Assembly (NCBI RefSeq): GCF_026241135.1
Contig: NZ_JAPFGA010000003.1
Coordinates: forward strand, 62,001 to 126,000
Reading direction: 5' to 3'
DNA: 64,000 nt
From: Galbibacter kalidii
GTDB taxonomy: Bacteria; Bacteroidota; Bacteroidia; Flavobacteriales; Flavobacteriaceae
How positions within the stretch are numbered: position 1 is the stretch's first letter; the number at the start of each line of letters is the position of its first letter. Positions 1 through 64,000 of this stretch are shown piece after piece. Position numbers and translations under genes: made by a program. The notes under the pieces are model-generated. The model was given only the letters and a program-made list of their open reading frames with translations, searched no databases and was not told the origin of the DNA.

Positions 1-30
1 GGACAACCTATTTAAAACACTCTTAAACAA

Positions 31-1158
31 ATGAAAATCCTGTTTCTGATCGATCAAGTGTATTTGCACGGGGGGATTGAAAGAGTCCTCTCCATAAAAG
101 CCAATTACCTTAGCAAACACAAACATGGGGATATCTATATCACAACTACATCACAAAAAGGAAAAGCACCCTGTTATGAATTTCATAAGGATATAACGTT
201 CTATGATTTAAACATAGATTACAACAGGAACAAAAGCTATTTCCATCCTTCAAATTTGCTTAAAATCCCCAAGCATATCCGTAGACTTAAAAAAGCGATT
301 AGAACAATCACACCGGACATTATCGTGGTTTGTAGTCACAGTACCGATACCTATTTTGTTCCCTTTATCCACAAAAGAATCCCAAAAATAAAAGAGTTTC
401 ATTACTCCAAAATTTTAGATGAACGGAAAAAGAAAAAGGAGAAAAACAGTATCAAAGGTTTATTTCTAAAATTTGCTGAATATGTTGAGAAGCAATACGA
501 CCATTTGATTGTCCTTAACCGTGACGAACTGCAATATTACACCAGTGACAACACGGTAGTTATTCCCAACCCTCTTACCTTTTTCCCTGAAGGAAAAGCA
601 TCCTTAACAAACAAAATAGCTATCACGGCAGGACGGATTGCCCCGGTCAAGGGATATGACACTCTGATCGATATATGGAAACTCGTGTATCAAGAACATC
701 CTGATTGGGTTTTACAAATCTACGGCACGGGAGAACAGGTTTATATGGGCTACCTAAAGGATAAAATAGAAGATGAAAAACTGGAGGATGCTGTTAAGTT
801 ATGCGGCACCACAAATCAGATTTCAAATAAAATGCTGGAATCTTCCTTATATTTAATGTCATCACATAATGAATGCTTCCCTTTGGTCTTACTAGAAGCC
901 CAATCGTGTGGACTGCCCATTGTATCGTTTGACTGTCCTCATGGGCCAAGGAACATCATAGAAGAAAACACAGGGTGTTTGGTAACTCCTATGGATATCG
1001 ACAAGTATGCCCATCAGGTAAAAAAACTGATGTCTGACCATTCAAAGCGCGTTTTTTTAGGAATCCATGCCAGAAACAACGCCAAAAATTATACAGAAGA
1101 CAAAGTGATGGTTATGTGGATTCGATTATTTGAAAAAACAATAGCTGAAAAACAGTAG
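31..1158 (+). CDS. Family 4 glycosyltransferase (GT-B fold)
   Basis: This 375-residue protein probably adds a sugar to a lipid-linked oligosaccharide at the cytoplasmic face of the inner membrane. The N-terminal half opens with a GT-B Rossmann strand followed by a GGIERV motif, the usual acceptor-side glycine loop of GT4 enzymes. The donor half begins near residue 200 with GRIAPVKGYD. Around residues 277-292 it has the E-x7-E nucleotide-sugar motif (NECFPLVLLEAQSCG). The next gene, an acetyltransferase, starts 2 bases after the stop, so the two are probably co-transcribed. Family membership is clear. Donor and acceptor sugars cannot be read from the sequence. Confidence 0.9.
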   Translation: MKILFLIDQVYLHGGIERVLSIKANYLSKHKHGDIYITTTSQKGKAPCYEFHKDITFYDLNIDYNRNKSYFHPSNLLKIPKHIRRLKKAIRTITPDIIVVCSHSTDTYFVPFIHKRIPKIKEFHYSKILDERKKKKEKNSIKGLFLKFAEYVEKQYDHLIVLNRDELQYYTSDNTVVIPNPLTFFPEGKASLTNKIAITAGRIAPVKGYDTLIDIWKLVYQEHPDWVLQIYGTGEQVYMGYLKDKIEDEKLEDAVKLCGTTNQISNKMLESSLYLMSSHNECFPLVLLEAQSCGLPIVSFDCPHGPRNIIEENTGCLVTPMDIDKYAHQVKKLMSDHSKRVFLGIHARNNAKNYTEDKVMVMWIRLFEKTIAEKQ

Positions 1159-1160
1159 AA

Positions 1161-1727
1161 ATGAAAACATTAGTCACAACCCTATACAAGTTCTTTCTTA
1201 TTCCTCATGTCATCCTGTATAAATACAGCAAGCAGAAAGCATATATCGATCAGGATATTATCAGGTGGGCAAAAGCAAAAGGACATCCCAAAAACAATAA
1301 AACAAAACTGCTCCTCCACTATTTAACCCACTCCAAAGACTTTAGAAATATTTTTTACTTCCGAAATCGTGGGGCACTATGTCATATTTTGAATCTGTAT
1401 TGTCCTAAAGAAAAATATTTCAAAATAGATGTCAACACAAAAATAAAAGGTGGTTTTTTAACCGGACACCCCTACTCCACTATTATAAACGCTAATGAAA
1501 TCGGAGAAAATTTCTATATCAACCACCTCGTGACCATTGGGGAAATAAATGGGAAAAAACCCAGCATAGGTAATAATGTTTCTGTCTATACCGGAGCTAT
1601 TATCATTGGTGATATCACCATCGGTAACAATTGCAACATCGGTGCCGGAGCTGTGGTTACTAAAAGTGTTCAGGATAATTGTACCGTTGTTGGCAATCCA
1701 GCGAGGGTTATCAAGAAAAAAGAGTGA
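1161..1727 (+). CDS. Serine-acetyltransferase-like hexapeptide O-acetyltransferase
   Basis: The C-terminal half of this 188-residue protein is a left-handed beta-helix of hexapeptide repeats (IGNNVSVYTGAIIIGDITIG, then NIGAGAVVTK) ending in the typical VVGNPARVI cap. Annotation pipelines usually call such proteins serine acetyltransferase. Inside a polysaccharide locus it more likely O-acetylates a sugar using acetyl-CoA. The N-terminal ~60 residues are basic and helical and probably dock to the membrane or to partners. It lies immediately after a GT4 gene. The last codons overlap an inverted repeat that looks like the terminator of the convergent gene. The acceptor is unknown. Confidence 0.85.
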   Translation: MKTLVTTLYKFFLIPHVILYKYSKQKAYIDQDIIRWAKAKGHPKNNKTKLLLHYLTHSKDFRNIFYFRNRGALCHILNLYCPKEKYFKIDVNTKIKGGFLTGHPYSTIINANEIGENFYINHLVTIGEINGKKPSIGNNVSVYTGAIIIGDITIGNNCNIGAGAVVTKSVQDNCTVVGNPARVIKKKE

Positions 1728-1747
1728 CTTACAATAAAGCCACTCTT
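1720..1747 (-). terminator. Rho-independent terminator of the beta-helix lipoprotein gene
   Basis: An 11-base stem with one mismatch (AAGAGTGACTT paired with AAGCCACTCTT) and a 6-base loop is followed on the minus strand by a run of six T. It lies 34 bases past the stop of the minus-strand lipoprotein gene. It also overlaps the last codons and stop of the convergent acetyltransferase gene. The plus-strand side has no T run, so it should act mainly on minus-strand transcripts. Confidence 0.65.
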
Positions 1748-1780
1748 CCCTCACCAATTAATTTATATAAATAGGCACTA

Positions 1781-3565
1781 TTAATCTTCAACGATAATCC
1801 CTTGGGAATTGGATACTTGAACCCCCAAGTCTGATATAATATTATTATCTCTTACAAATACTTGGTTATTTGCATCTGATGTATCTAAATTCACATTGAC
1901 AAAGCTTATTCCATAACCATCAGTATCAATTTCATTATTATAGATGGTCACATCATCTGCGGAAGCAATATGGGCAAACACTCCATGGCTACCACTTAAA
2001 TCACTCGTGATGGTATTATTATAGATCTCCATATCATTGACCTTATTCGGTATAAAAATCCCATTTTGAGCATTTATTATTTCATTATCATAAATCTTTG
2101 TTTCTTTACTGTATAAAGTAATTCCTGTACCAAATCCCCTGATTACATTTCCGGAGATTTCGTTGTTGTATGTCGTTTCCGTATCAGATCTTCCGCCTGT
2201 TATGGCATTACCGGTTCCATTACCTGTAATTTCATTGTTTTGAATTTTCACCCCGGTTGCCAAAAGATAACCTATACCACTCGACACTTTATTGTTTTCA
2301 ATAGTTACATTATCGCCTATGGCCACCAAGAAACCTCCTTTGACACTTCCTTCCTCTGTATTATTTCGAATAATCACATCTGAAACTTTTTCATAAAAAA
2401 TGAATTCTCCATTACTATCCCTTGTTCTATAAGCTTCAATATCCAAAGCAAACCTTGGAGCAACTCCAGTAGAATTTGGAGTGTCTATTCCGGCATTTAG
2501 GAAAGTACTGTTCTCTATGATAATATTATATCCGTCTGTTATGGACACATTGTTTCTTCTATTACTGTCAAAAGTACAATCGGTCACTACTATATCATTT
2601 GAGGGGATGTAATTCGCTTCATAATTATGATTCAAACTATGGATTTTCAAACCATCTCCTGCACCCATTGACATGGCCACGTTGGAAACTGTAACTCCAA
2701 CAGCCCCGTGCAATTCCAATACATGTCCCCATGCATGAGGTCCTCCTGAACTATAATCATGTTTATCTCGCTCTCCGTGAAGGTTCCCCCCGCTTATGGT
2801 AACGTTTGATTCATTTCTTACCGCCAAAAGTGCATATCTTTCAACTCCATTAGGGTAAGCCCTTAAATGGGTGTTCTCTGACATTTTTAAATTAAAGTCT
2901 GACGGAACATTAATCGCTTCCACGGAAGGATAAAAATTCTGATTAGATGTAGTACTGGTTACTTTGGAAATTTCAAAATACGCATCAAAATCGTCCATTT
3001 CAAAAGTAGTAGCTCCCATTTTCTTTGATAAATTAATCAAGTCTTCCAGTTTTTTATTGTTCGAGAGAGCTACTTCAGATGTGGTTTCTCCTTGCACAAT
3101 ATCCCATCTGGAAGGGTCAAAGAAAAACGTTGTACTCTTTAAAGTGGCGTTTCCTTCGATCGTTAATTGATAATTCAGTAACCTTCCATCAATAATTCCT
3201 CCTGAAAAATTAAGGGTTCCGTTGATAATCTCACCACCTTCAAATTCAAAATTGACATCAGCGGGAAGGTTGACAGTCTTTCCTTCTAAATCCATCTGGC
3301 AATCAATAACCACTGTAGAATTTGACGTTACATTATCAAGGGTGAAATCACATGGGGTATCAGTGAGTTCACCAACATTTCCAACTTCTTCATTGGGAGG
3401 AGGTGTGTTTTCTTCTTCGTTGGTTACAGCTTCTACAAACTCTTCTTCTTTTGTACAAGAGGCAAGAAATACCAAGCATAATAACACCATCATATTAAAA
3501 CGTATTGTTTTCATGGTTAAGCTGTTCATTATTCGGGACTTTGTTTTAACATCATTCGTCTTCAT
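1781..3565 (-). CDS. Right-handed parallel beta-helix lipoprotein
   Basis: This surface-type lipoprotein resembles pectate-lyase-fold proteins. A hydrophobic stretch ends in the lipobox LASC. The segment from Met18 (start at 3514) gives a typical 20-residue lipoprotein signal, so the true start may be 3514 rather than 3565. After an acidic, proline-rich linker, residues from about 90 to the end are a long series of short beta-coils rich in NN, NEI and IxNN steps, the asparagine ladder of right-handed beta-helices. It may bind, cleave or epimerise the polysaccharide made by its neighbours, but no catalytic residues could be assigned. It is transcribed against the flanking genes. Confidence 0.8.
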   Translation of the reverse strand: MKTNDVKTKSRIMNSLTMKTIRFNMMVLLCLVFLASCTKEEEFVEAVTNEEENTPPPNEEVGNVGELTDTPCDFTLDNVTSNSTVVIDCQMDLEGKTVNLPADVNFEFEGGEIINGTLNFSGGIIDGRLLNYQLTIEGNATLKSTTFFFDPSRWDIVQGETTSEVALSNNKKLEDLINLSKKMGATTFEMDDFDAYFEISKVTSTTSNQNFYPSVEAINVPSDFNLKMSENTHLRAYPNGVERYALLAVRNESNVTISGGNLHGERDKHDYSSGGPHAWGHVLELHGAVGVTVSNVAMSMGAGDGLKIHSLNHNYEANYIPSNDIVVTDCTFDSNRRNNVSITDGYNIIIENSTFLNAGIDTPNSTGVAPRFALDIEAYRTRDSNGEFIFYEKVSDVIIRNNTEEGSVKGGFLVAIGDNVTIENNKVSSGIGYLLATGVKIQNNEITGNGTGNAITGGRSDTETTYNNEISGNVIRGFGTGITLYSKETKIYDNEIINAQNGIFIPNKVNDMEIYNNTITSDLSGSHGVFAHIASADDVTIYNNEIDTDGYGISFVNVNLDTSDANNQVFVRDNNIISDLGVQVSNSQGIIVED

Positions 3566-3692
3566 TTATTTCTAATTTTAGATTAAGTATACAATTTTCT
3601 CGATGAAATACACACTTATATACGGCAAAATAACCTTCTTTGGATCATTGGAATATAAAATTCAACGAAGTTTTTTTGAAATAGTCGAATAG

Positions 3693-3725
3693 TTTGATTT
3701 TTAACAGTTTAAGACACTATATTTG
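3693..3725 (+). promoter_or_regulatory. Bacteroidota-type promoter upstream of the polymerase gene
   Basis: TTTG at 3693-3696 and TATATTTG at 3718-3725 are separated by 21 bases. This is a full match to the Bacteroidota -33/-7 consensus. Transcription would start near 3732, leaving a leader of about 140 bases before the polymerase ATG at 3873. The rest of the 3566-3872 gap is AT-rich and shows no gene. Confidence 0.6.
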
Positions 3726-3872
3726 TTTCTTATTAAAGGTGAAGGATTTTACCCCTCAATTAGAATATTCTTTTGCTTCAATAATTAAATTACAGAATTT
3801 AATCTATCATTTTGAAAGAAAATCTTCTATTGTTGTAAGATTCAGATTAGTGTTAAATCAATACGATTTTTT

Positions 3873-4976
3873 ATGCTTAGTTTTTTAGATCCTTCTTTAT
3901 TTCATGACATTTATTTAAACTTATGTTTGGGTATTGTTATTTTTATGGTGTTACACGCACTTTTTTTGGATATAAATGATCCTAAAAATTTACAATTCAT
4001 CAAAATTTGCGGATACTTTTTACTGGTATTTTCTGTTTTATTTATTGGTTTACGTCCGGTTAGTGGTGCCTACTTTGGGGATATGATTACTTATGCCCGT
4101 TATTTTGACTATTATGAACAGGGAGGAAGTGTAATTACCGAGAAAGATTGGCTTTTTCATTACTTTATGAAATTCTCGTCCTACTTTGTTTCCCAAAGTG
4201 CTTTCTTTACTATTTGTGCTGCCCTCTACATATACCCTATGTATCGGTTGTCAAGATCGATATCCAACATTTATTGGTTTTTTGCTTTTCTCCTGCTATT
4301 GGTTTCTTTTTCATTTTGGACATATGCTACCAACGGTATCAGAAATGGTATTGCCACTTCTTTATTCTTACTAGCATTATCTTTTAGGAATAAGAAAGTA
4401 CTTATGTATGCCATTTTTTTGGTTTCATATTATGTCCATCAAACCCTACTGTTACCCATTTTAGCTTTTACACTGACTTTCTTAACCAACAATCCGAAGG
4501 CTTATTTAATAGGATGGTTTGCAGCTATCCCCCTTTCCATTGCCTTGGGTGGTTTTTGGGAAAATCTTTTCGCAAGCATGGGATTTGCTGACGATAGGCT
4601 CAGTGGTTATCTGTTGGGTGATGCAAATCCTGAATCGTTCAAAAGCATTGGATTTAGATGGGATTTTCTGATCTACAGTGCGTTTGCAGTTTATGCAGGC
4701 TGGTATTTTATATTCAAAAAGAAATTCAGGGACCCATTCTATTTACAATTGTTCAACACATATTTGATAGCCAATTCGTTTTGGATTTTGGTCATCAGGG
4801 CTAATTTTTCAAACCGTTTTGCGTATTTGTCGTGGTTTATGATGGCCATTGTAATCATCTATCCCTTTCTTAAACAAACTTTTTTTAAACATCAATATTT
4901 AATCATTTGTAAAGTGATACTGGCCTATTTCTTTTTCACTTTCTTAATGGCCTATTTATATGTTGGTATTAAGTGA
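3873..4976 (+). CDS. EpsG/Wzy-like polysaccharide polymerase
   Basis: This 367-residue integral membrane protein has about ten hydrophobic segments. Its layout matches the EpsG/O-antigen polymerase family: an early GLRPVSGAYFGDMITYARYF periplasmic loop with acidic residues, then a central block of closely spaced membrane helices with RNGIATSLFLLAL. EpsG-like proteins polymerise undecaprenyl-linked repeat units at the outer face of the inner membrane. It sits between a lipoprotein and a GT2 gene and starts a run of co-directional sugar-transfer genes. Such polymerases diverge strongly, so the call rests on topology, the RNG motif and context. Confidence 0.8.
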   Translation: MLSFLDPSLFHDIYLNLCLGIVIFMVLHALFLDINDPKNLQFIKICGYFLLVFSVLFIGLRPVSGAYFGDMITYARYFDYYEQGGSVITEKDWLFHYFMKFSSYFVSQSAFFTICAALYIYPMYRLSRSISNIYWFFAFLLLLVSFSFWTYATNGIRNGIATSLFLLALSFRNKKVLMYAIFLVSYYVHQTLLLPILAFTLTFLTNNPKAYLIGWFAAIPLSIALGGFWENLFASMGFADDRLSGYLLGDANPESFKSIGFRWDFLIYSAFAVYAGWYFIFKKKFRDPFYLQLFNTYLIANSFWILVIRANFSNRFAYLSWFMMAIVIIYPFLKQTFFKHQYLIICKVILAYFFFTFLMAYLYVGIK

Positions 4977-4995
4977 TAAAATAAAGTCTTGAAAC

Positions 4996-5886
4996 ATGAA
5001 ATCATTAACCATTTTCACCCCCACTTATAACCGAGAATACTGCTTAGGGCAGTGTTATGAAAGATTGGTCAACCAAACGAATAAGGATTTTGTATGGTTG
5101 ATCATAGACGACGGGTCCACAGATAATACCAAAACATTGATAGATAGCTGGATTGCTGAAGGAAAAATTGATATTATATATCACTATCAAGAAAATCAAG
5201 GAATGCACGGCGGACACAATACGGCCTATTCCCTCATAAAAACAACATTGAATGTTTGTATAGATTCTGACGATTTTATGCCTGAAGATGCTGTTGAAAA
5301 AATACTGGGTTTTTGGGATTCTCTTGGCAATAAAGATAAAATAGCCGGCATTATAGGTTTGGATGCCTATAAAAATCGAGAAGTTATAGGAGATCAATTT
5401 CCAAACTACATAAAAACATCTACGTTGGAGGATCTACACCACAAACACAATGTTAAAGGTGATAAAAAACTAGTTTATCGTACTGATGTCGTCAAAAAAT
5501 ACCCAAAATATCCTATTTTCCCAGATGAACGTTTTGTGCCTTTGGGAACTCTGTATTTATTGATCGACAAAGACTACGAACTCGCTTGTTTAAATGAGAT
5601 TTTTTGTATTGTTGAATATATGGAGGATGGCTCGTCCAGGAACATTTTAAAACAATATTACCGCCACCCCAAAGGGTTTCAGTATGCAAGAATCCTCAAC
5701 ATCCAGAATTCAAACTATCTAAAAGTACGCTTTAAGAATGCGGTTCATTTGGTGTCGCACAGTTTGCAGTTAAAAGACTTTACCTTTTTTAAAAAGACTC
5801 CTGATAAAACACTGACTTTTATAGCCCTACCCATTGGTTTTCTCCTCTATCTCTATGTAATGTATTTAAATAAAGTAAAGCAATGA
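4996..5886 (+). CDS. Family 2 glycosyltransferase (GT-A fold)
   Basis: The N-terminus TIFTPTYNREYCL and the following IIDDGSTDNT are the standard nucleotide-binding start of GT2 enzymes. The metal-binding DxD region appears as CIDSDDFMPEDA near residues 90-100. At 296 residues it is a typical single-domain GT2, with a hydrophobic C-terminal segment that could anchor it to the membrane. The stop overlaps the ATG of the following GT4 gene by 4 bases (ATGA), which suggests translational coupling. Substrates are not predictable. Confidence 0.9.
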   Translation: MKSLTIFTPTYNREYCLGQCYERLVNQTNKDFVWLIIDDGSTDNTKTLIDSWIAEGKIDIIYHYQENQGMHGGHNTAYSLIKTTLNVCIDSDDFMPEDAVEKILGFWDSLGNKDKIAGIIGLDAYKNREVIGDQFPNYIKTSTLEDLHHKHNVKGDKKLVYRTDVVKKYPKYPIFPDERFVPLGTLYLLIDKDYELACLNEIFCIVEYMEDGSSRNILKQYYRHPKGFQYARILNIQNSNYLKVRFKNAVHLVSHSLQLKDFTFFKKTPDKTLTFIALPIGFLLYLYVMYLNKVKQ

Positions 5887-6974
5887 AAATCCTGCAAATA
5901 ACTAACTCTTTACTCTCGGGGGGAGCCGAAAAACTAGTTGTAGAGACCTCTCTACTGTTTAAGAAAAAGAGCACTTCGGTCGATATTTTATTGTTGAATG
6001 GAATAGACAGCCCGTTAAAAAATAAAATCGAAGAAAATCAAGAAATAGAGATCATCGCTTTAGAACAGGGAAATATTTACAACCCAAAATACATTCTTAG
6101 ATTAAAAAAACATATAAAGAATTACGACCTTATCCATGTTCATCTGTTTCCGTCTATATACTGGGTTGCCATAGCTTCTATCCTGAACAGGAATAAGATT
6201 CCCTTGATTATGACCGAACATAATTCCAGTAACAGAAGGCGGAGATGGTTTCTTTTCAAAATATTGGATCGTATCCTTTACAAAAAATATCATTCCATAA
6301 TCACAATTTCTGATGCGGTAGATAAAAACCTTCGCCATCATTTAGGGAAAGGATTTAAAAACCTGAAACAGATCCACAACGGAATTCCCTTACAGGCCTA
6401 CAACAATGCTCAAGCCTACAAAAAAAGTGAATTGGGAGTTGAAGAAAGTGACCACTTGATCATTCAAGTGGCTAGTTTTACAAAACAAAAAGACCAAAAC
6501 ACATTGATCAAATCCATGTCCCATGTTCCAGAAAGCGTCAAGCTTATACTTGTTGGAGATGGGCCTTTGAAAGTCCATTCCATTAAATTGACACAAGAAC
6601 TACAACTGGAAGATCGAGTCATTTTCTTAGGAATCAGGTCAGACGTCCCAAAATTATTGAAATCCGTCGACCTTGTGGTTCTTTCATCCCATTTCGAAGG
6701 ACTTTCTTTATCATCCATAGAAGGTATGGCTTCGGGAAAGCCTTTTATTGCCTCAAATGTCCCTGGACTTACCGAAGTGGTCAAAGATGCCGGGGTTTTG
6801 TTTGAAAATGGAAATTTTAATCAATTGGCATATATCATCAAGCAGTTATTAAGCGATTCACCATATTACCAACTCGTGGCAAAGGCATGCCTCGAGCGAT
6901 CAAAACAATTCAGTATCGATATCATGGTCGATAAATATCTCTCTGTATATCGATCTGCTTTAGAAAAGGAATAA
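5883..6974 (+). CDS. Family 4 glycosyltransferase
   Basis: This 363-residue GT-B enzyme has a clear glycine-rich acceptor loop (NSLLSGGAEKLV) at its N-terminus. An IHVHLF motif follows near residue 83, and ASFTKQKDQNTLI marks the donor-domain entry. The E-x7-E motif lies in HFEGLSLSSIEGMASGKP around residues 277-288. Its start overlaps the preceding GT2 stop, so the two are likely made together and act in consecutive steps of repeat-unit assembly. About 190 bases without a gene or an assignable signal follow before the next glycosyltransferase. Confidence 0.9.
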   Translation: MKILQITNSLLSGGAEKLVVETSLLFKKKSTSVDILLLNGIDSPLKNKIEENQEIEIIALEQGNIYNPKYILRLKKHIKNYDLIHVHLFPSIYWVAIASILNRNKIPLIMTEHNSSNRRRRWFLFKILDRILYKKYHSIITISDAVDKNLRHHLGKGFKNLKQIHNGIPLQAYNNAQAYKKSELGVEESDHLIIQVASFTKQKDQNTLIKSMSHVPESVKLILVGDGPLKVHSIKLTQELQLEDRVIFLGIRSDVPKLLKSVDLVVLSSHFEGLSLSSIEGMASGKPFIASNVPGLTEVVKDAGVLFENGNFNQLAYIIKQLLSDSPYYQLVAKACLERSKQFSIDIMVDKYLSVYRSALEKE

Positions 6975-7164
6975 CCTTATATCTCAAGGTAATAATAAGC
7001 ATAGAAATACTTGCCTAATCCAGAAAAGCATTGAGTTTAACGAAAAATAACTCAATACAACCAATTAGTCTTATAAACCCCTATAACATCCTTATATTTA
7101 ATAACTTAAATCAGCTATTCATTTTAGCATTAATAGAAATCACAAACAACCACGCATCCATAAA

Positions 7165-8331
7165 ATGAAAAAGATTATCCGAATCACTACTGTTCCCCAA
7201 TCACTTTCCGGTTTACTAAAAGGGCAACTAAAATATATGAGTGCCTTTTACAATATGATCGCTATTTCAAGTAATGGCAGCGATGAAAAATTAATGGTGG
7301 ATTATGCCAATAAAGAGAATGCCGGTTTTAGAATTGTAGAAATGACCCGGCGTATTACTCTTTTTAAAGATCTTACGGCTTTTTGGAAACTCTATTCAAT
7401 TTTTAAATCAGAAAAACCCTTTATAGTTCATACCCATACTCCAAAGGCTGGCACCCTCGGAATGATTGCAGCATGGCTCGCCGGAGTACCTAATCGCCTT
7501 CATACAATTGCCGGGCTTCCACTTGTAGAAGCAAAAGGGATGAAAAGAACACTACTTAACAATGTAGAAAAAGTCACCTATGCCTGTGCTACTAAAATAT
7601 ATCCAAACTCACATGGACTATCAGACATTATTCTTCAAAACAAGTTTACTAATAAAAGTAAGATTAAAATCATAGGGAATGGAAGTTCCAATGGTATCGA
7701 CATACATCACTATAATATAAATCAAGTTTCACAAGATTATATCCTCGAACTTAAGAAGAAACTAAAAATAGACAAAAATGACTATGTTTTCATTTATGTG
7801 GGTAGGTTGGTAAAAGACAAAGGGATTAACGAACTCGTTTCGGCATTCAATACCCTTAGTCAAGAACTAAAGTGCGTTAAATTACTTATGGTAGGTTATT
7901 ATGAAACGACTTTAGACCCCTTACTTCCTAAAACCATTGAGACTATAGAAAAACATCCTAATATAATAGCAACGGGAAAACAAAAAGATGTACGCCCGTA
8001 TTTTGCCATGGCAAACGCCCTTGTTTTTCCAAGTTACAGAGAAGGATTCCCTAATGTAGTTATGCAAGCCGGGGCTATGAAACTTCCCAGTATTGTATCC
8101 AACATAAATGGATGTAATGAAATTATAAAAGAAGGATTAAACGGGTATATCATTCCCGTAAAAAATAGAGATGCTATCTATATAGCTATGAAAAAAATGA
8201 TGCAATTGTCAACTAATGATCAACAAAATATGGGGGGAAATGCACGTAAGGTAATAGAATCCAATTATGAACAATTATATGTCTGGCAAGAATTATTGAA
8301 AGAATACAAAGCTCTGGAAAATACCAATTAA
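7165..8331 (+). CDS. PglA-like family 4 glycosyltransferase
   Basis: This 388-residue GT4 carries VHTHTPKAGTLGMIAAWLAG around residues 92-111, followed by HTIAGLP. This signature is seen in enzymes of the PglA/EpsD group, which extend an undecaprenyl-diphospho-sugar. The donor domain has YVGRLVKDKGINELV and the C-terminal SYREGFPNVVMQAGAMKLP. PglC- and PglD-like genes 5-6 kb downstream fit a bacillosamine-type initiating sugar, but this is inference. It is the last plus-strand gene before a convergent CapK-like gene, with only 35 bases between the two stops. Confidence 0.85.
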   Translation: MKKIIRITTVPQSLSGLLKGQLKYMSAFYNMIAISSNGSDEKLMVDYANKENAGFRIVEMTRRITLFKDLTAFWKLYSIFKSEKPFIVHTHTPKAGTLGMIAAWLAGVPNRLHTIAGLPLVEAKGMKRTLLNNVEKVTYACATKIYPNSHGLSDIILQNKFTNKSKIKIIGNGSSNGIDIHHYNINQVSQDYILELKKKLKIDKNDYVFIYVGRLVKDKGINELVSAFNTLSQELKCVKLLMVGYYETTLDPLLPKTIETIEKHPNIIATGKQKDVRPYFAMANALVFPSYREGFPNVVMQAGAMKLPSIVSNINGCNEIIKEGLNGYIIPVKNRDAIYIAMKKMMQLSTNDQQNMGGNARKVIESNYEQLYVWQELLKEYKALENTN

Positions 8332-8366
8332 TGCATTATAAATATCAAATGATTAAAACATGTTGA

Positions 8367-9674
8367 TTACTGATGTGGAAACATTTTGTTCACGACCAAT
8401 TTTCTTTTGCCCGATTGTAACAATGGAATATCGTTGGCATATTCAACTTTTATTACAGCATCTGCACCCAAATGGGCTTTAAATTCTTCAATTATTTGCT
8501 GCTCAAGATCAAAACCTTTATAGACATTTAATATGAAGAGGTAAGTGTTTTTGTTCTCTTGAATGAATTGAAACTGTTTGATTTTAGGATATTTCAAAAG
8601 GTGATATGTGACATAGGAAGTTATCAATTCTCCACTGGTATTATATATCATATCCATTTTTCTCCCTTCAACATGCTCCAAATACGGCGCTTCATTAAAA
8701 GGATCGTTATCTTTCATTACTCCTATGTCTCCAGTGTCATAGCGAATTAAAGGCATGCTGTAGTTAAAAAGATCTGTTACAACAATTCTTCCGGGATTAC
8801 CTGACTTTACCGGAACATCGGTTTCAATTTCCAAAATTTCAACAAAATAGCTCGCCCAATTGATATGAAAGGTATTACTTCCGGGAAATTGCTGGGCTAT
8901 GATCCCATTTTCAACATTGGAGTATCTGGAGAGTCCTTCAACACCAAAATAATGATGTAATTGTTCTTTTACATTGGGACTCAAGTGTTCAGACATCGCG
9001 ATTATGGAACGCACATTGGCATCAACCTTAGGAGCGTTGGTATTGACCATATAGTTACAAATATTAGCCAAAGCTGAAGCATAGCCAAGGATGCTTTTGG
9101 GTTCGGGATCAGCTTTCATTTTCTCTATTAAATTCCATATATCCTTGTCGGTGAGCTCTGAAACAGGATGCATCACAATATTCTTCATAAAAGTTCCCAA
9201 AACACTTTTTTTATTGTATTGGTCCCAATGTCTTAAATAATACAATTTTTGCCCAATGGTATACCCTCCTTTTTGAGCAAAATATAAGGTGTCTGCAGTG
9301 TTCCTTATCTTTTTTTCTTTATTGTGAAAGACCCTGAAAGGTGTTCCGGTGGAACCGCTTGTATAGGCAGGGTATATTTTTTTTCCTTGATATGAATCTG
9401 ATTTAAAATCTTCAAAATTATTTCTGACAACATTCTTATCAATAACAGGAAAATCTTTAAAATTGTCTACTGTTTTATTTTTATAATATGGCACAGTTGC
9501 TTTTGCATGTTTTAGCACTTTTTGCAAATATGCTTCCCGCTTTGAATTTGATTTTTCATCGGTATAATTCTCCAAAACATAAACAATATCTTTATACTGC
9601 TTTTTGATTTTGGAGCTTTTTAAAAAATCTATAATCCAAAAAGATACTTCCCGTAATTTATTGTTTAACCCCAT
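8367..9674 (-). CDS. CapK/PaaK-like adenylate-forming enzyme
   Basis: This 435-residue protein belongs to the phenylacetate-CoA ligase-like branch of the AMP-binding superfamily. The phosphate loop is visible as YTSGSTGTPFRVF near residues 105-116. A later RYDTGDIGVM supplies the adenosine-contacting Asp. CapK-type members are common in capsule loci, where they are thought to activate a carboxylate for transfer to a sugar, although few have been tested. It is the only gene in its transcription unit and runs against the glycosyltransferases. Substrate unknown. Confidence 0.85.
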   Translation of the reverse strand: MGLNNKLREVSFWIIDFLKSSKIKKQYKDIVYVLENYTDEKSNSKREAYLQKVLKHAKATVPYYKNKTVDNFKDFPVIDKNVVRNNFEDFKSDSYQGKKIYPAYTSGSTGTPFRVFHNKEKKIRNTADTLYFAQKGGYTIGQKLYYLRHWDQYNKKSVLGTFMKNIVMHPVSELTDKDIWNLIEKMKADPEPKSILGYASALANICNYMVNTNAPKVDANVRSIIAMSEHLSPNVKEQLHHYFGVEGLSRYSNVENGIIAQQFPGSNTFHINWASYFVEILEIETDVPVKSGNPGRIVVTDLFNYSMPLIRYDTGDIGVMKDNDPFNEAPYLEHVEGRKMDMIYNTSGELITSYVTYHLLKYPKIKQFQFIQENKNTYLFILNVYKGFDLEQQIIEEFKAHLGADAVIKVEYANDIPLLQSGKRKLVVNKMFPHQ

Positions 9675-9999
9675 AGCTCATTACATAAGAAAAACCCACT
9701 ATTCTTTTCAACCTATGAATTTAAAATGTCATATAAAATCATGAAAAGTTTTAGGATAGCATATAGAAAGAGGGCCTTATTTTTATAGTTTTAATTTTAA
9801 TTGATTGCCGTTTGGAAGAATTATCTTTAAAATTACACCAAATCACCGCTATATACATACAAATTTCTATTAACGGTAAAGATTCTCTTTGAAATACCAA
9901 ACCACTCAAATCCATTTATATAATATAATGAAAAACAATAACTTAACCCACTATTATGATTGATTTTAGGTGTTTATGATAATGACCTTCAATACTTAT
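9675..9999. other. AT-rich intergenic stretch with no gene recognised
   Basis: This 325-base stretch separates the start of the CapK-like gene from the stop of the tyrosinase gene. It should contain the CapK promoter on the minus strand, but I found no octamer close enough to TAnnTTTG to name one. No RNA gene, repeat or hairpin with a T run was seen. Confidence 0.5.
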
Positions 10000-11382
10000 T
10001 TAGATCTTGATAATTTTTTTGGACGCAAGCACCTCTCCAGAAACGTCTATAATCTTCATTATATATGTCCCTATTGTCATATGACTAAGTTTGTCTATTG
10101 TTATCCTTTCTGTGGACTCGAAAAATTCTCTTTTCACCAAAGCTCCGTTAAGCGCATAAAATTCCACTATCCCACTTCTCTTTTTATCCAATTTTATTGT
10201 AATCGATGAAATAAACGGATTTGGGTAAACTGCCAGTTCAATATTATTTTCAATGTCCATTACCCCTGCTGTTTCTGACCAGTCCCAAACAGGATCCAAA
10301 TCGATTTCTTCAAACGGATTGTACTCCCGAACAGGATATTTTAAAGTTTTTGCCAACAGATTTCCTCCTGCATCAGTATCAATGTTCGCAACAAAATTGG
10401 TACCACTTTCAGCTAAAAAACCAGGTTGAAGCACTACTTCGCTCAAAGACTGCATACGCGAACTTGTATTTTGTGCAGCTATAAAATTATTGCCCGCTTG
10501 GATGGTGTATTGATAATAAAACAGCTCTTCGCTATGGTAAGTGTTGTTTACGGTATAATTGTCTAAGGTTGCCAATCCATCTTCAGCATAAAAAACGCCT
10601 AAAGCCCTAGTATCGATAATATCATTCGGATTTACCGAAGGCAAGGTTTCTCCATCAAAAACATAGGTTCCGTCATAGCGGATCATATCTGTCCTTAGAT
10701 AAGATGAATTGTGGTGAGTTTCTTCCCACTCATGCCAAATTTTATCTACAAAGGAGTGATGCAGATAAAAAACAGGATCTCTGGGAGATGCCATTGTCCT
10801 CATATAACCACCTACCCATCGATGGGCTCCTGCATGCGGATTTTGTCGTTCAAAATGATCTGAAAATTCAAAGAAATCCTCCATCAACATCATATCGGCA
10901 ATTTCCTGCTCAGTCGGCAAAGTCCCAAATTGACCTAAAGTCCTCCCCAATCCCCAATTGGTATCAAAACTCCCCATAAAATCCTCATCCCAAAGCTGAG
11001 AATTTATAGCCCCATCTACTGAAGAATCCCAATACGGAATGGTCAATTTTGGATTAATCTGCTGCATGGCCTGTTCGATCTCAAAAACAAACCTTCGGTG
11101 CCACACCAAAAAGATTTCCTTGTCTTGTTCGTCAGGTAAATTGAAGTGAATATCCAGGCTATCAGGAAAGCTACTGTCAAAATTGGCATATTCCAAATGA
11201 TAATCTGCCATATCTGTTATTCGGTCTGCTCCTTGTCTTAATTGATAAAAAGCATTGATCAATTCCGTCTTTTCATATTCGGTCATTTCTTGATAATTTT
11301 TCCGAATACTTTGGCTCTTTCCAAGCTGGAAAAGCATCAAAAACAAAACCAATAAAAAGAGCTTTTCTATGGTGAACTTCAT
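10000..11382 (-). CDS. Secreted tyrosinase-family copper oxidase with T9SS sorting domain
   Basis: A signal peptide ends near residue 24 (LGKSQS). The type-3 copper core follows. Site A is suggested by His62, His79 and His95 in FLVWHRRF, with IPYWDSS just after. Site B is His183-x3-His187 (PHAGAHRW) plus FYLHHSFVDKIWHEW at residues 205-219. Such enzymes oxidise phenols to o-quinones. The last ~85 residues (VYPNPF to the terminal IIKI) form a type A T9SS sorting domain, so the enzyme should be exported through the outer membrane and possibly anchored. It starts 3 bases after the stop of the FN3 repeat gene, so they form an operon. Substrate unknown; extracellular cross-linking or pigment formation is possible. 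Confidence 0.88.
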   Translation of the reverse strand: MKFTIEKLFLLVLFLMLFQLGKSQSIRKNYQEMTEYEKTELINAFYQLRQGADRITDMADYHLEYANFDSSFPDSLDIHFNLPDEQDKEIFLVWHRRFVFEIEQAMQQINPKLTIPYWDSSVDGAINSQLWDEDFMGSFDTNWGLGRTLGQFGTLPTEQEIADMMLMEDFFEFSDHFERQNPHAGAHRWVGGYMRTMASPRDPVFYLHHSFVDKIWHEWEETHHNSSYLRTDMIRYDGTYVFDGETLPSVNPNDIIDTRALGVFYAEDGLATLDNYTVNNTYHSEELFYYQYTIQAGNNFIAAQNTSSRMQSLSEVVLQPGFLAESGTNFVANIDTDAGGNLLAKTLKYPVREYNPFEEIDLDPVWDWSETAGVMDIENNIELAVYPNPFISSITIKLDKKRSGIVEFYALNGALVKREFFESTERITIDKLSHMTIGTYIMKIIDVSGEVLASKKIIKI

Positions 11383-11385
11383 TGT

Positions 11386-13224
11386 TTACTGATTTTGATT
11401 TATTTTTGATTCCAATTTTTCAATACGCTCCGTCAAACTTTCAAGCTTGGCGTTTTTTCTTTGCAATTGATTTATTTCTTTTTTTTGCTGAAGGATGTAA
11501 AGTGTCAGTTCTTCAATTTTCCTCAAGAGCTTAGCATTCATTTCTCCCAGTCTTATCCCTTCTTCTTTAATTTCATTGGCGCTCGGGATATTGATCAGGT
11601 GTTTGTTTTCCACAATGTGTTTTTCAACTTCATCCAGGCTTGGCAACTTGTAATCCGATTCAAAAACATAATCCGGCCAGTTCCCTTGCAAAGCCACTCT
11701 CACTTCTTCAGCAACAATATTTCCGGCGACTGCCAATCTATAATTTAAAGTTGAACTTGTGCCAATCCCCATATTCCCATTCACAAACATATTGTTGGCT
11801 TGCCAATCTACTGTTTCCAAATTTGCATTCTCACTAGTGTAATCTACTACGGTGTTCCCTGAATCTTCCAAGGTTGTCACATTGGCTGTGTTACTCACCG
11901 CCGAAGTATTATTAGCCGCATCCATGGCAAAAACCGTAAAAGCGTAATTTGTTTCCGGTGTCAGGCCGGTTACAGCAAAAGTTGTAGTTCCTCCGGTCAA
12001 ACCTATGCTCACCCCATCCTGAAAAACCTCATAATCGGTCACCCCGACATTGTCTGTCGCTGCGGTCCAACTCAGCGATGTCCCGTCAAAAGTAGTGTTG
12101 GAGGCCGTTAGGTCTGTTACTGCCGATGGTGCTTCGGTGTCCGGCTGAGATTCAGCCAAGGTTGTCACATTGGCTGTATTACTCACCGCCGATGTGTTAT
12201 TCGCTGCATCCATGGCAAAAACCGTGAATGCATAACTCGTTTCAGGCGTCAGGCCGGTTACGTTGAAGTTTGTCGCCCCTCCGGTCAAACCTATGCTCAC
12301 CCCGTCCTGAAAAACCTCATAATCGGTCACCCCGACATTATCTGTCGCTGCGGTCCAATCCAGTGTAGTCCCTTCAAAAGTAGTGTTGGAGGCCGTTAGG
12401 TCTGTTACTGCCGATGGTGCTTCGGTGTCCGGCTGGGATTCAGCCAAGGTCGTCACATTGGCTGTGTTACTTACCGTCGATGTGTTATTCGCCGCATCCA
12501 TGGCAAAAACCGTAAAGGCGTAATTTGTTTCCGGTGTCAGACCTGATACGGCAAAAGTTGTTGCCCCTCCGGTCAAACCTATGCTCACCCCATCCTGAAA
12601 AACTTCATAATCGGTCACCCCGACATTGTCTGTCGCTGCGGTCCAATCCAGTGTAGTCCCTTCAAAAGTAGTGTTGGAGGCCGTTAGGTCTGTTACTGCT
12701 GATGGTGCTTCGGTATCTTCATTTGCACCGATAATGCTCACTCCATCAATCAATACCGTATCACCTGAAACATCTCCCCTACTTGTCGGACTTGTGTAAA
12801 CCCTGATCGTTGCAGTATTGGCATTGGCAGTCAACTCAAAATTATATTCAGTCCAATTCTCTGTTGTTATGCCCGTTGTTGAAAAACCATTAAAGCCTGA
12901 CCAATTGGCAAATGCCGGCGAATAACTTTGTTCTCCCCGTTTTGCCCATATACTTATGTTATATACTTCTCCAGGAACAACATTAAGGGTGTATTCCATA
13001 TTCCTTCCTGATGACACTCCCGAGGAAACCGCCATGAGTGCAAACGTACCATTTTGTGGATCATCAGATACCGAACTCAACACAGCTCCTCCGATCCACC
13101 CGGTAGTCGCATCTGCTTCATTATCGATAGAAGCCGCGTTGGCATCTGTGTGTAAATTTTGAGCATTCAGGCTAAAAACACCAAATGCTATCACTAAAAA
13201 GCTAAGTTGTATTTTTATTTTCAT
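11386..13224 (-). CDS. Secreted carbohydrate-binding/FN3 repeat protein with endosialidase-chaperone-like tail
   Basis: The best start is 13224, where MKIKIQLSFLVIAFGVFSLNAQ gives a clean signal peptide; an upstream in-frame ATG at 13359 adds 45 residues without a signal. About 130 residues of beta-rich sequence resembling a family 4/9 carbohydrate-binding module follow. Next come three nearly identical 96-residue fibronectin type III domains. The tail (MGIGTSSTLNYRLAVAGNI, then a coiled coil rich in E, K and L) is the endosialidase-chaperone-like domain frequent on Bacteroidota surface proteins. The product should be a secreted, perhaps trimeric, adhesin. It is co-transcribed with the T9SS tyrosinase. 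Confidence 0.85.
   Translation of the reverse strand: MKIKIQLSFLVIAFGVFSLNAQNLHTDANAASIDNEADATTGWIGGAVLSSVSDDPQNGTFALMAVSSGVSSGRNMEYTLNVVPGEVYNISIWAKRGEQSYSPAFANWSGFNGFSTTGITTENWTEYNFELTANANTATIRVYTSPTSRGDVSGDTVLIDGVSIIGANEDTEAPSAVTDLTASNTTFEGTTLDWTAATDNVGVTDYEVFQDGVSIGLTGGATTFAVSGLTPETNYAFTVFAMDAANNTSTVSNTANVTTLAESQPDTEAPSAVTDLTASNTTFEGTTLDWTAATDNVGVTDYEVFQDGVSIGLTGGATNFNVTGLTPETSYAFTVFAMDAANNTSAVSNTANVTTLAESQPDTEAPSAVTDLTASNTTFDGTSLSWTAATDNVGVTDYEVFQDGVSIGLTGGTTTFAVTGLTPETNYAFTVFAMDAANNTSAVSNTANVTTLEDSGNTVVDYTSENANLETVDWQANNMFVNGNMGIGTSSTLNYRLAVAGNIVAEEVRVALQGNWPDYVFESDYKLPSLDEVEKHIVENKHLINIPSANEIKEEGIRLGEMNAKLLRKIEELTLYILQQKKEINQLQRKNAKLESLTERIEKLESKINQNQ
11854..12717 (-). repeat. Three tandem 288-bp repeats encoding FN3 domains
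   Basis: Three units of exactly 288 bases (12717-12430, 12429-12142 and 12141-11854) each encode one 96-residue FN3 domain starting DTEAPSAVTDLTASNTTF. The 288-base spacing is fixed by the recurring base string gatggtgctt at 12125, 12413 and 12701. The units differ at only scattered positions, which indicates recent duplication or gene conversion. The copy number may vary between strains. Confidence 0.9.
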
Positions 13225-13627
13225 AATTATGGTATTAGGTCGGTTATAATTAAGTATCTTAAATCTTGTAGAAACTGAGAGGGATAAAATCAATATAAAA
13301 TTAGTTATAAGTGCTTTAAAACCGGCTAAAAATCTATTAGGAACATGAATATTCTTCAAAATACATTACTGTCGACAAAGTGCATATATCACCCTATGAA
13401 ACAACACTTTACAATAAGAAAAACCTGATTAGTAACTTGGGAAAAGTCTCTTTTTAAAATTGACAGAGTTTAAAAAACACAATAAACGGAAAGAAAAAAT
13501 TACTTTGACGAGATTTATTGCCTTTTGAAGAACAATTTTTATACAATCATTTTATTGAAGTACTTTTAATAACGACACATAGAACCCTAAACTATTAATT
13601 TTCAATACGCAACCAAAAAGCCTAACT
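13225..13627. other. Divergent intergenic region without a recognised gene
   Basis: About 400 AT-rich bases separate the FN3 gene start from the sugar transferase start and must hold two divergent promoters. TACTTTTA at 13561-13568 is one mismatch from the -7 consensus on the plus strand, but no TTTG lies at the expected distance. An in-frame extension of the FN3 gene covers 13225-13359 and is not favoured. Confidence 0.4.
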
Positions 13628-14233
13628 ATGTATTCGTTGTTTTTAAAAAGAGGGGGGGATTTCGTTTTAGCCTTGATCGGTATCATCATCCTGCTACCTG
13701 TTATTCTTGTGTTGAGTTTGATTTTGATATTTGTCAATAAAGGAACTCCTTTTTTTGTCCAGCTAAGACCAGGTAAAGGCGAAAAAGTTTTCAACTTGAT
13801 CAAGTTTAAATCAATGAACGACTACAAAGACGAAAACGGAGAGCTCTTGCCATACAATCAGCGAATTACTAAAACCGGGCGGTTTATCAGAAAATATTCC
13901 CTTGACGAGATCCCTCAACTATTTAATGTCTTGAAAGGAGATATGAGTCTGATAGGCCCACGACCGCTGTTGGTCAAATACCTTCCCTTATACAATGACT
14001 TTCAAAAACAAAGACATCTAGTCAAACCGGGAATTACGGGCTGGGCACAAGTCAACGGACGGAATTCCATTTCGTGGGATCAAAAATTTGAATTGGATGT
14101 GTGGTATGTTAAAAACCTAAGTTTTAAAACCGACCTGCATATTCTGCAAAAAACAATAAGAAAAGTGATTGTAAAAGAAGGCATAAACAACAATACTTCC
14201 CTCAACATGCCTGCTTTTGAAGGTAATAACTAA
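13628..14233 (+). CDS. PglC-like phosphoglycosyltransferase (bacterial sugar transferase)
   Basis: This 201-residue monotopic enzyme transfers a phospho-sugar from a UDP-sugar to undecaprenyl phosphate and so starts repeat-unit synthesis. It has the family features in order: a basic N-terminus with one re-entrant hydrophobic segment (residues ~12-35), FKSM, the catalytic Asp-Glu pair in YSLDEIPQLFNVLKGDMSLI, GPRPLL, and PGITGWAQVNGR. It is the short form without the extra N-terminal membrane domain of WbaP/WcaJ. It leads a three-gene run with the PglD-like acetyltransferase 6 bases downstream. Confidence 0.93.
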   Translation: MYSLFLKRGGDFVLALIGIIILLPVILVLSLILIFVNKGTPFFVQLRPGKGEKVFNLIKFKSMNDYKDENGELLPYNQRITKTGRFIRKYSLDEIPQLFNVLKGDMSLIGPRPLLVKYLPLYNDFQKQRHLVKPGITGWAQVNGRNSISWDQKFELDVWYVKNLSFKTDLHILQKTIRKVIVKEGINNNTSLNMPAFEGNN

Positions 14234-14239
14234 ATAAAT

Positions 14240-14893
14240 ATGGATAATGCGATCATTATTGGGGCAGGGACCCAAGGACAGATATATGCTTCTTATTTAA
14301 AAGAGGCAGGGATCAATATTATTGGTTTTATGGATGATAACCCTGCCCTAAAAGGGACAAATGTTCATGGAATCCCGGTACTGGGGTGTTATCAAGATCT
14401 TTTTACTGAAGAATTCAAAAAGAAAATACAAAGTGTGTATTGTCCGATTGGCGACAACGATATTCGAGTACAATACCTATCAACTTTAAAAAAAGAAGGC
14501 TATAAAATTCCGAGTTTTATTCATAAAACAGTTTCCATAGCCCCTGATGTCACTTTGGGCGAAGCGGTCTATATGTTGGTAGGAAATATCGTGATGCCCC
14601 ATACAACTATTGGGAATTATATCATGGTCAATATGGATAGCACTATTGCCCATCATGTACATATGGCCGACGGTGTATTCATGTCATCAGGAGTAAACGT
14701 CGGTGCCTGTATTGATGTAAAAGAAAAAGCCTATATCGGGATGGGTGTAACTGTAATGACAGGCATATCATCTATCGGAAAAGAATGTTTGTTGGGTGCC
14801 GGCACCGTTATCATCAAAGATGTACCCGATTATGCTACCGTAGTTGGTAATCCCGGACGGATCATTAAATATAAAACCCCTAAAAATGACTAA
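14240..14893 (+). CDS. PglD/NeuD-like sugar acetyltransferase
   Basis: This 217-residue protein has the two-part PglD architecture. An N-terminal Rossmann-like sugar-nucleotide domain (IIGAGTQGQIYASYL) is followed by a left-handed beta-helix of hexapeptide repeats. Relatives N-acetylate UDP-4-amino sugars or O-acetylate sialic acid. The catalytic His is probably in AHHVHMADGVF near residues 136-146. Next to a PglC-like transferase it probably completes the initiating amino sugar. The aminotransferase that usually accompanies it is missing here. The stop overlaps the probable start of the next gene by 8 bases. Confidence 0.85.
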   Translation: MDNAIIIGAGTQGQIYASYLKEAGINIIGFMDDNPALKGTNVHGIPVLGCYQDLFTEEFKKKIQSVYCPIGDNDIRVQYLSTLKKEGYKIPSFIHKTVSIAPDVTLGEAVYMLVGNIVMPHTTIGNYIMVNMDSTIAHHVHMADGVFMSSGVNVGACIDVKEKAYIGMGVTVMTGISSIGKECLLGAGTVIIKDVPDYATVVGNPGRIIKYKTPKND

Positions 14894-16472
14894 TAGAGAA
14901 CAGAAAACAGACATCACTTTTGTCGGCTCAGGAATATCATCGACCTTCACCTTGATATATTTCCTTGAATCCATCGCTCAAGACTTTGGCGGAAATACCA
15001 TATCGATCAACATATTAAACAAATACCCTGAATTCCACACAGGTATCCCCTATGGAAACAGGTCGGGAGCCTCTGTCTTACTTATAACCTCTTTAAAAGA
15101 TTTCTTGCCCCAACCGGAAAGGGATTCTTTTATTAATTGGTTAAACGTCAATAAAGGTCAACTCATAAAGAAAATGTTGAATGAAGGCGGGGATTTGACC
15201 ACTCAATGGACAAAAGAGCACGCCTTACAGATACAAAATAACGAATGGGAAGATTTGTTTGTCCCCAGGTGGTTTTTTGGTCAATATCTCGATGAAAAAG
15301 CCAAAAAATTGGTGTCTGCTTTAGAAAAGGACAACCGCATAAAAGTTTCATATCAGGTTGCGGAGGTTCGCGATATTAAGAAAACAACCAATGGATTCAA
15401 AATAACGACAAATGCAGACACTTTTAGTTCATCAAAAGTTGTTTTGGCCATTGGCTCATTGCCCACTAAAAAGTTATGCTCTGATGTAAAAAACACAAAT
15501 GAACATTTGCTTCTTGTCAATAATTGTTACGATCCGGGGCTAAAGGAAAACTTGAAAAGAATTCAAGATTTTACCCGGCAAAGAAAAAATGAAGGCAAAA
15601 CAAACAATGTACTGATCGTCGGTGCCAATGCAAGTGCTTTAGAACTTCTCTATAAATTGAACGACACCCGGAAAAGTGAATCGTATATCAATCATTTTAC
15701 ATTTATTTCAACCCATGGGATTTTACCTGATTCTATCGTCGATAAAAAAAAGCAAGGCGAATTTGAACCCTACCATCTTCAGAAACTGAAAAATATCGAA
15801 GATATAACAGCCAAAGATATTGCCGAGGCCACTTATAAAGATCTCGATCATGCCGAAAGTATTCATTTGGGAGCAGCTTCTACCGTCAATATCATTTCAA
15901 ATGCTTTTGGAGCATTATTATCAAAACTAAATCGAAAAGAACTTAAAGAATTCGCTTGTCGCTATGGAAATGAAATAGGAAGAAGACAACGATGTGCCGG
16001 GGTTCACTACACCAAAACAATTGATAAACTGACGAAAGACTCCCGTTTCGACCATATCGCCGGAAGGTTCATTTCCTTAAAAAACAACAATATCGAACAT
16101 CCTTTTTTGGAATATTCTGATACAAAAACAGGAGAAATCAAAACATCAACACGTCCGTATCATATTGTGATTAACTGCATAGGAAGTACAACTTTCAACG
16201 GGGAAAACGTTCCCGAAATACTTCAAAACCTCATCAAAAAGGGAATATGCAAACCTAATGAATCCCAGATAGGCATTGATGTCAATAAATCATTGGAAGC
16301 CACAGACAGTCTATATGTCGTTGGACCATTATTGGCTGGTAATGTTATTGAAAACAAAGCAGTTTGGCATGTGGAACACTGCGGAAGAATCACCTGGTTG
16401 TCAAAAATATTGGCAAAAGAACTCTACAAGTCTTTTACGCTGAAAGACAAAGAATTAAACACTTCCTTCTGA
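14886..16472 (+). CDS. FAD/NAD(P)-binding protein of the NAD_binding_9 type
   Basis: The start at 14886 (MTNREQKTDITFVGSGISS) puts a Rossmann glycine motif at the N-terminus. A start at 14844 adds 14 residues but overlaps the upstream gene much more. A second nucleotide-binding motif (VLIVGANASALELLYKL) sits near residues 242-258. Proteins of this class resemble FAD-dependent amine hydroxylases, but most are uncharacterised. The gene overlaps the PglD-like stop by 8 bases, so it is translationally coupled and probably modifies the same sugar or its lipid-linked form. No membrane segment is seen. Specific function unknown. Confidence 0.75.
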   Translation: MTNREQKTDITFVGSGISSTFTLIYFLESIAQDFGGNTISINILNKYPEFHTGIPYGNRSGASVLLITSLKDFLPQPERDSFINWLNVNKGQLIKKMLNEGGDLTTQWTKEHALQIQNNEWEDLFVPRWFFGQYLDEKAKKLVSALEKDNRIKVSYQVAEVRDIKKTTNGFKITTNADTFSSSKVVLAIGSLPTKKLCSDVKNTNEHLLLVNNCYDPGLKENLKRIQDFTRQRKNEGKTNNVLIVGANASALELLYKLNDTRKSESYINHFTFISTHGILPDSIVDKKKQGEFEPYHLQKLKNIEDITAKDIAEATYKDLDHAESIHLGAASTVNIISNAFGALLSKLNRKELKEFACRYGNEIGRRQRCAGVHYTKTIDKLTKDSRFDHIAGRFISLKNNNIEHPFLEYSDTKTGEIKTSTRPYHIVINCIGSTTFNGENVPEILQNLIKKGICKPNESQIGIDVNKSLEATDSLYVVGPLLAGNVIENKAVWHVEHCGRITWLSKILAKELYKSFTLKDKELNTSF

Positions 16473-16557
16473 ATAAACAGTCTTTTCTTCAAAAAATTCT
16501 TCCACAACTGTAACAATTCAGCAGTTATTGTCATCTTTATAATAAACAAATTACTTT

Positions 16558-17127
16558 TTGAGCCACCAAAAGTTAAATACTGACCAACTGTTGGCATTAT
16601 GCCAGGAAGGAAAACAATCTGCTCAGTTCGAGATATACAACCGCTATCATCAAGCGATGTATAACACAGCACTGCGGATTGTAAAAGACGCTTACGAAGC
16701 CGAAGATGTGATGCAGGAATCATTTTTAAACGCATTTACCAAACTGCACTCCTTTAAAGGCGAAGTAATGTTTGGTGCCTGGCTTAAGCGAATCGTCATC
16801 AATAACAGTATTCAGCATTACAGAAAACAACAAAAGAATGCTGAAGTGGAACTTGAAGATGTGATGTACAGGGTTGAAGACAAGAATGATATTGATCCTG
16901 ACCATGAGTTGACCAACATAAAGGCTCAAAAAGTGTTGCAAACCATGAAGATGCTGAAGGACAATTACAGAATGGCTTTGACCCTTCATCTCATTGAAGG
17001 ATATGACTATGAGGAAATAGGGAACATCATGCAAATAAGCTATGCCAATTGCAGGACGACCATTTCCAGGGCTAAAGAAAGCTTAAGAAAAAAATTACAA
17101 ACCAATGCTTATGATACAGAAAGATAA
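16558..17127 (+). CDS. ECF-type RNA polymerase sigma-70 factor
   Basis: This 189-residue sigma factor has region 2 (IYNRYHQAMYNTALRIVKDA, then EDVMQESFLNAF) and region 4 (MALTLHLIEGYDYEEIGNIM with a helix-turn-helix at SYANCRTTISRAKESLRKKL). The start is a TTG at 16558, giving MSHQKLNTDQLL; no ATG lies nearby upstream. The following gene starts inside its last codons and looks like a membrane anti-sigma factor, and two beta-helical envelope proteins follow. The four genes therefore look like a self-contained envelope-response unit. Confidence 0.9.
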   Translation: MSHQKLNTDQLLALCQEGKQSAQFEIYNRYHQAMYNTALRIVKDAYEAEDVMQESFLNAFTKLHSFKGEVMFGAWLKRIVINNSIQHYRKQQKNAEVELEDVMYRVEDKNDIDPDHELTNIKAQKVLQTMKMLKDNYRMALTLHLIEGYDYEEIGNIMQISYANCRTTISRAKESLRKKLQTNAYDTER

Positions 17128-17671
17128 CATCGATGAGCTTTTTGATGGACTGAAAGGCCAATGGGACACCGAAGTACCGGCTACAGGACACGAAGCACGG
17201 TTTTTGGACAAACTCAACGCACAACAAGGCACGGTTTCCATAAAGACCGGAAAATCCAAAACCTCTTTTTGGAGAAACCTCTCTATTGCGGCTTCTGTTG
17301 CTGTATTGTTCACCATAGGAATTCAAATTTTTAATTCCATGGGGGAGAAAGCAGAAACCACTCCTAATAATATTAAAGAAACCAAATTCTATTTTGCTTC
17401 CCTGATCGAAAAGGAAATGGAGAAGATAGAGGCAGAAACTACACCCGAGACACAACACGTTGTAGCCGATGCCATGGAACAAATTAAAAAACTGGAAAAA
17501 AATTACGCAGAACTGGAAAACGATCTGGCGGAAGAAGGAAACACCAGACAAATTCTAAATGCCATGATCATCAATTTCCAAACAAGAATCAACCTCCTGC
17601 AAGAGGTCTTGGATCAGATAGAAGAAATTAAACTCTTAAAACACCCTCAAAATGAAAATCATATTGTATAA
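17105..17671 (+). CDS. Probable membrane-anchored anti-sigma factor
   Basis: This 188-residue protein overlaps the sigma factor stop by 23 bases (an alternative ATG lies at 17111). The N-terminal ~55 residues are a soluble, charged segment where a sigma factor could bind. One membrane span follows around residues 58-76 (IAASVAVLFTIGIQIF), then a coiled-coil-like C-terminal part rich in E, K and Q. No zinc-binding HxxxCxxC motif is present. The anti-sigma role is inferred from position and topology and not from a recognised domain. Confidence 0.7.
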   Translation: MLMIQKDNIDELFDGLKGQWDTEVPATGHEARFLDKLNAQQGTVSIKTGKSKTSFWRNLSIAASVAVLFTIGIQIFNSMGEKAETTPNNIKETKFYFASLIEKEMEKIEAETTPETQHVVADAMEQIKKLEKNYAELENDLAEEGNTRQILNAMIINFQTRINLLQEVLDQIEEIKLLKHPQNENHIV

Positions 17672-18743
17672 AATTACGCTATTATTTTTGTGTGCACCTC
17701 TTCTCTGCCCGGCTTATAGCCCAGGATGGGGTGGCAAATACACCAAGGAAAAGAAGATCAACAAAGAATTTTCGGTAAACGCCAATGCGCTTCTGAAAAT
17801 AGACAACAGCTACGGAAATCTGCATATTACTTCTTGGGATGAAAACAGGACCGTGATCGAAGTCCACATCAAAACCAATAGCAACAGTGAAGAAAAAGCA
17901 CAAAAAAAGCTAGATGAAATCGATGTTCAATTTCAAGCATCAAGTTCAATGGTTTCGGCAAAAACGATCTTTGAAAAAAGCAACTGGAGCTCCGGATGGT
18001 TCAGTTGGTTCACCAATGACAATGTCAGCATGGAAATCAACTACACCATAAAAGTTCCCGTTGGCAACAGTGTTGAATTGGACAATGATTACGGTGGAAT
18101 CTATTTGGATGAAATCAACGGAAAAGCAACTATCAACTGTGATTACGGCCGTATAGAAATTGGAAAACTGAATGCAAGTAACAATGTCCTCAACTTCGAT
18201 TATACCTCAAAATCGACCATCGGTTATATAAAAAGTGGACAAATCGATGCCGACTATTCCGGGTATGTTATTGAAAATGCAGGAGATTTGTTAATCAATG
18301 CCGATTATACCACATCTGAAATAGTCAATGTAAAAAATATTGAATATTCCTGTGACTACGGAAGTATCAAGATCGGTAACGCTACAAACATCAAAGGTGA
18401 TGGTGATTACCTGAGCACACGTTTTGGAACCGTTCACGGTAACCTTGAGCTGGATTCAGACTACGGATCCATTAAAATTGAAGAATTGGCTGCCGATGCA
18501 AAAAATGTGAAAATAATAAGTGACTATACCGGTATCAAAATAGGTTACAACAGCAATTATCATTTCAATTTTGAAATCGAGTTGAGTTATGCCGGCTTAG
18601 GCGGCGATATTGATTTTGAATATCAAATCAGCAGGGAAAAATCAACAAGTAAATATTATCAAGGACGCTACGGCGGCGAAACCACCAATAAACTGTATAT
18701 CGATTCTGATTACGGTAGTGTGAACTTCAATAAAAAACCATAA
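17652..18743 (+). CDS. Exported DUF4097-like beta-helical protein
   Basis: A signal peptide of about 22 residues (LLFLCAPLLCPAYS) leads to a 340-residue body of repeated short beta strands. These have the recurring step DSDYGSIKI / NCDYGRIEI / DNDYGGIYL, characteristic of the DUF4097 adhesin-like family. It overlaps the preceding gene by 20 bases. Such proteins are often co-transcribed with ECF sigma/anti-sigma pairs in Bacteroidota. They are thought to be periplasmic or surface structural proteins, but no activity is established. Confidence 0.8.
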   Translation: MKIILYKITLLFLCAPLLCPAYSPGWGGKYTKEKKINKEFSVNANALLKIDNSYGNLHITSWDENRTVIEVHIKTNSNSEEKAQKKLDEIDVQFQASSSMVSAKTIFEKSNWSSGWFSWFTNDNVSMEINYTIKVPVGNSVELDNDYGGIYLDEINGKATINCDYGRIEIGKLNASNNVLNFDYTSKSTIGYIKSGQIDADYSGYVIENAGDLLINADYTTSEIVNVKNIEYSCDYGSIKIGNATNIKGDGDYLSTRFGTVHGNLELDSDYGSIKIEELAADAKNVKIISDYTGIKIGYNSNYHFNFEIELSYAGLGGDIDFEYQISREKSTSKYYQGRYGGETTNKLYIDSDYGSVNFNKKP

Positions 18744-18755
18744 AATCAAAAACAA

Positions 18756-19484
18756 ATGAAAAATCTAATCTTAGCCTTAATGGCCATAGCTGCTACAACT
18801 TCCATCAATGCACAATGGTTTGGCAGCAAAACAGTAAGGGGAAACGGAAATGTAACCACTATCGAGAGAAACACAGGGGATTATGATCAAGTGAGTGTTG
18901 CCGGTTTCTTTGATGTCGAACTCGTGAGCGGGACTGAAGGGGAAATCACTATTCAAGCTGAAGAAAACTTGATTCCTCATATTATTACTGAAGTAGACGG
19001 CAATAACCTTAAAATCAAAACAGAAAAAGGATATAATTTAAATCCAAGTTATAACAAACAAGTACTCATCATTGTCCCTTTTGAAGATATCTCCGAAGTA
19101 AACCTAGCTGGTTCCGGTGATGTGGTGACCAAAAACACCATTAAAAGTTCGAGTTTTAAAGCGAGTTTATCAGGTTCGGGAGATGTTCTCCTGAATATTG
19201 AAGCCGAAAATATAAAAGGGAATGTTTCCGGCTCCGGCGATCTGTCCTTTTCCGGTACAACCACACATTTTAAATGTAGTTTAGCAGGGTCGGGCGATAT
19301 TGACGCTAAAAACCTCAAAGCTGAAAATGTAGAAGCTTCTTTATCCGGTTCGGGAGACATTGAAGTGTATTGCAGTGGAAATTTAAAAGCCCGTGTTGTC
19401 GGTTCAGGAGATATAGACTACTACGGCAACCCTACCAAAGAAGATTCAAAAATTGCCGGATCTGGCGATATATCGCGAGGGTAA
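18756..19484 (+). CDS. Head GIN domain protein (DUF2807)
   Basis: This 242-residue exported protein has a signal peptide ending near SINAQ (residue 19). A beta-helix follows in which the tetrapeptide GSGD recurs at least six times (LAGSGDVV, LSGSGDVL, VSGSGDLS, LAGSGDID, LSGSGDIE, VGSGDIDYYG). This is the DUF2807 signature. It is the last gene of the sigma factor operon, 12 bases after the DUF4097-like gene. Both probably act in the cell envelope. A hairpin terminator follows at 19520. Confidence 0.88.
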   Translation: MKNLILALMAIAATTSINAQWFGSKTVRGNGNVTTIERNTGDYDQVSVAGFFDVELVSGTEGEITIQAEENLIPHIITEVDGNNLKIKTEKGYNLNPSYNKQVLIIVPFEDISEVNLAGSGDVVTKNTIKSSSFKASLSGSGDVLLNIEAENIKGNVSGSGDLSFSGTTTHFKCSLAGSGDIDAKNLKAENVEASLSGSGDIEVYCSGNLKARVVGSGDIDYYGNPTKEDSKIAGSGDISRG

Positions 19485-19519
19485 TACTAACCAATTAAAC
19501 TTTTAAAATAGCCTAATAG

Positions 19520-19547
19520 AAAGAGGATGCTTTTTGGCATCCTCTTT
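19520..19547 (+). terminator. Intrinsic terminator after the sigma-factor operon
   Basis: A perfect 11-base stem (AAAGAGGATGC / GCATCCTCTTT) with a 6-base loop lies 35 bases after the GIN gene stop and is followed by a T-rich stretch. The susD stop lies just beyond on the other strand, so it may also serve convergent transcription. Confidence 0.8.
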
Positions 19548-19573
19548 ATTATTATTGTTGATTTATTCCAAGT

Positions 19574-20980
19574 CTAATTTGCATCCCAAAAGATCCGATC
19601 CAACAAAGTCACAGAAGGGACATTTTCCCCATTTCTGCTTATCTCATTATCCGGATAAGGTACTCTTCTTATAAACTGACCATTCAAATCAGAATTCAAA
19701 TTAGCAGGCAGGTCCATGTCTTTATATTGATAGTCAAACCGTCTTGCATCGTTCCAGGTTTCCGGATGTAGGAACAAAGCGACCCATTTTTCCTTAAATA
19801 TATCATTCATGGTAAATGCCGCTTCCCCCATGCTTACACTAGGGTCTGCCAGATATGCATCAATTTCTGTCTGAGCCACTTCGAGCATTTCCATATGTGC
19901 GGTAATACCATCCAAATAAGCTTGATATGACCTTGCTTTGTCCACACTAAATGCTGCTTCGGCCTCAATGAATTTTTGCTCACTATAGGTTGCTATTAAA
20001 ATAGGAGAGTCAAAAGTGGTATAAAATTGATCTTCTATTAAAGTCGATCTTTCTCCCTGCTCAGCAGCATTACCTCTTCCGGCTCCGTTAACCGTGCCAA
20101 CAAATTCATCATCATCGGTTGTCCCTACCATCAATGCCAATCTGGGATCGATTGTAGGATATGAAGTACCGTCTAATGCTTGAATGAATTGCTCTGAAAT
20201 CCATCCTCCCAGCAAAAGATTCGCATTTCTTCTGGCTACATTTGCCCATGGGTTGATATCTTGTTCGAAAAAATTCACCATGGCATCGTCATCGTTTGAT
20301 TGAAATCCGTTATCAACTGCCTGTAATATTTCAGAAGCACTAGCCCCGGTATGTACCATATAACGTGCTTTAAGCATATTTCCAAGCGCCATCCATTTTG
20401 ATACATCTCCTTGATAAATGAAATCATCATCCCCCATGGAGACCGTAGTCTCTTGTTGTAGGTTGGCAATTCCTTGATTCAAAAAGTCCATAATCGTGGT
20501 ATACAGTTGCTGGTCATCGTCAAAGGCGGGAGTAACTGTTTCGAAAGTAAAACTTTCAGTAAAGGGCATATCCCCAAAAATATCAACCCCCATTGCTAAG
20601 TTAAAAGCCATTAATATTTGAGCGGCTCCTGTATAATGATTGGCTCCTTGTTCTTCAGCCTTTTCAATAATCACCGTCAAATCAGTCATTACATTGTAAA
20701 GACGAAACCATGTATTATCGTTACTGATGGGTTCCATAGTATCTGAAGAACTGGCTGGGTTTGGTGATGCCAAATACTGCACATAATTGGATGTGATATC
20801 TGCTACCCGATACACATTTAATGCAGATTCATAAGTACTGTTGATCATCAGACCGGAAATGGGAGCATCCTCCGGGCTGTTCGGGTTCTCATTTACATCC
20901 AGATACGAATCACAGGAGAGTATCGTAAAAACCAACACTAAACCTGTATATTTTATTATTTTATTAGTTATTCTCATCAT
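19574..20980 (-). CDS. SusD/RagB-type nutrient-binding outer membrane lipoprotein
   Basis: The signal peptide ends in the lipobox FTILSCDS near residue 23. SDSYLDVNENPNSPEDAP-like sequence follows, typical of the SusD-like_2 subfamily. At 468 residues the length fits. It forms the surface lid on the SusC channel encoded immediately upstream, 8 bases away. No polysaccharide-degrading enzyme is encoded nearby, so this pair may import a peptide, small glycan or other nutrient and cannot be assigned a substrate. Confidence 0.92.
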   Translation of the reverse strand: MMRITNKIIKYTGLVLVFTILSCDSYLDVNENPNSPEDAPISGLMINSTYESALNVYRVADITSNYVQYLASPNPASSSDTMEPISNDNTWFRLYNVMTDLTVIIEKAEEQGANHYTGAAQILMAFNLAMGVDIFGDMPFTESFTFETVTPAFDDDQQLYTTIMDFLNQGIANLQQETTVSMGDDDFIYQGDVSKWMALGNMLKARYMVHTGASASEILQAVDNGFQSNDDDAMVNFFEQDINPWANVARRNANLLLGGWISEQFIQALDGTSYPTIDPRLALMVGTTDDDEFVGTVNGAGRGNAAEQGERSTLIEDQFYTTFDSPILIATYSEQKFIEAEAAFSVDKARSYQAYLDGITAHMEMLEVAQTEIDAYLADPSVSMGEAAFTMNDIFKEKWVALFLHPETWNDARRFDYQYKDMDLPANLNSDLNGQFIRRVPYPDNEISRNGENVPSVTLLDRIFWDAN

Positions 20981-20988
20981 TCTTGTTT

Positions 20989-23900
20989 TTATAGTCCAAA
21001 ATTCAACGTTAGAAAATAGCTCTGCGTTCCGGGATATCCAAGGCCTGTAAAACCTACGGCATTTCCTCCGGCTCCGGCAGAGAACGATTCAGGGTCAAAA
21101 CCATCCCAAGGAGAATATAAAATGATATTGTTTACTGAAAATGCTGCCCGCAGGGAGGTAAATGGCAATCTGGAAAGTATCCTGTCGTCCAAGTTATAGG
21201 CCAATGACACATTCCTAAGTTTTATAAAACTGCCATCCTGCACAAAATTTTCACTCACTCCCCTATAGGCATTTCTCCAGTATCCTGCACCATAGTCCCT
21301 ACCATCAGGTCCCACACCTTGTCCGAGCCATACCTCTTGGGTATTTGGCGATCCATCGGCAAGTACACCATCAAAAACACGGAAATCATTTCTTGCCAAG
21401 CTGTACTTATTTTTACCAAAGGCAGATAGAAAATTATCAAACTGATTGTATTGATCTACATCTGCTCTGAAATCGATCAAAAAATTTAATTCAAAATTTT
21501 TGTAACTCAACTCGTTTTTGAGTCCCCCAATCCATTTCGGAATAGCATTACCAAGTATAAGTTGATCACCATTTCTTACCGGAAAACCATCATCTCCAAT
21601 GACTACAGGTAAGTCCTCTTGAAGAAAAATAGATTCCTCGTCTGGTCCATATCGCTCATAACTCGAACCGTATATATTACCATAAGCCTCTCCTTCGATC
21701 AACTTCATGGTTACTGTACTACCAACATATCCAAACTGACTTCCTACAACAATTTCATCGATACCTTCCCTAATGGCTTTTACCTCGTTGTTATTCATGG
21801 ACAGGTTGGCCGTAGCCGTCCAGTTAAAGTCTTCACTACGGATAATATCTACACCTAGCACCGCTTCAAATCCACTGTTCTCAATCTCACCCGCATTAGT
21901 TATATAAGATGAAAAACCTGTAGCATCAGAAATCGGAACCGGAAAGATCATGTGTTCACTATTGGACTTATAATATGCTATGTCTAAGTCTAAACGACTA
22001 TCAAAAAATGATAATTGAGTACCAAACTCAATGGAAGTTGTCAATTCCGGTTCTAATCCAGGATCACCAAACGAGCTATTTCTACTAAAGCCTACTTGCC
22101 CACCTAAAGGAAATTGATCCGGAGCAACAAAAGTTGCTCCCAGAAGGTGAGGATCAGTATCCTTACCCACTTGCGCCCAGGAAGCCCTTAACTTCCCAAA
22201 GGTAAACCATGTAGGCATGTCTAAATGTTCTGTAAATATATAACCCAAATTGATCGATGGATAGAAAAATGAGTTATTATCCTTGGGCAAGGTTGAAGTA
22301 ATATCATTTCGACCCGTTAGGTTCAAGTATAAATACTCCTTGTAGTTTAACATCAAATCACCGTAAAAACCAACCAGTCTTCTTATACTTTTGCCTTGGC
22401 TGGTAAATACTTGATTGGTATTGTTAAGATTGTAAAACTCTGGGATAACAAAGTCGGAACCTGTGGAGTTAAGTCTGTCATATTTCCTTTCAAATATATC
22501 GTTCCCCAGCCTTAAGGTGGCAGTAAGATCATCACCAAACTTATTGTTCAGGGTAATGTAAAAGTTGGAAGTAATATCCCGTCTGTTTATCCGTGTCTCT
22601 TCTATAAAGCCTGTAGAACTCAAGGGGTTTTCACCATCAATCCCTTTAGGTCCTGGGGTGATCTCAGTCCTTGAATCACTATAAAAATCGGTACCAATAC
22701 GATAAGAAAGGGTCAACCAATCAATAGGACTATAACTAAAGTTCAGGTTTCCTATGATTCTGTTTACGTCATCTTTATATGTACTAAAACGAGCATCATA
22801 AATAGGGTTGGTGTTACCATAGGTCCTCATCGTTCCGTCTTCATTTATATAGTCACGAACATCTTGGGTCTCTGCCCAATACATCATTCTTTCCATAAAT
22901 CGATCGTGTGGCACTCTGTTACCCCCCGAATTTGAAAAGTTGATGGAACCACCAAAACTAAATTTATCACTCGCAGTAACAGTTCCTGAAATTTTAGCCG
23001 TAGTACGATCCCAATCACTAAAAGGGATAATCCCTTCCTGATCAAAACGTCCTAAAGAAGCATAAAAGGTCGCTACATCTCCCCCTCCTGAAACACTCAA
23101 GCTGTGGTCGGTCTGCACCCCTGTATTAAAAGCACGGTTCCAATTATCTTGATATTTATGCCCGGGTTCAGTCTGTGCAACCTCATCAATAGGTGCCCCC
23201 CAGCTCGGCCAAAAACTTGTGGGATCGTATTCACCACTAAAACCTTGACCGTACTGTTTTTGTAATTCCGGCAAGCGGTTTAACTCTTCAAAACCTACAG
23301 AAGTATTCAGGTTAATTTTTACGCGTCCTTTTTCTCCTTTTTTGGTCGTGATGATTACTGCCCCGTTTGCTGCCCTTACACCATATAGTGCAGTTGCGGC
23401 AGCTCCTTTTAGTACGGACATGGATTCGACATCGGCCGGATTGATATCTGCTGCCCTGTTTGAAAGTCCACGAGGAGTATTAGGGGATTCAACGGTAGAG
23501 TTGTCTACCGGCACCCCGTCGATTACAAAAAGTGGTTGATTGTCAGCACTTGGGTTCAGTGAGTTGATCCCCCTAATGACAATCCTTGCGCTTTGTCCGG
23601 GCGCACCACCGGAATTAGTGATCTGTACCCCGGCAACCTGTCCTTGCAGGGAACTGACAAGGTTACTCTCCTTTGTTTCTGTAATAGATTCGGCATCGAT
23701 ACTCTGAGCAGCATAACCCAATGCCTTTTTCTCTTGTGAAATACCAAAAGCAGTGACTATAACTTCACCCAACTCTTCTGTACTTTCAGAAAGCCCTACA
23801 TTTATTGTAGTTCTGCCCTGAACGGTCACTTCCTGTGATGAATAGCCAATAAATGAAAAGACAAGCTCTCCGTCGTCAGGTACATTGTTAATGGTATAAT

Positions 23901-24081
23901 TACCGTCAAAATCGGTAGAAGTACCATTGTTTGTTCCTTTTAAAATCACAGCTACTCCCGGTAACGGAGATCCGTTATTGGCATCGGTTACTGTACCTGT
24001 AATAGTTTTGTCCTGCGCCACTAATGATTGGGACACCAGCACAAATGCTAAGACCATTAAAGGTAATAGTTGTTTGAACAT
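20989..24081 (-). CDS. SusC/RagA-type TonB-linked outer membrane transporter
   Basis: This 1030-residue barrel has the full SusC order. A signal peptide ends at LVAQDK, and a carboxypeptidase-regulatory-like domain follows (ITGTVTDANNGSPLPGVAV). Then come the TonB-box-like region (LGEVIVTAFGIS), the plug with the RGINSLNPSADNQPLFVIDG signature, and a long beta-barrel ending in aromatic LNFGL. It works with the SusD-like lipoprotein downstream to bring a bound ligand into the periplasm using TonB energy. A strong terminator-like hairpin in its leader (24168-24203) suggests possible transcription attenuation. Confidence 0.94.
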   Translation of the reverse strand: MFKQLLPLMVLAFVLVSQSLVAQDKTITGTVTDANNGSPLPGVAVILKGTNNGTSTDFDGNYTINNVPDDGELVFSFIGYSSQEVTVQGRTTINVGLSESTEELGEVIVTAFGISQEKKALGYAAQSIDAESITETKESNLVSSLQGQVAGVQITNSGGAPGQSARIVIRGINSLNPSADNQPLFVIDGVPVDNSTVESPNTPRGLSNRAADINPADVESMSVLKGAAATALYGVRAANGAVIITTKKGEKGRVKINLNTSVGFEELNRLPELQKQYGQGFSGEYDPTSFWPSWGAPIDEVAQTEPGHKYQDNWNRAFNTGVQTDHSLSVSGGGDVATFYASLGRFDQEGIIPFSDWDRTTAKISGTVTASDKFSFGGSINFSNSGGNRVPHDRFMERMMYWAETQDVRDYINEDGTMRTYGNTNPIYDARFSTYKDDVNRIIGNLNFSYSPIDWLTLSYRIGTDFYSDSRTEITPGPKGIDGENPLSSTGFIEETRINRRDITSNFYITLNNKFGDDLTATLRLGNDIFERKYDRLNSTGSDFVIPEFYNLNNTNQVFTSQGKSIRRLVGFYGDLMLNYKEYLYLNLTGRNDITSTLPKDNNSFFYPSINLGYIFTEHLDMPTWFTFGKLRASWAQVGKDTDPHLLGATFVAPDQFPLGGQVGFSRNSSFGDPGLEPELTTSIEFGTQLSFFDSRLDLDIAYYKSNSEHMIFPVPISDATGFSSYITNAGEIENSGFEAVLGVDIIRSEDFNWTATANLSMNNNEVKAIREGIDEIVVGSQFGYVGSTVTMKLIEGEAYGNIYGSSYERYGPDEESIFLQEDLPVVIGDDGFPVRNGDQLILGNAIPKWIGGLKNELSYKNFELNFLIDFRADVDQYNQFDNFLSAFGKNKYSLARNDFRVFDGVLADGSPNTQEVWLGQGVGPDGRDYGAGYWRNAYRGVSENFVQDGSFIKLRNVSLAYNLDDRILSRLPFTSLRAAFSVNNIILYSPWDGFDPESFSAGAGGNAVGFTGLGYPGTQSYFLTLNFGL

Positions 24082-24167
24082 AGATTTAAATTTTTTGGTT
24101 AGTAAATTAATTCTATTACATATCTATAATATTTAGTGACTAGAAACTTTTAAAAAGCTTCTTGCAA

Positions 24168-24203
24168 AAAACAATGCTTTTTGTTGTCAAAAAGCATTGT
24201 TTT
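24168..24203 (-). terminator. Terminator-like hairpin in the susC leader
   Basis: A perfect 16-base stem with a 4-base loop, followed by six T on the minus strand, sits 87 bases before the susC ATG. A separate terminator already ends trxB at 24392-24435. This one is therefore either a second barrier to readthrough or an attenuator inside the susCD leader. I could not place a convincing susC promoter on either side of it. Confidence 0.65.
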
Positions 24204-24391
24204 ATAGATATTTAATTAATAAAATCTGTTATAAAAATACATTTTTAAAGTTATATTTGTGTTAAAATTAACAAAATAGCCTTAAATTTTTTAAAAACAT
24301 AATATTCCACCATATAAATTGACCATTTAAAAAATATCTGTTGTTCAAATTTCGAATATGATTATTTAAGCTATTTGATCGAACTTTTTTA

Positions 24392-24435
24392 AACAATAAA
24401 GCCAGCTTGAAATTTTTCAAGCTGGCTTTATTGTT
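24392..24435 (-). terminator. Intrinsic terminator of trxB
   Basis: A perfect 20-base inverted repeat with a 4-base loop lies 24 bases past the trxB stop. The stem centre is AAAGCCAGCTTG / CAAGCTGGCTTT, and the outer part is A/T-rich and gives a T tract on either strand. It is the strongest hairpin seen in the window. Confidence 0.88.
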
Positions 24436-24458
24436 AAGTTTATTCTTCTTCTACCTTC

Positions 24459-25427
24459 CTAAGCTTCTACTTCTTCTTTACTTTCTACAGAAGCGAGATA
24501 GCGTTCAGCATCCAAAGCAGCCATGCAACCTGTTCCGGCGGCCGTAACAGCTTGTCGGTATTCTTTGTCTTGTACATCACCACTGGCAAAAACACCAGGT
24601 TTATTGGTCTTGGTAGATTTTCCTTTTGTGATAATATAACCGGTATCATCCATATCCAATTGACCTTTAAAGATATCGGTGTTGGGTTTATGTCCGATAG
24701 CTATAAATAAACCGGTTACTTCTATTTCCTCTTTTTCTCCGGTTTGATTGTTTACCATACGTATACCTTCTACCACTTGCTCTCCAAGTACTTCATCAAT
24801 CTCCGTAAAATATTTTACTTCAAGATTAGGCGTATTTTCCACCCGGTGCTGCATAGCTTTAGAAGCTCTCATTTCTCCCTTTCTTACCAACATGGTCACT
24901 TTTTTACAAATATTGGCCAAATAAGTACCTTCTTCAGCAGCAGTATCTCCACCACCAACAATAGCTACTTCTTGACCCTTGTAGAAAAATCCGTCGCAAA
25001 CAGCACAAGCAGACACACCTCCACCTCTTAATCGTTGCTCACTTGGCAAACCAAGGTATTTAGCTGTAGCCCCTGTAGAAATAATAACTGTTTCGGCTTC
25101 TATCGTGGTTTCATTATCGACCACGGCTTTGTGGATTCCTCCGTGTTGCTCACTAAATTCGACTGATGTGACCATTCCCATACGCACTTCCGTCCCAAAG
25201 CGCTCGGCTTGACTTTGCAATTGCAACATCATGGTCGGACCATCTATTCCTTCCGGATATCCGGGGAAATTATCCACCTCTGTTGTTGTTGTTAATTGCC
25301 CTCCGGGCTCCATTCCTGTGTACATAACTGGTTTCATATCGGCTCTGGCCGCATAAATGGCAGCTGTGTAACCCGCAGGCCCTGAACCTATAATCAAACA
25401 TTTGATTCTTTCTATTTTTTCAGACAT
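24459..25427 (-). CDS. trxB: Thioredoxin-disulfide reductase
   Basis: This 322-residue flavoprotein uses NADPH to reduce thioredoxin. The FAD-binding GSGPAGYTAAIYAARA is at the N-terminus. The redox-active CAVC is in SACAVCDGFFYKG near residues 140-150, and the NADPH site GGGDTAAEEGTYL follows. The C-terminal GVFASGDVQDKEYRQAVTAAGTGC is the FAD-contacting signature. It stands alone, with a good -7 box and a clear AGGAG ribosome-binding site 10 bases before the ATG, which is unusual in this AT-rich, weak Shine-Dalgarno genome. A strong terminator follows. Confidence 0.96.
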   Translation of the reverse strand: MSEKIERIKCLIIGSGPAGYTAAIYAARADMKPVMYTGMEPGGQLTTTTEVDNFPGYPEGIDGPTMMLQLQSQAERFGTEVRMGMVTSVEFSEQHGGIHKAVVDNETTIEAETVIISTGATAKYLGLPSEQRLRGGGVSACAVCDGFFYKGQEVAIVGGGDTAAEEGTYLANICKKVTMLVRKGEMRASKAMQHRVENTPNLEVKYFTEIDEVLGEQVVEGIRMVNNQTGEKEEIEVTGLFIAIGHKPNTDIFKGQLDMDDTGYIITKGKSTKTNKPGVFASGDVQDKEYRQAVTAAGTGCMAALDAERYLASVESKEEVEA

Positions 25428-25453
25428 GATATCTCCTTATCTATTTTATATAA

Positions 25454-25461
25454 CAAAAGTA
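25454..25461 (-). promoter_or_regulatory. Bacteroidota -7 box of trxB
   Basis: On the minus strand this octamer reads TACTTTTG, a full match to TAnnTTTG. Transcription would start roughly 20 bases before the trxB ATG. The -33 TTTG is not well matched at the expected distance. Confidence 0.5.
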
Positions 25462-25632
25462 GGTTTTTTAACAAAAAGCTTACACAGAAACCTATGAAAA
25501 GTTATTATCAAACAATAAACAAACGCTATAGGCTTAAAATGCTTTAAAGTATTTACAAAAAATTTTAATTATATTATTATTATTCGTAAATTAACATAAG
25601 AAAAATTATTAATATCATAAACAAAAGACGTC

Positions 25633-26076
25633 ATGAAAGCAATATTTTACCCTTTAGTAGTTGTTTTTGCGCTTGTTTTCCTTTCCGGTAGTCCAAGAGA
25701 ATATTCTTACGATAAATCTCTTGAAGGTACCTGGGAACTTATAAATCGATATACATACGACGAAAACACTGTGACGGACACGATTCATAACACCAATGGA
25801 TATAGACAGATAAAAATGTACAGCAAAAACAAGGTGATGTGGACTCGTTTTGTCCCGAAAGACTCTGTTGAATGGTTTGGATATGGATCCTATTACACCA
25901 CAAAAAACTCTTTAGTAGAAACACTTGAATACGGTTCGGCCTCTATGATGAAAATTATAGACACCATGCGTGTTTTCTCGTTTAAACTGGTCATAGAAAA
26001 GGATTATTTCAGTCAAATAACAGTCGATGACGAGGGAAATAGTATTTTTTCTGAAAATTATAAGCGGATCGAGTAA
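25633..26076 (+). CDS. Small exported protein, lipocalin-like
   Basis: This 147-residue protein has an N-terminal hydrophobic signal (FYPLVVVFALVFLSGS). It then has LEGTWELINRYTYDENTV, the GTWxL opening typical of small lipocalin-like beta-barrel proteins in Bacteroidota. Alternating polar and aromatic strands continue to the end. No enzyme motif is seen. It is a single gene between divergent trxB and convergent galT, with only 13 bases to the galT stop. I do not recognise a precise family, so the role is unknown. Confidence 0.65.
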   Translation: MKAIFYPLVVVFALVFLSGSPREYSYDKSLEGTWELINRYTYDENTVTDTIHNTNGYRQIKMYSKNKVMWTRFVPKDSVEWFGYGSYYTTKNSLVETLEYGSASMMKIIDTMRVFSFKLVIEKDYFSQITVDDEGNSIFSENYKRIE

Positions 26077-26089
26077 ATTGTGATTCTTC

Positions 26090-27136
26090 TCACTTCCCAC
26101 TATAATGTTCTTCCGGTAGACTCCGTAATGTCTCCGCAGCTGCTTCTGCCGTAATATCCCGTTGTGGATATGCAAACATTTCATATCCCACCATAAACTT
26201 CTTCACCTCTGCTGAACGCAATAAAGGCGGATAAAAAGACATATGAAAATGCCATTCCGGATGCTGTTTCCCATCTGTGGGAGCTTGGTGAATCCCCGAT
26301 GAATAAGGAAATGATGTTTCAAAGAGATTATCATACATAATGGCCAACTTCTTGATCATTTCTGCATAGGATTTCTCTTCTTCACTATTCAACATCCCTA
26401 TATGCTGATAATGTTTTCGCGGAACGATCATCGCTTCATAGGGCCAGACTGCCCAATACGGAATCAACGCCACGAAATGTTCATTCTCAATCAATATACG
26501 TTCCTTCAACTCCAATTCCTGCTCCAAATAGTCCTGCAACAGACTTTTTTTGCTTGAATCCCAATGGGCTTTTTGCTGATTTTGTTTCTTTCGCACTTCC
26601 TGCGGAATGGAAGACTGCGACCATATCTGTCCGTGCGGATGTGGATTACTACATCCCATAATCGCTCCTTTGTTTTCAAAGATCTGGACATAATTGATAT
26701 TTGATTCTGATCCCAATTCACGATATTCTTTTTTCCAGAGCTTCACTACATCGGTTATGGCACTTACTTCCATAAGCGGTAGCGTCAACGCATGATTTGG
26801 AGAAAAACAAACCACCTTACATATCCCTGCTTCACTTTCAGCCTTCAATAATCCATTAGTATAGGTTTCATGAGGCACGTTGGGCAATAAAGCCGAAAAA
26901 TCGTTCACAAAACTATGAGCTCCCTTATAATCCGGGTTTGTATCTCCACTTGCCCTTTGGTTTGTAGGGCACAAATAGCAATTCGGATCATAGGTTTCCT
27001 TTTGTAATTCGCTTTTCTTATCCTTTTTCCCTTGCCACGGACGCTTGGTACGATGTGGAGAGACCAATATCCATTCCCCGGTTAAAATGTTATACCGTCT
27101 GTGTGGTGTGTCCTTAAATGTATTTGCTTTACTCAT
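26090..27136 (-). CDS. galT: Galactose-1-phosphate uridylyltransferase
   Basis: This 348-residue Leloir enzyme exchanges UMP between UDP-glucose and galactose-1-phosphate. The N-terminal HRRYNILTGEWILVSPHRTKRPW is the family signature. CYLCP contributes metal-binding Cys residues, and the active-site His-Pro-His lies in GCSNPHPHGQIW near residues 160-171. The C-terminal HPEWHFHMSFYPPLLRS is also typical. Its ATG overlaps the galK stop by 4 bases, so it is translationally coupled to galK. Confidence 0.95.
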   Translation of the reverse strand: MSKANTFKDTPHRRYNILTGEWILVSPHRTKRPWQGKKDKKSELQKETYDPNCYLCPTNQRASGDTNPDYKGAHSFVNDFSALLPNVPHETYTNGLLKAESEAGICKVVCFSPNHALTLPLMEVSAITDVVKLWKKEYRELGSESNINYVQIFENKGAIMGCSNPHPHGQIWSQSSIPQEVRKKQNQQKAHWDSSKKSLLQDYLEQELELKERILIENEHFVALIPYWAVWPYEAMIVPRKHYQHIGMLNSEEEKSYAEMIKKLAIMYDNLFETSFPYSSGIHQAPTDGKQHPEWHFHMSFYPPLLRSAEVKKFMVGYEMFAYPQRDITAEAAAETLRSLPEEHYSGK

Positions 27137-28320
27137 TTTTTTGAAACTCCTTTACTTATGTTTACTTCAATTGGGGCTAGTTCGATACCAAATTTTTCTT
27201 TATAAGCCTTTGATACCTTTTCGATATAGGATTTAACATGATCTTGGTGTATCAAATTGATAGTACATCCACCAAAACCGCCACCCATCATACGAGATCC
27301 CAACACATAGTCACGATCTTTGGAAAAATCAACCAGGAAATCGAGTTCGTCACAACTCACCTCATACAAATGCTTGAGTCCCTCGTGTGATTCATACATC
27401 AATTTTCCGAATAAACCAAAAAACTCATCCTCAATCGCTTCAGCAGCCATTAGCGTACGTTTATTCTCCTGAACAACATATAGTGCACGATTATAAACCT
27501 TTTCAGGCAGTTCATTTTTAAAACTCTCAACCACATCAACAGGGACATCTGCTAAAAATTTATATTCGAAATGCTTTTTGTTTATAACCGCCAGGGCTTC
27601 ATCACATTCCTTGCGTCTTGTGTTGTATTCGCTACCTGCCAAATTATGGGACACTTTGGTATTCAAAAGCACCAATTGATATGGGGAAAATTCTGATTTT
27701 ATAAGTTTATAGTCAAGTGTTTGGCAATCCAACAATATTAAATAGTTCTTCTCCCCTTTCACTACTGAAAACTGATCCATGATCCCGCATTTGGTACCCA
27801 CATATTCATGTTCAGCATCTCTGGACAGCGTGATGATCTCTTCCTCACTCAAGCCGATGGAAAACAAGGTATTCAATCCGGTCGCAATCCCACATTCCAA
27901 TGAGGCAGACGAGCTCAACCCTGAACCAATGGGTAAACTGCTTTCGACAATACAGTCAAAACCTTTGACACTTTTTGGTTTTATTAAATGAATATGATGA
28001 ATCACCCCCAGAATATAATTGTGCCATTCCGTATTACTGGGTGATATATTACTTAATTCTGCAGTGAAACCCGTTTCGTAATTTTTTGACCAAACATTGA
28101 TGGAATCAGAATTGTTTTTCCTAAATAGAAATCTGACTTTTTTGTCTATGGCAGCAGGCAATACATAGCCACCATTATAGTCTATATGTTCACCTATTAA
28201 ATTGATTCTTCCCGGAGCTTCAATGACAAGCTCTTCTTTAAAATCTTCCAAATTTATCCGGTTTTCTTGTCTATTAACGGATTGCGTTGTATTTTTCAAA
28301 AATTCCAATTTTGAAAACAA
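27133..28320 (-). CDS. galK: Galactokinase
   Basis: This 395-residue GHMP kinase phosphorylates galactose at C1. The signature APGRINLIGEHIDYNGGYVLP lies near residues 34-54. The ATP-binding LPIGSGLSSSASLE lies near residues 129-142, and the C-terminal MMGGGFGGCTINL completes the fold. No ATG lies upstream of the signature, so translation must start at a non-ATG codon; TTG at 28320 gives MFSKLEFLK and is the earliest plausible one. It is the first gene of galK-galT and is divergent from an NrtR-like regulator, which probably controls it. Confidence 0.94.
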   Translation of the reverse strand: MFSKLEFLKNTTQSVNRQENRINLEDFKEELVIEAPGRINLIGEHIDYNGGYVLPAAIDKKVRFLFRKNNSDSINVWSKNYETGFTAELSNISPSNTEWHNYILGVIHHIHLIKPKSVKGFDCIVESSLPIGSGLSSSASLECGIATGLNTLFSIGLSEEEIITLSRDAEHEYVGTKCGIMDQFSVVKGEKNYLILLDCQTLDYKLIKSEFSPYQLVLLNTKVSHNLAGSEYNTRRKECDEALAVINKKHFEYKFLADVPVDVVESFKNELPEKVYNRALYVVQENKRTLMAAEAIEDEFFGLFGKLMYESHEGLKHLYEVSCDELDFLVDFSKDRDYVLGSRMMGGGFGGCTINLIHQDHVKSYIEKVSKAYKEKFGIELAPIEVNISKGVSKK

Positions 28321-28336
28321 AAATAATAAAAGTATT

Positions 28337-28362
28337 TTTTACCATTATTGTTTTTCGTAAAA
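28337..28362. promoter_or_regulatory. Candidate operator between galK and the Nudix regulator
   Basis: The 73-base divergent region contains the inverted repeat TTTTAC-N14-GTAAAA. On the minus strand a TACTTTTA-like -7 box for galK lies beside it. Being the only clear symmetric element between a regulator and the sugar genes it faces, it is the best candidate binding site. Binding is inferred. Confidence 0.45.
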
Positions 28363-28393
28363 TTTTTTAATTTAATAACATTTCAAGCTTAAA

Positions 28394-29098
28394 ATGACTA
28401 ACAAAACCGTTGATTTTTACAGCAAAGCTGCAAAGATGCATGTCGCAACCGATTGTATCGTGTTCGGGTTTAACACAGGAGAATTGAAATTATTGATTTT
28501 TAAACGTAGGGTTGAACCCCATAGTGGCGATTGGTCACTTATTGGTAGTTTCGTACAGGTTGATGAAGATGTGGATAATGCAGCCCGAAGGGTGCTTAAA
28601 GAGATCACCGGTTTGGACAATGTTTTCTTTGAACAATCAAAAACTTATGGAAAAGCTGACAGGGACGAAGGTTCGCGCTGTATTTCGGTGGCACAGTTCG
28701 CTTTAATCAGAATCGAAGAGTATGACAAAAAGCTTACAGAAAAACACGGGGCTTATTGGTATAGAATTCAAGACCTTCCAAAATTGGTTTTAGACCATGA
28801 CCAAATGGTAATCGATGCTTTGGAAATATTGCGGCAACGGGCCAAACACCAACCTATTGGTTTTGAATTACTTCCCGAAAAATTTACCATTCCCCAGCTT
28901 CAAAGTCTTTATGAGGCCATCTATCAACGGAGCTTAGATCCCGGGAATTTCAGGAAAAAAGTACTGTCATTCAAAGTCTTGATAAAATTGGATGAAAAAG
29001 ACAGGAGCTCTTCCAAAAGAGGAGCACATTATTATACTTTCGATCATGAAAATTATAAAAAATTATTGCGCTCCGGTTATAATTTTGAGGTGATATAA
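28394..29098 (+). CDS. NrtR/AraR-like Nudix-domain transcriptional regulator
   Basis: This 234-residue protein has an N-terminal Nudix-like domain (residues ~15-140). The C-terminal winged helix (residues ~150-230) includes FTIPQLQSLYEAIYQRSLDPGNFRKKV. The Nudix box is degenerate: where hydrolases have GxxxxxExxxREUxEExGU it reads AARRVLKEITGLD, which suggests ligand binding and not hydrolysis. Bacteroides AraR, an established member of this group, controls arabinose genes. The divergent position next to galK-galT suggests that this one responds to galactose or a derivative. Confidence 0.85.
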   Translation: MTNKTVDFYSKAAKMHVATDCIVFGFNTGELKLLIFKRRVEPHSGDWSLIGSFVQVDEDVDNAARRVLKEITGLDNVFFEQSKTYGKADRDEGSRCISVAQFALIRIEEYDKKLTEKHGAYWYRIQDLPKLVLDHDQMVIDALEILRQRAKHQPIGFELLPEKFTIPQLQSLYEAIYQRSLDPGNFRKKVLSFKVLIKLDEKDRSSSKRGAHYYTFDHENYKKLLRSGYNFEVI

Positions 29099-29105
29099 CG
29101 CTACG

Positions 29106-29831
29106 CTATTCACACTCCCATGTGAAGTTGGCAATGTTGTAACCTAAGGTAGGTCTGTAATTGTAATGCCACCATTCTGAAGTGATCGAACCAAATCCAT
29201 GAGATTCCATAGTCGCTTTTAAGGTTTTTCTGTTTTTCAACACTTCTTCATCAAGATTTTGATAAGCATGCCGGGCTTCTCTTCCGAAGAAATCAAAAGA
29301 AGTCCCCATATCGAGTTCGTTTCCATCTAAATCGGTCAGGGTAATATCTACAGCCCCTCCCTTGTTGTGAATAGACCCTTTTGCTGGATCGGCCACATAA
29401 GTAGGATTGGGAACAATTTTCCACATCTTTTTCTGTACGTCATGCGGACGATAACAATCAAAAAATTTAATGCGATAGCCTTGCTCCATAAAATCCTTAT
29501 TGGTTTCAATAAGTGCTTTGGCTGTGACTGCTCTCACATAACATTCTCCACATTCATACACTTGAGCCTCTAAAAAATTATCAGTAGTTGCATATTTCAT
29601 TTCATACACAAAATCATCACTATAATCGGCTAAACGAACAAAAACGGTGTCGTTTAATTCATCCAAAGGTGTTGGTTCAGGAATCGCCTCCTCTTCTACT
29701 GAAGCCAATTCTTCTTCAACTTTTATAATCGTGTCGACAGCTACTGTCTCTTCAACAACACTTTTTTCTGTTTTACTCTTGCAGGAGACAACAAAACCAA
29801 CTGCCAATAACATCAATAAATAATATCGCAT
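29106..29831 (-). CDS. VanX-like D-Ala-D-Ala dipeptidase lipoprotein
   Basis: A short lipoprotein signal ends at AVGFVVSCKS (Cys17), so the enzyme is anchored to a membrane and not cytoplasmic as resistance VanX is. After an acidic Val/Glu-rich linker comes the M15D peptidase domain. The zinc ligands are in SIHNKGGAVDITL and EWWHYNYR, the standard SxHxxGxAxD and ExxWH motifs. It cleaves D-alanyl-D-alanine, probably for cell-wall turnover or recycling. No vanA- or vanH-like gene is nearby, so glycopeptide resistance is unlikely. It is convergent with the Nudix regulator, with 7 bases between stops. Confidence 0.9.
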   Translation of the reverse strand: MRYYLLMLLAVGFVVSCKSKTEKSVVEETVAVDTIIKVEEELASVEEEAIPEPTPLDELNDTVFVRLADYSDDFVYEMKYATTDNFLEAQVYECGECYVRAVTAKALIETNKDFMEQGYRIKFFDCYRPHDVQKKMWKIVPNPTYVADPAKGSIHNKGGAVDITLTDLDGNELDMGTSFDFFGREARHAYQNLDEEVLKNRKTLKATMESHGFGSITSEWWHYNYRPTLGYNIANFTWECE

Positions 29832-29893
29832 TTTTATCTTTTTAGATTAATCCTCTACCCCGGGGATAATCCCATAAGGCATTTAATAAAAAC

Positions 29894-29969
29894 AAAAACA
29901 TTTCGACGCAAGCCTGCCTGACGGTAGGCAGGCGTCGGAGCATTTTAAATCTCACTTAGTGAGTAAAAA
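29894..29969 (+). repeat. Composite palindromic repeat, copy A (upstream of nirB)
   Basis: The unit reads AAAAACATTTCGACGC, then the hairpin GCCTGCCT-gacggt-AGGCAGGC, then GTCGGAGCATTTTAAAT and the palindrome CTCACTTAGTGAG. Copies with the same order occur at 32632-32750 and, reversed, at 44819-44970. It lies between divergent vanX-like and nirB genes, about 95 bases before the nirB promoter elements. Confidence 0.85.
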
Positions 29970-30062
29970 TATAAAAATTGCGGTAAAAACGACTTCAGAT
30001 GCATACTTGTTAATTTTTGATACCTAAAATTTCGTTATTCACAAAACTTCAATTTTTAAGTA

Positions 30063-30116
30063 ATTTACGTATATGTAAATACGTATTTTTACTTATATTT
30101 GATTTCAAATTACGTA
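30063..30116 (+). promoter_or_regulatory. nirB promoter with three TACGTA sites
   Basis: The -7 box TATATTTG is at 30094-30101. No TTTG exists at -33; instead the inverted repeat ATTTAC-N6-GTAAAT (30063-30080) covers that position. TACGTA occurs at 30066, 30080 and 30111. The same hexamer recurs in the leaders of the response regulator, narK and moeA. A promoter lacking -33 but carrying a palindrome there suggests activator dependence. Confidence 0.6.
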
Positions 30117-30119
30117 GAT

Positions 30120-32627
30120 ATGAAGAAGATTATAGTAATTGGTAACGGGATGGTTGGTTATAAGTTCTGTCAAAAAATAACAGCTAAAGCCAACAGGAAT
30201 GATTTTGAAATACTGGTATTTGGTGAAGAGCCAAGACCGGCATATGACAGGGTACACCTCAGCGAGTACTTTGGAGAAAAAACAGCCAATGAGCTCATGA
30301 TGGCACCGGCTGAATGGTATGAGGAAAACAATATTGAATTACACACTTCTTCTCTTGTTTCAAAAATTGACACACACCACAAAACCATAACTACTTATAA
30401 AAATGAAAACTTTACGTATGACTACCTAGTAATCGCGACCGGGTCTTCTCCTTTTGTCCCACCAATTCAGGGTTCAGACAAATCCGGGGTTTTTGTGTAT
30501 CGCACCTTAGAGGATTTGGACGCCATGAAAAGCTATGCTGCCAAACTGAAGACTAAAGGAAGAAACAAAGCCGCGGTCCTAGGTGGTGGTCTGCTCGGAT
30601 TGGAAGCGGCAAATGCAGCAAAAGAACTGGGAATGGAAACTCATGTAGTAGAGTTTGCGCCACGTTTGATGCCGAGACAATTGGATCTTCCGGCCAGTAA
30701 ATTACTTACTGAAAAAATCGAAGATTTAGGCATTAAAATTCATTTAGAAAAAGCAACTACCGAAATAAAAGGTGAAGATGGTATCGAAAAAATGGAGTTT
30801 AACGACGACACCCATCTTAATGTAGATATGCTTATTATTTCTGCAGGTATTCGTCCGCGTGATGAACTTGCAAGGGATGCAGGTATCAAAGTTGGTGAAC
30901 GTGGTGGTATTTGGGTCGACAACAAAATGCAAACCTCAGCAGAAGATGTGTATGCCATTGGAGAAGTTGCATTATACAACAGCATGATTTACGGTTTGGT
31001 AGCTCCTGGTTACGATATGGCCGATGTGGCTGTAGAACAAATCACCGGAGGTGACGAAGTTATGGAGTCTTCAATAGATATGTCTACGCAATTGAAATTG
31101 ATAGGGACAGAAGTAGCCAGCTTTGGCGATCCGTTTATCGAAGATAATGATGTTTCTGTTATCGCTTTTGAAAACAAGCATAAAGGTATATACAAACGAA
31201 TTAATGTTACCAAAGATGGAACAAAACTCCTTGGAGGTATTCTCGTAGGGGATTCTTCCGACTATAACACCTTGTTCCAACTCTATATCAACGAAATGAA
31301 ACTCCCCGAAAACCCCGAAGATCTTATTTTGGGAGCTCGTGGTGGAGAAAGTGATGCTATGGGCAGTGTTCTCGATTTTCCGGATTCGGCACAGATATGC
31401 TCTTGCGAAAGTGTTTCCAAAGGCGATATCTGCGGACTGATCGAAAATGGAACCTGCTCTTCAATGTCCGGAGTTGTGAAAAACACCAAAGCGACAACCG
31501 GATGCGGTGGGTGTAAACCTATGGTAACCGACTTGGTAAACGAAACGCTTAAATCCTTAGGACAGGAAGTAAAAGAAACGATTTGCGAGCATTTCGAGTA
31601 CAACCGTCAGGAACTATATGACTTAATCAAGATAAACAAGGTCGAGACTTATGACGAAGCGTTGGACACCCTCGGGAAAGGTGACGGATGTGAGGTTTGT
31701 AAACCGGCCTTGGCTTCTTTGTTTTCCAGTATCTATATGGAAACGGCCAACAAACAACCTGTTATTCAGGATTCAAACGACCGCTTTTTGGCAAACATTC
31801 AACGTAACGGGACCTATTCTATAGTTCCAAGGGTAGCCGGTGGGGAAATCACTCCTGAAAAATTGATGGTCCTTGGGAAAGTAGCTCAAAAATATGACCT
31901 CTATACAAAAATCACAGGTGGACAACGTATTGATCTCTTCGGAGCAGAATTACACCAACTTCCACTTATTTGGAAAGAACTTATTGATGCCGGATTTGAA
32001 AGTGGACATGCCTATGGAAAATCCCTGCGAACGGTAAAAAGTTGTGTAGGATCGACTTGGTGCCGCTACGGAATGCACGAAAGTGTTTCTTTTGCTATCG
32101 AGATAGAAAACCGTTATCGCGGACTCCGATCTCCTCACAAACTAAAAGGAGGCGTTTCAGGATGTATCAGGGAATGTGCCGAAGCCAGAGGTAAAGATTT
32201 CGGAATTATTGCCGTAGAAGGCGGTTGGAACCTTTATGTATGTGGAAACGGCGGTGCTACACCAAAACATGCCATCTTGCTCGCTGAACAATTGGATAGT
32301 GAAACCTGTATAAAATACTTAGATCGATTCTTAATGTACTACATACGTACCGCTCCTCCCCTCACCCGTACAGCTCCTTGGTTGGAAAAGCTCGATGGAG
32401 GGATCGAATATCTGAAAAAAGTGATTGTTGAAGATTCTTTAGGAATCGCAGAAGATCTGGAAAAAGAAATGCAAGGTTTAGTCAATAAATATGAATGTGA
32501 GTGGAAACAAGCTATCGAAGATCCTGAAATGATGAAACGTTTCACACACTTCGTAAACTCTGATGACACTGATGAAACTCTTGAGTTTGTTTCGCTAAGG
32601 AACCAAAAAATGCCAAGACCTTGGTAA
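30120..32627 (+). CDS. nirB: Assimilatory nitrite reductase large subunit
   Basis: The ATG at 30120 (MKKIIVIGNGMVGYKF) starts directly at the FAD Rossmann motif; a TTG at 30099 would add 7 residues and is less likely. The 835-residue enzyme reduces nitrite to ammonium with NADH. In order it has a pyridine nucleotide-disulfide oxidoreductase module (residues 1-~300), a BFD-like [2Fe-2S] region (CSCESVSKGDICG near 426, CGGC near 460), a second BFD-like segment (GCEVCKPALA), and a sulfite/nitrite reductase module. The siroheme/Fe4S4 cysteines are CVGSTWC near 641 and GGVSGCIREC near 677-686. It leads an operon with nirD. Confidence 0.96.
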   Translation: MKKIIVIGNGMVGYKFCQKITAKANRNDFEILVFGEEPRPAYDRVHLSEYFGEKTANELMMAPAEWYEENNIELHTSSLVSKIDTHHKTITTYKNENFTYDYLVIATGSSPFVPPIQGSDKSGVFVYRTLEDLDAMKSYAAKLKTKGRNKAAVLGGGLLGLEAANAAKELGMETHVVEFAPRLMPRQLDLPASKLLTEKIEDLGIKIHLEKATTEIKGEDGIEKMEFNDDTHLNVDMLIISAGIRPRDELARDAGIKVGERGGIWVDNKMQTSAEDVYAIGEVALYNSMIYGLVAPGYDMADVAVEQITGGDEVMESSIDMSTQLKLIGTEVASFGDPFIEDNDVSVIAFENKHKGIYKRINVTKDGTKLLGGILVGDSSDYNTLFQLYINEMKLPENPEDLILGARGGESDAMGSVLDFPDSAQICSCESVSKGDICGLIENGTCSSMSGVVKNTKATTGCGGCKPMVTDLVNETLKSLGQEVKETICEHFEYNRQELYDLIKINKVETYDEALDTLGKGDGCEVCKPALASLFSSIYMETANKQPVIQDSNDRFLANIQRNGTYSIVPRVAGGEITPEKLMVLGKVAQKYDLYTKITGGQRIDLFGAELHQLPLIWKELIDAGFESGHAYGKSLRTVKSCVGSTWCRYGMHESVSFAIEIENRYRGLRSPHKLKGGVSGCIRECAEARGKDFGIIAVEGGWNLYVCGNGGATPKHAILLAEQLDSETCIKYLDRFLMYYIRTAPPLTRTAPWLEKLDGGIEYLKKVIVEDSLGIAEDLEKEMQGLVNKYECEWKQAIEDPEMMKRFTHFVNSDDTDETLEFVSLRNQKMPRPW

Positions 32628-32631
32628 ACTA

Positions 32632-32750
32632 CTTCGGGGCAAGCCTGTCTACCGACAAAGGCAGGCTCACGAGGTATTAGCCGGAAAACCTAAAAAAACA
32701 TTTCAACACAGGCGTCGGAACATTTCAAATCTCACTGAGTGAGTAAAAAA
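32632..32750 (+). repeat. Composite palindromic repeat, copy B (between nirB and nirD)
   Basis: It starts 5 bases after the nirB stop with CTTCGGGGCAAGCCTGTCT, continues through an A-rich block and GGCGTCGGAACATTTCAAAT, and ends in the palindrome CTCACTGAGTGAG 25-30 bases before nirD. It shares its left block with copy C and its right block with copies A and C. It fills almost all of the nirB-nirD gap, so it is part of the operon mRNA. Confidence 0.85.
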
Positions 32751-32774
32751 TCCATTTATCAATTATAACTAATT

Positions 32775-33152
32775 ATGGAACACATACTTCAACAATATCA
32801 AACGGTAGCTCAAGCCAAAGTAACAAACTGGTTTAACGTAGGGAATGTCAACAATTTTCCTGAAAACGGTGGCGCTTGTATTAAATACAAATCCAAACAG
32901 ATTGCGGTGTATAACTTTACCCGAAAATCACAATGGTATGCGTGCCAGAACTTGTGTCCGCATAAAATGGAAATGGTACTTTCAAGAGGTATGATTGGTG
33001 ATGCCAGCGGTATCCCAAAAGTTGCCTGTCCGCTACACAAAAAGACTTTTTCACTAGAAAACGGGGGAAACCTCAACGGTGAAGATTATAAAATTGCTAC
33101 TTATCCTGTTAAAATTGAAAATGAAAATGTGTATATTGGCTTTACTGATTAA
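32775..33152 (+). CDS. nirD: Nitrite reductase small subunit (Rieske-like)
   Basis: This 125-residue protein supports NirB in NADH-dependent nitrite reduction. It has the Rieske fold with both ligand pairs in place (NLCPHKMEM near residues 56-64, VACPLHKKTF near 82-91), so it should carry a [2Fe-2S] cluster; many NirD proteins lack these residues. It is separated from nirB by a 147-base gap filled by a palindromic repeat, and the DUF4202 gene follows 11 bases later. Confidence 0.93.
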   Translation: MEHILQQYQTVAQAKVTNWFNVGNVNNFPENGGACIKYKSKQIAVYNFTRKSQWYACQNLCPHKMEMVLSRGMIGDASGIPKVACPLHKKTFSLENGGNLNGEDYKIATYPVKIENENVYIGFTD

Positions 33153-33163
33153 TTAGTAAAGTT

Positions 33164-33748
33164 ATGAGTTTATCCATTTTTGAAAAAGCAATTGAAAAAA
33201 TAGACACTGAAAATGCCAAAGATCCCAACAAAGAAAGTTTTCAAGGGGAGGAATATTCAAAAGAATTGCTTTACTCACAGCGAATGACAGAAACGTTGCT
33301 AGATTTCTATCCGCAAGCTCCTCAGGAATTGCAAATTGCAGCAAGAGCACAACACATTGAGCGATGGAAAATAGACCGGGAAACCTATCCTATGGATCGT
33401 GTGGGTTATCTGAAATGGCGTGAAGATCTAAAAAAAATGCACGCCAAATTAACCGCCGAAATATTGACGGAGGTTGGTTATGATTCTGATTTTATCGATC
33501 GGGTTTCCTTTTTGATCCAGAAAAAAAAGATGAAAAAAGACGAAGACTCCCAAACCTTGGAAGATGTGGTCTGCCTTGTTTTTCTTCGTTATTATTTTGA
33601 AGACTTCGCTGCCAAACACCCCGATGATAAGATCATTGATATTCTCCAAAAAACTTGGCGAAAAATGTCTGAAAAAGGGCAAGAAGCTGCTTTAAAACTC
33701 CCATTGGACGAAAAAAGCACCTCCTTGATTCAAAGAGCGTTGGCATAA
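33164..33748 (+). CDS. DUF4202 family protein
   Basis: This 194-residue, mostly helical protein matches what I know of DUF4202: an N-terminal SIFEKAIEKIDTENAKDPN, then ARAQHIERWKIDRETYPMDRVGYLKWR near residues 62-88, with conserved His, Trp and Arg. The AQHIxRW segment and later VCLVFLRYYFEDFAAKH resemble metal-dependent HD-like helices, but no function is established. It lies 11 bases after nirD and 4 bases before the sensor kinase, so it belongs firmly to the nitrite reduction operon and may help nitrogen sensing or cofactor supply. Confidence 0.85.
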   Translation: MSLSIFEKAIEKIDTENAKDPNKESFQGEEYSKELLYSQRMTETLLDFYPQAPQELQIAARAQHIERWKIDRETYPMDRVGYLKWREDLKKMHAKLTAEILTEVGYDSDFIDRVSFLIQKKKMKKDEDSQTLEDVVCLVFLRYYFEDFAAKHPDDKIIDILQKTWRKMSEKGQEAALKLPLDEKSTSLIQRALA

Positions 33749-33752
33749 ACAC

Positions 33753-35558
33753 ATGAGCAACAAAGCTTCAACTTTAGATCAAAACACTTTTAAAAGACTC
33801 AGGCAACTCTACGTTATTGCACTAAGTCTCATTGCTATTTCGGTTATCGTTAGTCAGATTTTGGTACAACGTTTTTTAATCAAACAGCAAGACGATGCCA
33901 AAGTAGTCAATATCGCAGGAAGGCAGCGTATGCTTAGTCAAAAACTGACCAAAGAGGTCTTGCTGCTTTCAACAGGAAAAAATTCACTCTCCAATCAACA
34001 ACTAACCGATACTATCGAAAACACTCTTGGTTTATGGGCAACGTCCCACAAAGCCTTGCAAAACGATAGTATTAACATTGAAGCCAATAATTCGGATGCT
34101 ATAAAACAAATGTTTGGTGAACTCCAACCGGCTTTCGATCAAATACAAACTTCCGTAAAGCGGATTCTTCAAAAAGCCCGGACAGCCGAAGAGAGCATCA
34201 ACATTCATAGTGAAGTTGATGAACTCCTCAATAATGAGCAGCAATTCCTCACTACTATGGATCGTATTGTAAATCAGTATGACCTTGAGGCGACCGAAAA
34301 AGTGGAAAAACTCAGAAGGTTGGAACTTATTTTATTCATCATTGCCCTCGGAATTTTATTGGCGGAATTCCTATTCATCTTCCTTCCGGCTGCAAGAAGT
34401 ACCAAAGAAGTCATAGGAAAGTTGTTGGTATCGGAAAAAAATGCCAAAGAAATGGCTTACAACGCCGATATGATGAGCATGGAAAAAGAAAGGTCAGTCA
34501 AACAACTTAAAGCGCTGAGTCTTGCCATGGAACAAACGCTGTTGTATGCCCGTATTGATCCTGAAGGACATTTGGTGCATTTGGGGAATAAGTTTTCTTC
34601 ATTTTTCAATCATCGGAATTTCGATTCAAACCTCCGTTTTTCAGAAATTATTTCCACGGAACAGGATGAAAGGGAAACCATTGAAAAAATCATTGCCGAC
34701 AATCAAAGTACTGGTTGGCAAGGTGAAGTAAAAGGAACTACGGGGCAGAATACTCCTGTTTGGCTTGAAATGTCGGTTATTCCATATCATTCCGGGGAGA
34801 AAAAAGAAGAATTGCTCATTATCTGTTTTGATATCACAAAACGAAAATTGGCACAACTGGAGGTCGATCGGCTAACCAGGGAGCATTTTGAAGCAAAAAT
34901 GGATCAGCAGAAAACCATTTCAGCAAAAATCATAGAAAACCAAGAGCAAGAACAAAACCGAATTGCCAAGGATATTCACGACGGCATCGGACAGATGTTG
35001 ACCGGATTGAAATTCAATATTGAAAGTATCGATATTGACGACAAAGAAAAAGCTTCTGAAAAAATAGAACACCTGAAAGAACTCACCACCAATATTATTA
35101 AAGGAGTGCGAACTGCCACTTTCAACCTTGCTCCGCCTGAATTGACCGACCACGGGGTTGTTTCAGCCCTTGTAAAACTCACACAGGAACTAGCTAAGTT
35201 TACCGGAAAGAACATCACGCTAATCAACAAAACCGATTTTAATAGCCGCTTGGATTCCTTGATTGAAATCAACATCTACAGAATTGTCCAAGAAGCTGTA
35301 AACAATGCCATTAAATATGCTGAATCTTCTCATATTGTCGTAAGTATTTCACACAGCAAAGAGATCTTGAGCATCATCATTGATGATAACGGAAAAGGTT
35401 TTGATATTGAGAAAAAGAAACCCCGCAGTAAAGGAGAAGGCGGTATGGGACTCACTTTTATGAAAGAACGTATAAAGTATATCAACGGACGCCTGTTTTT
35501 AAATTCAAACCCCGGAGAAGGTACCCGTATCACACTCAATATTCCTATTAAAGAATAA
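33753..35558 (+). CDS. NarX-like sensor histidine kinase (PilJ-type sensor, PAS, HisKA_3)
   Basis: This 601-residue inner-membrane kinase has its first span at residues ~17-39. A PilJ/NarX-type periplasmic helix bundle follows, opening with VVNIAGRQRMLSQKLT, the equivalent of the nitrate-sensing P-box of NarX. The second span is at ~188-212. A PAS domain (~255-370) follows, then the HisKA_3 helix with the phosphoacceptor His409 in IAKDIHDGIGQML, and an HATPase domain (NAIKYAE, DDNGKGFD). Lying in the nirBD operon and followed by a NarL-type regulator, it is probably the nitrate or nitrite sensor. Confidence 0.9.
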   Translation: MSNKASTLDQNTFKRLRQLYVIALSLIAISVIVSQILVQRFLIKQQDDAKVVNIAGRQRMLSQKLTKEVLLLSTGKNSLSNQQLTDTIENTLGLWATSHKALQNDSINIEANNSDAIKQMFGELQPAFDQIQTSVKRILQKARTAEESINIHSEVDELLNNEQQFLTTMDRIVNQYDLEATEKVEKLRRLELILFIIALGILLAEFLFIFLPAARSTKEVIGKLLVSEKNAKEMAYNADMMSMEKERSVKQLKALSLAMEQTLLYARIDPEGHLVHLGNKFSSFFNHRNFDSNLRFSEIISTEQDERETIEKIIADNQSTGWQGEVKGTTGQNTPVWLEMSVIPYHSGEKKEELLIICFDITKRKLAQLEVDRLTREHFEAKMDQQKTISAKIIENQEQEQNRIAKDIHDGIGQMLTGLKFNIESIDIDDKEKASEKIEHLKELTTNIIKGVRTATFNLAPPELTDHGVVSALVKLTQELAKFTGKNITLINKTDFNSRLDSLIEINIYRIVQEAVNNAIKYAESSHIVVSISHSKEILSIIIDDNGKGFDIEKKKPRSKGEGGMGLTFMKERIKYINGRLFLNSNPGEGTRITLNIPIKE

Positions 35559-35564
35559 CACATA

Positions 35565-36053
35565 ATGATGAAAAACAGTTTTTCTGCTAAAATCGGAATC
35601 ATAGGGATAAATCCGTTTGTTTTTATTCCCCAAGCGGTACTGGAAAAGGTTTTTAAGGATGCAGGTAAAAGTAAAGGCAGTATTCCGGTAAGAATGAAGA
35701 TTGACGATCATGAATTCACTCAAACCTTAGTTAGATATAGTGGCCATTGGCGCTTGTACCTAAACACCCCGATGAGGAAAAAAGCCGGAAAAGAAGTTGG
35801 GGACACTGCAGTATTTGAAATTGCTTTTGATCCTGTTGAACGCATTACCCCTATACATCCTAAACTTGCTTTAGCTTTGGATAAAAATCAAAAAGCAAAA
35901 GCCGTTTTTGATCAATTAAATCCGTCGCTACAAAAAGAGATCGTTAAATATATTTCCTTTCTTAAAACAGAAAAAAGTATTGACAAGAATGTCATCAGGG
36001 CCATCAACTTCCTTTTAGGCAAAGAGCGTTTTATTGGTAGAGACAAGCCATAA
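35565..36053 (+). CDS. YdeI/OmdA-like protein with DUF1905 domain
   Basis: The N-terminal ~90 residues of this 162-residue protein look like DUF1905 (PVRMKIDDHEFTQTLVRYSGHWRLYLN, then KAGKEVGDTAVFEI). The C-terminal helices (AKAVFDQLNPSLQKEIVKYISFLKTEKSIDKNVIRAIN) match the OmdA/YdeI region linked to bacteriocin protection. It sits 6 bases after the sensor kinase and just before the response regulator promoter, splitting the two-component pair. No link between this family and nitrate is known to me. Confidence 0.75.
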   Translation: MMKNSFSAKIGIIGINPFVFIPQAVLEKVFKDAGKSKGSIPVRMKIDDHEFTQTLVRYSGHWRLYLNTPMRKKAGKEVGDTAVFEIAFDPVERITPIHPKLALALDKNQKAKAVFDQLNPSLQKEIVKYISFLKTEKSIDKNVIRAINFLLGKERFIGRDKP

Positions 36054-36080
36054 TAACTCATATTTTTTAAAACGAACACA

Positions 36081-36104
36081 TTTACGTAAAATTCCTTACT
36101 TTAG
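36081..36104 (+). promoter_or_regulatory. Promoter region of the NarL-like regulator with TACGTA palindrome
   Basis: The perfect palindrome TTTACGTAAA (36081-36090) lies a few bases before TACTTTAG (36097-36104), one mismatch from the -7 consensus. It falls in the 73-base gap before the response regulator gene. It gives the regulator its own promoter and suggests autoregulation through the same motif seen at nirB, narK and moeA. Confidence 0.55.
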
Positions 36105-36126
36105 TACTTAGATATTCAAATTCCAA

Positions 36127-36783
36127 ATGAACACGATCAACATCATATTAGCAGACGACCATGTTTTGGTTAGGGACGGAGTCAAATCTTTGTTGGAAAA
36201 CGACAAGTCCATCAAAGTTATAGACGAAGCCTCAGACGGAAAAGAGGCTGTAGAAGTAGTTGCCAAAAGCAAACCCGATATCCTTGTTGTTGATATAAGA
36301 ATGCCCGAAAAAAACGGTATTGAAGTAGTAAAAGAAATCAAAAAAACAACTCCGGAAGTCAAAGCACTCGTACTTTCCATGCACGATTCAGAAGAATATG
36401 TCATTCAATCTATTCAAGCAGGAGCCGATGGTTATTTATTGAAAGGTTCGAGTAAAGAAGAATTCCTTAAAGCACTACACACCATTGCCGACGGAGGTAA
36501 ATATTTTACAGGCGACATCTCTTCTATCATCATCAATAATTTTGTTGATGGGAAACCTGCCAAGCCACAAAAGAAGGAACCCATTAATGATTTCCACCTC
36601 ACCAAACGAGAAAAGCAAATATTATCACACGTCTTGAAAGGGCAAAGCAATAAAGAAATTGCAGAAGAATTAAAGATCAGTAAACGAACTGCCGAAGTAC
36701 ACCGTTTTAACCTGATGAAGAAGTTGGGAGTGAAAAATCAAATAGAATTGGCCAACAAAGCTAGAACTCACAATCTGGTATAA
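36127..36783 (+). CDS. NarL/FixJ-type response regulator
   Basis: This 218-residue regulator has a receiver domain with acidic pocket Asp10-Asp11, the phosphoacceptor Asp56 in ILVVDIRMPEKNG, Thr/Ser and Lys positions in ALVLSMHD and YLLKGSS, and a LuxR-type helix-turn-helix at residues ~150-212 (LTKREKQILSHVLKGQSNKEIAEELKISKRTAEVHR). It pairs naturally with the NarX-like kinase two genes upstream. Its likely targets are the TACGTA-bearing promoters of nirB, narK, moeA and its own gene, because NarL-type heptamers also begin TAC; this link is inference. Confidence 0.93.
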   Translation: MNTINIILADDHVLVRDGVKSLLENDKSIKVIDEASDGKEAVEVVAKSKPDILVVDIRMPEKNGIEVVKEIKKTTPEVKALVLSMHDSEEYVIQSIQAGADGYLLKGSSKEEFLKALHTIADGGKYFTGDISSIIINNFVDGKPAKPQKKEPINDFHLTKREKQILSHVLKGQSNKEIAEELKISKRTAEVHRFNLMKKLGVKNQIELANKARTHNLV

Positions 36784-36930
36784 AACTTCCTCCCTACAAG
36801 CTTAAACTTTCTCCGTAAGAATCAATATTTCATTATTTTCAACAGGGATTAATTATCAATCTATTAATTAAAATTGCTTAAAATTTCGATTTGATAATTC
36901 CACTAAAATACTTACTTCAAATTTGCTTTT

Positions 36931-36975
36931 AATACGTATTAATACTTAATTTTATCATCACTAATATTAAGTATT
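36931..36975 (+). promoter_or_regulatory. narK leader: TACGTA palindrome and start-abutting inverted repeat
   Basis: AATACGTATT (36931-36940) is a perfect palindrome and is followed by TAATTTTA (36947-36954), one mismatch from the -7 consensus. A second, perfect inverted repeat pairs AATACTTAAT (36941-36950) with ATTAAGTATT (36966-36975), which touches the narK ATG. In mRNA the second repeat could form a hairpin at the start codon; in DNA it could be a further regulator site. Confidence 0.5.
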
Positions 36976-38400
36976 ATGCAAACAACTCCAGAAACTAAAG
37001 CAACTAAATTAAATTTAAAGGCTATAAAAAGCACTCCTATAAGAACGTTTTGGATCTCTTCCTTTGCCTTTTTCTTGTGTTTTTTCGCATGGTTTGGCAT
37101 TGTGCCTTTCATGCCTGATGTTATAAAAGATTTAGGGTTGACCCCCAGCCAAAAATGGAATGCGGTTATTCTAGCAGTATCGGGGACTGTATTTGCGCGC
37201 TTACTCATAGGTAAATTGTGTGACAAATACGGTCCACGGCTGTGTTACACATGGCTGTTAACCCTCGGAGCCATTCCGGTTATTTTAAGCGGATTGGTAC
37301 AAACACCGCTTCAATTTCTTATTTGCAGGCTATTTATTGGTTTTATTGGTGCCTCTTTTGTGATCACACAGGTACACACCTCCTTAATGTTTGCTCCCAA
37401 TGTTGTGGGCACAGCCAATGCTACATCAGCAGGTTGGGGTAACTTGGGTGGCGGTGCCAACCGATTGGGAATGCCACTTATCGCTGCTGCCGTAATTAGT
37501 TTTGGAGTAGCAGAAAGTGAAGCTTGGCGCTATGCCATGGTGATTGCCGGGATTGTATGTTTTATTATGGGGATTGTCTATTATTTCTTTACCCAAGACA
37601 CCCCTGAAGGAAACTTCAAAAACTTGAAAGAAAAGGGAAAAAAGGTTCCGAATCTCAAAAAAGACCAAGTTGGTTTTTCAGAAGCCATTAAAGATTATAG
37701 AGTGTGGATATTGTTTATCGTCTATGCCGCTTGTTTTGGCATTGAACTGACCGTATACGGTACTATGGACGATTATCTTCAAAACACTTTTCAGTTGGAG
37801 CGGGTTACCGCCGGAAATATTGTCCTCTCTTTTGCGCTGATGAATATTTTTGCGCGTACCCTGGGTGGGTTTTTTGGTGATAAATCCGGAAAACTCAAAG
37901 GGCTACGTGGCCGGGTTATATTTCTCGCTGCTATTTTAACCCTTGAAGGAATCATTTTATCGACTTTTTCGATGATGACAAGTTTGACACTGGGTGTCAT
38001 ATTTCTCATTTTATTTAGTTTGAGCGTTCAAATGGCTGAAGGTGCTACTTTTTCGGTAGTCCCTTTTATCAATAAAAAGGCGATTGGTTCTATTTCGGGT
38101 ATTGTAGGCGCCGGTGGTAATGTCGGTGCATTTTTGGCCGCTTTACTTTTAAAGTCCAAATCGGCCGTAGCGGAAAAAACAGCTATTGTAGAAAGTCAAG
38201 GTTTAGGGGAGACTGCAGTAAAAGTTGCACAGTCTGAAGCTGCTGCAAATGCTGTATCCAGTGGATATTTGGTCATTGGATTCTTTGTAGTATTTACCGG
38301 ACTAATTGCTTTAGCCATTCGCTTTTCGATTGAAGATGAAAAAAATGCCGAGAGAGAACTTAAAGAAATCCGAGGAGAATTTGTTACCGTCAATAGTTAG
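36976..38400 (+). CDS. narK: Major facilitator nitrate/nitrite transporter
   Basis: This 474-residue MFS protein has 12 predicted spans. It carries the NNP-family nitrate signatures GWGNLGGGANRLGMPLI near residues 155-171 and GIVGAGGNVGAFLAALL near 375-391, and an arginine in ARLLIGKLCDKYGPRLCY. It brings nitrate into the cytoplasm. The next gene, nitrate reductase, begins 45 bases later with no terminator, and the rubredoxin gene follows, so narK leads a nitrate uptake and reduction operon. The leader carries a TACGTA palindrome. Confidence 0.93.
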   Translation: MQTTPETKATKLNLKAIKSTPIRTFWISSFAFFLCFFAWFGIVPFMPDVIKDLGLTPSQKWNAVILAVSGTVFARLLIGKLCDKYGPRLCYTWLLTLGAIPVILSGLVQTPLQFLICRLFIGFIGASFVITQVHTSLMFAPNVVGTANATSAGWGNLGGGANRLGMPLIAAAVISFGVAESEAWRYAMVIAGIVCFIMGIVYYFFTQDTPEGNFKNLKEKGKKVPNLKKDQVGFSEAIKDYRVWILFIVYAACFGIELTVYGTMDDYLQNTFQLERVTAGNIVLSFALMNIFARTLGGFFGDKSGKLKGLRGRVIFLAAILTLEGIILSTFSMMTSLTLGVIFLILFSLSVQMAEGATFSVVPFINKKAIGSISGIVGAGGNVGAFLAALLLKSKSAVAEKTAIVESQGLGETAVKVAQSEAAANAVSSGYLVIGFFVVFTGLIALAIRFSIEDEKNAERELKEIRGEFVTVNS

Positions 38401-38445
38401 GGTTAAATTTATAAAAGGAATAAGGATATTTAAAACATACACAAG

Positions 38446-41400
38446 GTGTTGAAAAAAGAAGTAAAAACCACTTGTTCATATTGTGGTGTAGGCTGTGGGA
38501 TCGTTGTAAAAAAGGATGCCGAAAATAAAGTTTATGTGGAAGGAGATAAAGACCATCCAGTAAACAAGGGAATGCTTTGTTCCAAAGGAATGAACCTGCA
38601 TTATGTGGCCAACGATACTTCTGACAGAATTTTATATCCCGAGATGCGATGGAGCAAGTCTCACCCTCGGGAACGGGTTTCTTGGGATGATGCCATGGAA
38701 AGGGCCGCTTCAGTTTTCAAATCGATTATAAAAAAATACGGTCCGGACAGTGTTGGCTTTTATGTTTCCGGGCAGTGTTTAACAGAAGAATATTACATCG
38801 CCAACAAGCTTACAAAGGGTTTTATAGGTACCAATAATATCGATACCAATTCCCGTCTCTGTATGAGTTCGGCTGTTGTAGGCTATAAAAAAACATTTGG
38901 GGAAGACTCTGTTCCCATCGCCTATGATGATATTGAATTGGCAGATTGTTTTTTGATCACAGGAGCAAATCCAGCATGGTGCCACCCTATTCTCTTCCGA
39001 AGGATTGAAAAACACAAAGAAGAAAACCCCGACGTAAAAATTGTCGTGGTCGATCCCCGCAAAACAGATTCAGCCAATTTTGCTGACCTTCACTTACAGA
39101 TTATTCCGGGTACCGATGTCATTCTTTACAATGCCATCGGACGACGATTGATAGAACGCGGATTGATAGATTCCGATTTTATCAAACAACACACAGAGAA
39201 TTACAAAAAATATAAGGAGCAAATCCTATCAACTCCTATTAAAAAAGCGGCAAAAATTTGTGGTGTTTCAGAAAAAGACATCAAGAAAGCTGCAGATATG
39301 ATCGGCTTGTCCAAAGGTTTTATCAGTATGTGGGCCATGGGGCTTAACCAAAGTGTGATGGGGACTGATAAAAATTTTGCACTACTGAACCTTTCACTTA
39401 TCACAGGTCAAGTGGGGAAACCCGGTTCCGGACCTTTTTCCCTTACCGGACAGCCCAACGCTATGGGCGGACGTGAAGTCGGTGGAATGGCCAACCTTTT
39501 GGCGGTACACAAAAATCTTTTAAACGAGGAACACCGAAAAGAAGTCGCACAGTTTTGGGGTGTTAACAGTATTTCAGGAAAACCTGGTTATACAGCCACC
39601 GAAATGTTTGACGCTTTGGAAAAAGGGAAATTAAAAGCAGTTTGGATCGTCTGTACAAATCCGCTTGTGAGTATGCCCAATGTTAGAAAAGCAGAAAAAG
39701 CATTAAAGAACGCTAAATTTGTTGTCGTTCAGGATATCTCCCATAAATCAGATACCACCAAAGTAGCAGACCTTCTTCTACCGGCAGCCGGTTGGTTGGA
39801 AAAAGAAGGGACCATGACCAATTCTGAACGTCGGATCTCATACTTGCCAAAAGTGCTGAATGCTCCGGGTGAAGCAAGAGCCGATGTGGAGATTTTATGT
39901 GACTTTGCCGATAAGATGGGATATCGAGGTTTCAATTACAACTCTACTGAAGAGATCTACAGGGAATATTGCGATATGACCAAAGGAACCAATATCGATA
40001 TTTCTTTTTTGAATTACGACCGACTGAAGAACGAGGGCACCATTCAATGGCCTGTCAATGAATACAGACATCAGGGAACTCCCCGCCTATTTGAAGACCG
40101 CAAATTTTATACGCCTTCACAAAAAGCAATTTTCAATGTGCCCTACAGCACAGAGAACGCTTCCATACAACCGGATAGTGAATATCCTTTGGTTTTAACA
40201 ACGGGAAGAGTACGCGATCAATGGCATACCATGACCAAAACAGGAAAGGTATCGAGATTGCATACCCACTACCCTACACCTGTTCTGGAGATCAATCCGG
40301 TAGATGCATACATCCATCATATAAAAGACGGAGATGTCACAGAGATAAAAAGCCGGAATGGTGAGGTGAGACTTCGGGCCAAAGTAACCAAAAATGTACG
40401 CGAAGGTGTCATTTTTATTCCAATGCATTGGGGAAAAGTGTTGAACAGCGATTTGAACCGTGTCAATAACCTTACCAACAATATTGTTGATCCACAATCG
40501 AAAGAGCCTGATTTTAAGTACACAGCCGTATCGGTTGCCAAATACAAGAAAGAAAGCGAGAAAATCCTTGTTGTCGGAGCTGGCGCGGCAGCATTTAGGT
40601 TTGTTCAAAATTATAGGGATCACGATTCAGAAGATGAAATCCATGTGTTCTCTAAAGAAGCGCATCCATTTTACAATCGGGTGTTGCTCCCTGAATATGT
40701 AACCGAAGAACTCTCTTGGGATCAGCTACAAAAAATAAAGAAAAAAGAACTCGAAAAACTCAAAACCGATATACACCCGGAGACGTTCATCGTCGAAATC
40801 GACAGGAAAAATAAAACCATAACAGACAATCATAACGATATCCATTCTTATGACAAACTAATCCTGGCTACGGGAAGCCGGGCTTTTGTTCCAAAGGACG
40901 TACAACTGAATCTTCCGGGTCGATTTACCTTACGAAGTAAAAATGATGCCGATCGATTTAAAAAGCATTTAGACAATACCAATCTGCCTACAGAACAACA
41001 GCATGTTGCCATTGTTGGTGGTGGACTCCTAGGATTGGAATTGGCAGCAGCATTAAAACATCAAGGGGTAAAAATCACGATCATACAACGTTCTTCCCGC
41101 TTGATGGAGCGCCAGCTCGATATCACTTCAAGTAAGCTTCTGGCGATGAACGTTCAGGAAAGAGGAGTTCAGATCTATTTTGATAATGAAGTCAGTACCG
41201 TTTTTGACGATGAAGAAAACAACGACCTCTCCATTACCCTAAAAAGTGGTAAAATTATCAATGCTCATGCCGTTGTATATGCTATAGGAACACAACCTAA
41301 CATAGAGATAGCTAAACAATGTGGCTTGAAATACGGAAGAGGCGTTAAAGTAAATCAACACTTACAAACTTCCGATCCCTCTATTTTTGCTATTGGTGAG

Positions 41401-41967
41401 ATTGCGCAGTTCAATAACCGTTTATTCGGAATTACTTCCGCAGCTGAAGAACAGGCCGATATCCTTGCTCATTTCATTGCCGGGGATATCAGTAGTTCAT
41501 ACAAAGGTTCTGTTTTGATGAATATTTTGAAGTTCAACGACCTTGACCTGTGTAGCATTGGTGATATTGAGTTTCCTGAAAATGACAACAGTTATGAAGA
41601 AATCATTTTTACTGATGTAAGCAAAAGGTACTACAAAAAGTGTATCGTCAAAGACGATCTTCTGGTTGGGGCTATTTTGATGGGTGACAAGAATGAATTT
41701 GCCGAATTTAAAGAAATGATCGAGAGCAAAATGGAGCTCTCTGACAAGAGGGAAACGCTTCTCCGCGGAACATCCAATTCAAAACCGGTCTTGGGAGAAC
41801 TCGTTTGTTCGTGTAGCCGCGTAGGCGTAGGAAATTTAGAAGAAGCCATTCAACAAGGATGTACGGATTTTACCGAATTGTGTAAACAAACCGGTGCCGG
41901 ACTCGGGTGTGGAAGTTGTAAAACCGAAGTAAGGGAGGTCCTGAAAAGCCAAGAAGTATTGGCGTAA
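38446..41967 (+). CDS. nasA: Assimilatory nitrate reductase fused to FAD/NAD reductase and BFD domains
   Basis: This 1173-residue cytoplasmic enzyme starts at GTG. Residues 1-~690 are the molybdopterin catalytic part, with the Fe4S4 cysteines Cys10, Cys13, Cys17 and Cys45 (CSYCGVGC, MLCSKG), NTNSRLCMSSAVVGYK, TGQPNAMGGREVGGMANLL and a C-terminal dinucleotide-binding barrel (LTTGRVRDQWHTMT). Residues ~706-1110 are a NasB/NirB-like FAD module (ILVVGAGAAAF, then VAIVGGGLLGLELAAAL near 855). Residues ~1119-1165 are a BFD-type [2Fe-2S] domain (CSCSRVG, GCGSC). The fusion supplies electrons to the molybdenum site from one chain; NAD(P)H is the inferred donor. Confidence 0.93.
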   Translation: MLKKEVKTTCSYCGVGCGIVVKKDAENKVYVEGDKDHPVNKGMLCSKGMNLHYVANDTSDRILYPEMRWSKSHPRERVSWDDAMERAASVFKSIIKKYGPDSVGFYVSGQCLTEEYYIANKLTKGFIGTNNIDTNSRLCMSSAVVGYKKTFGEDSVPIAYDDIELADCFLITGANPAWCHPILFRRIEKHKEENPDVKIVVVDPRKTDSANFADLHLQIIPGTDVILYNAIGRRLIERGLIDSDFIKQHTENYKKYKEQILSTPIKKAAKICGVSEKDIKKAADMIGLSKGFISMWAMGLNQSVMGTDKNFALLNLSLITGQVGKPGSGPFSLTGQPNAMGGREVGGMANLLAVHKNLLNEEHRKEVAQFWGVNSISGKPGYTATEMFDALEKGKLKAVWIVCTNPLVSMPNVRKAEKALKNAKFVVVQDISHKSDTTKVADLLLPAAGWLEKEGTMTNSERRISYLPKVLNAPGEARADVEILCDFADKMGYRGFNYNSTEEIYREYCDMTKGTNIDISFLNYDRLKNEGTIQWPVNEYRHQGTPRLFEDRKFYTPSQKAIFNVPYSTENASIQPDSEYPLVLTTGRVRDQWHTMTKTGKVSRLHTHYPTPVLEINPVDAYIHHIKDGDVTEIKSRNGEVRLRAKVTKNVREGVIFIPMHWGKVLNSDLNRVNNLTNNIVDPQSKEPDFKYTAVSVAKYKKESEKILVVGAGAAAFRFVQNYRDHDSEDEIHVFSKEAHPFYNRVLLPEYVTEELSWDQLQKIKKKELEKLKTDIHPETFIVEIDRKNKTITDNHNDIHSYDKLILATGSRAFVPKDVQLNLPGRFTLRSKNDADRFKKHLDNTNLPTEQQHVAIVGGGLLGLELAAALKHQGVKITIIQRSSRLMERQLDITSSKLLAMNVQERGVQIYFDNEVSTVFDDEENNDLSITLKSGKIINAHAVVYAIGTQPNIEIAKQCGLKYGRGVKVNQHLQTSDPSIFAIGEIAQFNNRLFGITSAAEEQADILAHFIAGDISSSYKGSVLMNILKFNDLDLCSIGDIEFPENDNSYEEIIFTDVSKRYYKKCIVKDDLLVGAILMGDKNEFAEFKEMIESKMELSDKRETLLRGTSNSKPVLGELVCSCSRVGVGNLEEAIQQGCTDFTELCKQTGAGLGCGSCKTEVREVLKSQEVLA

Positions 41968-41977
41968 AAATTAAGGT

Positions 41978-43420
41978 ATGAAAAAGGAATTATACAGATT
42001 GATCGTTAAAGGCGGAGTACTTTCTCCGGGAGAATTAAAATCCATCGCTGAAGCTGCTGAAAGTTCCGGTTTAAAAACCATTTCGTTCGGTTCGCGTCAA
42101 GACATCCTTTTTTCAAAAGAGGTAGAAAAGGAAAAACTGTCCAAATTCAACGACCTTGAATGGATAGCCCCCAATGAAACAGGAACCGATAATATTGTTT
42201 GCTCTTATGTTGCTGCTGACATTTTCCCGAACACTTCATGGCTTACTGGCGATCGATATTTGTATATTCTAGAACAATTCAGGCACCACCCAGTTTTAAA
42301 AATCAATATTTCGGATCCCAAACAGCGTTTAGTACCACTTTTTACCGGTCATTTGAATTTTATCGCCTCCACACATGAGGATTACTGGTATCTGTATGTG
42401 CGATTGCCGTATTGGGAAAAAACCATCATGTATCCGGCTTTGATATACAGTTGGGACATTGCAGATGTATCAATTGCTATCGAAAATCTCTTGCAAGAGG
42501 AACCCGAAACCATTGAAATGGTTTTCGAATTGATCAACGACGCCATCGACACTAACAACAGGACAGTCGATACCCCTTTAGATGTTCCTTTTCATCCCTT
42601 TCCTTATTATGAAGGAATGAACAAAATAGGGCTCGATAAATATTGGTTGGGACTCTATTGGAGAAACAATGAATATGACCTCGATTTCCTAAAAGCCATG
42701 TGCGACCTCTGCGCCGAATGTAAAATAGGGAAGGTGTGTATCACACCGTGGAAATCGTTTATTATCAAAGGAATTCAGGCTGAATTCAAGCTGAAATGGG
42801 AAAAATTTCTGGGAAAAAGAGGAATAAATGTCCGCCACTCTATGTTGGAGTTGAACTGGCACTTGCCGGTAGACAACAAAGATGCTTTGAAACTCAAGCG
42901 GTATTTGGTCGCCAATTTTGATCAAAATGATATCAGTACCTACGGACTCACTTTCGGAATAACCGACTACACCCGACAAGCTTATTATTTCACCTCCATT
43001 GTTATTGAAAAAAACAAACAACCCGAAGTTGCAGGTGATTTCACCATACGCGACACCTACAATTTGTTGTATGCAAAGGATTTTGACCCGAATACCATAG
43101 AATATATCACCCATGTTCAGGATGTTGATAAGGTAGAACTTCCGGGGCTGTTGATGGAGCTCAGTAAGATGTACTTCAACTCCTTAGGCGAAGAAACAAA
43201 AAAAGAGGAAAAAGAAACCAAGAAGAAAAAAGAAATAGAGGTCGATGTATACCAGTGTACCGAATGTATGACCATCTACGACCCTTCTTATGGTGACCAA
43301 ACCCAAAACATTGCTCCCAATACCCCTTTTGAAAGCCTCCCGGAAGATTATCACTGCTCCTTATGTGAAGCTTCCAAAGAACACTTAAAGCATATGACGT
43401 TGGTCAAAGAGGTGAAATAG
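41978..43420 (+). CDS. Rubredoxin protein on a sulfite/nitrite-reductase-like scaffold without cluster cysteines
   Basis: This 480-residue protein lies 10 bases after nasA. Its N-terminus (LYRLIVKGGVLSPGELKSIA, then SFGSRQDI) parallels NirB YSIVPRVAGGEITPEKL and GGQRIDL, the ferredoxin-like half domain of siroheme reductases; a later ITPWKSFIIKGI is the second such half. Where NirB has CVGSTWC and GCIREC this protein has no matching cysteines, so it should lack siroheme/Fe4S4. The last ~60 residues are a rubredoxin (YQCTECMTIYDP near 426, YHCSLCEAS near 458). It is probably an electron carrier or partner of NasA or NirB; exact role unknown. Confidence 0.8.
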   Translation: MKKELYRLIVKGGVLSPGELKSIAEAAESSGLKTISFGSRQDILFSKEVEKEKLSKFNDLEWIAPNETGTDNIVCSYVAADIFPNTSWLTGDRYLYILEQFRHHPVLKINISDPKQRLVPLFTGHLNFIASTHEDYWYLYVRLPYWEKTIMYPALIYSWDIADVSIAIENLLQEEPETIEMVFELINDAIDTNNRTVDTPLDVPFHPFPYYEGMNKIGLDKYWLGLYWRNNEYDLDFLKAMCDLCAECKIGKVCITPWKSFIIKGIQAEFKLKWEKFLGKRGINVRHSMLELNWHLPVDNKDALKLKRYLVANFDQNDISTYGLTFGITDYTRQAYYFTSIVIEKNKQPEVAGDFTIRDTYNLLYAKDFDPNTIEYITHVQDVDKVELPGLLMELSKMYFNSLGEETKKEEKETKKKKEIEVDVYQCTECMTIYDPSYGDQTQNIAPNTPFESLPEDYHCSLCEASKEHLKHMTLVKEVK

Positions 43421-44305
43421 TTAATCATGCCTTTGCCCTCTAAAAATCTTAAACAGGTGTAAAACATGAGGGAAAATAGCATCCATGGATTCTTTTGCTC
43501 CATTGGTGGATCCCGGAAGTGCCAGCACTAAACAGTTTCCAATCGTTCCTGCAACACTACGCGAAAGCATCGCAAAAGGCACACGTTCTTGTCCGTAGCT
43601 ACGGATAGCCTCTTCTATTCCCGGAATTTCCCGTTCGAGTAATGGTCGGAGTGCTTCAGGGGTTACATCTCTTAGGGACAAACCGGTTCCACCTGTATAA
43701 ATAAGTAAATGATGGTCTTTTGACAATTCAACTGCTTTTTCCGCAATTATTGATTTTTGATCAGGAATGACCTCATAATGATCAGCCTTAACATCACAAC
43801 GTTTTAACTTTTCAATAATCGCTTTCCCGGCCGCGTCTTCCTTCTTCCCTGCAGAAATCGAATCGGAACAAACCACTACAGCAGCAGTCAAATTGGAAGT
43901 GTACATCCGCTTAAAGCTTTTCTGTCCGCCTTTGTTAGTCACAATCCTTACAGCACCCATCTCGGCAATAACATCCAATTTCTTCAGCTTATTGTAAACG
44001 GTTAGTCCGGCTACCGATGCTCCGTACATGGCTTCTACGTTCAAATCTGTTTTATGAATGGCTTTTGCCGTAACCTTGAACGTTAAACCATTTCCTTTCT
44101 GTTCACTATCAACAGCGATATGATCGATCAAAGACGGATAGGCTCCGGGAATACTTGTCGACGCACTTTTCACTGCCAATTCAGCTGCATTTTTTGCAGA
44201 CTCCAAGAGTTCAACACTCAATGTAGAAACTGCTTTTTCACTTAACTTCAGGCTTATTTCCGCAATGGATGTCCGCGCTGTTTTTATATGATTTGATAAA
44301 TCCAT
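43421..44305 (-). CDS. MoaC/MoaB fusion with degenerate MoaC half
   Basis: This 294-residue fusion acts in molybdenum cofactor synthesis. Residues ~145-290 are an intact MoaB/MogA molybdopterin adenylyltransferase domain (VVCSDSISAGKKEDAAG, IYTGGTGLSLRDVTPEA, LPGSTNGAKE). Residues 1-~135 resemble MoaC, but E. coli His77 corresponds to Tyr (PGAYPSL), Asp128 to Asn (VYNKLKK), Glu112 is lost and Lys51 has no clear counterpart; Glu114 and Lys131 remain. That half may be inactive in cyclic pyranopterin synthesis. It is last in the moeA-moaE-moaCB run, and its stop abuts the convergent rubredoxin gene. Confidence 0.85.
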   Translation of the reverse strand: MDLSNHIKTARTSIAEISLKLSEKAVSTLSVELLESAKNAAELAVKSASTSIPGAYPSLIDHIAVDSEQKGNGLTFKVTAKAIHKTDLNVEAMYGASVAGLTVYNKLKKLDVIAEMGAVRIVTNKGGQKSFKRMYTSNLTAAVVVCSDSISAGKKEDAAGKAIIEKLKRCDVKADHYEVIPDQKSIIAEKAVELSKDHHLLIYTGGTGLSLRDVTPEALRPLLEREIPGIEEAIRSYGQERVPFAMLSRSVAGTIGNCLVLALPGSTNGAKESMDAIFPHVLHLFKIFRGQRHD

Positions 44306-44360
44306 TTTTTGTTGACGGTTAAAAACCCTTGAACCTTAAATTTTAAACTTTGAATATATT

Positions 44361-44804
44361 TTAACTATTCACTTTCCATTGATGGGTTTCGTCTTGAAAA
44401 ATCTCCTTTCCGAAGATAGGAACCTCATCTTTCACCATATTCACTATGGTTTCCGTCGCTTTGTACACTTCTTTTCGCCTTTTTGACGAAACAAAAACAA
44501 AGAAACAGACCTCCCCGACATCCACCTTGCCCAAACTGTGATAGATGTGCATACACGTTAAATCGAACTTCTCAAAAGCTTTCTCCCTTATTTCATACAA
44601 CTTTTCATTAGCCATATTTTCATAGGTCGTGTACTCAATAGCCGTGACCTCTTTTCCGTCAATTTCATCAGCTCTTACCTGTCCCAAAAAGATATTATGG
44701 GCTCCTATGCTGTGCTTTGTCTGGTGTTTTGCTATGGATTCTGCTATAAATGCTGAAGGAATAGCTCCTTCCATAAAAACATTGTGTTTTTTCTTCTTTT
44801 TCAT
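44361..44804 (-). CDS. moaE: Molybdopterin synthase catalytic subunit
   Basis: This 147-residue protein transfers sulfur from MoaD thiocarboxylate to cyclic pyranopterin. It has the MoaE features GAHNIFLGQVR, AIEYTTYENMA, IYHSLGKVDVGEVCFFVFVSSKRRKEV and the C-terminal active-site segment PIFGKEIFQDETHQW with the catalytic lysine. It sits between moeA and the MoaC/MoaB fusion on the minus strand. moaD and moaA are not in the window. A 150-base palindromic repeat ends about 14 bases before its start. Confidence 0.94.
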   Translation of the reverse strand: MKKKKKHNVFMEGAIPSAFIAESIAKHQTKHSIGAHNIFLGQVRADEIDGKEVTAIEYTTYENMANEKLYEIREKAFEKFDLTCMHIYHSLGKVDVGEVCFFVFVSSKRRKEVYKATETIVNMVKDEVPIFGKEIFQDETHQWKVNS

Positions 44805-44818
44805 CTACTTCTTGTTTT

Positions 44819-44970
44819 CCTCACCAAGTGAGATTTATAATGCTCCGACGCCCGCCTACCGTCAGGCAGGCCTGCCTATCGGTAGACAGGCTTGCGCCGA
44901 AATGTTTTTTTGGATTTTCCAATTATGACTGGCGGACCTACCTTTGTCGGCAGACAGGCTTCCCCCGAGG
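44819..44970 (-). repeat. Composite palindromic repeat, copy C (between moeA and moaE)
   Basis: Read on the minus strand it has the same block order as copy B: CTCGGGGGAAGCCTGTCT, CCGACAAAGG, an A-rich block with AAAAAACATTTC, a GCCTGCCT/AGGCAGGC-type hairpin, GGCGTCGGAGCATT and a CTCACTTGGTGAG palindrome. It is the longest copy and contains both left and right blocks. As at nirB-nirD it begins a few bases after the upstream stop and ends just before the downstream gene in the same orientation. Confidence 0.85.
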
Positions 44971-44985
44971 TTGTTGACTATAAAT

Positions 44986-46170
44986 TTACTGAAGAATATC
45001 CAAATAACGAACTTCTTCTCCTTTTTCAATTTTATTTATCCCTTCCGGAACATAAACCAGTACATTAGCATTGACGAGACTTTTTAACATGGCCGAACTT
45101 TGATTTTCAAAAACAACTATGTTATTATCTTCTTTACGCCCCCTTAAAAACAAGGCTTTATTGCTGCTGTTTACCAGTTCTTTAGCAGTTTTTATTGATC
45201 TGAAACCAACAAACTCTTCTTTTCCCATCTGCAAAAACAAAGCAGGAATTACATACACCTGAAAATTGATAAAACAAGCGGCCGGATTCCCCGGAAGTCC
45301 GAAGACCAAAGTGTCTTCTTTTTTTCCAAAATAGATTGGTTTTCCCGGTTTCTGATTGATCTTATAAAAAAGTTCTTCAACCTCATTCTTTTCAAAAGAA
45401 TCCCTCATCAAATCATAATCTCCTACTGAAATTCCTCCTGAAGCAACGATTATATCGTACTTTTCTATTGCTTTTTTAACCACATCAACGGACTCATTTA
45501 GGGTATCTTCAACAAAAAAAATATCCACAATATCTACCCCTGCTTTTTTCAGCAATGTTTTCAGCATAATGGAGTTACTGTCGTAAATATTTCCGAGCTC
45601 AAGGGGCGTTCCCGGAGCTTGCAGTTCGTTTCCGGTAATCAAAATCGCCGCTCTTGAGTCTTTGTAAACATTCAACTCTGCAACTCCCAAACCGGATAAA
45701 TAAGCGATCGCAGCGCTGTTCAGCAAAGCCCCTTTTTCTAAAGCAACCGCTCCCGCTTGCACCTGCTCCCCTTTCTTCCGGATATTGTCCTTTTTGATTT
45801 TATTTCTGTTGACTTCAATGCTATTTCCATCCGACTCAACATGCTCTTTCATAATCACCGTATCGGCATTATCGGGGACACGGGCTCCCGTAAAAATGCG
45901 AACCGCTTCCGCTTCTTTCAGCTGAAAGTCTTTGTTATCCCCTGCCTTTATTTCGCCTACAATTTTATACTGATTCACTTCTGAATATCTAATGGCATAA
46001 CCATCCATAGCCGACTGCCTGAAAGGCGGCACGGGAATAGGAGAAAAAACAGCTTCAGCAAGAACAGCGTCTAAAGCATCAATTAATTTGACCTTTTGAA
46101 CCGTATTGGTTTTTACATGCTTGCTAATTATGTTTAATGCTTCCTCTACTGCTATCATTCCGATTTTCAT
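44986..46170 (-). CDS. moeA: Molybdopterin molybdenumtransferase
   Basis: This 394-residue enzyme inserts molybdate into adenylated molybdopterin. The N-terminal domain has PPFRQSAMDGYAIR near residues 49-62 and IFTGARVPDNADTVI. The MoaB-like core has ILITGNEL, GNIYDSNSIML, VASGGISVGDYD and GLPGNPAACFINF. It leads the moeA-moaE-moaCB unit that faces the nitrate reductase operon, so it probably serves NasA, the only molybdoenzyme seen here. Its promoter carries two TACGTA sites. Confidence 0.95.
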   Translation of the reverse strand: MKIGMIAVEEALNIISKHVKTNTVQKVKLIDALDAVLAEAVFSPIPVPPFRQSAMDGYAIRYSEVNQYKIVGEIKAGDNKDFQLKEAEAVRIFTGARVPDNADTVIMKEHVESDGNSIEVNRNKIKKDNIRKKGEQVQAGAVALEKGALLNSAAIAYLSGLGVAELNVYKDSRAAILITGNELQAPGTPLELGNIYDSNSIMLKTLLKKAGVDIVDIFFVEDTLNESVDVVKKAIEKYDIIVASGGISVGDYDLMRDSFEKNEVEELFYKINQKPGKPIYFGKKEDTLVFGLPGNPAACFINFQVYVIPALFLQMGKEEFVGFRSIKTAKELVNSSNKALFLRGRKEDNNIVVFENQSSAMLKSLVNANVLVYVPEGINKIEKGEEVRYLDILQ

Positions 46171-46206
46171 CTAAACAAACTTATTGATAAGTTCATTAAT
46201 TTTAAG

Positions 46207-46250
46207 CAAAGTTAAATTTTATTGAGTTAAATTACGTATTTGTACGTATT
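46207..46250 (-). promoter_or_regulatory. moeA promoter with two TACGTA sites at the -33 position
   Basis: On the minus strand the -7 box is TAACTTTG (46207-46214), a full match to TAnnTTTG. No TTTG is found 19-21 bases upstream; TACGTA at 46233-46238 occupies that place and a second lies 10 bases further at 46243-46248. The layout matches nirB and links molybdenum cofactor synthesis to nitrate genes. Confidence 0.6.
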
Positions 46251-46315
46251 TTTATTATCAAAAAGCCACGAATGCACTAATATCATTTTAAAATTATGTG
46301 TGTCTGTGGTAAATC

Positions 46316-47272
46316 TCACAACCGCTCTGAGACTTCTGTAATGAGTTCTTTTATACGTGTCTTTAAACTAAGTGGTTCCAAAATAGTTCCGTAATCTGCA
46401 AACATAAGATACCATCTGGGGAAACCATTTTCAATATCTGAAGTTAAAAAGGTAAGTTCCATTTCATCACCAATATTTTCTTTAGAGGTCAGTCCAAAAT
46501 ATTTACTACTTCCCTGAATATAACGATATATCTCTTTATCAATCCTGATAACAATTTTAGTCTTTGGTTTATCTTCTTTCTTTGTCCGAAGTTCTTCCAA
46601 AGGCGGGTGTTCTTTTATATAAGGATCTTGGGTTGTTTTTATTTGTTGGATCCTATCGGTCCTGAACTGACGGTAATCCTGACGCAAATGGCAATATCCC
46701 ATGACGTACCAATAATTATTTTCATGAAAAAGCCCGACAGGCTCAATGGCCCTATCCGTAGGCTCTTCGGCGCGCAGTGATTGATATCTTAAAAATAACT
46801 GTTTCTTTTCAGCAATACTCTCCATAATAGACTCTAATGCATTGGGAATATTCTTATTGAAAAGATTTTGTGCAGGATTGATGGTTATTTGCGATTCAAT
46901 AGCATCGATCCAATCCTTTTCATGACCCCGCAATACCGATTTGATCTTGTACATCGCTGAAGTGAAATACCCTCCCAATGAGTCATCGGTAAATTGTTCC
47001 ATCAACTTTTCGGCTGCTACAAAACTACCCGCTTCTTCTTTGGTAAACATCACCGGCGGGAGTCTATATCCCTCCATAATGCTATACCCCACTCCTGCTT
47101 CACTCGCAATAGGCACTCCGGAAGATTCCAAAGTACGTATATCACGGTATATGGTTCGTAAGCTTACCTCAAAGCGGTCGGCTAAATCTTGTGCCCTTAC
47201 TATTTTCTTAGACTGTAACTGAATCAGAATCGACACAATTCGATCGAAACGTTTTACGGTATCATCACTCAT
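46316..47272 (-). CDS. YafY-type HTH/WYL-domain transcriptional regulator
   Basis: The start at 47272 (MSDDTVKRFDRIVSILIQLQSKKIV) gives the usual family N-terminus of 318 residues; an in-frame ATG 63 bases upstream adds a tryptophan-rich tail not typical of the family. The N-terminal DeoR-like helix-turn-helix (AQDLADRFEVSLRTIYRDIRTLE) is followed by a WYL ligand domain (FLRYQSL, GLFHENNYWYVMGYCHLRQDYRQFRTDRI) and a C-terminal WCX region. It is divergent from a DinB-like gene, and YafY-type regulators are often next to such genes and control them. Confidence 0.9.
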   Translation of the reverse strand: MSDDTVKRFDRIVSILIQLQSKKIVRAQDLADRFEVSLRTIYRDIRTLESSGVPIASEAGVGYSIMEGYRLPPVMFTKEEAGSFVAAEKLMEQFTDDSLGGYFTSAMYKIKSVLRGHEKDWIDAIESQITINPAQNLFNKNIPNALESIMESIAEKKQLFLRYQSLRAEEPTDRAIEPVGLFHENNYWYVMGYCHLRQDYRQFRTDRIQQIKTTQDPYIKEHPPLEELRTKKEDKPKTKIVIRIDKEIYRYIQGSSKYFGLTSKENIGDEMELTFLTSDIENGFPRWYLMFADYGTILEPLSLKTRIKELITEVSERL

Positions 47273-47757
47273 AACGAATTGACATATATTCCAAAGATAA
47301 GACATCCATTGGTAGTATGTTTCTTTAAAAGACATCAGGGTTTGTTAACTTTTGTAATACACCTTGTTTTACTATAGTTTCCATGCCATTTTACTTTTTG
47401 TTTACCACAAAGTAAATCACGAGCAGTGACAACCTTGTGTCATCAGTATTTGCTTTTTTCCTGATTTCCCATTTTTAGTAATAATGGTTGACTTTTTAAA
47501 TGAACGCAAGGGATTAACTTATAGACCTGACAGGTTTGCGAAACCTGTCAGGTCTTGGCTCAAAATAGTACTATGGCTAAAAACGGATGTTCAAATTGTT
47601 TTTCTTTAATGAAATCATTTATTAAAACACTATAAAACAACCATTTAAACAATAATTTAAATTTTATTTGTAAGATTATTTTCCTACTGACATAGGGCTG
47701 TCATACCCCACTTTTAATTTTGAATCAGAAATCAAAAACATCAGTAAAATTTTTATT
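47273..47757. other. Divergent intergenic region with one perfect inverted repeat
   Basis: About 485 bases lie between the WYL regulator start and the DinB-like gene. They hold a 33-base perfect inverted repeat (47523-47555) and are otherwise AT-rich with no supported gene. Promoters for both genes must be here, but I could not place them with confidence. Confidence 0.5.
47523..47555. repeat. Perfect 15-bp inverted repeat with nested ACCTGACAGGT palindrome
   Basis: The arms AGACCTGACAGGTTT and AAACCTGTCAGGTCT flank a 3-base GCG loop. Each arm itself contains the near-palindrome ACCTGACAGGT. From memory, very similar units are scattered through Flavobacteriia intergenic regions, so this looks like a dispersed repeat and not a private operator. 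No T run follows on either strand, which argues against a terminator. Confidence 0.75.
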
Positions 47758-48246
47758 ATGAAAAATTCTAGCACACAAACAGCAACAGTTATTACACCTG
47801 AAGAGCTTTTAAAACACTGGCAAGGACATCGTGGACTCACCAGAAGGGTTATTGAAGCTTTTCCTGAAAAGGAATTCTTTGAACACAGTATTGGCGGTAT
47901 GCGTACTTTCGCCGAAATAACCATGGAGTTATTAGGAATTGCAGCCCCCGGTATCAAGGAAATCGTTACTGGAGAAACCGCCGAGTTAAAAGAGGAATTG
48001 GATCATCAGAATAAAAAAAAGAACATTCTAAAAGCTTGGGATGAAACCACAAAAGCAATAGATGAATACTTCCCTAAAATAAAGGAAGAAGATTTTCATA
48101 GGAAAATTAAATCCTTTGGTCAATATGAAGGTACGGTACTATCGTCTATTTTGTATTTCATAGACAACGAGATTCATCACCGCGGACAAGGATATGTGTA
48201 TTTAAGAAGTCTTAATATTGAACCTCCCTTCTTTTGGGAAAGATAA
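47758..48246 (+). CDS. DinB-family protein
   Basis: This 162-residue protein looks like a four-helix DinB/YfiT-like member. The helices EELLKHWQGHRGLTRRVIEAFP and GGMRTFAEITMELLGIAAPGIKEI are followed by YFIDNEIHHRGQGYVYLRSLN, whose His-His pair (near residue 142) is the C-terminal metal-ligand motif of the family. Members act in thiol-dependent or unknown stress reactions. It is divergent from the WYL regulator and is probably under its control. The next small gene follows within 11 bases. Confidence 0.85.
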   Translation: MKNSSTQTATVITPEELLKHWQGHRGLTRRVIEAFPEKEFFEHSIGGMRTFAEITMELLGIAAPGIKEIVTGETAELKEELDHQNKKKNILKAWDETTKAIDEYFPKIKEEDFHRKIKSFGQYEGTVLSSILYFIDNEIHHRGQGYVYLRSLNIEPPFFWER

Positions 48247-48256
48247 TTCGGGGAAT

Positions 48257-48469
48257 ATGCAAGTATTTGTCTTCAAAACCAATGTCAATCATCAAAAAGA
48301 TGTCATCCGGTTACAAAATCCGTTAAACCGATTGACTCAAAAAAACGAACGGTGGAATTTTGACCTGGAGGATTGTGACAACATCTTCCGGGTCGAAACT
48401 TGGAACAATTCAGCAGCCAAGTTTATACAGACTTTACAACAATACGGTTTTAGTTGTGAAGAGTTGTGA
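48257..48469 (+). CDS. Small conserved-looking protein of unknown function
   Basis: The ATG at 48257, preceded by GGGGA, gives a 70-residue protein MQVFVFKTNVNHQKDVIRLQ. A longer in-frame start at 48218 would overlap the DinB-like gene and is less likely. The sequence has a beta-alpha-beta-alpha-beta character, with FVFKTNV, IFRVET and a C-terminal helix plus YGFSCEEL, reminiscent of small ferredoxin-like domains. No metal-binding CxxC is present. It lies 10 bases after the DinB-like gene and is probably co-transcribed. Function not recognised. Confidence 0.65.
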   Translation: MQVFVFKTNVNHQKDVIRLQNPLNRLTQKNERWNFDLEDCDNIFRVETWNNSAAKFIQTLQQYGFSCEEL

Positions 48470-48492
48470 TTTATTTTGAAGTATAAATTTAA

Positions 48493-48603
48493 CTGAATGT
48501 TCCTTCTTTTCTTAAGTTTCAAAAAGAAAGGGATGAAATAGGTCTTGATGGAAAACCCGAAATTGAATTTATCGATTTAATTGAATCCTCAGAACAAAAA
48601 TGA
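48493..48603 (+). pseudogene. Possible 3' remnant of a degraded gene
   Basis: An open frame without any start codon ends at TGA (48601-48603) and reads FLKFQKERDEIGLDGKPEIE and on to FIDLIESSEQK. The composition is protein-like, with a balance of charged and hydrophobic residues. The frame opens after a TAA with no ATG, GTG or TTG. I do not recognise a family. It could also be chance. Confidence 0.3.
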
Positions 48604-48663
48604 AAAGGGTAAGTTTTTATCAAGTTTTGAATCTCAATAAGAGTCGAAAACTATAAACTCAAA

Positions 48664-48746
48664 TGTCATACTGAGCTTGTCGAAGTATCATTCATTGATG
48701 AAGTCCAATACCTCTTCAACAGTGCTTCGACAGGCTCAGCATGACA
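48664..48746. repeat. Imperfect inverted repeat of the TGTCATnCTGAGC type
   Basis: Arms TGTCATACTGAGCTTGTCG and CGACAGGCTCAGCATGACA (24 bases each, 3 mismatches) are separated by 35 bases. From memory this sequence is a frequent dispersed element in Bacteroidota intergenic DNA. It lies 23 bases from the hisS stop on the convergent side and may shape 3' ends of mRNAs from both strands. Confidence 0.75.
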
Positions 48747-48769
48747 TCTATATCGGATTCATAAGGGTT

Positions 48770-50140
48770 TTACACCAAAATATCCTTCATCTCATCAAAC
48801 GAGACGGACTTTTGTTCACCGGACTGCATATTTTTCAAGGTGAATTTTTCTTCCTCGATCTCTTTGTCGCCCGCCAAAACCACAAACGGAATACTTCGTT
48901 TGTTGGCATAGTTCATTTGTTTTTTCATCTTCGAGCTATCAGGATAAAGTTCTGCTTTAATACCCTTTTTACGAAGTTTTTTGATTGCTTTCATACCATA
49001 CAAAGCTTCATTTTCCCCAAAATTAATAAAGAGTACTTTGGTATTCTCGGTCACCGATTCCGGGAACAAGCCCAATTCTTCCAAGACAAGGTAGATCCTG
49101 TCCAATCCGAAGGAAATACCAACCCCACTCACGTTTTTAAGTCCGAAGATTCCGGTAAGATCATCATAACGGCCACCACCACCTATAGAACCCATTTTCA
49201 CCTCAGCCGGAGCAGCTACTTCAAAAATAGCTCCGGTATAGTAATTGAGTCCGCGTGCCAAGGTTACATCCAAGTCCAATTTTGCTTCATTCAGGCCTAG
49301 GGAATCAATCGTATTGATGATGAATTCCAGTTCGTTTACCCCTTTCATCCCTTCTTCTGAAGTGGATAAAAGATCTTTCAGCTTTTCAATTTTATCAGCA
49401 TTACTCCCTTCAAAAGAGAAAAGTGGTTTTACTTTCTCAATCGCTTCGGCTGCAATGCCTTTTGCCAACATTTCTTTTTTCACCCCTTCTTCCCCGATTT
49501 TATCGAGCTTATCCAAGGCCACCGTAAAATCGATCAATTTATCCTTGGCGCCGATCACTTCAGCTATTCCGGACAAAACTTTTCGGTTATTCATTTTGAT
49601 GGTCACTCCTTTCAAGCCAAGATCACTAAAAACCTTATCATACAACTGAACAAATTCCACCTCCTGCCACAAAGATTTAGAGCCCACCACATCGGCATCA
49701 CACTGGTAGAATTCCCTAAAACGTCCTTTTTGCGGACGGTCGGCACGCCACACAGGTTGTATTTGATAGCGTTTAAACGGCAGATCGATCTCGTTTTGAT
49801 GCATCACCACATAACGCGCAAAAGGTACCGTAAGGTCATAGCGAAGGGCTTTTTCGGAGATTTTTGGAGTTAAAGCCCCGGAATCTTTCTTGACGTATAA
49901 AGCATCATCTACTTTGGATAAAAAATCCCCCGAATTCAATATTTTAAAGATCAATCGATCGCCCTCATCCCCGTATTTTCCCATCAGGGTCTCGGAGTTT
50001 TCAAAACTCGGGGTTTCGATAGGAAGAAAACCAAACACCTCAAACTCTTTTTTGATGGTATTGATGATATAATTCCGTTTGCTTACTTCCTCCGGATTAA
50101 AATCGCGTGTCCCTTTTGGTATGCCTGGTTTTTGTGCCAT
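48770..50140 (-). CDS. hisS: Histidyl-tRNA synthetase
   Basis: This 456-residue class II synthetase charges tRNA-His. The N-terminal GTRDFNPEE, motif 2 ([15 protein letters not shown]) and the histidine-specific [15 protein letters not shown] near residues 294-308 are all present. The C-terminal anticodon-binding domain ([20 protein letters not shown] to [19 protein letters not shown]) is complete. It appears to be transcribed together with or just after the DUF6495-like gene, with an 80-base spacer that carries a GTTG-rich stretch and a short dispersed repeat. Confidence 0.96.
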
Positions 50141-50181
50141 TTGTGTTGTTTGTTGCTGGTTGTTGGTTGTTGGATTTTGAA

Positions 50182-50219
50182 AAACTTCTAACTTCGTATT
50201 TCTACCTTCTTACTTCGCC
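50182..50219 (-). repeat. Short A/G-rich dispersed repeat, copy 1
   Basis: Read on the minus strand it contains AGAAATACGAAGTTAGAAGTT, flanked by related AAGTAAGAAGGT units. A close match occurs on the plus strand at 62621-62656. It falls in the spacer between a DUF6495-like gene and hisS. Confidence 0.5.
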
Positions 50220-50690
50220 TTAGGGCATCATATCATCAAAATAATTGAACAACTCCCCTTTTGTGATTACCGCCCCTTTTTCAATCAATCCAAACTTATC
50301 TTTGTTTTTATCTTCTGAATATACTTTGGTTGCAGTCATAATTTCGACAGTATCAGTCTTAAAGTTCTGTCTAAACCAGGAAAAACCTTCTTTGGTGGTC
50401 AGGTCTATACCCGGTTGTGACACCCGAATCGCAATCAATTTCATCTCCTTCTCTCCCAAGTGGAACAAATGTATTTCCGAAGCTGAAATATTCTCTAAAT
50501 ACTTCACCTTCGTAAGTACTCCCTCCCAAACCAAATCGCTAAACACATCGATCTCATCTTCTGCAACCTCCGGTTTATTCTTTTTTATGTCCGCCCACTC
50601 TTCTGCGGTAATGGATTGTGTAGCAAGGAAATTGATAAATTCCTTGTGCATTTCTTCCAATTGTTCTTTTGTAAGTCTTCTATATTTCAA
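50220..50690 (-). CDS. DUF6495-like protein
   Basis: This 156-residue cytoplasmic protein starts MKYRRLTKEQLEEMHKEFIN and has TAEEWADIKK and IDVFSDLVWEGVLTKVKYLE near residues 50-69. This matches my recollection of a small family confined to Flavobacteriia (DUF6495). It appears mixed alpha/beta and has no signal peptide or enzyme motif. It lies 79 bases upstream of hisS on the same strand. Its function is not known. Confidence 0.7.
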   Translation of the reverse strand: MKYRRLTKEQLEEMHKEFINFLATQSITAEEWADIKKNKPEVAEDEIDVFSDLVWEGVLTKVKYLENISASEIHLFHLGEKEMKLIAIRVSQPGIDLTTKEGFSWFRQNFKTDTVEIMTATKVYSEDKNKDKFGLIEKGAVITKGELFNYFDDMMP

Positions 50691-50728
50691 TGCTCCTGTT
50701 GTTTATATTTTTTCAGGTATGCAAAAAT

Positions 50729-50761
50729 AAGAAAGGCTATGTGTTATGCATAGCCTTTCTT
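50729..50761 (-). terminator. Intrinsic terminator of the TonB receptor gene
   Basis: A perfect 13-base stem (AAGAAAGGCTATG / CATAGCCTTTCTT) with a 7-base loop is followed on the minus strand by TTATTTTTGC. It lies about 90 bases past the receptor stop and just before the DUF6495-like gene. Confidence 0.8.
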
Positions 50762-50793
50762 TATAAAATTTGTGATGCTTACTGAATACTAAC

Positions 50794-50850
50794 AAGACAG
50801 GCATCGGAAAAACTTCCCACCAGCCAGTCAAGTCAATCCCACTTAGTGGG
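50794..50850 (+). repeat. Diverged composite repeat, copy D (at TonB receptor stop)
   Basis: It has GACAGGCATCGGAAAAAC, a spacer, and TCAATCCCACTTAGTGGG, which parallel the right block GGCGTCGGA...AAATCTCACTTAGTGAG of copies A-C. The CCCACTTAGTGGG palindrome directly abuts the TonB receptor stop codon. The hairpin block is missing. Confidence 0.5.
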
Positions 50851-53800
50851 CTAATTAAAAATATAACGTAATCCTACTTGTGCCTGCCATCTGGATGCGA
50901 TATCAGACAATGGTCCGAATGTCGATGTCAGACTTGTATCAAATGAATATGTTGGGACATTGTTGGCATCAATGTCAGTAACCGAAATCGGATTTAAACT
51001 TCTCGGCTGTTCAATAACCCCCCAATCTGAATTGATCAGGTTTCCTACATTCAAAATATCTATGCTCAGCTGAATGGTATTAGTTTTATCCCCGGCAACT
51101 TTAAAATTATAATCCTGGAGGATCTTTACATCCCAACGGCTTCGCCATGGCGCTAAGGCTCCATAACGCTCCATATATTTCCCTCTGTTATCGCTCATAT
51201 AATCATCTTGTTGAATATAAGCCTCAAATGCTGCTGCTTGTCCTGCCTGTTGGGTCGCATCTCCTGTAAATTGCATTTGTTGTACTTCTTCAGTAGTTGG
51301 GATATAGAGTAAATCGTTGTTTTGGAAAGAGCTGTCACCATTGATATTTCCTCCGTAGGTATAATTAAACCGACCCCCTTTTGCATATTCGGCAAATGCT
51401 GAAATGGTGGTCGCCCACTTATCACCTCCATATTTAAATTGTTTAGAGATAACTCCGATAAAACGGTGTGTGTCTCCATATTTTGAATAGGCCAGTACAT
51501 CGTTATTTGCATTACCAACCACAGGGTTAAAATCGAAAGCATCCCCGGTAATTTCAGCTTCGATGGAGTTGACATCCTTTGCATTCAAGTAGCTATATGC
51601 GAAGCTGGTATAAAGTCCGCTATAAAATGTTTTTTGCGCTTTAAAAGTAGCGTTCCACACGCGACCTTTATCAGTATTGGTAAACACATAGGCATTATTG
51701 CCCATGTCATCAGCAGTATAAAGTGCCCTTTGGTCTCCCGGAGCATTGAGGTTTTGGCTTGGTTCCCTTAATCCCCAGTTTTGTACATGAATACCATTGA
51801 TATCTTTTGTGTATGAAAAATCGGCTGTTAAAACCAAACCGTCTTCAAATCTATAATCAGCTCCCAGGCTATTTCTCCATACCTGTGGCCATTTAAAATC
51901 CGGATCTACAAGTTGGAAAAAGCCATCGTCTGCGCCGCTCACTTGGTTCCCTAACCAAACAAAAGGAAATCTTCCGGTAAATATTCCGGTTCCACCTCTC
52001 AATTTAAAGTTATTGTCTCCATACACATCCCAATTAAACCCTAAACGCGGTGACATCAAGAAATTATTATCCGGCAATGTTGTGGATGACAAAAATACTT
52101 CTTCCCCTGTTTCGGGGTCGTAATACGGAATTGAGGTATCTCTGTTGGCCCCGTTGTCGGTATCTATATATTTCTGGATCAGATCTTCAGTATTAAAATA
52201 CAAAGGCTTGTCAAAACGAATCCCGTATGTTAATTTAAAATCATCTGTCAAATTCCATTCATCCTGCACATAAAAAGCAAGTTGTCCTACGCTTAACTCA
52301 GAAAGTTTCCATCCACCATCGTTACCATCTCCTGCTTCATTTCTACTGTCATGTGCAGCTTGAGCAGATGCCAGATTTCTGACCAAAGCTCCATCCGGAT
52401 CTGCTGCATCGGCCAAGAAAGTATCCAGATCAGGGTACGGACTGAAGGTTCCGTAATACGGAGGGGCAAAATTATCGTATCCGGCTAAGTTAAATGAGTT
52501 TTTAAACTCAAATTTCTCTATCGAAAAACCGGCCGTTAAGGTATGGTCGCCTACAAAATAATTTAGATTATCAGTGATCTGAAACACTTTCTGATCGAGT
52601 TTATTATTGATCGAAAACGGTTCGTGTCCTGCGATAATATAACTTTGTCCGCTTCCATCCTGAATGGTAATCACCGGAGCCGGAGTGGACATCGGATTTC
52701 TAAAATCATCAAAATATGTGTATCCCGATTGCAGTTTGTTTACTACCGCATCAGAAATTGTAGAGTTCAATTCTAATTGAAAAGATTGTATTCTGTTATT
52801 GATTTCATAACCGGAATTTTCAAATTGCAAAGTAGCAAAACTAGGTCCACGTGGGGCTATTGCCGTTGGGTGTGCCGGTTTTTCCTTAGAGGCATCCAAA
52901 AAATTGTAGATAAATGCCAAACGGTTATCATCATCGATATTCCAATCCAATTTTATAATCCCTTTGATCGATTCTGCTCCGTAGGTAAAACCTTGATATC
53001 TTCCTGTATCATAGCCTAAACCTGCCAAAGCATTTTGAACCGTCATAAGGTCTTCTTCCTGCACTCGTGACTCGTTTACAGCACCTGTTCCGCTATTGGG
53101 CACAAATCCGAAAGTACCGAGATCTGTTCGCTCATCTTTTTCAAAATTGGCAAAAAAGAAAAGCTTGTTTTTAATAATTGGCCCTCCAATACTAACACCG
53201 TACTGGTTCTGTTCCAATTTAGGTTTGATTAGTTTTTCCCCTTTGATTTTCCCTCCGGTAAGGTCTTCATTCCTAAAAAATCCATAAACCGTTCCGTAGA
53301 ATTCATTGGTTCCGCTCTTGGTAACGGCATTTACCGAAGCTCCTGTAAATCCTGATTGTGTCACATCATAAGGTGCCACAGCAACCTGTATCTGATCGAT
53401 CGCATCCAAAGAAATAGGTTGCGCATCTGTTTGTCCGCCCGGAGTTGCCGCATCCAAACCGAAAGGATTGCTAAAAACTGCTCCGTCTAAAGAAAAGTTA
53501 TTAAACTGATCGTTCCTACCCGCAAACGAATTACCGCTGGCGGTGGGTTCGAGTCTTGTAAAATCCTGTGCTGATCTCGAGATCGTGGGCAGACGTGTAA
53601 GTTCTCTTCGTCCAACATTAGTTTCTGCCCCTGTTCTGTCGGCATCAAATGTACCGGAGCGATCACCTGTGACCACCACTTCATCCAATTGCTGACTATC
53701 ATCTATCAACACAAGTTCCAAATCAGTGGTTTGACCTAAATCCAGATAAACATCGGTAATTTCCTGAGTTTGAAACCCGATGTAAGAAATAGTAACGGTA

Positions 53801-54027
53801 TAAGGTCCTCCTACTCTTAAGTTCAATAAGTTAAACCTTCCATCAAAATTAGTAGCAGTACCATAATTGGTCCCTGTCGGTGTATGTACGGCCACTACAC
53901 TCGCACCAGGTAGTGGTTCGTTTTGAGTATCTGTAACAACTCCTTTGATATTTGATGTCGTTACCTGTGAAAATAGCGGATTAATGGCTATTGCAAATAA
54001 CAATGCCAATAGATATAATTTGTTCAT
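50851..54027 (-). CDS. Oar-like TonB-dependent outer membrane receptor
   Basis: This 1058-residue protein has a signal peptide ending near NPLFSQV. A carboxypeptidase-regulatory-like domain follows (NIKGVVTDTQNEPLPGASVV), then a TonB-box-like LDEVVVTGDRSGTF and a plug domain (RRELTRLPTISRSAQDFTRL). A large barrel ends in aromatic VGLRYIFN. The plug contains the NDQFNNFSLDGAVFSNPFGLD segment typical of Oar-type receptors, which in myxobacteria and flavobacteria are linked to protein uptake or adhesion. No SusD partner is adjacent. Ligand unknown. Confidence 0.93.
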   Translation of the reverse strand: MNKLYLLALLFAIAINPLFSQVTTSNIKGVVTDTQNEPLPGASVVAVHTPTGTNYGTATNFDGRFNLLNLRVGGPYTVTISYIGFQTQEITDVYLDLGQTTDLELVLIDDSQQLDEVVVTGDRSGTFDADRTGAETNVGRRELTRLPTISRSAQDFTRLEPTASGNSFAGRNDQFNNFSLDGAVFSNPFGLDAATPGGQTDAQPISLDAIDQIQVAVAPYDVTQSGFTGASVNAVTKSGTNEFYGTVYGFFRNEDLTGGKIKGEKLIKPKLEQNQYGVSIGGPIIKNKLFFFANFEKDERTDLGTFGFVPNSGTGAVNESRVQEEDLMTVQNALAGLGYDTGRYQGFTYGAESIKGIIKLDWNIDDDNRLAFIYNFLDASKEKPAHPTAIAPRGPSFATLQFENSGYEINNRIQSFQLELNSTISDAVVNKLQSGYTYFDDFRNPMSTPAPVITIQDGSGQSYIIAGHEPFSINNKLDQKVFQITDNLNYFVGDHTLTAGFSIEKFEFKNSFNLAGYDNFAPPYYGTFSPYPDLDTFLADAADPDGALVRNLASAQAAHDSRNEAGDGNDGGWKLSELSVGQLAFYVQDEWNLTDDFKLTYGIRFDKPLYFNTEDLIQKYIDTDNGANRDTSIPYYDPETGEEVFLSSTTLPDNNFLMSPRLGFNWDVYGDNNFKLRGGTGIFTGRFPFVWLGNQVSGADDGFFQLVDPDFKWPQVWRNSLGADYRFEDGLVLTADFSYTKDINGIHVQNWGLREPSQNLNAPGDQRALYTADDMGNNAYVFTNTDKGRVWNATFKAQKTFYSGLYTSFAYSYLNAKDVNSIEAEITGDAFDFNPVVGNANNDVLAYSKYGDTHRFIGVISKQFKYGGDKWATTISAFAEYAKGGRFNYTYGGNINGDSSFQNNDLLYIPTTEEVQQMQFTGDATQQAGQAAAFEAYIQQDDYMSDNRGKYMERYGALAPWRSRWDVKILQDYNFKVAGDKTNTIQLSIDILNVGNLINSDWGVIEQPRSLNPISVTDIDANNVPTYSFDTSLTSTFGPLSDIASRWQAQVGLRYIFN

Positions 54028-54088
54028 CCTTTGTAAGTTAATGTGTTTAAGTTATAAATTAGCTTTCCTCACAAAAGTACAAACAAAA

Positions 54089-54112
54089 AAGACTGTCCTT
54101 TTGGACAGCCTT
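54089..54112 (-). terminator. Intrinsic terminator of rpsF-rpsR-rplI
   Basis: A 10-base stem with one A-C mismatch (AAGACTGTCC / GGACAGCCTT) and a TTTT loop is followed on the minus strand by a run of T. It lies 27 bases after the rplI stop and just before the TonB receptor gene start. Confidence 0.75.
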
Positions 54113-54139
54113 AATATTTTATTAACCTATAATTGTTGA

Positions 54140-54595
54140 TTACTTAGCTTCCGCTACCACTTCAAATGGAAAATCTACAACTACTTCTCTGTGCAATCTT
54201 ATGGTTGCCTCGTAAGGCCCGGCAACTTTTACATTACCTCCCAAGATGCTGATATATTTCTTTTCGATTTCGATATCTGCTTCTTTTTTAATGACCGCAG
54301 AAAGGTCAGCATTACTTATAGAACCAAACAATTTATTTCCGGCACCGGCTTTAGCAGAGATCTTGATCTCAAGATCTTTAAGTTTATCAGCAATTTTTTG
54401 AGCATCATCAATAATCTTTTTCTCTTTGAAGGCTCTTTGCTTCAAGTTCTCAGCCAATACTTTTTTAGCAGAGCTGGTAGCCAATATAGCTTGACCTTGT
54501 GGGATTAAATAGTTACGTCCGTAACCATTTTTTACAGTTACCACATCGTCTTTAAAACCTAAGTTTTCTACGTCTTTCTTTAATATTAATTCCAT
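54140..54595 (-). CDS. rplI: 50S ribosomal protein L9
   Basis: This 151-residue protein binds 23S rRNA at the base of the L1 stalk. The N-terminal domain (MELILKKDVENLGFKDDVVTVKNGYGRNYLIP) is highly conserved. A long central helix and a C-terminal domain (KLFGSISNADLSAVIKKE) follow. It is the last gene of the S6-S18-L9 operon, 13 bases after rpsR, and a hairpin terminator follows. Confidence 0.97.
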   Translation of the reverse strand: MELILKKDVENLGFKDDVVTVKNGYGRNYLIPQGQAILATSSAKKVLAENLKQRAFKEKKIIDDAQKIADKLKDLEIKISAKAGAGNKLFGSISNADLSAVIKKEADIEIEKKYISILGGNVKVAGPYEATIRLHREVVVDFPFEVVAEAK

Positions 54596-54608
54596 GGTTA
54601 CCTTCCTT

Positions 54609-54905
54609 TTATTTTAATAAATCTGCTACATACGGCATTAAAGCTAAGTGACGAGCTCTTTTGATAGCTACAGACACTTTTCTTTGATACTTCAACGATG
54701 TTCCGGTTAACCTTCTAGGTAAAATTTTACCTTGTTCATTAACCAATTTCAATAAAAACTCAGGATCTTTATAATCGATATATTTGATTCCTGACTTTTT
54801 GAAACGACAATATTTCTTTGTCTTATTGGTCTCTATATTAAGCGGAGTAAGATATCTGATCTCTCCGTCTTTTTTTCCTTTTGCTTGTTGCTCTATTGAT
54901 GACAT
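54609..54905 (-). CDS. rpsR: 30S ribosomal protein S18
   Basis: This 98-residue protein pairs with S6 on the 30S platform. The conserved core [20 protein letters not shown]-like stretch, [34 protein letters not shown], is intact. It lies between rpsF (5 bases away) and rplI. No ssb gene is inserted, unlike in many Proteobacteria and Firmicutes. Confidence 0.97.
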
Positions 54906-54910
54906 AATGA

Positions 54911-55249
54911 TTAAGCTTTTTCGTTAAGTTTTTTTCTTCTTTTTTCTGCCCAAGCTATAGCGTGTTTATCCAACTTTACAGTTAGATAACGCATAACTCG
55001 CTCGTCGCGTCTAAATTCCAATTCAAAAGGCTCAATTGCTTCACCGGCAACTTTAAATTCAAAAAGGTGGTAGAATCCACTTTTTTTGTTTTGGATCGGG
55101 TAAGCTAGCTTTTTAAGCCCCCAATCTTCTTTCGACACAAATTCTGCCCCTTTAGAGGTTAAGAAATCTTCAAATTTCTTAACTGTTTCCTTTATCTGGG
55201 TCTCAGATAAAACGGGATTTAGAATGAAAACAGTTTCGTAATGACTCAT
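54911..55249 (-). CDS. rpsF: 30S ribosomal protein S6
   Basis: This 112-residue protein has the ferredoxin-like fold of S6, with [24 protein letters not shown] at the N-terminus and the basic [26 protein letters not shown] at the C-terminus. It opens the S6-S18-L9 operon behind an excellent Bacteroidota promoter at 55282-55312. S6-S18 complexes autoregulate this operon in other phyla; no matching leader structure was recognised here. Confidence 0.97.
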
Positions 55250-55281
55250 AATTTGAAATAATTATTTTAAATTTAAGGCTG

Positions 55282-55312
55282 CAAAAGTATAGTTTATTAT
55301 TTTAATTACAAA
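55282..55312 (-). promoter_or_regulatory. Consensus promoter of the rpsF operon
   Basis: On the minus strand TTTG (55309-55312), 19 bases and TACTTTTG (55282-55289) match the Bacteroidota -33/-7 consensus exactly in sequence and spacing. Transcription would begin about 25 bases before the rpsF ATG. Confidence 0.75.
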
Positions 55313-55458
55313 CATCTCACTAGATATTTCGACAAAATAAGGGTAAAAACCCCCTTTTGTCAACAGATTTTCCCTGTTTCACAACATATTCTTTGCTTCA
55401 CCTTCCTTTTTTCACTACTATTGTATAGTCAATTATCCAACCTCTTTACCTAGATGTA

Positions 55459-56151
55459 ATGAAAATGAATTGTATTATAGTAGATGACTCCAGCATCCAA
55501 CGGATGTCTGTAGCCAGATTAATCAAAAACCACCCGATGCTCAACCTCGTGGCTGAATATAGCAATGCTATTGAGGCCAGGAATGGTTTGAAAAACCAAA
55601 AGATAGATCTTATCTTTTTGGATATCGAAATGCCAGTAGTCAACGGTTTTGACCTTTTGGAGGCTTTAAGCGATCCACCTCAGGTCATTTTGATTACGGG
55701 AAGTGCCCAATATGCGCTTAAAGCATTTGACTATGATGTGACAGATTATCTCCACAAACCCATCACACAAGAACGCTTTGAAGCCTCTGTAAAGAGAGCA
55801 CAGGATAACTTTAAGCTGAAAGTAGCTAATAAAGAAGATGACGAACACATCTTTGTAAAGAGCAACTTGAAGAAGCGAAAAGTATTCCTGAACGAGATCA
55901 ATTGGGTAGAAGCGCTTGGGGATTACATCAAATTGGTTACTGAAGAGGCCAACATCGTGATTCTGTCTACTATGAAGTCTTTTGAAAAACAGCTTCCTGA
56001 AGATCGTTTTTTAAGAATTCACAAATCGTATATCGTCAATCTTGACAAAGTAGAGAAATTCAACAGTAAAAATGTAGAAGTAAACGGAAAGCAAATTCCA
56101 CTGAGCAGAAACAAAAAGCAGGAACTTTCAGAAGCTTTAAGTAATTCTTAG
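55459..56151 (+). CDS. LytTR-type response regulator
   Basis: This 230-residue regulator has a receiver domain with acidic residues Asp9 and Asp10, the phosphoacceptor Asp55 in LIFLDIEMPVVNG, and YLHKPIT with the conserved Lys. A LytTR DNA-binding domain occupies residues ~130-228 (IFVKSNLKKRKVFLNEINWVEALGDYIKLVT, then RIHKSYIVNLDKVEKF). No partner histidine kinase is adjacent. It is convergent with priA, and the two stops are one base apart. Confidence 0.93.
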   Translation: MKMNCIIVDDSSIQRMSVARLIKNHPMLNLVAEYSNAIEARNGLKNQKIDLIFLDIEMPVVNGFDLLEALSDPPQVILITGSAQYALKAFDYDVTDYLHKPITQERFEASVKRAQDNFKLKVANKEDDEHIFVKSNLKKRKVFLNEINWVEALGDYIKLVTEEANIVILSTMKSFEKQLPEDRFLRIHKSYIVNLDKVEKFNSKNVEVNGKQIPLSRNKKQELSEALSNS

Positions 56152-56152
56152 T

Positions 56153-58615
56153 TTAGTACGCATCTACATTATAAATAAGCCTGACACTTCTATAGGCTGC
56201 AATCGCTTGAAAGCTCTTATTAATTCTTTTTATGGATAATTTTGTCTGTTTTATGGATTGATCCCTAGGAATTTTTATCACAATATCCTTTAAATATTCA
56301 TTTCTTATTCTCGAAACCGGAGGAAATTCAGGTCCCAGTATCTCCATTCGTGTGTTCTTATCAAAAACCGTATGTAAGGCCTTGGCAAACCAACCACTAG
56401 CCTCATTTACCTTGTTGTAATCTCTGTGTTTGAACGTTATTTTCAAAATCCGTGTAAAAGGAGGGTACTTAAACTGCTTACGCTCATTCCACTGATCCAT
56501 AAACATTTCTGAATACCGATTCATGGAAGCCTGCTGCAATATTTGATGATACGGATTATAGGTCTGAATGATCACCTTCCCTCTTTTTTGTGTTCGTCCT
56601 GCTCTTCCTGCCACTTGCTGGATCAATTGAAAACTCCGTTCATGCGCCCTAAAATCAGGGAAATTCAGCAAGGTATCGGCATTCATGATCCCCACCAAGC
56701 TCACATTCCTAAAATCCAGCCCTTTGGTAAGCATCTGCGTTCCCACCAAAATATCAATTTCCAATTGTTCAAAAGCCGTTATGATCTTTTCATAACCGTG
56801 TTTTCCGCGTGTGGTATCAGAATCCATCCGACCAACTCTCGAATCCGGAAAAAGTTTTTTCAACTCATCTTCTATTTGCTCTGTTCCGAAGCCCTTGGTG
56901 TCCAATTCACTACTTCCGCAGGCAAGACAGGCTTGTTGAAGCGCCATCGCATAGCCACAATAATGGCAACGCAATTGGTTTTTATACTGATGATAGGTCA
57001 GGCTCACATCACAATTCGGACATTGTGGCGAGTGGCCGCAGGTGTTACATTCTAAAATAGGGGCATAACCTCGTCTGTTTTGAAAGACAATAACTTGTTC
57101 GCCATTCTCCAAAACCTCTTGTATCTCCTCGATCAATCGGTCTGAGAAATGTCCGGTCATTCGTTTTTTCCTATATTTCTCTTTGATATCGGTCAGTTCA
57201 ATATCGGGCATCAATACATCGCCATAACGCCTGTTGATCTCCACCAACCTGTATTTCCCCTTTTTGGCATTATAGTAGCTTTCAACTGCCGGTGTGGCCG
57301 TTCCCAAGAGTGTTTTCGCCTGATGCATGGAAGCGAGCACAATAGCTGCATCCCTTGCATGATAGCGAGGTGCGGGGTCAAATTGCTTAAACGAAGTTTC
57401 GTGTTCTTCATCCACTATGATCAGCCCCAGATTTGAAAACGGTAATAAAACCGCCGAACGCGCCCCTATCACAATTTGGGTCTTGCCGTCGTTCTTCAGT
57501 ATGTTATTCCAGACTTCTACCCGCTCGTTGACCGAATATTTGGAGTGGTACACACTTACTTTATCTCCGAAATAATCCTGTAAACGCTTGATCAATTGTG
57601 TAGTCAACGCTATTTCGGGCAATAGGTACAACACCTGCTTTTCTTCAGTAAGCAAACGTTCTATCAACTTTACATACACCTCTGTTTTTCCTGAGGAAGT
57701 AACGCCATGTAAAAGTACTATATCATCAGTTTTAAAATACTCCTTGATTTCTCCCAAGGCCGCTGCTTGATATTGATTTAAAGATTTTGTGTCTGAAACC
57801 TCTTTGCCGTCATATTGTACGCGATCCTGCTGAATGTAATACTCATCCAAAATTTCCTTCTCCACCAAGGCCTTGAGCACAGAATACGAAGCTTTACTCT
57901 TTTCTTCCAGTTCCTTTACCCGGATTGGCTTTTTGGACACCGCTTTCAAAGAAAACAAGGTTATAATAACTTCTTTTTGTTTAGGGGCACGGTTTAATGT
58001 GTTCAATAAAAAGTTCAGGCTTTCATCTGAAGCGTAATTTGAATTCAACTTTACATACCTCACCATTTTGGGTTTGTATTGCTCATAAACCTCTTCTTTC
58101 AGCAAGATGACATTTTTTTCCAATAGTCGCTTCAATACCGGAAGTACATTCTTCCTATCAACAATACTGCTTACCTCGTGTACTTTTAACATCGATTGAT
58201 GCTGAAGGGCTTCATAGATTAACCATTCATCATCTTTAAGATCTTCTTCATCTACATCTACCGAATCACTCTTGAGAATGAGTGTCTCGCTTTCCAACAA
58301 AAAAGCCGACGGAACAGCTGCTTTGAACACCTCTCCTAGCGTACACATATAATATGAAGCAATCCACTCCCAATGTTGTAGTTGTTTGGGAGTGATGATG
58401 GGAGTTTCATCCAGTATTTGGTCAATTTCCTTGGCTTTATATGTTTCCGGAGCTTTTTCGTGCACCTTGTACACCAATCCCGTGTAGATTTTTGATTTCC
58501 CGAAAGGTACTGCCACCCGCATACCGGGCTGAAGAAAAGAAGCCTCCCTTTCTGATATACTATAAGTAAAGGTTTTTTCTAAAGGAATAGGCAATACAAC
58601 ATCGATAAAATGCAT
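56153..58615 (-). CDS. priA: Primosomal protein N' (replication restart helicase)
   Basis: This 820-residue superfamily 2 helicase restarts stalled replication forks. The N-terminal 3'-DNA-binding domain (VVLPIPLEKTFTYSI, RVAVPFGKSKIYTGLV) is followed by Walker A in GVTSSGKTEVYVKL near residues 303-316 and DEEH in IIVDEEHETSFKQ. The zinc-binding insert is near residues 521-566 (CNTCGHSPQCPNC, CHYCGYAM, CLACGS). Helicase motifs QVAGRAGR and QTYNP lie in the C-terminal half. The length is normal for Bacteroidota PriA. Confidence 0.96.
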   Translation of the reverse strand: MHFIDVVLPIPLEKTFTYSISEREASFLQPGMRVAVPFGKSKIYTGLVYKVHEKAPETYKAKEIDQILDETPIITPKQLQHWEWIASYYMCTLGEVFKAAVPSAFLLESETLILKSDSVDVDEEDLKDDEWLIYEALQHQSMLKVHEVSSIVDRKNVLPVLKRLLEKNVILLKEEVYEQYKPKMVRYVKLNSNYASDESLNFLLNTLNRAPKQKEVIITLFSLKAVSKKPIRVKELEEKSKASYSVLKALVEKEILDEYYIQQDRVQYDGKEVSDTKSLNQYQAAALGEIKEYFKTDDIVLLHGVTSSGKTEVYVKLIERLLTEEKQVLYLLPEIALTTQLIKRLQDYFGDKVSVYHSKYSVNERVEVWNNILKNDGKTQIVIGARSAVLLPFSNLGLIIVDEEHETSFKQFDPAPRYHARDAAIVLASMHQAKTLLGTATPAVESYYNAKKGKYRLVEINRRYGDVLMPDIELTDIKEKYRKKRMTGHFSDRLIEEIQEVLENGEQVIVFQNRRGYAPILECNTCGHSPQCPNCDVSLTYHQYKNQLRCHYCGYAMALQQACLACGSSELDTKGFGTEQIEDELKKLFPDSRVGRMDSDTTRGKHGYEKIITAFEQLEIDILVGTQMLTKGLDFRNVSLVGIMNADTLLNFPDFRAHERSFQLIQQVAGRAGRTQKRGKVIIQTYNPYHQILQQASMNRYSEMFMDQWNERKQFKYPPFTRILKITFKHRDYNKVNEASGWFAKALHTVFDKNTRMEILGPEFPPVSRIRNEYLKDIVIKIPRDQSIKQTKLSIKRINKSFQAIAAYRSVRLIYNVDAY

Positions 58616-58700
58616 GAAACCACTTTAATATTACTAAGTATAACGCAGCTTGGATTAACAGCGATTTGGTATTTTCTGAAACGGTTTTTTCTTTCTAAGA

Positions 58701-59132
58701 TCAGCCTTGAACCCTATGCCATACTTGAGTTCTGAAGAGGAACGCAATATACCCTCTTACATTCAGTATGTTGTCATCCTCTTCATCTACCCAAAGCTTA
58801 CATCTGTATTCTTTTCCCTTTTTCGGATCTAGGATGGTTCCGCCTTCATATTTGTCTCCATCTTTTTCAAGGCCTTCAATAATAACCAACCCTAAAATTC
58901 GCTGGTCTTTTTTTACGCCCGTACATTTATCACATATGGCATCCACCCTGTCTTTGTTCAAGATTTCTACCACTTTTCCGTAAACCTTACCTCCTTCTTC
59001 ATAAATCTCAACAATGGATTTGGCTTCTCCGGTTTCATCATCTATGGTTTTCCACTTTCCAAAAACTGTTTGGGAATGAGCAGATAAACCAAACACAAGA
59101 ATAAAAGACACTAATAATAATATTTTTTGCAT
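58701..59132 (-). CDS. DUF2147 exported protein
   Basis: This 143-residue protein has a signal peptide ending near SAHSQ (residue 20). The DUF2147 pattern follows: GKWKTIDDETGEAKSIVEIYEEGGKVYGKVVEIL, a CDKCTG pair, GGTILDPKKGKEYRCKL and RGYIAFLFRTQVWHRV. It should be a small periplasmic or surface beta-barrel-like protein. It lies 12 bases after the YihY/BrkB-like gene and appears to be the last gene of the nadC operon. Its function is not established. Confidence 0.9.
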   Translation of the reverse strand: MQKILLLVSFILVFGLSAHSQTVFGKWKTIDDETGEAKSIVEIYEEGGKVYGKVVEILNKDRVDAICDKCTGVKKDQRILGLVIIEGLEKDGDKYEGGTILDPKKGKEYRCKLWVDEEDDNILNVRGYIAFLFRTQVWHRVQG

Positions 59133-59144
59133 CGTATTTACTTT

Positions 59145-60086
59145 TTAATAATTTCGCCTCAAACTTCTCAGCGAAGCGTTCAATTCAAATCCTAAAAGCA
59201 GTATATTCGAATTGATCCAAATATAAAGCATTAATATAAGTAACGCTCCGATAGACCCGTATATTTCGTTGTATTGAGAAAAATTTTCAATGTAAATCCC
59301 AAACAAATAGGTCGTTACTATGATCAAAAATGTGGTTAAAATGGAACCGGGAGAAAAGAAACGGGTTTGCTTCCCTTCGGTAGTGCCAAAATAATAAAGC
59401 ACAGAGGTTGTTAAGAACGTAATAATGACAAAGAACATGAACCTTCCTATACGCACTCCAATGGTATCCCCTCGTTCTATATCAAATCCATTGGTTTTGG
59501 CTGCCAATTCACTTAGATACTGTACAATGTAGATCTCATAAAAAATAAATCCAACCACACTGGCCAAAAACATAAATGCTACTAATAAGGCCACACACAG
59601 CGCAACAATGTATTGATTGATCACATTTCTATTGATCGTAACGTGATAAGAGGTTTCAAATCCGCCAAAAATGGCGTTAATCCCATTGGCCATTAAAAAA
59701 ATGGACAAGAAAAATACTGATGACAGCAAACTACCACGACGTTTACTCACAATATCCTCAATGACAGCATCGAAGAAATTTGCCGTTTGTGGCGGCAACA
59801 GACTTTCAATAAAATAAATAAAATCGGATTGAAACCCTTCTAAAGGTACATAAGGAATCAAATTAAGCACAAACAAAAGAAAGGGAAAAATAGCCATAAA
59901 GAAGCTGAATGAAATAGCACCGGCCCTGTATGTAAGTGCTCCTTTTACGATTCCGATAAAATACATTTCAGTAAGATCGTAAACTGAAAGTCCTTCAAAA
60001 CCAGGAAGTTTTATTTTCTTTAAAAACTTGACAATCAAGTTAATTACTGGAATTTTTTCAAGTTTTTCTTCAATTTCTACAGACAT
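59145..60086 (-). CDS. YihY/BrkB-family inner membrane protein
   Basis: The start at 60086 (MSVEIEEKLEKIPVINLIVKFLKK) lies 2 bases beyond the nadC stop, giving 313 residues; an upstream in-frame ATG at 60224 would overlap nadC by 136 bases and is rejected. About six membrane segments are present, with the family motif GALTYRAGAISFSFFMAIFPFLLF near residues 67-90 and a polar LPPQTANFFD loop. The family was once annotated as RNase BN; its true role, possibly transport or envelope structure, is unknown. Confidence 0.88.
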   Translation of the reverse strand: MSVEIEEKLEKIPVINLIVKFLKKIKLPGFEGLSVYDLTEMYFIGIVKGALTYRAGAISFSFFMAIFPFLLFVLNLIPYVPLEGFQSDFIYFIESLLPPQTANFFDAVIEDIVSKRRGSLLSSVFFLSIFLMANGINAIFGGFETSYHVTINRNVINQYIVALCVALLVAFMFLASVVGFIFYEIYIVQYLSELAAKTNGFDIERGDTIGVRIGRFMFFVIITFLTTSVLYYFGTTEGKQTRFFSPGSILTTFLIIVTTYLFGIYIENFSQYNEIYGSIGALLILMLYIWINSNILLLGFELNASLRSLRRNY

Positions 60087-60088
60087 GC

Positions 60089-60946
60089 TTATACCGCTTT
60101 TAAACTTAAGTCCATATTGTAAATGGAATGTGTGAGTGCTCCCGAAGATATAAAATTCACGCCACACTCGGCATAGTTCCTTATTGTCTTTTCGTTGATC
60201 CCCCCAGAGGATTCTGTAAGACACTTATCCCCTATTAACTCGACCGCCTTTTGAGTATCTTCATAATTAAAATTATCCAGCAAAATCCTATAAACACCAC
60301 CGGCCTCCAATATTTTTTTTACCTCGGTGAGATCCCTTGCTTCCACAATTATTTTAAGATCTCTTTTCGTTTCTTTCAGATATTTCTTGGTTTTTTCGAT
60401 GGCTTCTATAACTCCCCCGGCAAAGTCAATATGGTTGTCTTTCAACATAATCATATCATACAAAGCAAACCTGTGGTTTTCACCCCCCCCTATCTTCACC
60501 GCCCATTTTTCGATCGCCCGTATTCCGGGCGTAGTCTTTCGGGTATCCAAGATCTTGGTTTTTGAGCCCTCCAACAGCTTCACATACCCTTGTGTTTTCG
60601 TCGCGATGGCACTCATGCGCTGCATGGAGTTGAGCACCAAACGCTCTGCTTTTAATATGGATTGTGAACTCCCTTCAACATAAAAAACAATATCACCCGG
60701 TTTGACCCTCTCCCCATCTTCAATCAACACCTCTATTTTTAGCTCAGCATCAACATAACTGAAGACCATCTCGGCAAACTTAATTCCGGCAATTATACCC
60801 CTGTCTTTCACCAAAAGCATCGCTTTCCCCTTGGCATCGGCGGGAATACAAGCCAGCGAACTGTGGTCGCCATCACCAACATCTTCCCGAATAGCATTGG
60901 TTATGATAATTTCCAATTCTTTTTGAAATTGTTTTTCTGAAATCAT
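60089..60946 (-). CDS. nadC: Nicotinate-nucleotide pyrophosphorylase (quinolinate phosphoribosyltransferase)
   Basis: This 285-residue enzyme converts quinolinate and PRPP to nicotinate mononucleotide in de novo NAD synthesis. Conserved segments include NSMQRMSAIATKT, LDTRKTTPGIRAIEKWAVKIGGGENHRF and MLKDNHID, which bind PRPP and quinolinate. The C-terminal SSGGINEKTIRNYAECGVNFISSGALTHS closes the barrel. It leads a three-gene minus-strand unit and is divergent from rlmH. nadA and nadB are not in the window. Confidence 0.96.
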   Translation of the reverse strand: MISEKQFQKELEIIITNAIREDVGDGDHSSLACIPADAKGKAMLLVKDRGIIAGIKFAEMVFSYVDAELKIEVLIEDGERVKPGDIVFYVEGSSQSILKAERLVLNSMQRMSAIATKTQGYVKLLEGSKTKILDTRKTTPGIRAIEKWAVKIGGGENHRFALYDMIMLKDNHIDFAGGVIEAIEKTKKYLKETKRDLKIIVEARDLTEVKKILEAGGVYRILLDNFNYEDTQKAVELIGDKCLTESSGGINEKTIRNYAECGVNFISSGALTHSIYNMDLSLKAV

Positions 60947-61054
60947 GTAGTCATGTTTTGCGCTAATTTATTAAAATCCTTTTTAGGGACGAATTTGAAA
61001 CGTTTATTTTTAATCAACAGTTCTCATATGCCTCGAAATTCCTAATTTTGCCGT

Positions 61055-61528
61055 ATGAACATCAAACTCATTGCCGTCGGGAAAACAGACGGAAAAGAAC
61101 TGAATACACTTACCGATCGCTATATAAAACGTTTGGGATTTTATGTGAATTTCAATTTTGAAATCATTCCCGATATTAAAAACGCTAAAAACCTTTCTGA
61201 AACACAACAAAAAGACAAGGAAGGAGAGCTTATTTTGAAAAAAATTGCTCCGACGGATTTGTTGGTTCTTCTCGACGAAAACGGAAAGACTTTTTCTTCA
61301 GAAGGATTTGCAAGTCATCTTCAAAAATATATGAACGCCGGTGTAAAACAACTGGTTTTTGTCATTGGTGGGCCTTATGGCTTTTCCGATAGTGTATATC
61401 AAAAAGCACAGGGAAAAATATCGCTATCCAAAATGACTTTTTCCCACCAGATGATCCGCTTGTTTTTTATTGAACAACTGTATCGCGGGTTTACCATTTT
61501 AAGAAATGAACCCTATCATCATAGATAA
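61055..61528 (+). CDS. rlmH: 23S rRNA pseudouridine-1915 N3-methyltransferase
   Basis: This 157-residue SPOUT methyltransferase modifies helix 69 of 23S rRNA using S-adenosylmethionine. The N-terminal MNIKLIAVGKTDGKELN, the SAM-binding knot VFVIGGPYGFSDSVYQ near residues 102-118 and the C-terminal SHQMIRLFFIEQLYRGFTILRNEPYHH are characteristic. The length is standard. The HAM1-type pyrophosphatase gene follows 15 bases later. Confidence 0.97.
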   Translation: MNIKLIAVGKTDGKELNTLTDRYIKRLGFYVNFNFEIIPDIKNAKNLSETQQKDKEGELILKKIAPTDLLVLLDENGKTFSSEGFASHLQKYMNAGVKQLVFVIGGPYGFSDSVYQKAQGKISLSKMTFSHQMIRLFFIEQLYRGFTILRNEPYHHR

Positions 61529-61543
61529 ATCAAACACATTAAT

Positions 61544-62125
61544 ATGAAACTCGTTTTTGCTACTCATAATAAAAACAAACTGGCTGAAGTAAAAGCCATT
61601 ATGCCTTCTCATATCGAACTCCTGAGTCTGGACGATATCGGCTGTACAGAAGACATTATAGAAAACGGAAGTACCATCGAAGAGAACGCCTCGATAAAAG
61701 CCGATTATATCTTAAAAAAATACCAAGTGAACTGCTTTGCGGATGATACCGGACTGGAAGTAGAAACACTCAACGGCGCTCCTGGTGTTTATTCAGCGCG
61801 ATATGCCGGCGATCAAAAAAGTGCGGAGGATAATATGGACAAACTCCTCGACGAACTAAAAGACAAAGACAACCGCAACGCTCGCTTTAAGACCGTAATT
61901 GCACTTCGTCTTCAAGAAGGGAAAAATGTTTTCACCGGCATCGTTAACGGGAAAATAACTACTGAAAAGCATGGCGGAAAAGGTTTTGGGTACGATCCCA
62001 TTTTTCAACCCAATGGTTATGATCAAACCTTTGCAGAGGTTTCAGCTGAAGAAAAAAATAACATCAGTCATCGGGGAAGAGCAATGCAACAACTCATTGA
62101 CTACCTTAAACTCAAAGCTAAATAA
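61544..62125 (+). CDS. HAM1/RdgB-type non-canonical purine NTP pyrophosphatase
   Basis: This 193-residue enzyme hydrolyses ITP, dITP and XTP to keep them out of nucleic acids. It has FATHNKNKLAEVKAI at the N-terminus, the metal-binding FADDTGLEVETLNGAPGVYSARYAG near residues 65-89, and GKGFGYDPIFQPNGYD plus ISHRGRA at the C-terminus. It lies between rlmH and a GNAT acetyltransferase gene, 6 bases from the latter, and all three may share a transcript. Confidence 0.95.
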   Translation: MKLVFATHNKNKLAEVKAIMPSHIELLSLDDIGCTEDIIENGSTIEENASIKADYILKKYQVNCFADDTGLEVETLNGAPGVYSARYAGDQKSAEDNMDKLLDELKDKDNRNARFKTVIALRLQEGKNVFTGIVNGKITTEKHGGKGFGYDPIFQPNGYDQTFAEVSAEEKNNISHRGRAMQQLIDYLKLKAK

Positions 62126-62131
62126 AGAATC

Positions 62132-62623
62132 ATGGTACTAACATATAAAGACATCGAAGAAAAGGATCTTCCCGTAGTGAAAGATATCTATGATTGGTAT
62201 ATCGCCAACTCCACCGCCACTTTTCATACAGAACCTATTTCTCTGTCAGCATTAAAAGAACTCCTGCATTTTGATCATCCGCTATACGATTCCCTTTTTA
62301 TTTATGCCGATGATAAGCTTGCCGGGTATTGTTTTACCACCCATTATAAGAAAAGACAGGCCTACGACCGCACCGCAGAGGTCACTATTTATCTAAAAAA
62401 TGGTTTTGGTGGAAAAGGAATCGGAAAAAAAGCCCTTGACCATATCGAAAAGAAAGCGAAAGAAAGCGGCATAAAAAGTTTGTTAGGAATCATTACTGGT
62501 GACAACAAAGCCAGTATTTCACTATTTACAAAGGCCGGGTATTTCCAGTGTGCTCATTTTAAAAATGTAGGAGAAAAGTTTGGAAAAATCCTGGATGTGG
62601 TCGGATATCAGAAGGAGGTTTGA
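62132..62623 (+). CDS. GNAT N-acetyltransferase of the phosphinothricin/methionine-sulfoximine type
   Basis: This 163-residue acetyltransferase has the acetyl-CoA motif YLKNGFGGKGIGKKALDHIEKKA near residues 87-109. The N-terminal DWYIANSTATFHTEPISL is typical of the PAT/MddA branch. Such enzymes acetylate amino-acid analogues, but substrates vary. It is last in a plus-strand run with rlmH and the pyrophosphatase. Its stop is followed by an A/G-rich dispersed repeat and then a convergent gene. Confidence 0.9.
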   Translation: MVLTYKDIEEKDLPVVKDIYDWYIANSTATFHTEPISLSALKELLHFDHPLYDSLFIYADDKLAGYCFTTHYKKRQAYDRTAEVTIYLKNGFGGKGIGKKALDHIEKKAKESGIKSLLGIITGDNKASISLFTKAGYFQCAHFKNVGEKFGKILDVVGYQKEV

Positions 62624-62656
62624 AATACGAAATTAGAAATATGAAGTTAGAAGTTG
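62621..62656 (+). repeat. Short A/G-rich dispersed repeat, copy 2
   Basis: GAAATACGAAATTAGAAATATGAAGTTAGAAGTT-type sequence (units of about 8-14 bases built on TTAGAAATAYGAAG) overlaps the GNAT stop codon and matches copy 1 at 50182-50219 in reverse orientation. Confidence 0.5.
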
Positions 62657-62724
62657 GGGGTGTGAAATTTGAAAGATAACGTGGATTGGTCTTACATCCT
62701 AAGCCCTAAAGTCTTTTATCAAGA

Positions 62725-63795
62725 TCACCCTTCATGCAACAGGCGTTTCATACTTATATCTTCATAATTACGGCGGACAAACTCCAAGGCTACTTTCACC
62801 ACCTGTCCCATAGAGCGGCAGCGTTTAAATTTCATATCCAGCGTATAGTCATACAACTGCATTTTCAATTCCTCTAAATTCTCCTTGGTGGTAATATGAT
62901 CGTTCACCATACACCTCAACATTGCTTTAAGCCTTTTTTTCGAAGTAATGATCCGCTTAGCGAGCAGTGAACGTTCTTCTTTTTTATATTGCTCTATCGA
63001 TGCGGGTTTCAATCGTTGCTCTACATTTTTGACCATTTCAACATTCTCCTTAAAAAACTGAGGTTTGTACACTTTAAAGTTCCCTTCATAGCATTGCTGG
63101 TCAAAATCAATAGCCCTGATCCGGAATATCACATTGTCAAAATCGTGCACCGGGATAATCACATAGTTATACGAACGCATATCTCCTAAAAGACGTATCA
63201 TACAACGCTCGTTAAACTTAACAAATTCCTTCGCAATCTGACTTTTCTGAATATCGGTACAACTCGGCAAGGCATTTTTAATAAACTCATCCCCGGGAAT
63301 CCCAGAAATATGTTCCTCGATCAGCGTATCGTGAAAAACAGCAAAATTGATCCGATTCGGAGAAAGAATATGCTCCAATTCCAATCCGTAGACCCGCGAC
63401 GCATCAGCTTTTTTTACATAGATATAAGTGTAGTTATCATTCAGTATATTACGCACTTTGATCCGGAAAGGTTTCGAGTTTCCGAAGGTGCAATAATCAA
63501 TAGCATCCACATTTAAATACTGAAAAATATCTTCATTTCCATCAGAAAAAATAAGTGTATAGACCTGCTTTAAATGATAGTCGATCTCAGGTCTCTCAAA
63601 TTCTGAATAATACACCCGTATCCACATGGTGTCGTTTCCGTCGTCGTCATACACCACTACCGAACCTGCGAATCGCAACAAATCATCATAGGATATAGGA
63701 ATTTTTGTCGTTCGGTTGTATCGTTCCAAATACCCCAATAAACGCTCGTTAATCGGATACGACGGTTTCTTTTTCGACATTAATTTTTCACTCAT
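62725..63795 (-). CDS. Conserved-looking protein of unknown function
   Basis: This 356-residue protein has no signal peptide or membrane segment and I do not recognise its family. It starts MSEKLMSKKKPSYPINERLLGYLERYNRTT; Met6 at 63780 is an alternative start. The middle has mixed strands with acidic residues (VVYDDDGNDTMWIRVYYSEFE, IIPVHDFDNVIFRIRAIDFDQ) and the last third is helical and strongly basic (KKEERSLLAKRIITSKKRLKAMLR). The alternation of HDFDN and AIDFDQQ is somewhat kinase-like, but a full set of kinase motifs was not found. It is convergent with the GNAT gene and divergent from the ABC ATPase gene. Confidence 0.7.
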   Translation of the reverse strand: MSEKLMSKKKPSYPINERLLGYLERYNRTTKIPISYDDLLRFAGSVVVYDDDGNDTMWIRVYYSEFERPEIDYHLKQVYTLIFSDGNEDIFQYLNVDAIDYCTFGNSKPFRIKVRNILNDNYTYIYVKKADASRVYGLELEHILSPNRINFAVFHDTLIEEHISGIPGDEFIKNALPSCTDIQKSQIAKEFVKFNERCMIRLLGDMRSYNYVIIPVHDFDNVIFRIRAIDFDQQCYEGNFKVYKPQFFKENVEMVKNVEQRLKPASIEQYKKEERSLLAKRIITSKKRLKAMLRCMVNDHITTKENLEELKMQLYDYTLDMKFKRCRSMGQVVKVALEFVRRNYEDISMKRLLHEG

Positions 63796-63909
63796 AAAAC
63801 CACTGTTTCTACCTTATTTGGTGTAATTTAATCAAAATTAATCTATATTATTGTAACAATCGGACATAGAATTCGTCAAGTTAGTAGAACCAACAAAAAA
63901 CAAAGTACA

Positions 63910-64000
63910 TTGGAAACCATTTTAACCGTCAACAATCTCACGAAAAAATTCGGTTACCTGATTGCCGTAAGCGACCTTTCCTTTACTATTGAAAAAGGAA
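63910..64000 (+). CDS. ABC transporter ATP-binding protein, 5' fragment
   Basis: Only the first 30 codons lie in the window. From a TTG start they read METILTVNNLTKKFGYLIAV and SDLSFTIEKG, the standard N-terminus of an ABC ATPase up to just before Walker A. The rest continues beyond the right edge. The transported substrate cannot be inferred. The partial length is due to the window boundary and not to truncation of the gene. Confidence 0.75.
   Translation, partial: METILTVNNLTKKFGYLIAVSDLSFTIEKG

Follow-up and report, generated by a model that had tools for sequence, protein, structure and literature searches.

A predicted rubredoxin-bearing pseudo-siroheme reductase encoded beside the fused nitrate reductase NasA in Galbibacter kalidii and other Bacteroidota

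What might a protein do that resembles a siroheme-dependent reductase stripped of its cluster ligands, ends in a rubredoxin domain, and is encoded immediately behind a nitrate reductase? One gene in the window analyzed here, a 64,000-nucleotide stretch of the Galbibacter kalidii genome (contig NZ_JAPFGA010000003.1), raises this question. The open reading frame (41978..43420, + strand) has an ATG start and encodes 480 aa with Pfam matches to NIR_SIR_ferr and Rubredoxin and the fold of NirA and the sulfite reductase hemoprotein (SiRHP, CysI); we refer to its product as the pseudo-reductase. Exactly 10 bases separate it from the stop of nasA (41967), as counted in the preliminary description of this DNA. 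Probably the pseudo-reductase is not an enzyme but a so far unnamed aid to nitrate use. It is absent from the nitrate assimilation schemes known to us. No paper on it was found in the literature searched, which left out most subscription papers and makes this a weak negative, and the same literature yielded nothing useful on SiRHP residues. PMC5264521 deals in part with Hydrogenophaga nasAB and norV.

The gene lies in a nir-nas cluster. Upstream on the same strand are nirB (30099..32627), encoding the large subunit of NADH-nitrite reductase with intact signature cysteines in domain and signature scans; nirD (32775..33152), a Rieske-type small subunit matching Rieske_2 and named by its place after nirB; genes for a DUF4202 protein, a PilJ-type histidine kinase, a DUF1905/OmdA protein and a LuxR-type response regulator; and a NarK-type nitrate/nitrite MFS transporter (36976..38400; MFS_1), whose Spirosoma counterpart in the same place is annotated as NarK family. 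Convergent genes lie downstream, namely moaCB and moaE, and the ORF beyond moaE was read as a putative moeA. The MoaC-MoaB fusion (43421-44305; 277.5 bits against a cut-off of 285) directly abuts the stop of the pseudo-reductase gene. The DUF4202 gene (33164-33748) also has counterparts near nas genes in Hymenobacter and at loci L113 and L115. Within 33753-36783, the PilJ/PAS kinase, which is NarQ-like (1.7e-22, far below the model cut-off), and the LuxR-type regulator suggest a nitrate-sensing two-component system for assimilation.

The immediate neighbor NasA (38446..41967, + strand; 1173 aa) is a fusion in which domain scans found, besides the nitrate reductase, an FAD module of NirB type along with Rubredoxin_C and a BFD [2Fe-2S] domain. 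The FAD module matched NorW (NADH:flavorubredoxin reductase) at 1.2e-51, which is below that model's cut-off, and matched the NirB model better (6.7e-98); Rubredoxin_C was found at 2e-23. NasA was present at 63 of the 64 loci scanned, with the BFD cysteines in 63/63 and the N-terminal 4Fe-4S motif in 59/63, and on these counts the idea that the pseudo-reductase compensates for a defective NasA was dropped. The four misses of the N-terminal pattern were L158 and three genes on short contigs that appear to be cut (L040, L041 and L043).

The domain composition of the pseudo-reductase was established by several profile methods. Pfam matched NIR_SIR_ferr in two stretches. The better one (residues 6-46, 2.1e-10) marks the first ferredoxin-like half domain (41993..42115), in which, by hhalign and column counts, R7 and R40-Q41 align to R83 and R117-Q118 of CysI. 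The second half domain comprises approximately residues 217-285 (42626..42832, approximate boundaries) and was assigned from the second Pfam stretch, hhalign and weak NCBIfam stretches to CobG and NirA at 217-285 and 222-285 (E 0.12 each). A second NIR_SIR-like repeat that lacks the siroheme/4Fe-4S cysteines follows at about residues 286-415 (42833..43222), as judged by alignment, signature scan and structure model. The NIR_SIR 4Fe-4S domain had no Pfam match up to E 1, and no NCBIfam model matched the body at E 0.001 in the four members scanned.

The sulfite-reductase-like scaffold proposed in the preliminary description held up in structure comparison. In the second structure model (alignment of 36 rows, mean pLDDT 77.4, pTM 0.64), residues 1-321 matched NirA (1zj8) with Z 20.2 over 281 residues at an rmsd of 3.2, the tobacco and spinach nitrite reductases with Z 18.5-19.0 (spinach 2akj, Z 18.8), and E. 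coli SiRHP (1aop) with Z 16.9. Foldseek, run on each of the two models, put the same siroheme enzymes at the top (best E 1.9e-11 and 5.8e-11), with poor full-length superposition (TM-scores of about 0.3-0.5, rmsd 12-15). The second repeat was poorly modelled, and pLDDT was below 50 at residues 286-293 and 316-326. An hhalign comparison with six pooled siroheme enzymes aligned residues 4-414 over 394 columns (Prob 96.4, E 1.2e-9), using a greedier alignment setting than the single-family profile comparisons. The latter were much weaker: E 0.0011 over 380 columns for four NirA, E 0.0015 over 277 columns for E. coli CysI, and E 0.008 over 60 columns for the genome's own CysI. Because these single-family scores are weak, the assignment to the two-repeat ferr-SIR-ferr-SIR fold of NirA and SiRHP rests mainly on the structure comparison for residues 1-321, and residues 322-415 are placed by profile alignment only.

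The more specific claim of a parallel with NirB over both ferredoxin-like halves proved weak. NirB aligned over 57 columns only (E 0.1) and, in the window, consists of one ferr and one SIR repeat joined to FAD and BFD modules, its cluster signature being intact; the true parallel is therefore the two-repeat NirA/SiRHP architecture, and NirB was dropped as the main relative. What the pseudo-reductase has in common with NirB is one NIR_SIR_ferr-type half domain and a gene cluster; the NirB set of FAD, BFD and a single ferr and SIR repeat was not found in it. From the two-repeat siroheme-4Fe-4S enzymes NirA (plant-type nitrite reductase) and SiRHP, whose fold it has over residues 1-321, it differs by the absence of all four cluster cysteines, 13-18% identity and the extra rubredoxin.

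The loss of the cluster site was followed across the family. The 123 loci gave 105 distinct sequences 380 aa or longer, and removal of 16 near-duplicates left 89 members at no more than 92% identity. The cluster signature (CX5C-X30-70-CX3C) was found in all seven reference enzymes (E. coli CysI, four NirA, the genome's own CysI and the NirB of the window) versus 0/89 family members. No CX3C occurred in the cores of 89/89 members, and CX5C occurred in 21/89 cores, always as CxxCxxC at 242-248. In the alignment, the first cluster ligand falls inside a loop deleted from the pseudo-reductase. These sequence comparisons show the siroheme-4Fe-4S site to be lost from a predicted two-repeat nitrite/sulfite-reductase fold.

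Some basic residues of the old pocket are retained. SiRHP has four basic residues, R83, R153, K215 and K217, which we take to be anion-binding. The equivalent of CysI R83 is R or K in 86/89 members, that of R117 is R in 89/89, that of K217 is K or R in 87/89 and that of K215 is K or R in 53/89. This partial retention, and the close tracking of NirB described below (79/80), would suit a protein that carries a tetrapyrrole or an anion, with a cluster-less pocket that still binds either nitrite or the siroheme to be inserted into NirB. We consider such a carrier unlikely: in 84/89 members the R153 position holds E, Q, P, N or D, the cluster ligands are gone, and to our knowledge NirB is filled in other bacteria without a carrier of this kind.

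The core nevertheless contains cysteines that had been overlooked when it was called cluster-free. A CxxC pair, C242/C245 (42701..42712), lies ahead of the conserved TPWK strand, in a helix spanning residues 235-247 in the model. It is nearly invariant in the family alignment (C242 in 86/89, C245 in 88/89), was present in 8/8 distant members aligned separately, and has no cysteine at the aligned place in E. coli CysI. Displaced but conserved cysteines forming the cluster elsewhere in the chain had been named as grounds for abandoning the cluster-free reading, and a conserved pair at a new site was indeed found. A 4Fe-4S cluster, however, needs more ligands than two invariant cysteines supply; the further candidates C248 (21/89) and C254 (38/89) are variable, and one cysteine of the pair is missing from four of the 89 members (C242 in three, C245 in one). 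A displaced 4Fe-4S cluster at this place is thus unlikely, and that the protein is still an enzyme, with such a cluster on C242/C245 and other residues, seems very improbable.

The rubredoxin domain (residues 425-468; 43250..43381) noted earlier at the C-terminus was confirmed by Pfam (PF00301, 1.3e-15, 57.5 bits against a cut-off of 23). Residues 422-473 of the model matched rubredoxin 1rdg with Z 10.0 at 44% identity. Its two CxxC knuckles (C427, C430, C460 and C463) would form an Fe(Cys)4 site. The four cysteines are present in 88/89 members; the spacing between the knuckles is 28-31 in 86/89, and in two members it is shortened to 8 and 15. The domain is absent from one member only, L098 of genome G368. 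That gene (locus L107) stands at a contig end, searches of the genome for NasA (limit 1e-120) and for NirB (limit 1e-60) gave no match, and the member may be a relict or the product of an assembly gap. Rubredoxin fusions are also known from flavorubredoxin and class III hybrid cluster protein (7e0l), in which the body is a flavodiiron or hybrid-cluster enzyme; in the pseudo-reductase it has a siroheme-reductase fold.

The distribution of the gene follows that of the fused NasA. Among 249 genomes of the same family, the pseudo-reductase gene was present in 60, as a single copy in each. NasA was detected at 1e-120 in 63 of the 249, and the fused form occurred in 60, exactly the 60 carriers. The distance from NasA residue 700 to the pseudo-reductase gene was 1419-1506 bases on the same strand in 60/60, leaving room for the rest of NasA only. 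A scan of public genomes that finds close relatives only gave homologues with 52-83% identity at 39 loci, including Joostella atrarenae and Galbibacter orientalis (83% identity), Salegentibacter, Maribacter, Flavicella and a Saprospiraceae MAG. Since 39 loci at this identity combine with NasA adjacency in 60/60, the pattern lies far beyond chance.

Wider draws gave a similar picture. A draw of 395 genomes across the phylum, in which fused NasA was defined as an open frame of at least 1169 aa, yielded 123 matching genomes. Full-length pseudo-reductase was found in 29/395, and the other 94/123 showed weak matches only (1e-11 to 6e-6), to the rubredoxin end among the matches listed. The gene was carried by 28 of 33 genomes with fused NasA; the five exceptions all belong to other classes, and none has NirB. 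In one further carrier, G368, the gene sits at the end of a contig and NasA gave no match. In 17 regions inspected, the gene lay directly 3' of NasA in 14 and behind one intervening ORF in L105 and L106, and L107 had no NasA. A class draw found it in 14/277 genomes, nine of which had already been met in the other draws.

On plasmids, the gene occurred in four of 72,556 records, the four Bacteroidota records with fused NasA at 99% coverage; carriers include Spirosoma, Hymenobacter and Persicobacter. NasA matched 310 plasmid records at 1e-100. Coverage of the fusion reached 80% or more in five, namely the four Bacteroidota carriers and a Nonomuraea plasmid whose NasA (30% identity, in two pieces) was not accompanied by the pseudo-reductase. 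In all, the 306 records with NasA-type matches outside the four carriers lacked it, and one of them has nirD beside NasA. Beyond the phylum, the searches comprised the close-relative scan and this limited plasmid set, and the Bacteroidota range holds for the data sampled.

NirB co-occurs almost as strictly. It was searched in 80 of 91 carriers from the three draws (nine carriers plus G051 and G165 were left out) and was found at full length in 79/80, G368 being the exception. It was found in 0/80 same-family non-carriers (limit 1e-100, no internal control) and in 0/78 other non-carriers (limit 1e-90; two carriers run as positive controls matched). These 158 non-carriers were hand-picked, not drawn, and among the 78 are the five genomes that have a fused NasA but no pseudo-reductase. 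Four of the five exceptional regions, all but L155, were read for NirA, and each has one with its signature intact in the vicinity of NasA. In L154, L156 and L157, ORFs near the fused NasA have in common a short N-terminal stretch of the type PF(S/T)xEQ...GFxAG; in L154 these are NirA, a flavodoxin and an FNR-type protein, the latter two identified by Pfam. The stretch would be an N-terminal tag common to separate partners of one pathway.

Across the Bacteroidia sampled, pseudo-reductase, fused NasA and NirB thus travel as a triad, and co-occurrence therefore does not decide between NasA and NirB as the partner. An adaptor that uses its pseudo-reductase body and rubredoxin to keep the two NADH enzymes in contact and to transfer electrons or nitrite would account for the NirB counts and for the five NirB-less fused-NasA genomes, which lack the pseudo-reductase and in four regions have an intact NirA near NasA instead. 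It is nonetheless rather unlikely. In G036, G153 and G429, the contig that carries NirB is not the one with NasA and the pseudo-reductase, which remain together (one ORF between in G429), no such protein accompanies the other NasA-type matches on 306 plasmid records, one with nirD by NasA, and lineage explains the exceptions equally, all five being from other classes. A stronger version, in which a Bacteroidota family of dead siroheme reductases is an obligate redox subunit coupling the NADH-nitrate reductase fusion to NirB through a rubredoxin relay, with possible handover of nitrite in the old pocket, is conceivable though doubtful.

We tentatively favor, at somewhat less than an even chance, a catalytically dead, dedicated, rubredoxin-bearing accessory subunit of the NADH-dependent nitrate reductase. 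The cluster-less fold would serve as a docking body and perform no siroheme chemistry. The tethered Fe(Cys)4 site, the sole redox centre still recognizable from the sequence, would dock at the NirB-type FAD/[2Fe-2S] module of NasA, whose FAD part may be related to rubredoxin reductases, and exchange single electrons there. Electron delivery inside NasA could thereby be tuned or stabilized, and electrons or nitrite might be passed on to NirB. This subunit reading is supported by the presence of the gene and fused NasA in the same 60/249 genomes, adjacent in 60/60, by the 28/33 fused-NasA genomes and the same four plasmid records that carry it, and by the lost signature (0/89), the retained knuckles (88/89), the fold match and the NorW and Rubredoxin_C matches of the FAD module. 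Against it, the electron chain in NasA is already whole, leaving no electron gap to fill; five fused-NasA genomes lack the protein, and one member has no rubredoxin and two have shortened knuckles. The argument from the FAD module is also not specific to NasA, as NirB is an FAD/Rubredoxin_C protein too and co-occurs almost as strictly. Given a chain that looks complete, we give equal weight to an obligatory relay and to a role in regulation, stabilization or bridging.

Strict pairing with NasA would likewise be expected of a chaperone that matures it by inserting the molybdenum cofactor or an iron-sulfur cluster. Dedicated chaperones are known for other molybdoenzymes, and moaCB and moaE lie next to the gene on the opposite strand. 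No chaperone appeared among the Pfam, NCBIfam and fold search matches, however, and five fused NasA manage without the protein; we regard this role as quite unlikely.

Because the gene is single-copy in 60/60 same-family carriers, a knock-out of the proposed accessory subunit would be simple to read. Two family members are named "rubredoxin" in RefSeq (Spirosoma oryzicola WP_232563077.1 and Hymenobacter volaticus WP_245126150.1). Both lie beside nitrate reductase in the same place as the Galbibacter gene, and the name, which describes the C-terminal domain only, hides the pairing with nitrate reductase from annotation. If the proposed role is true, the pseudo-reductase would be a further protein in the nitrate assimilation of many Bacteroidota, and a siroheme-reductase fold would have been reused without its cofactor.
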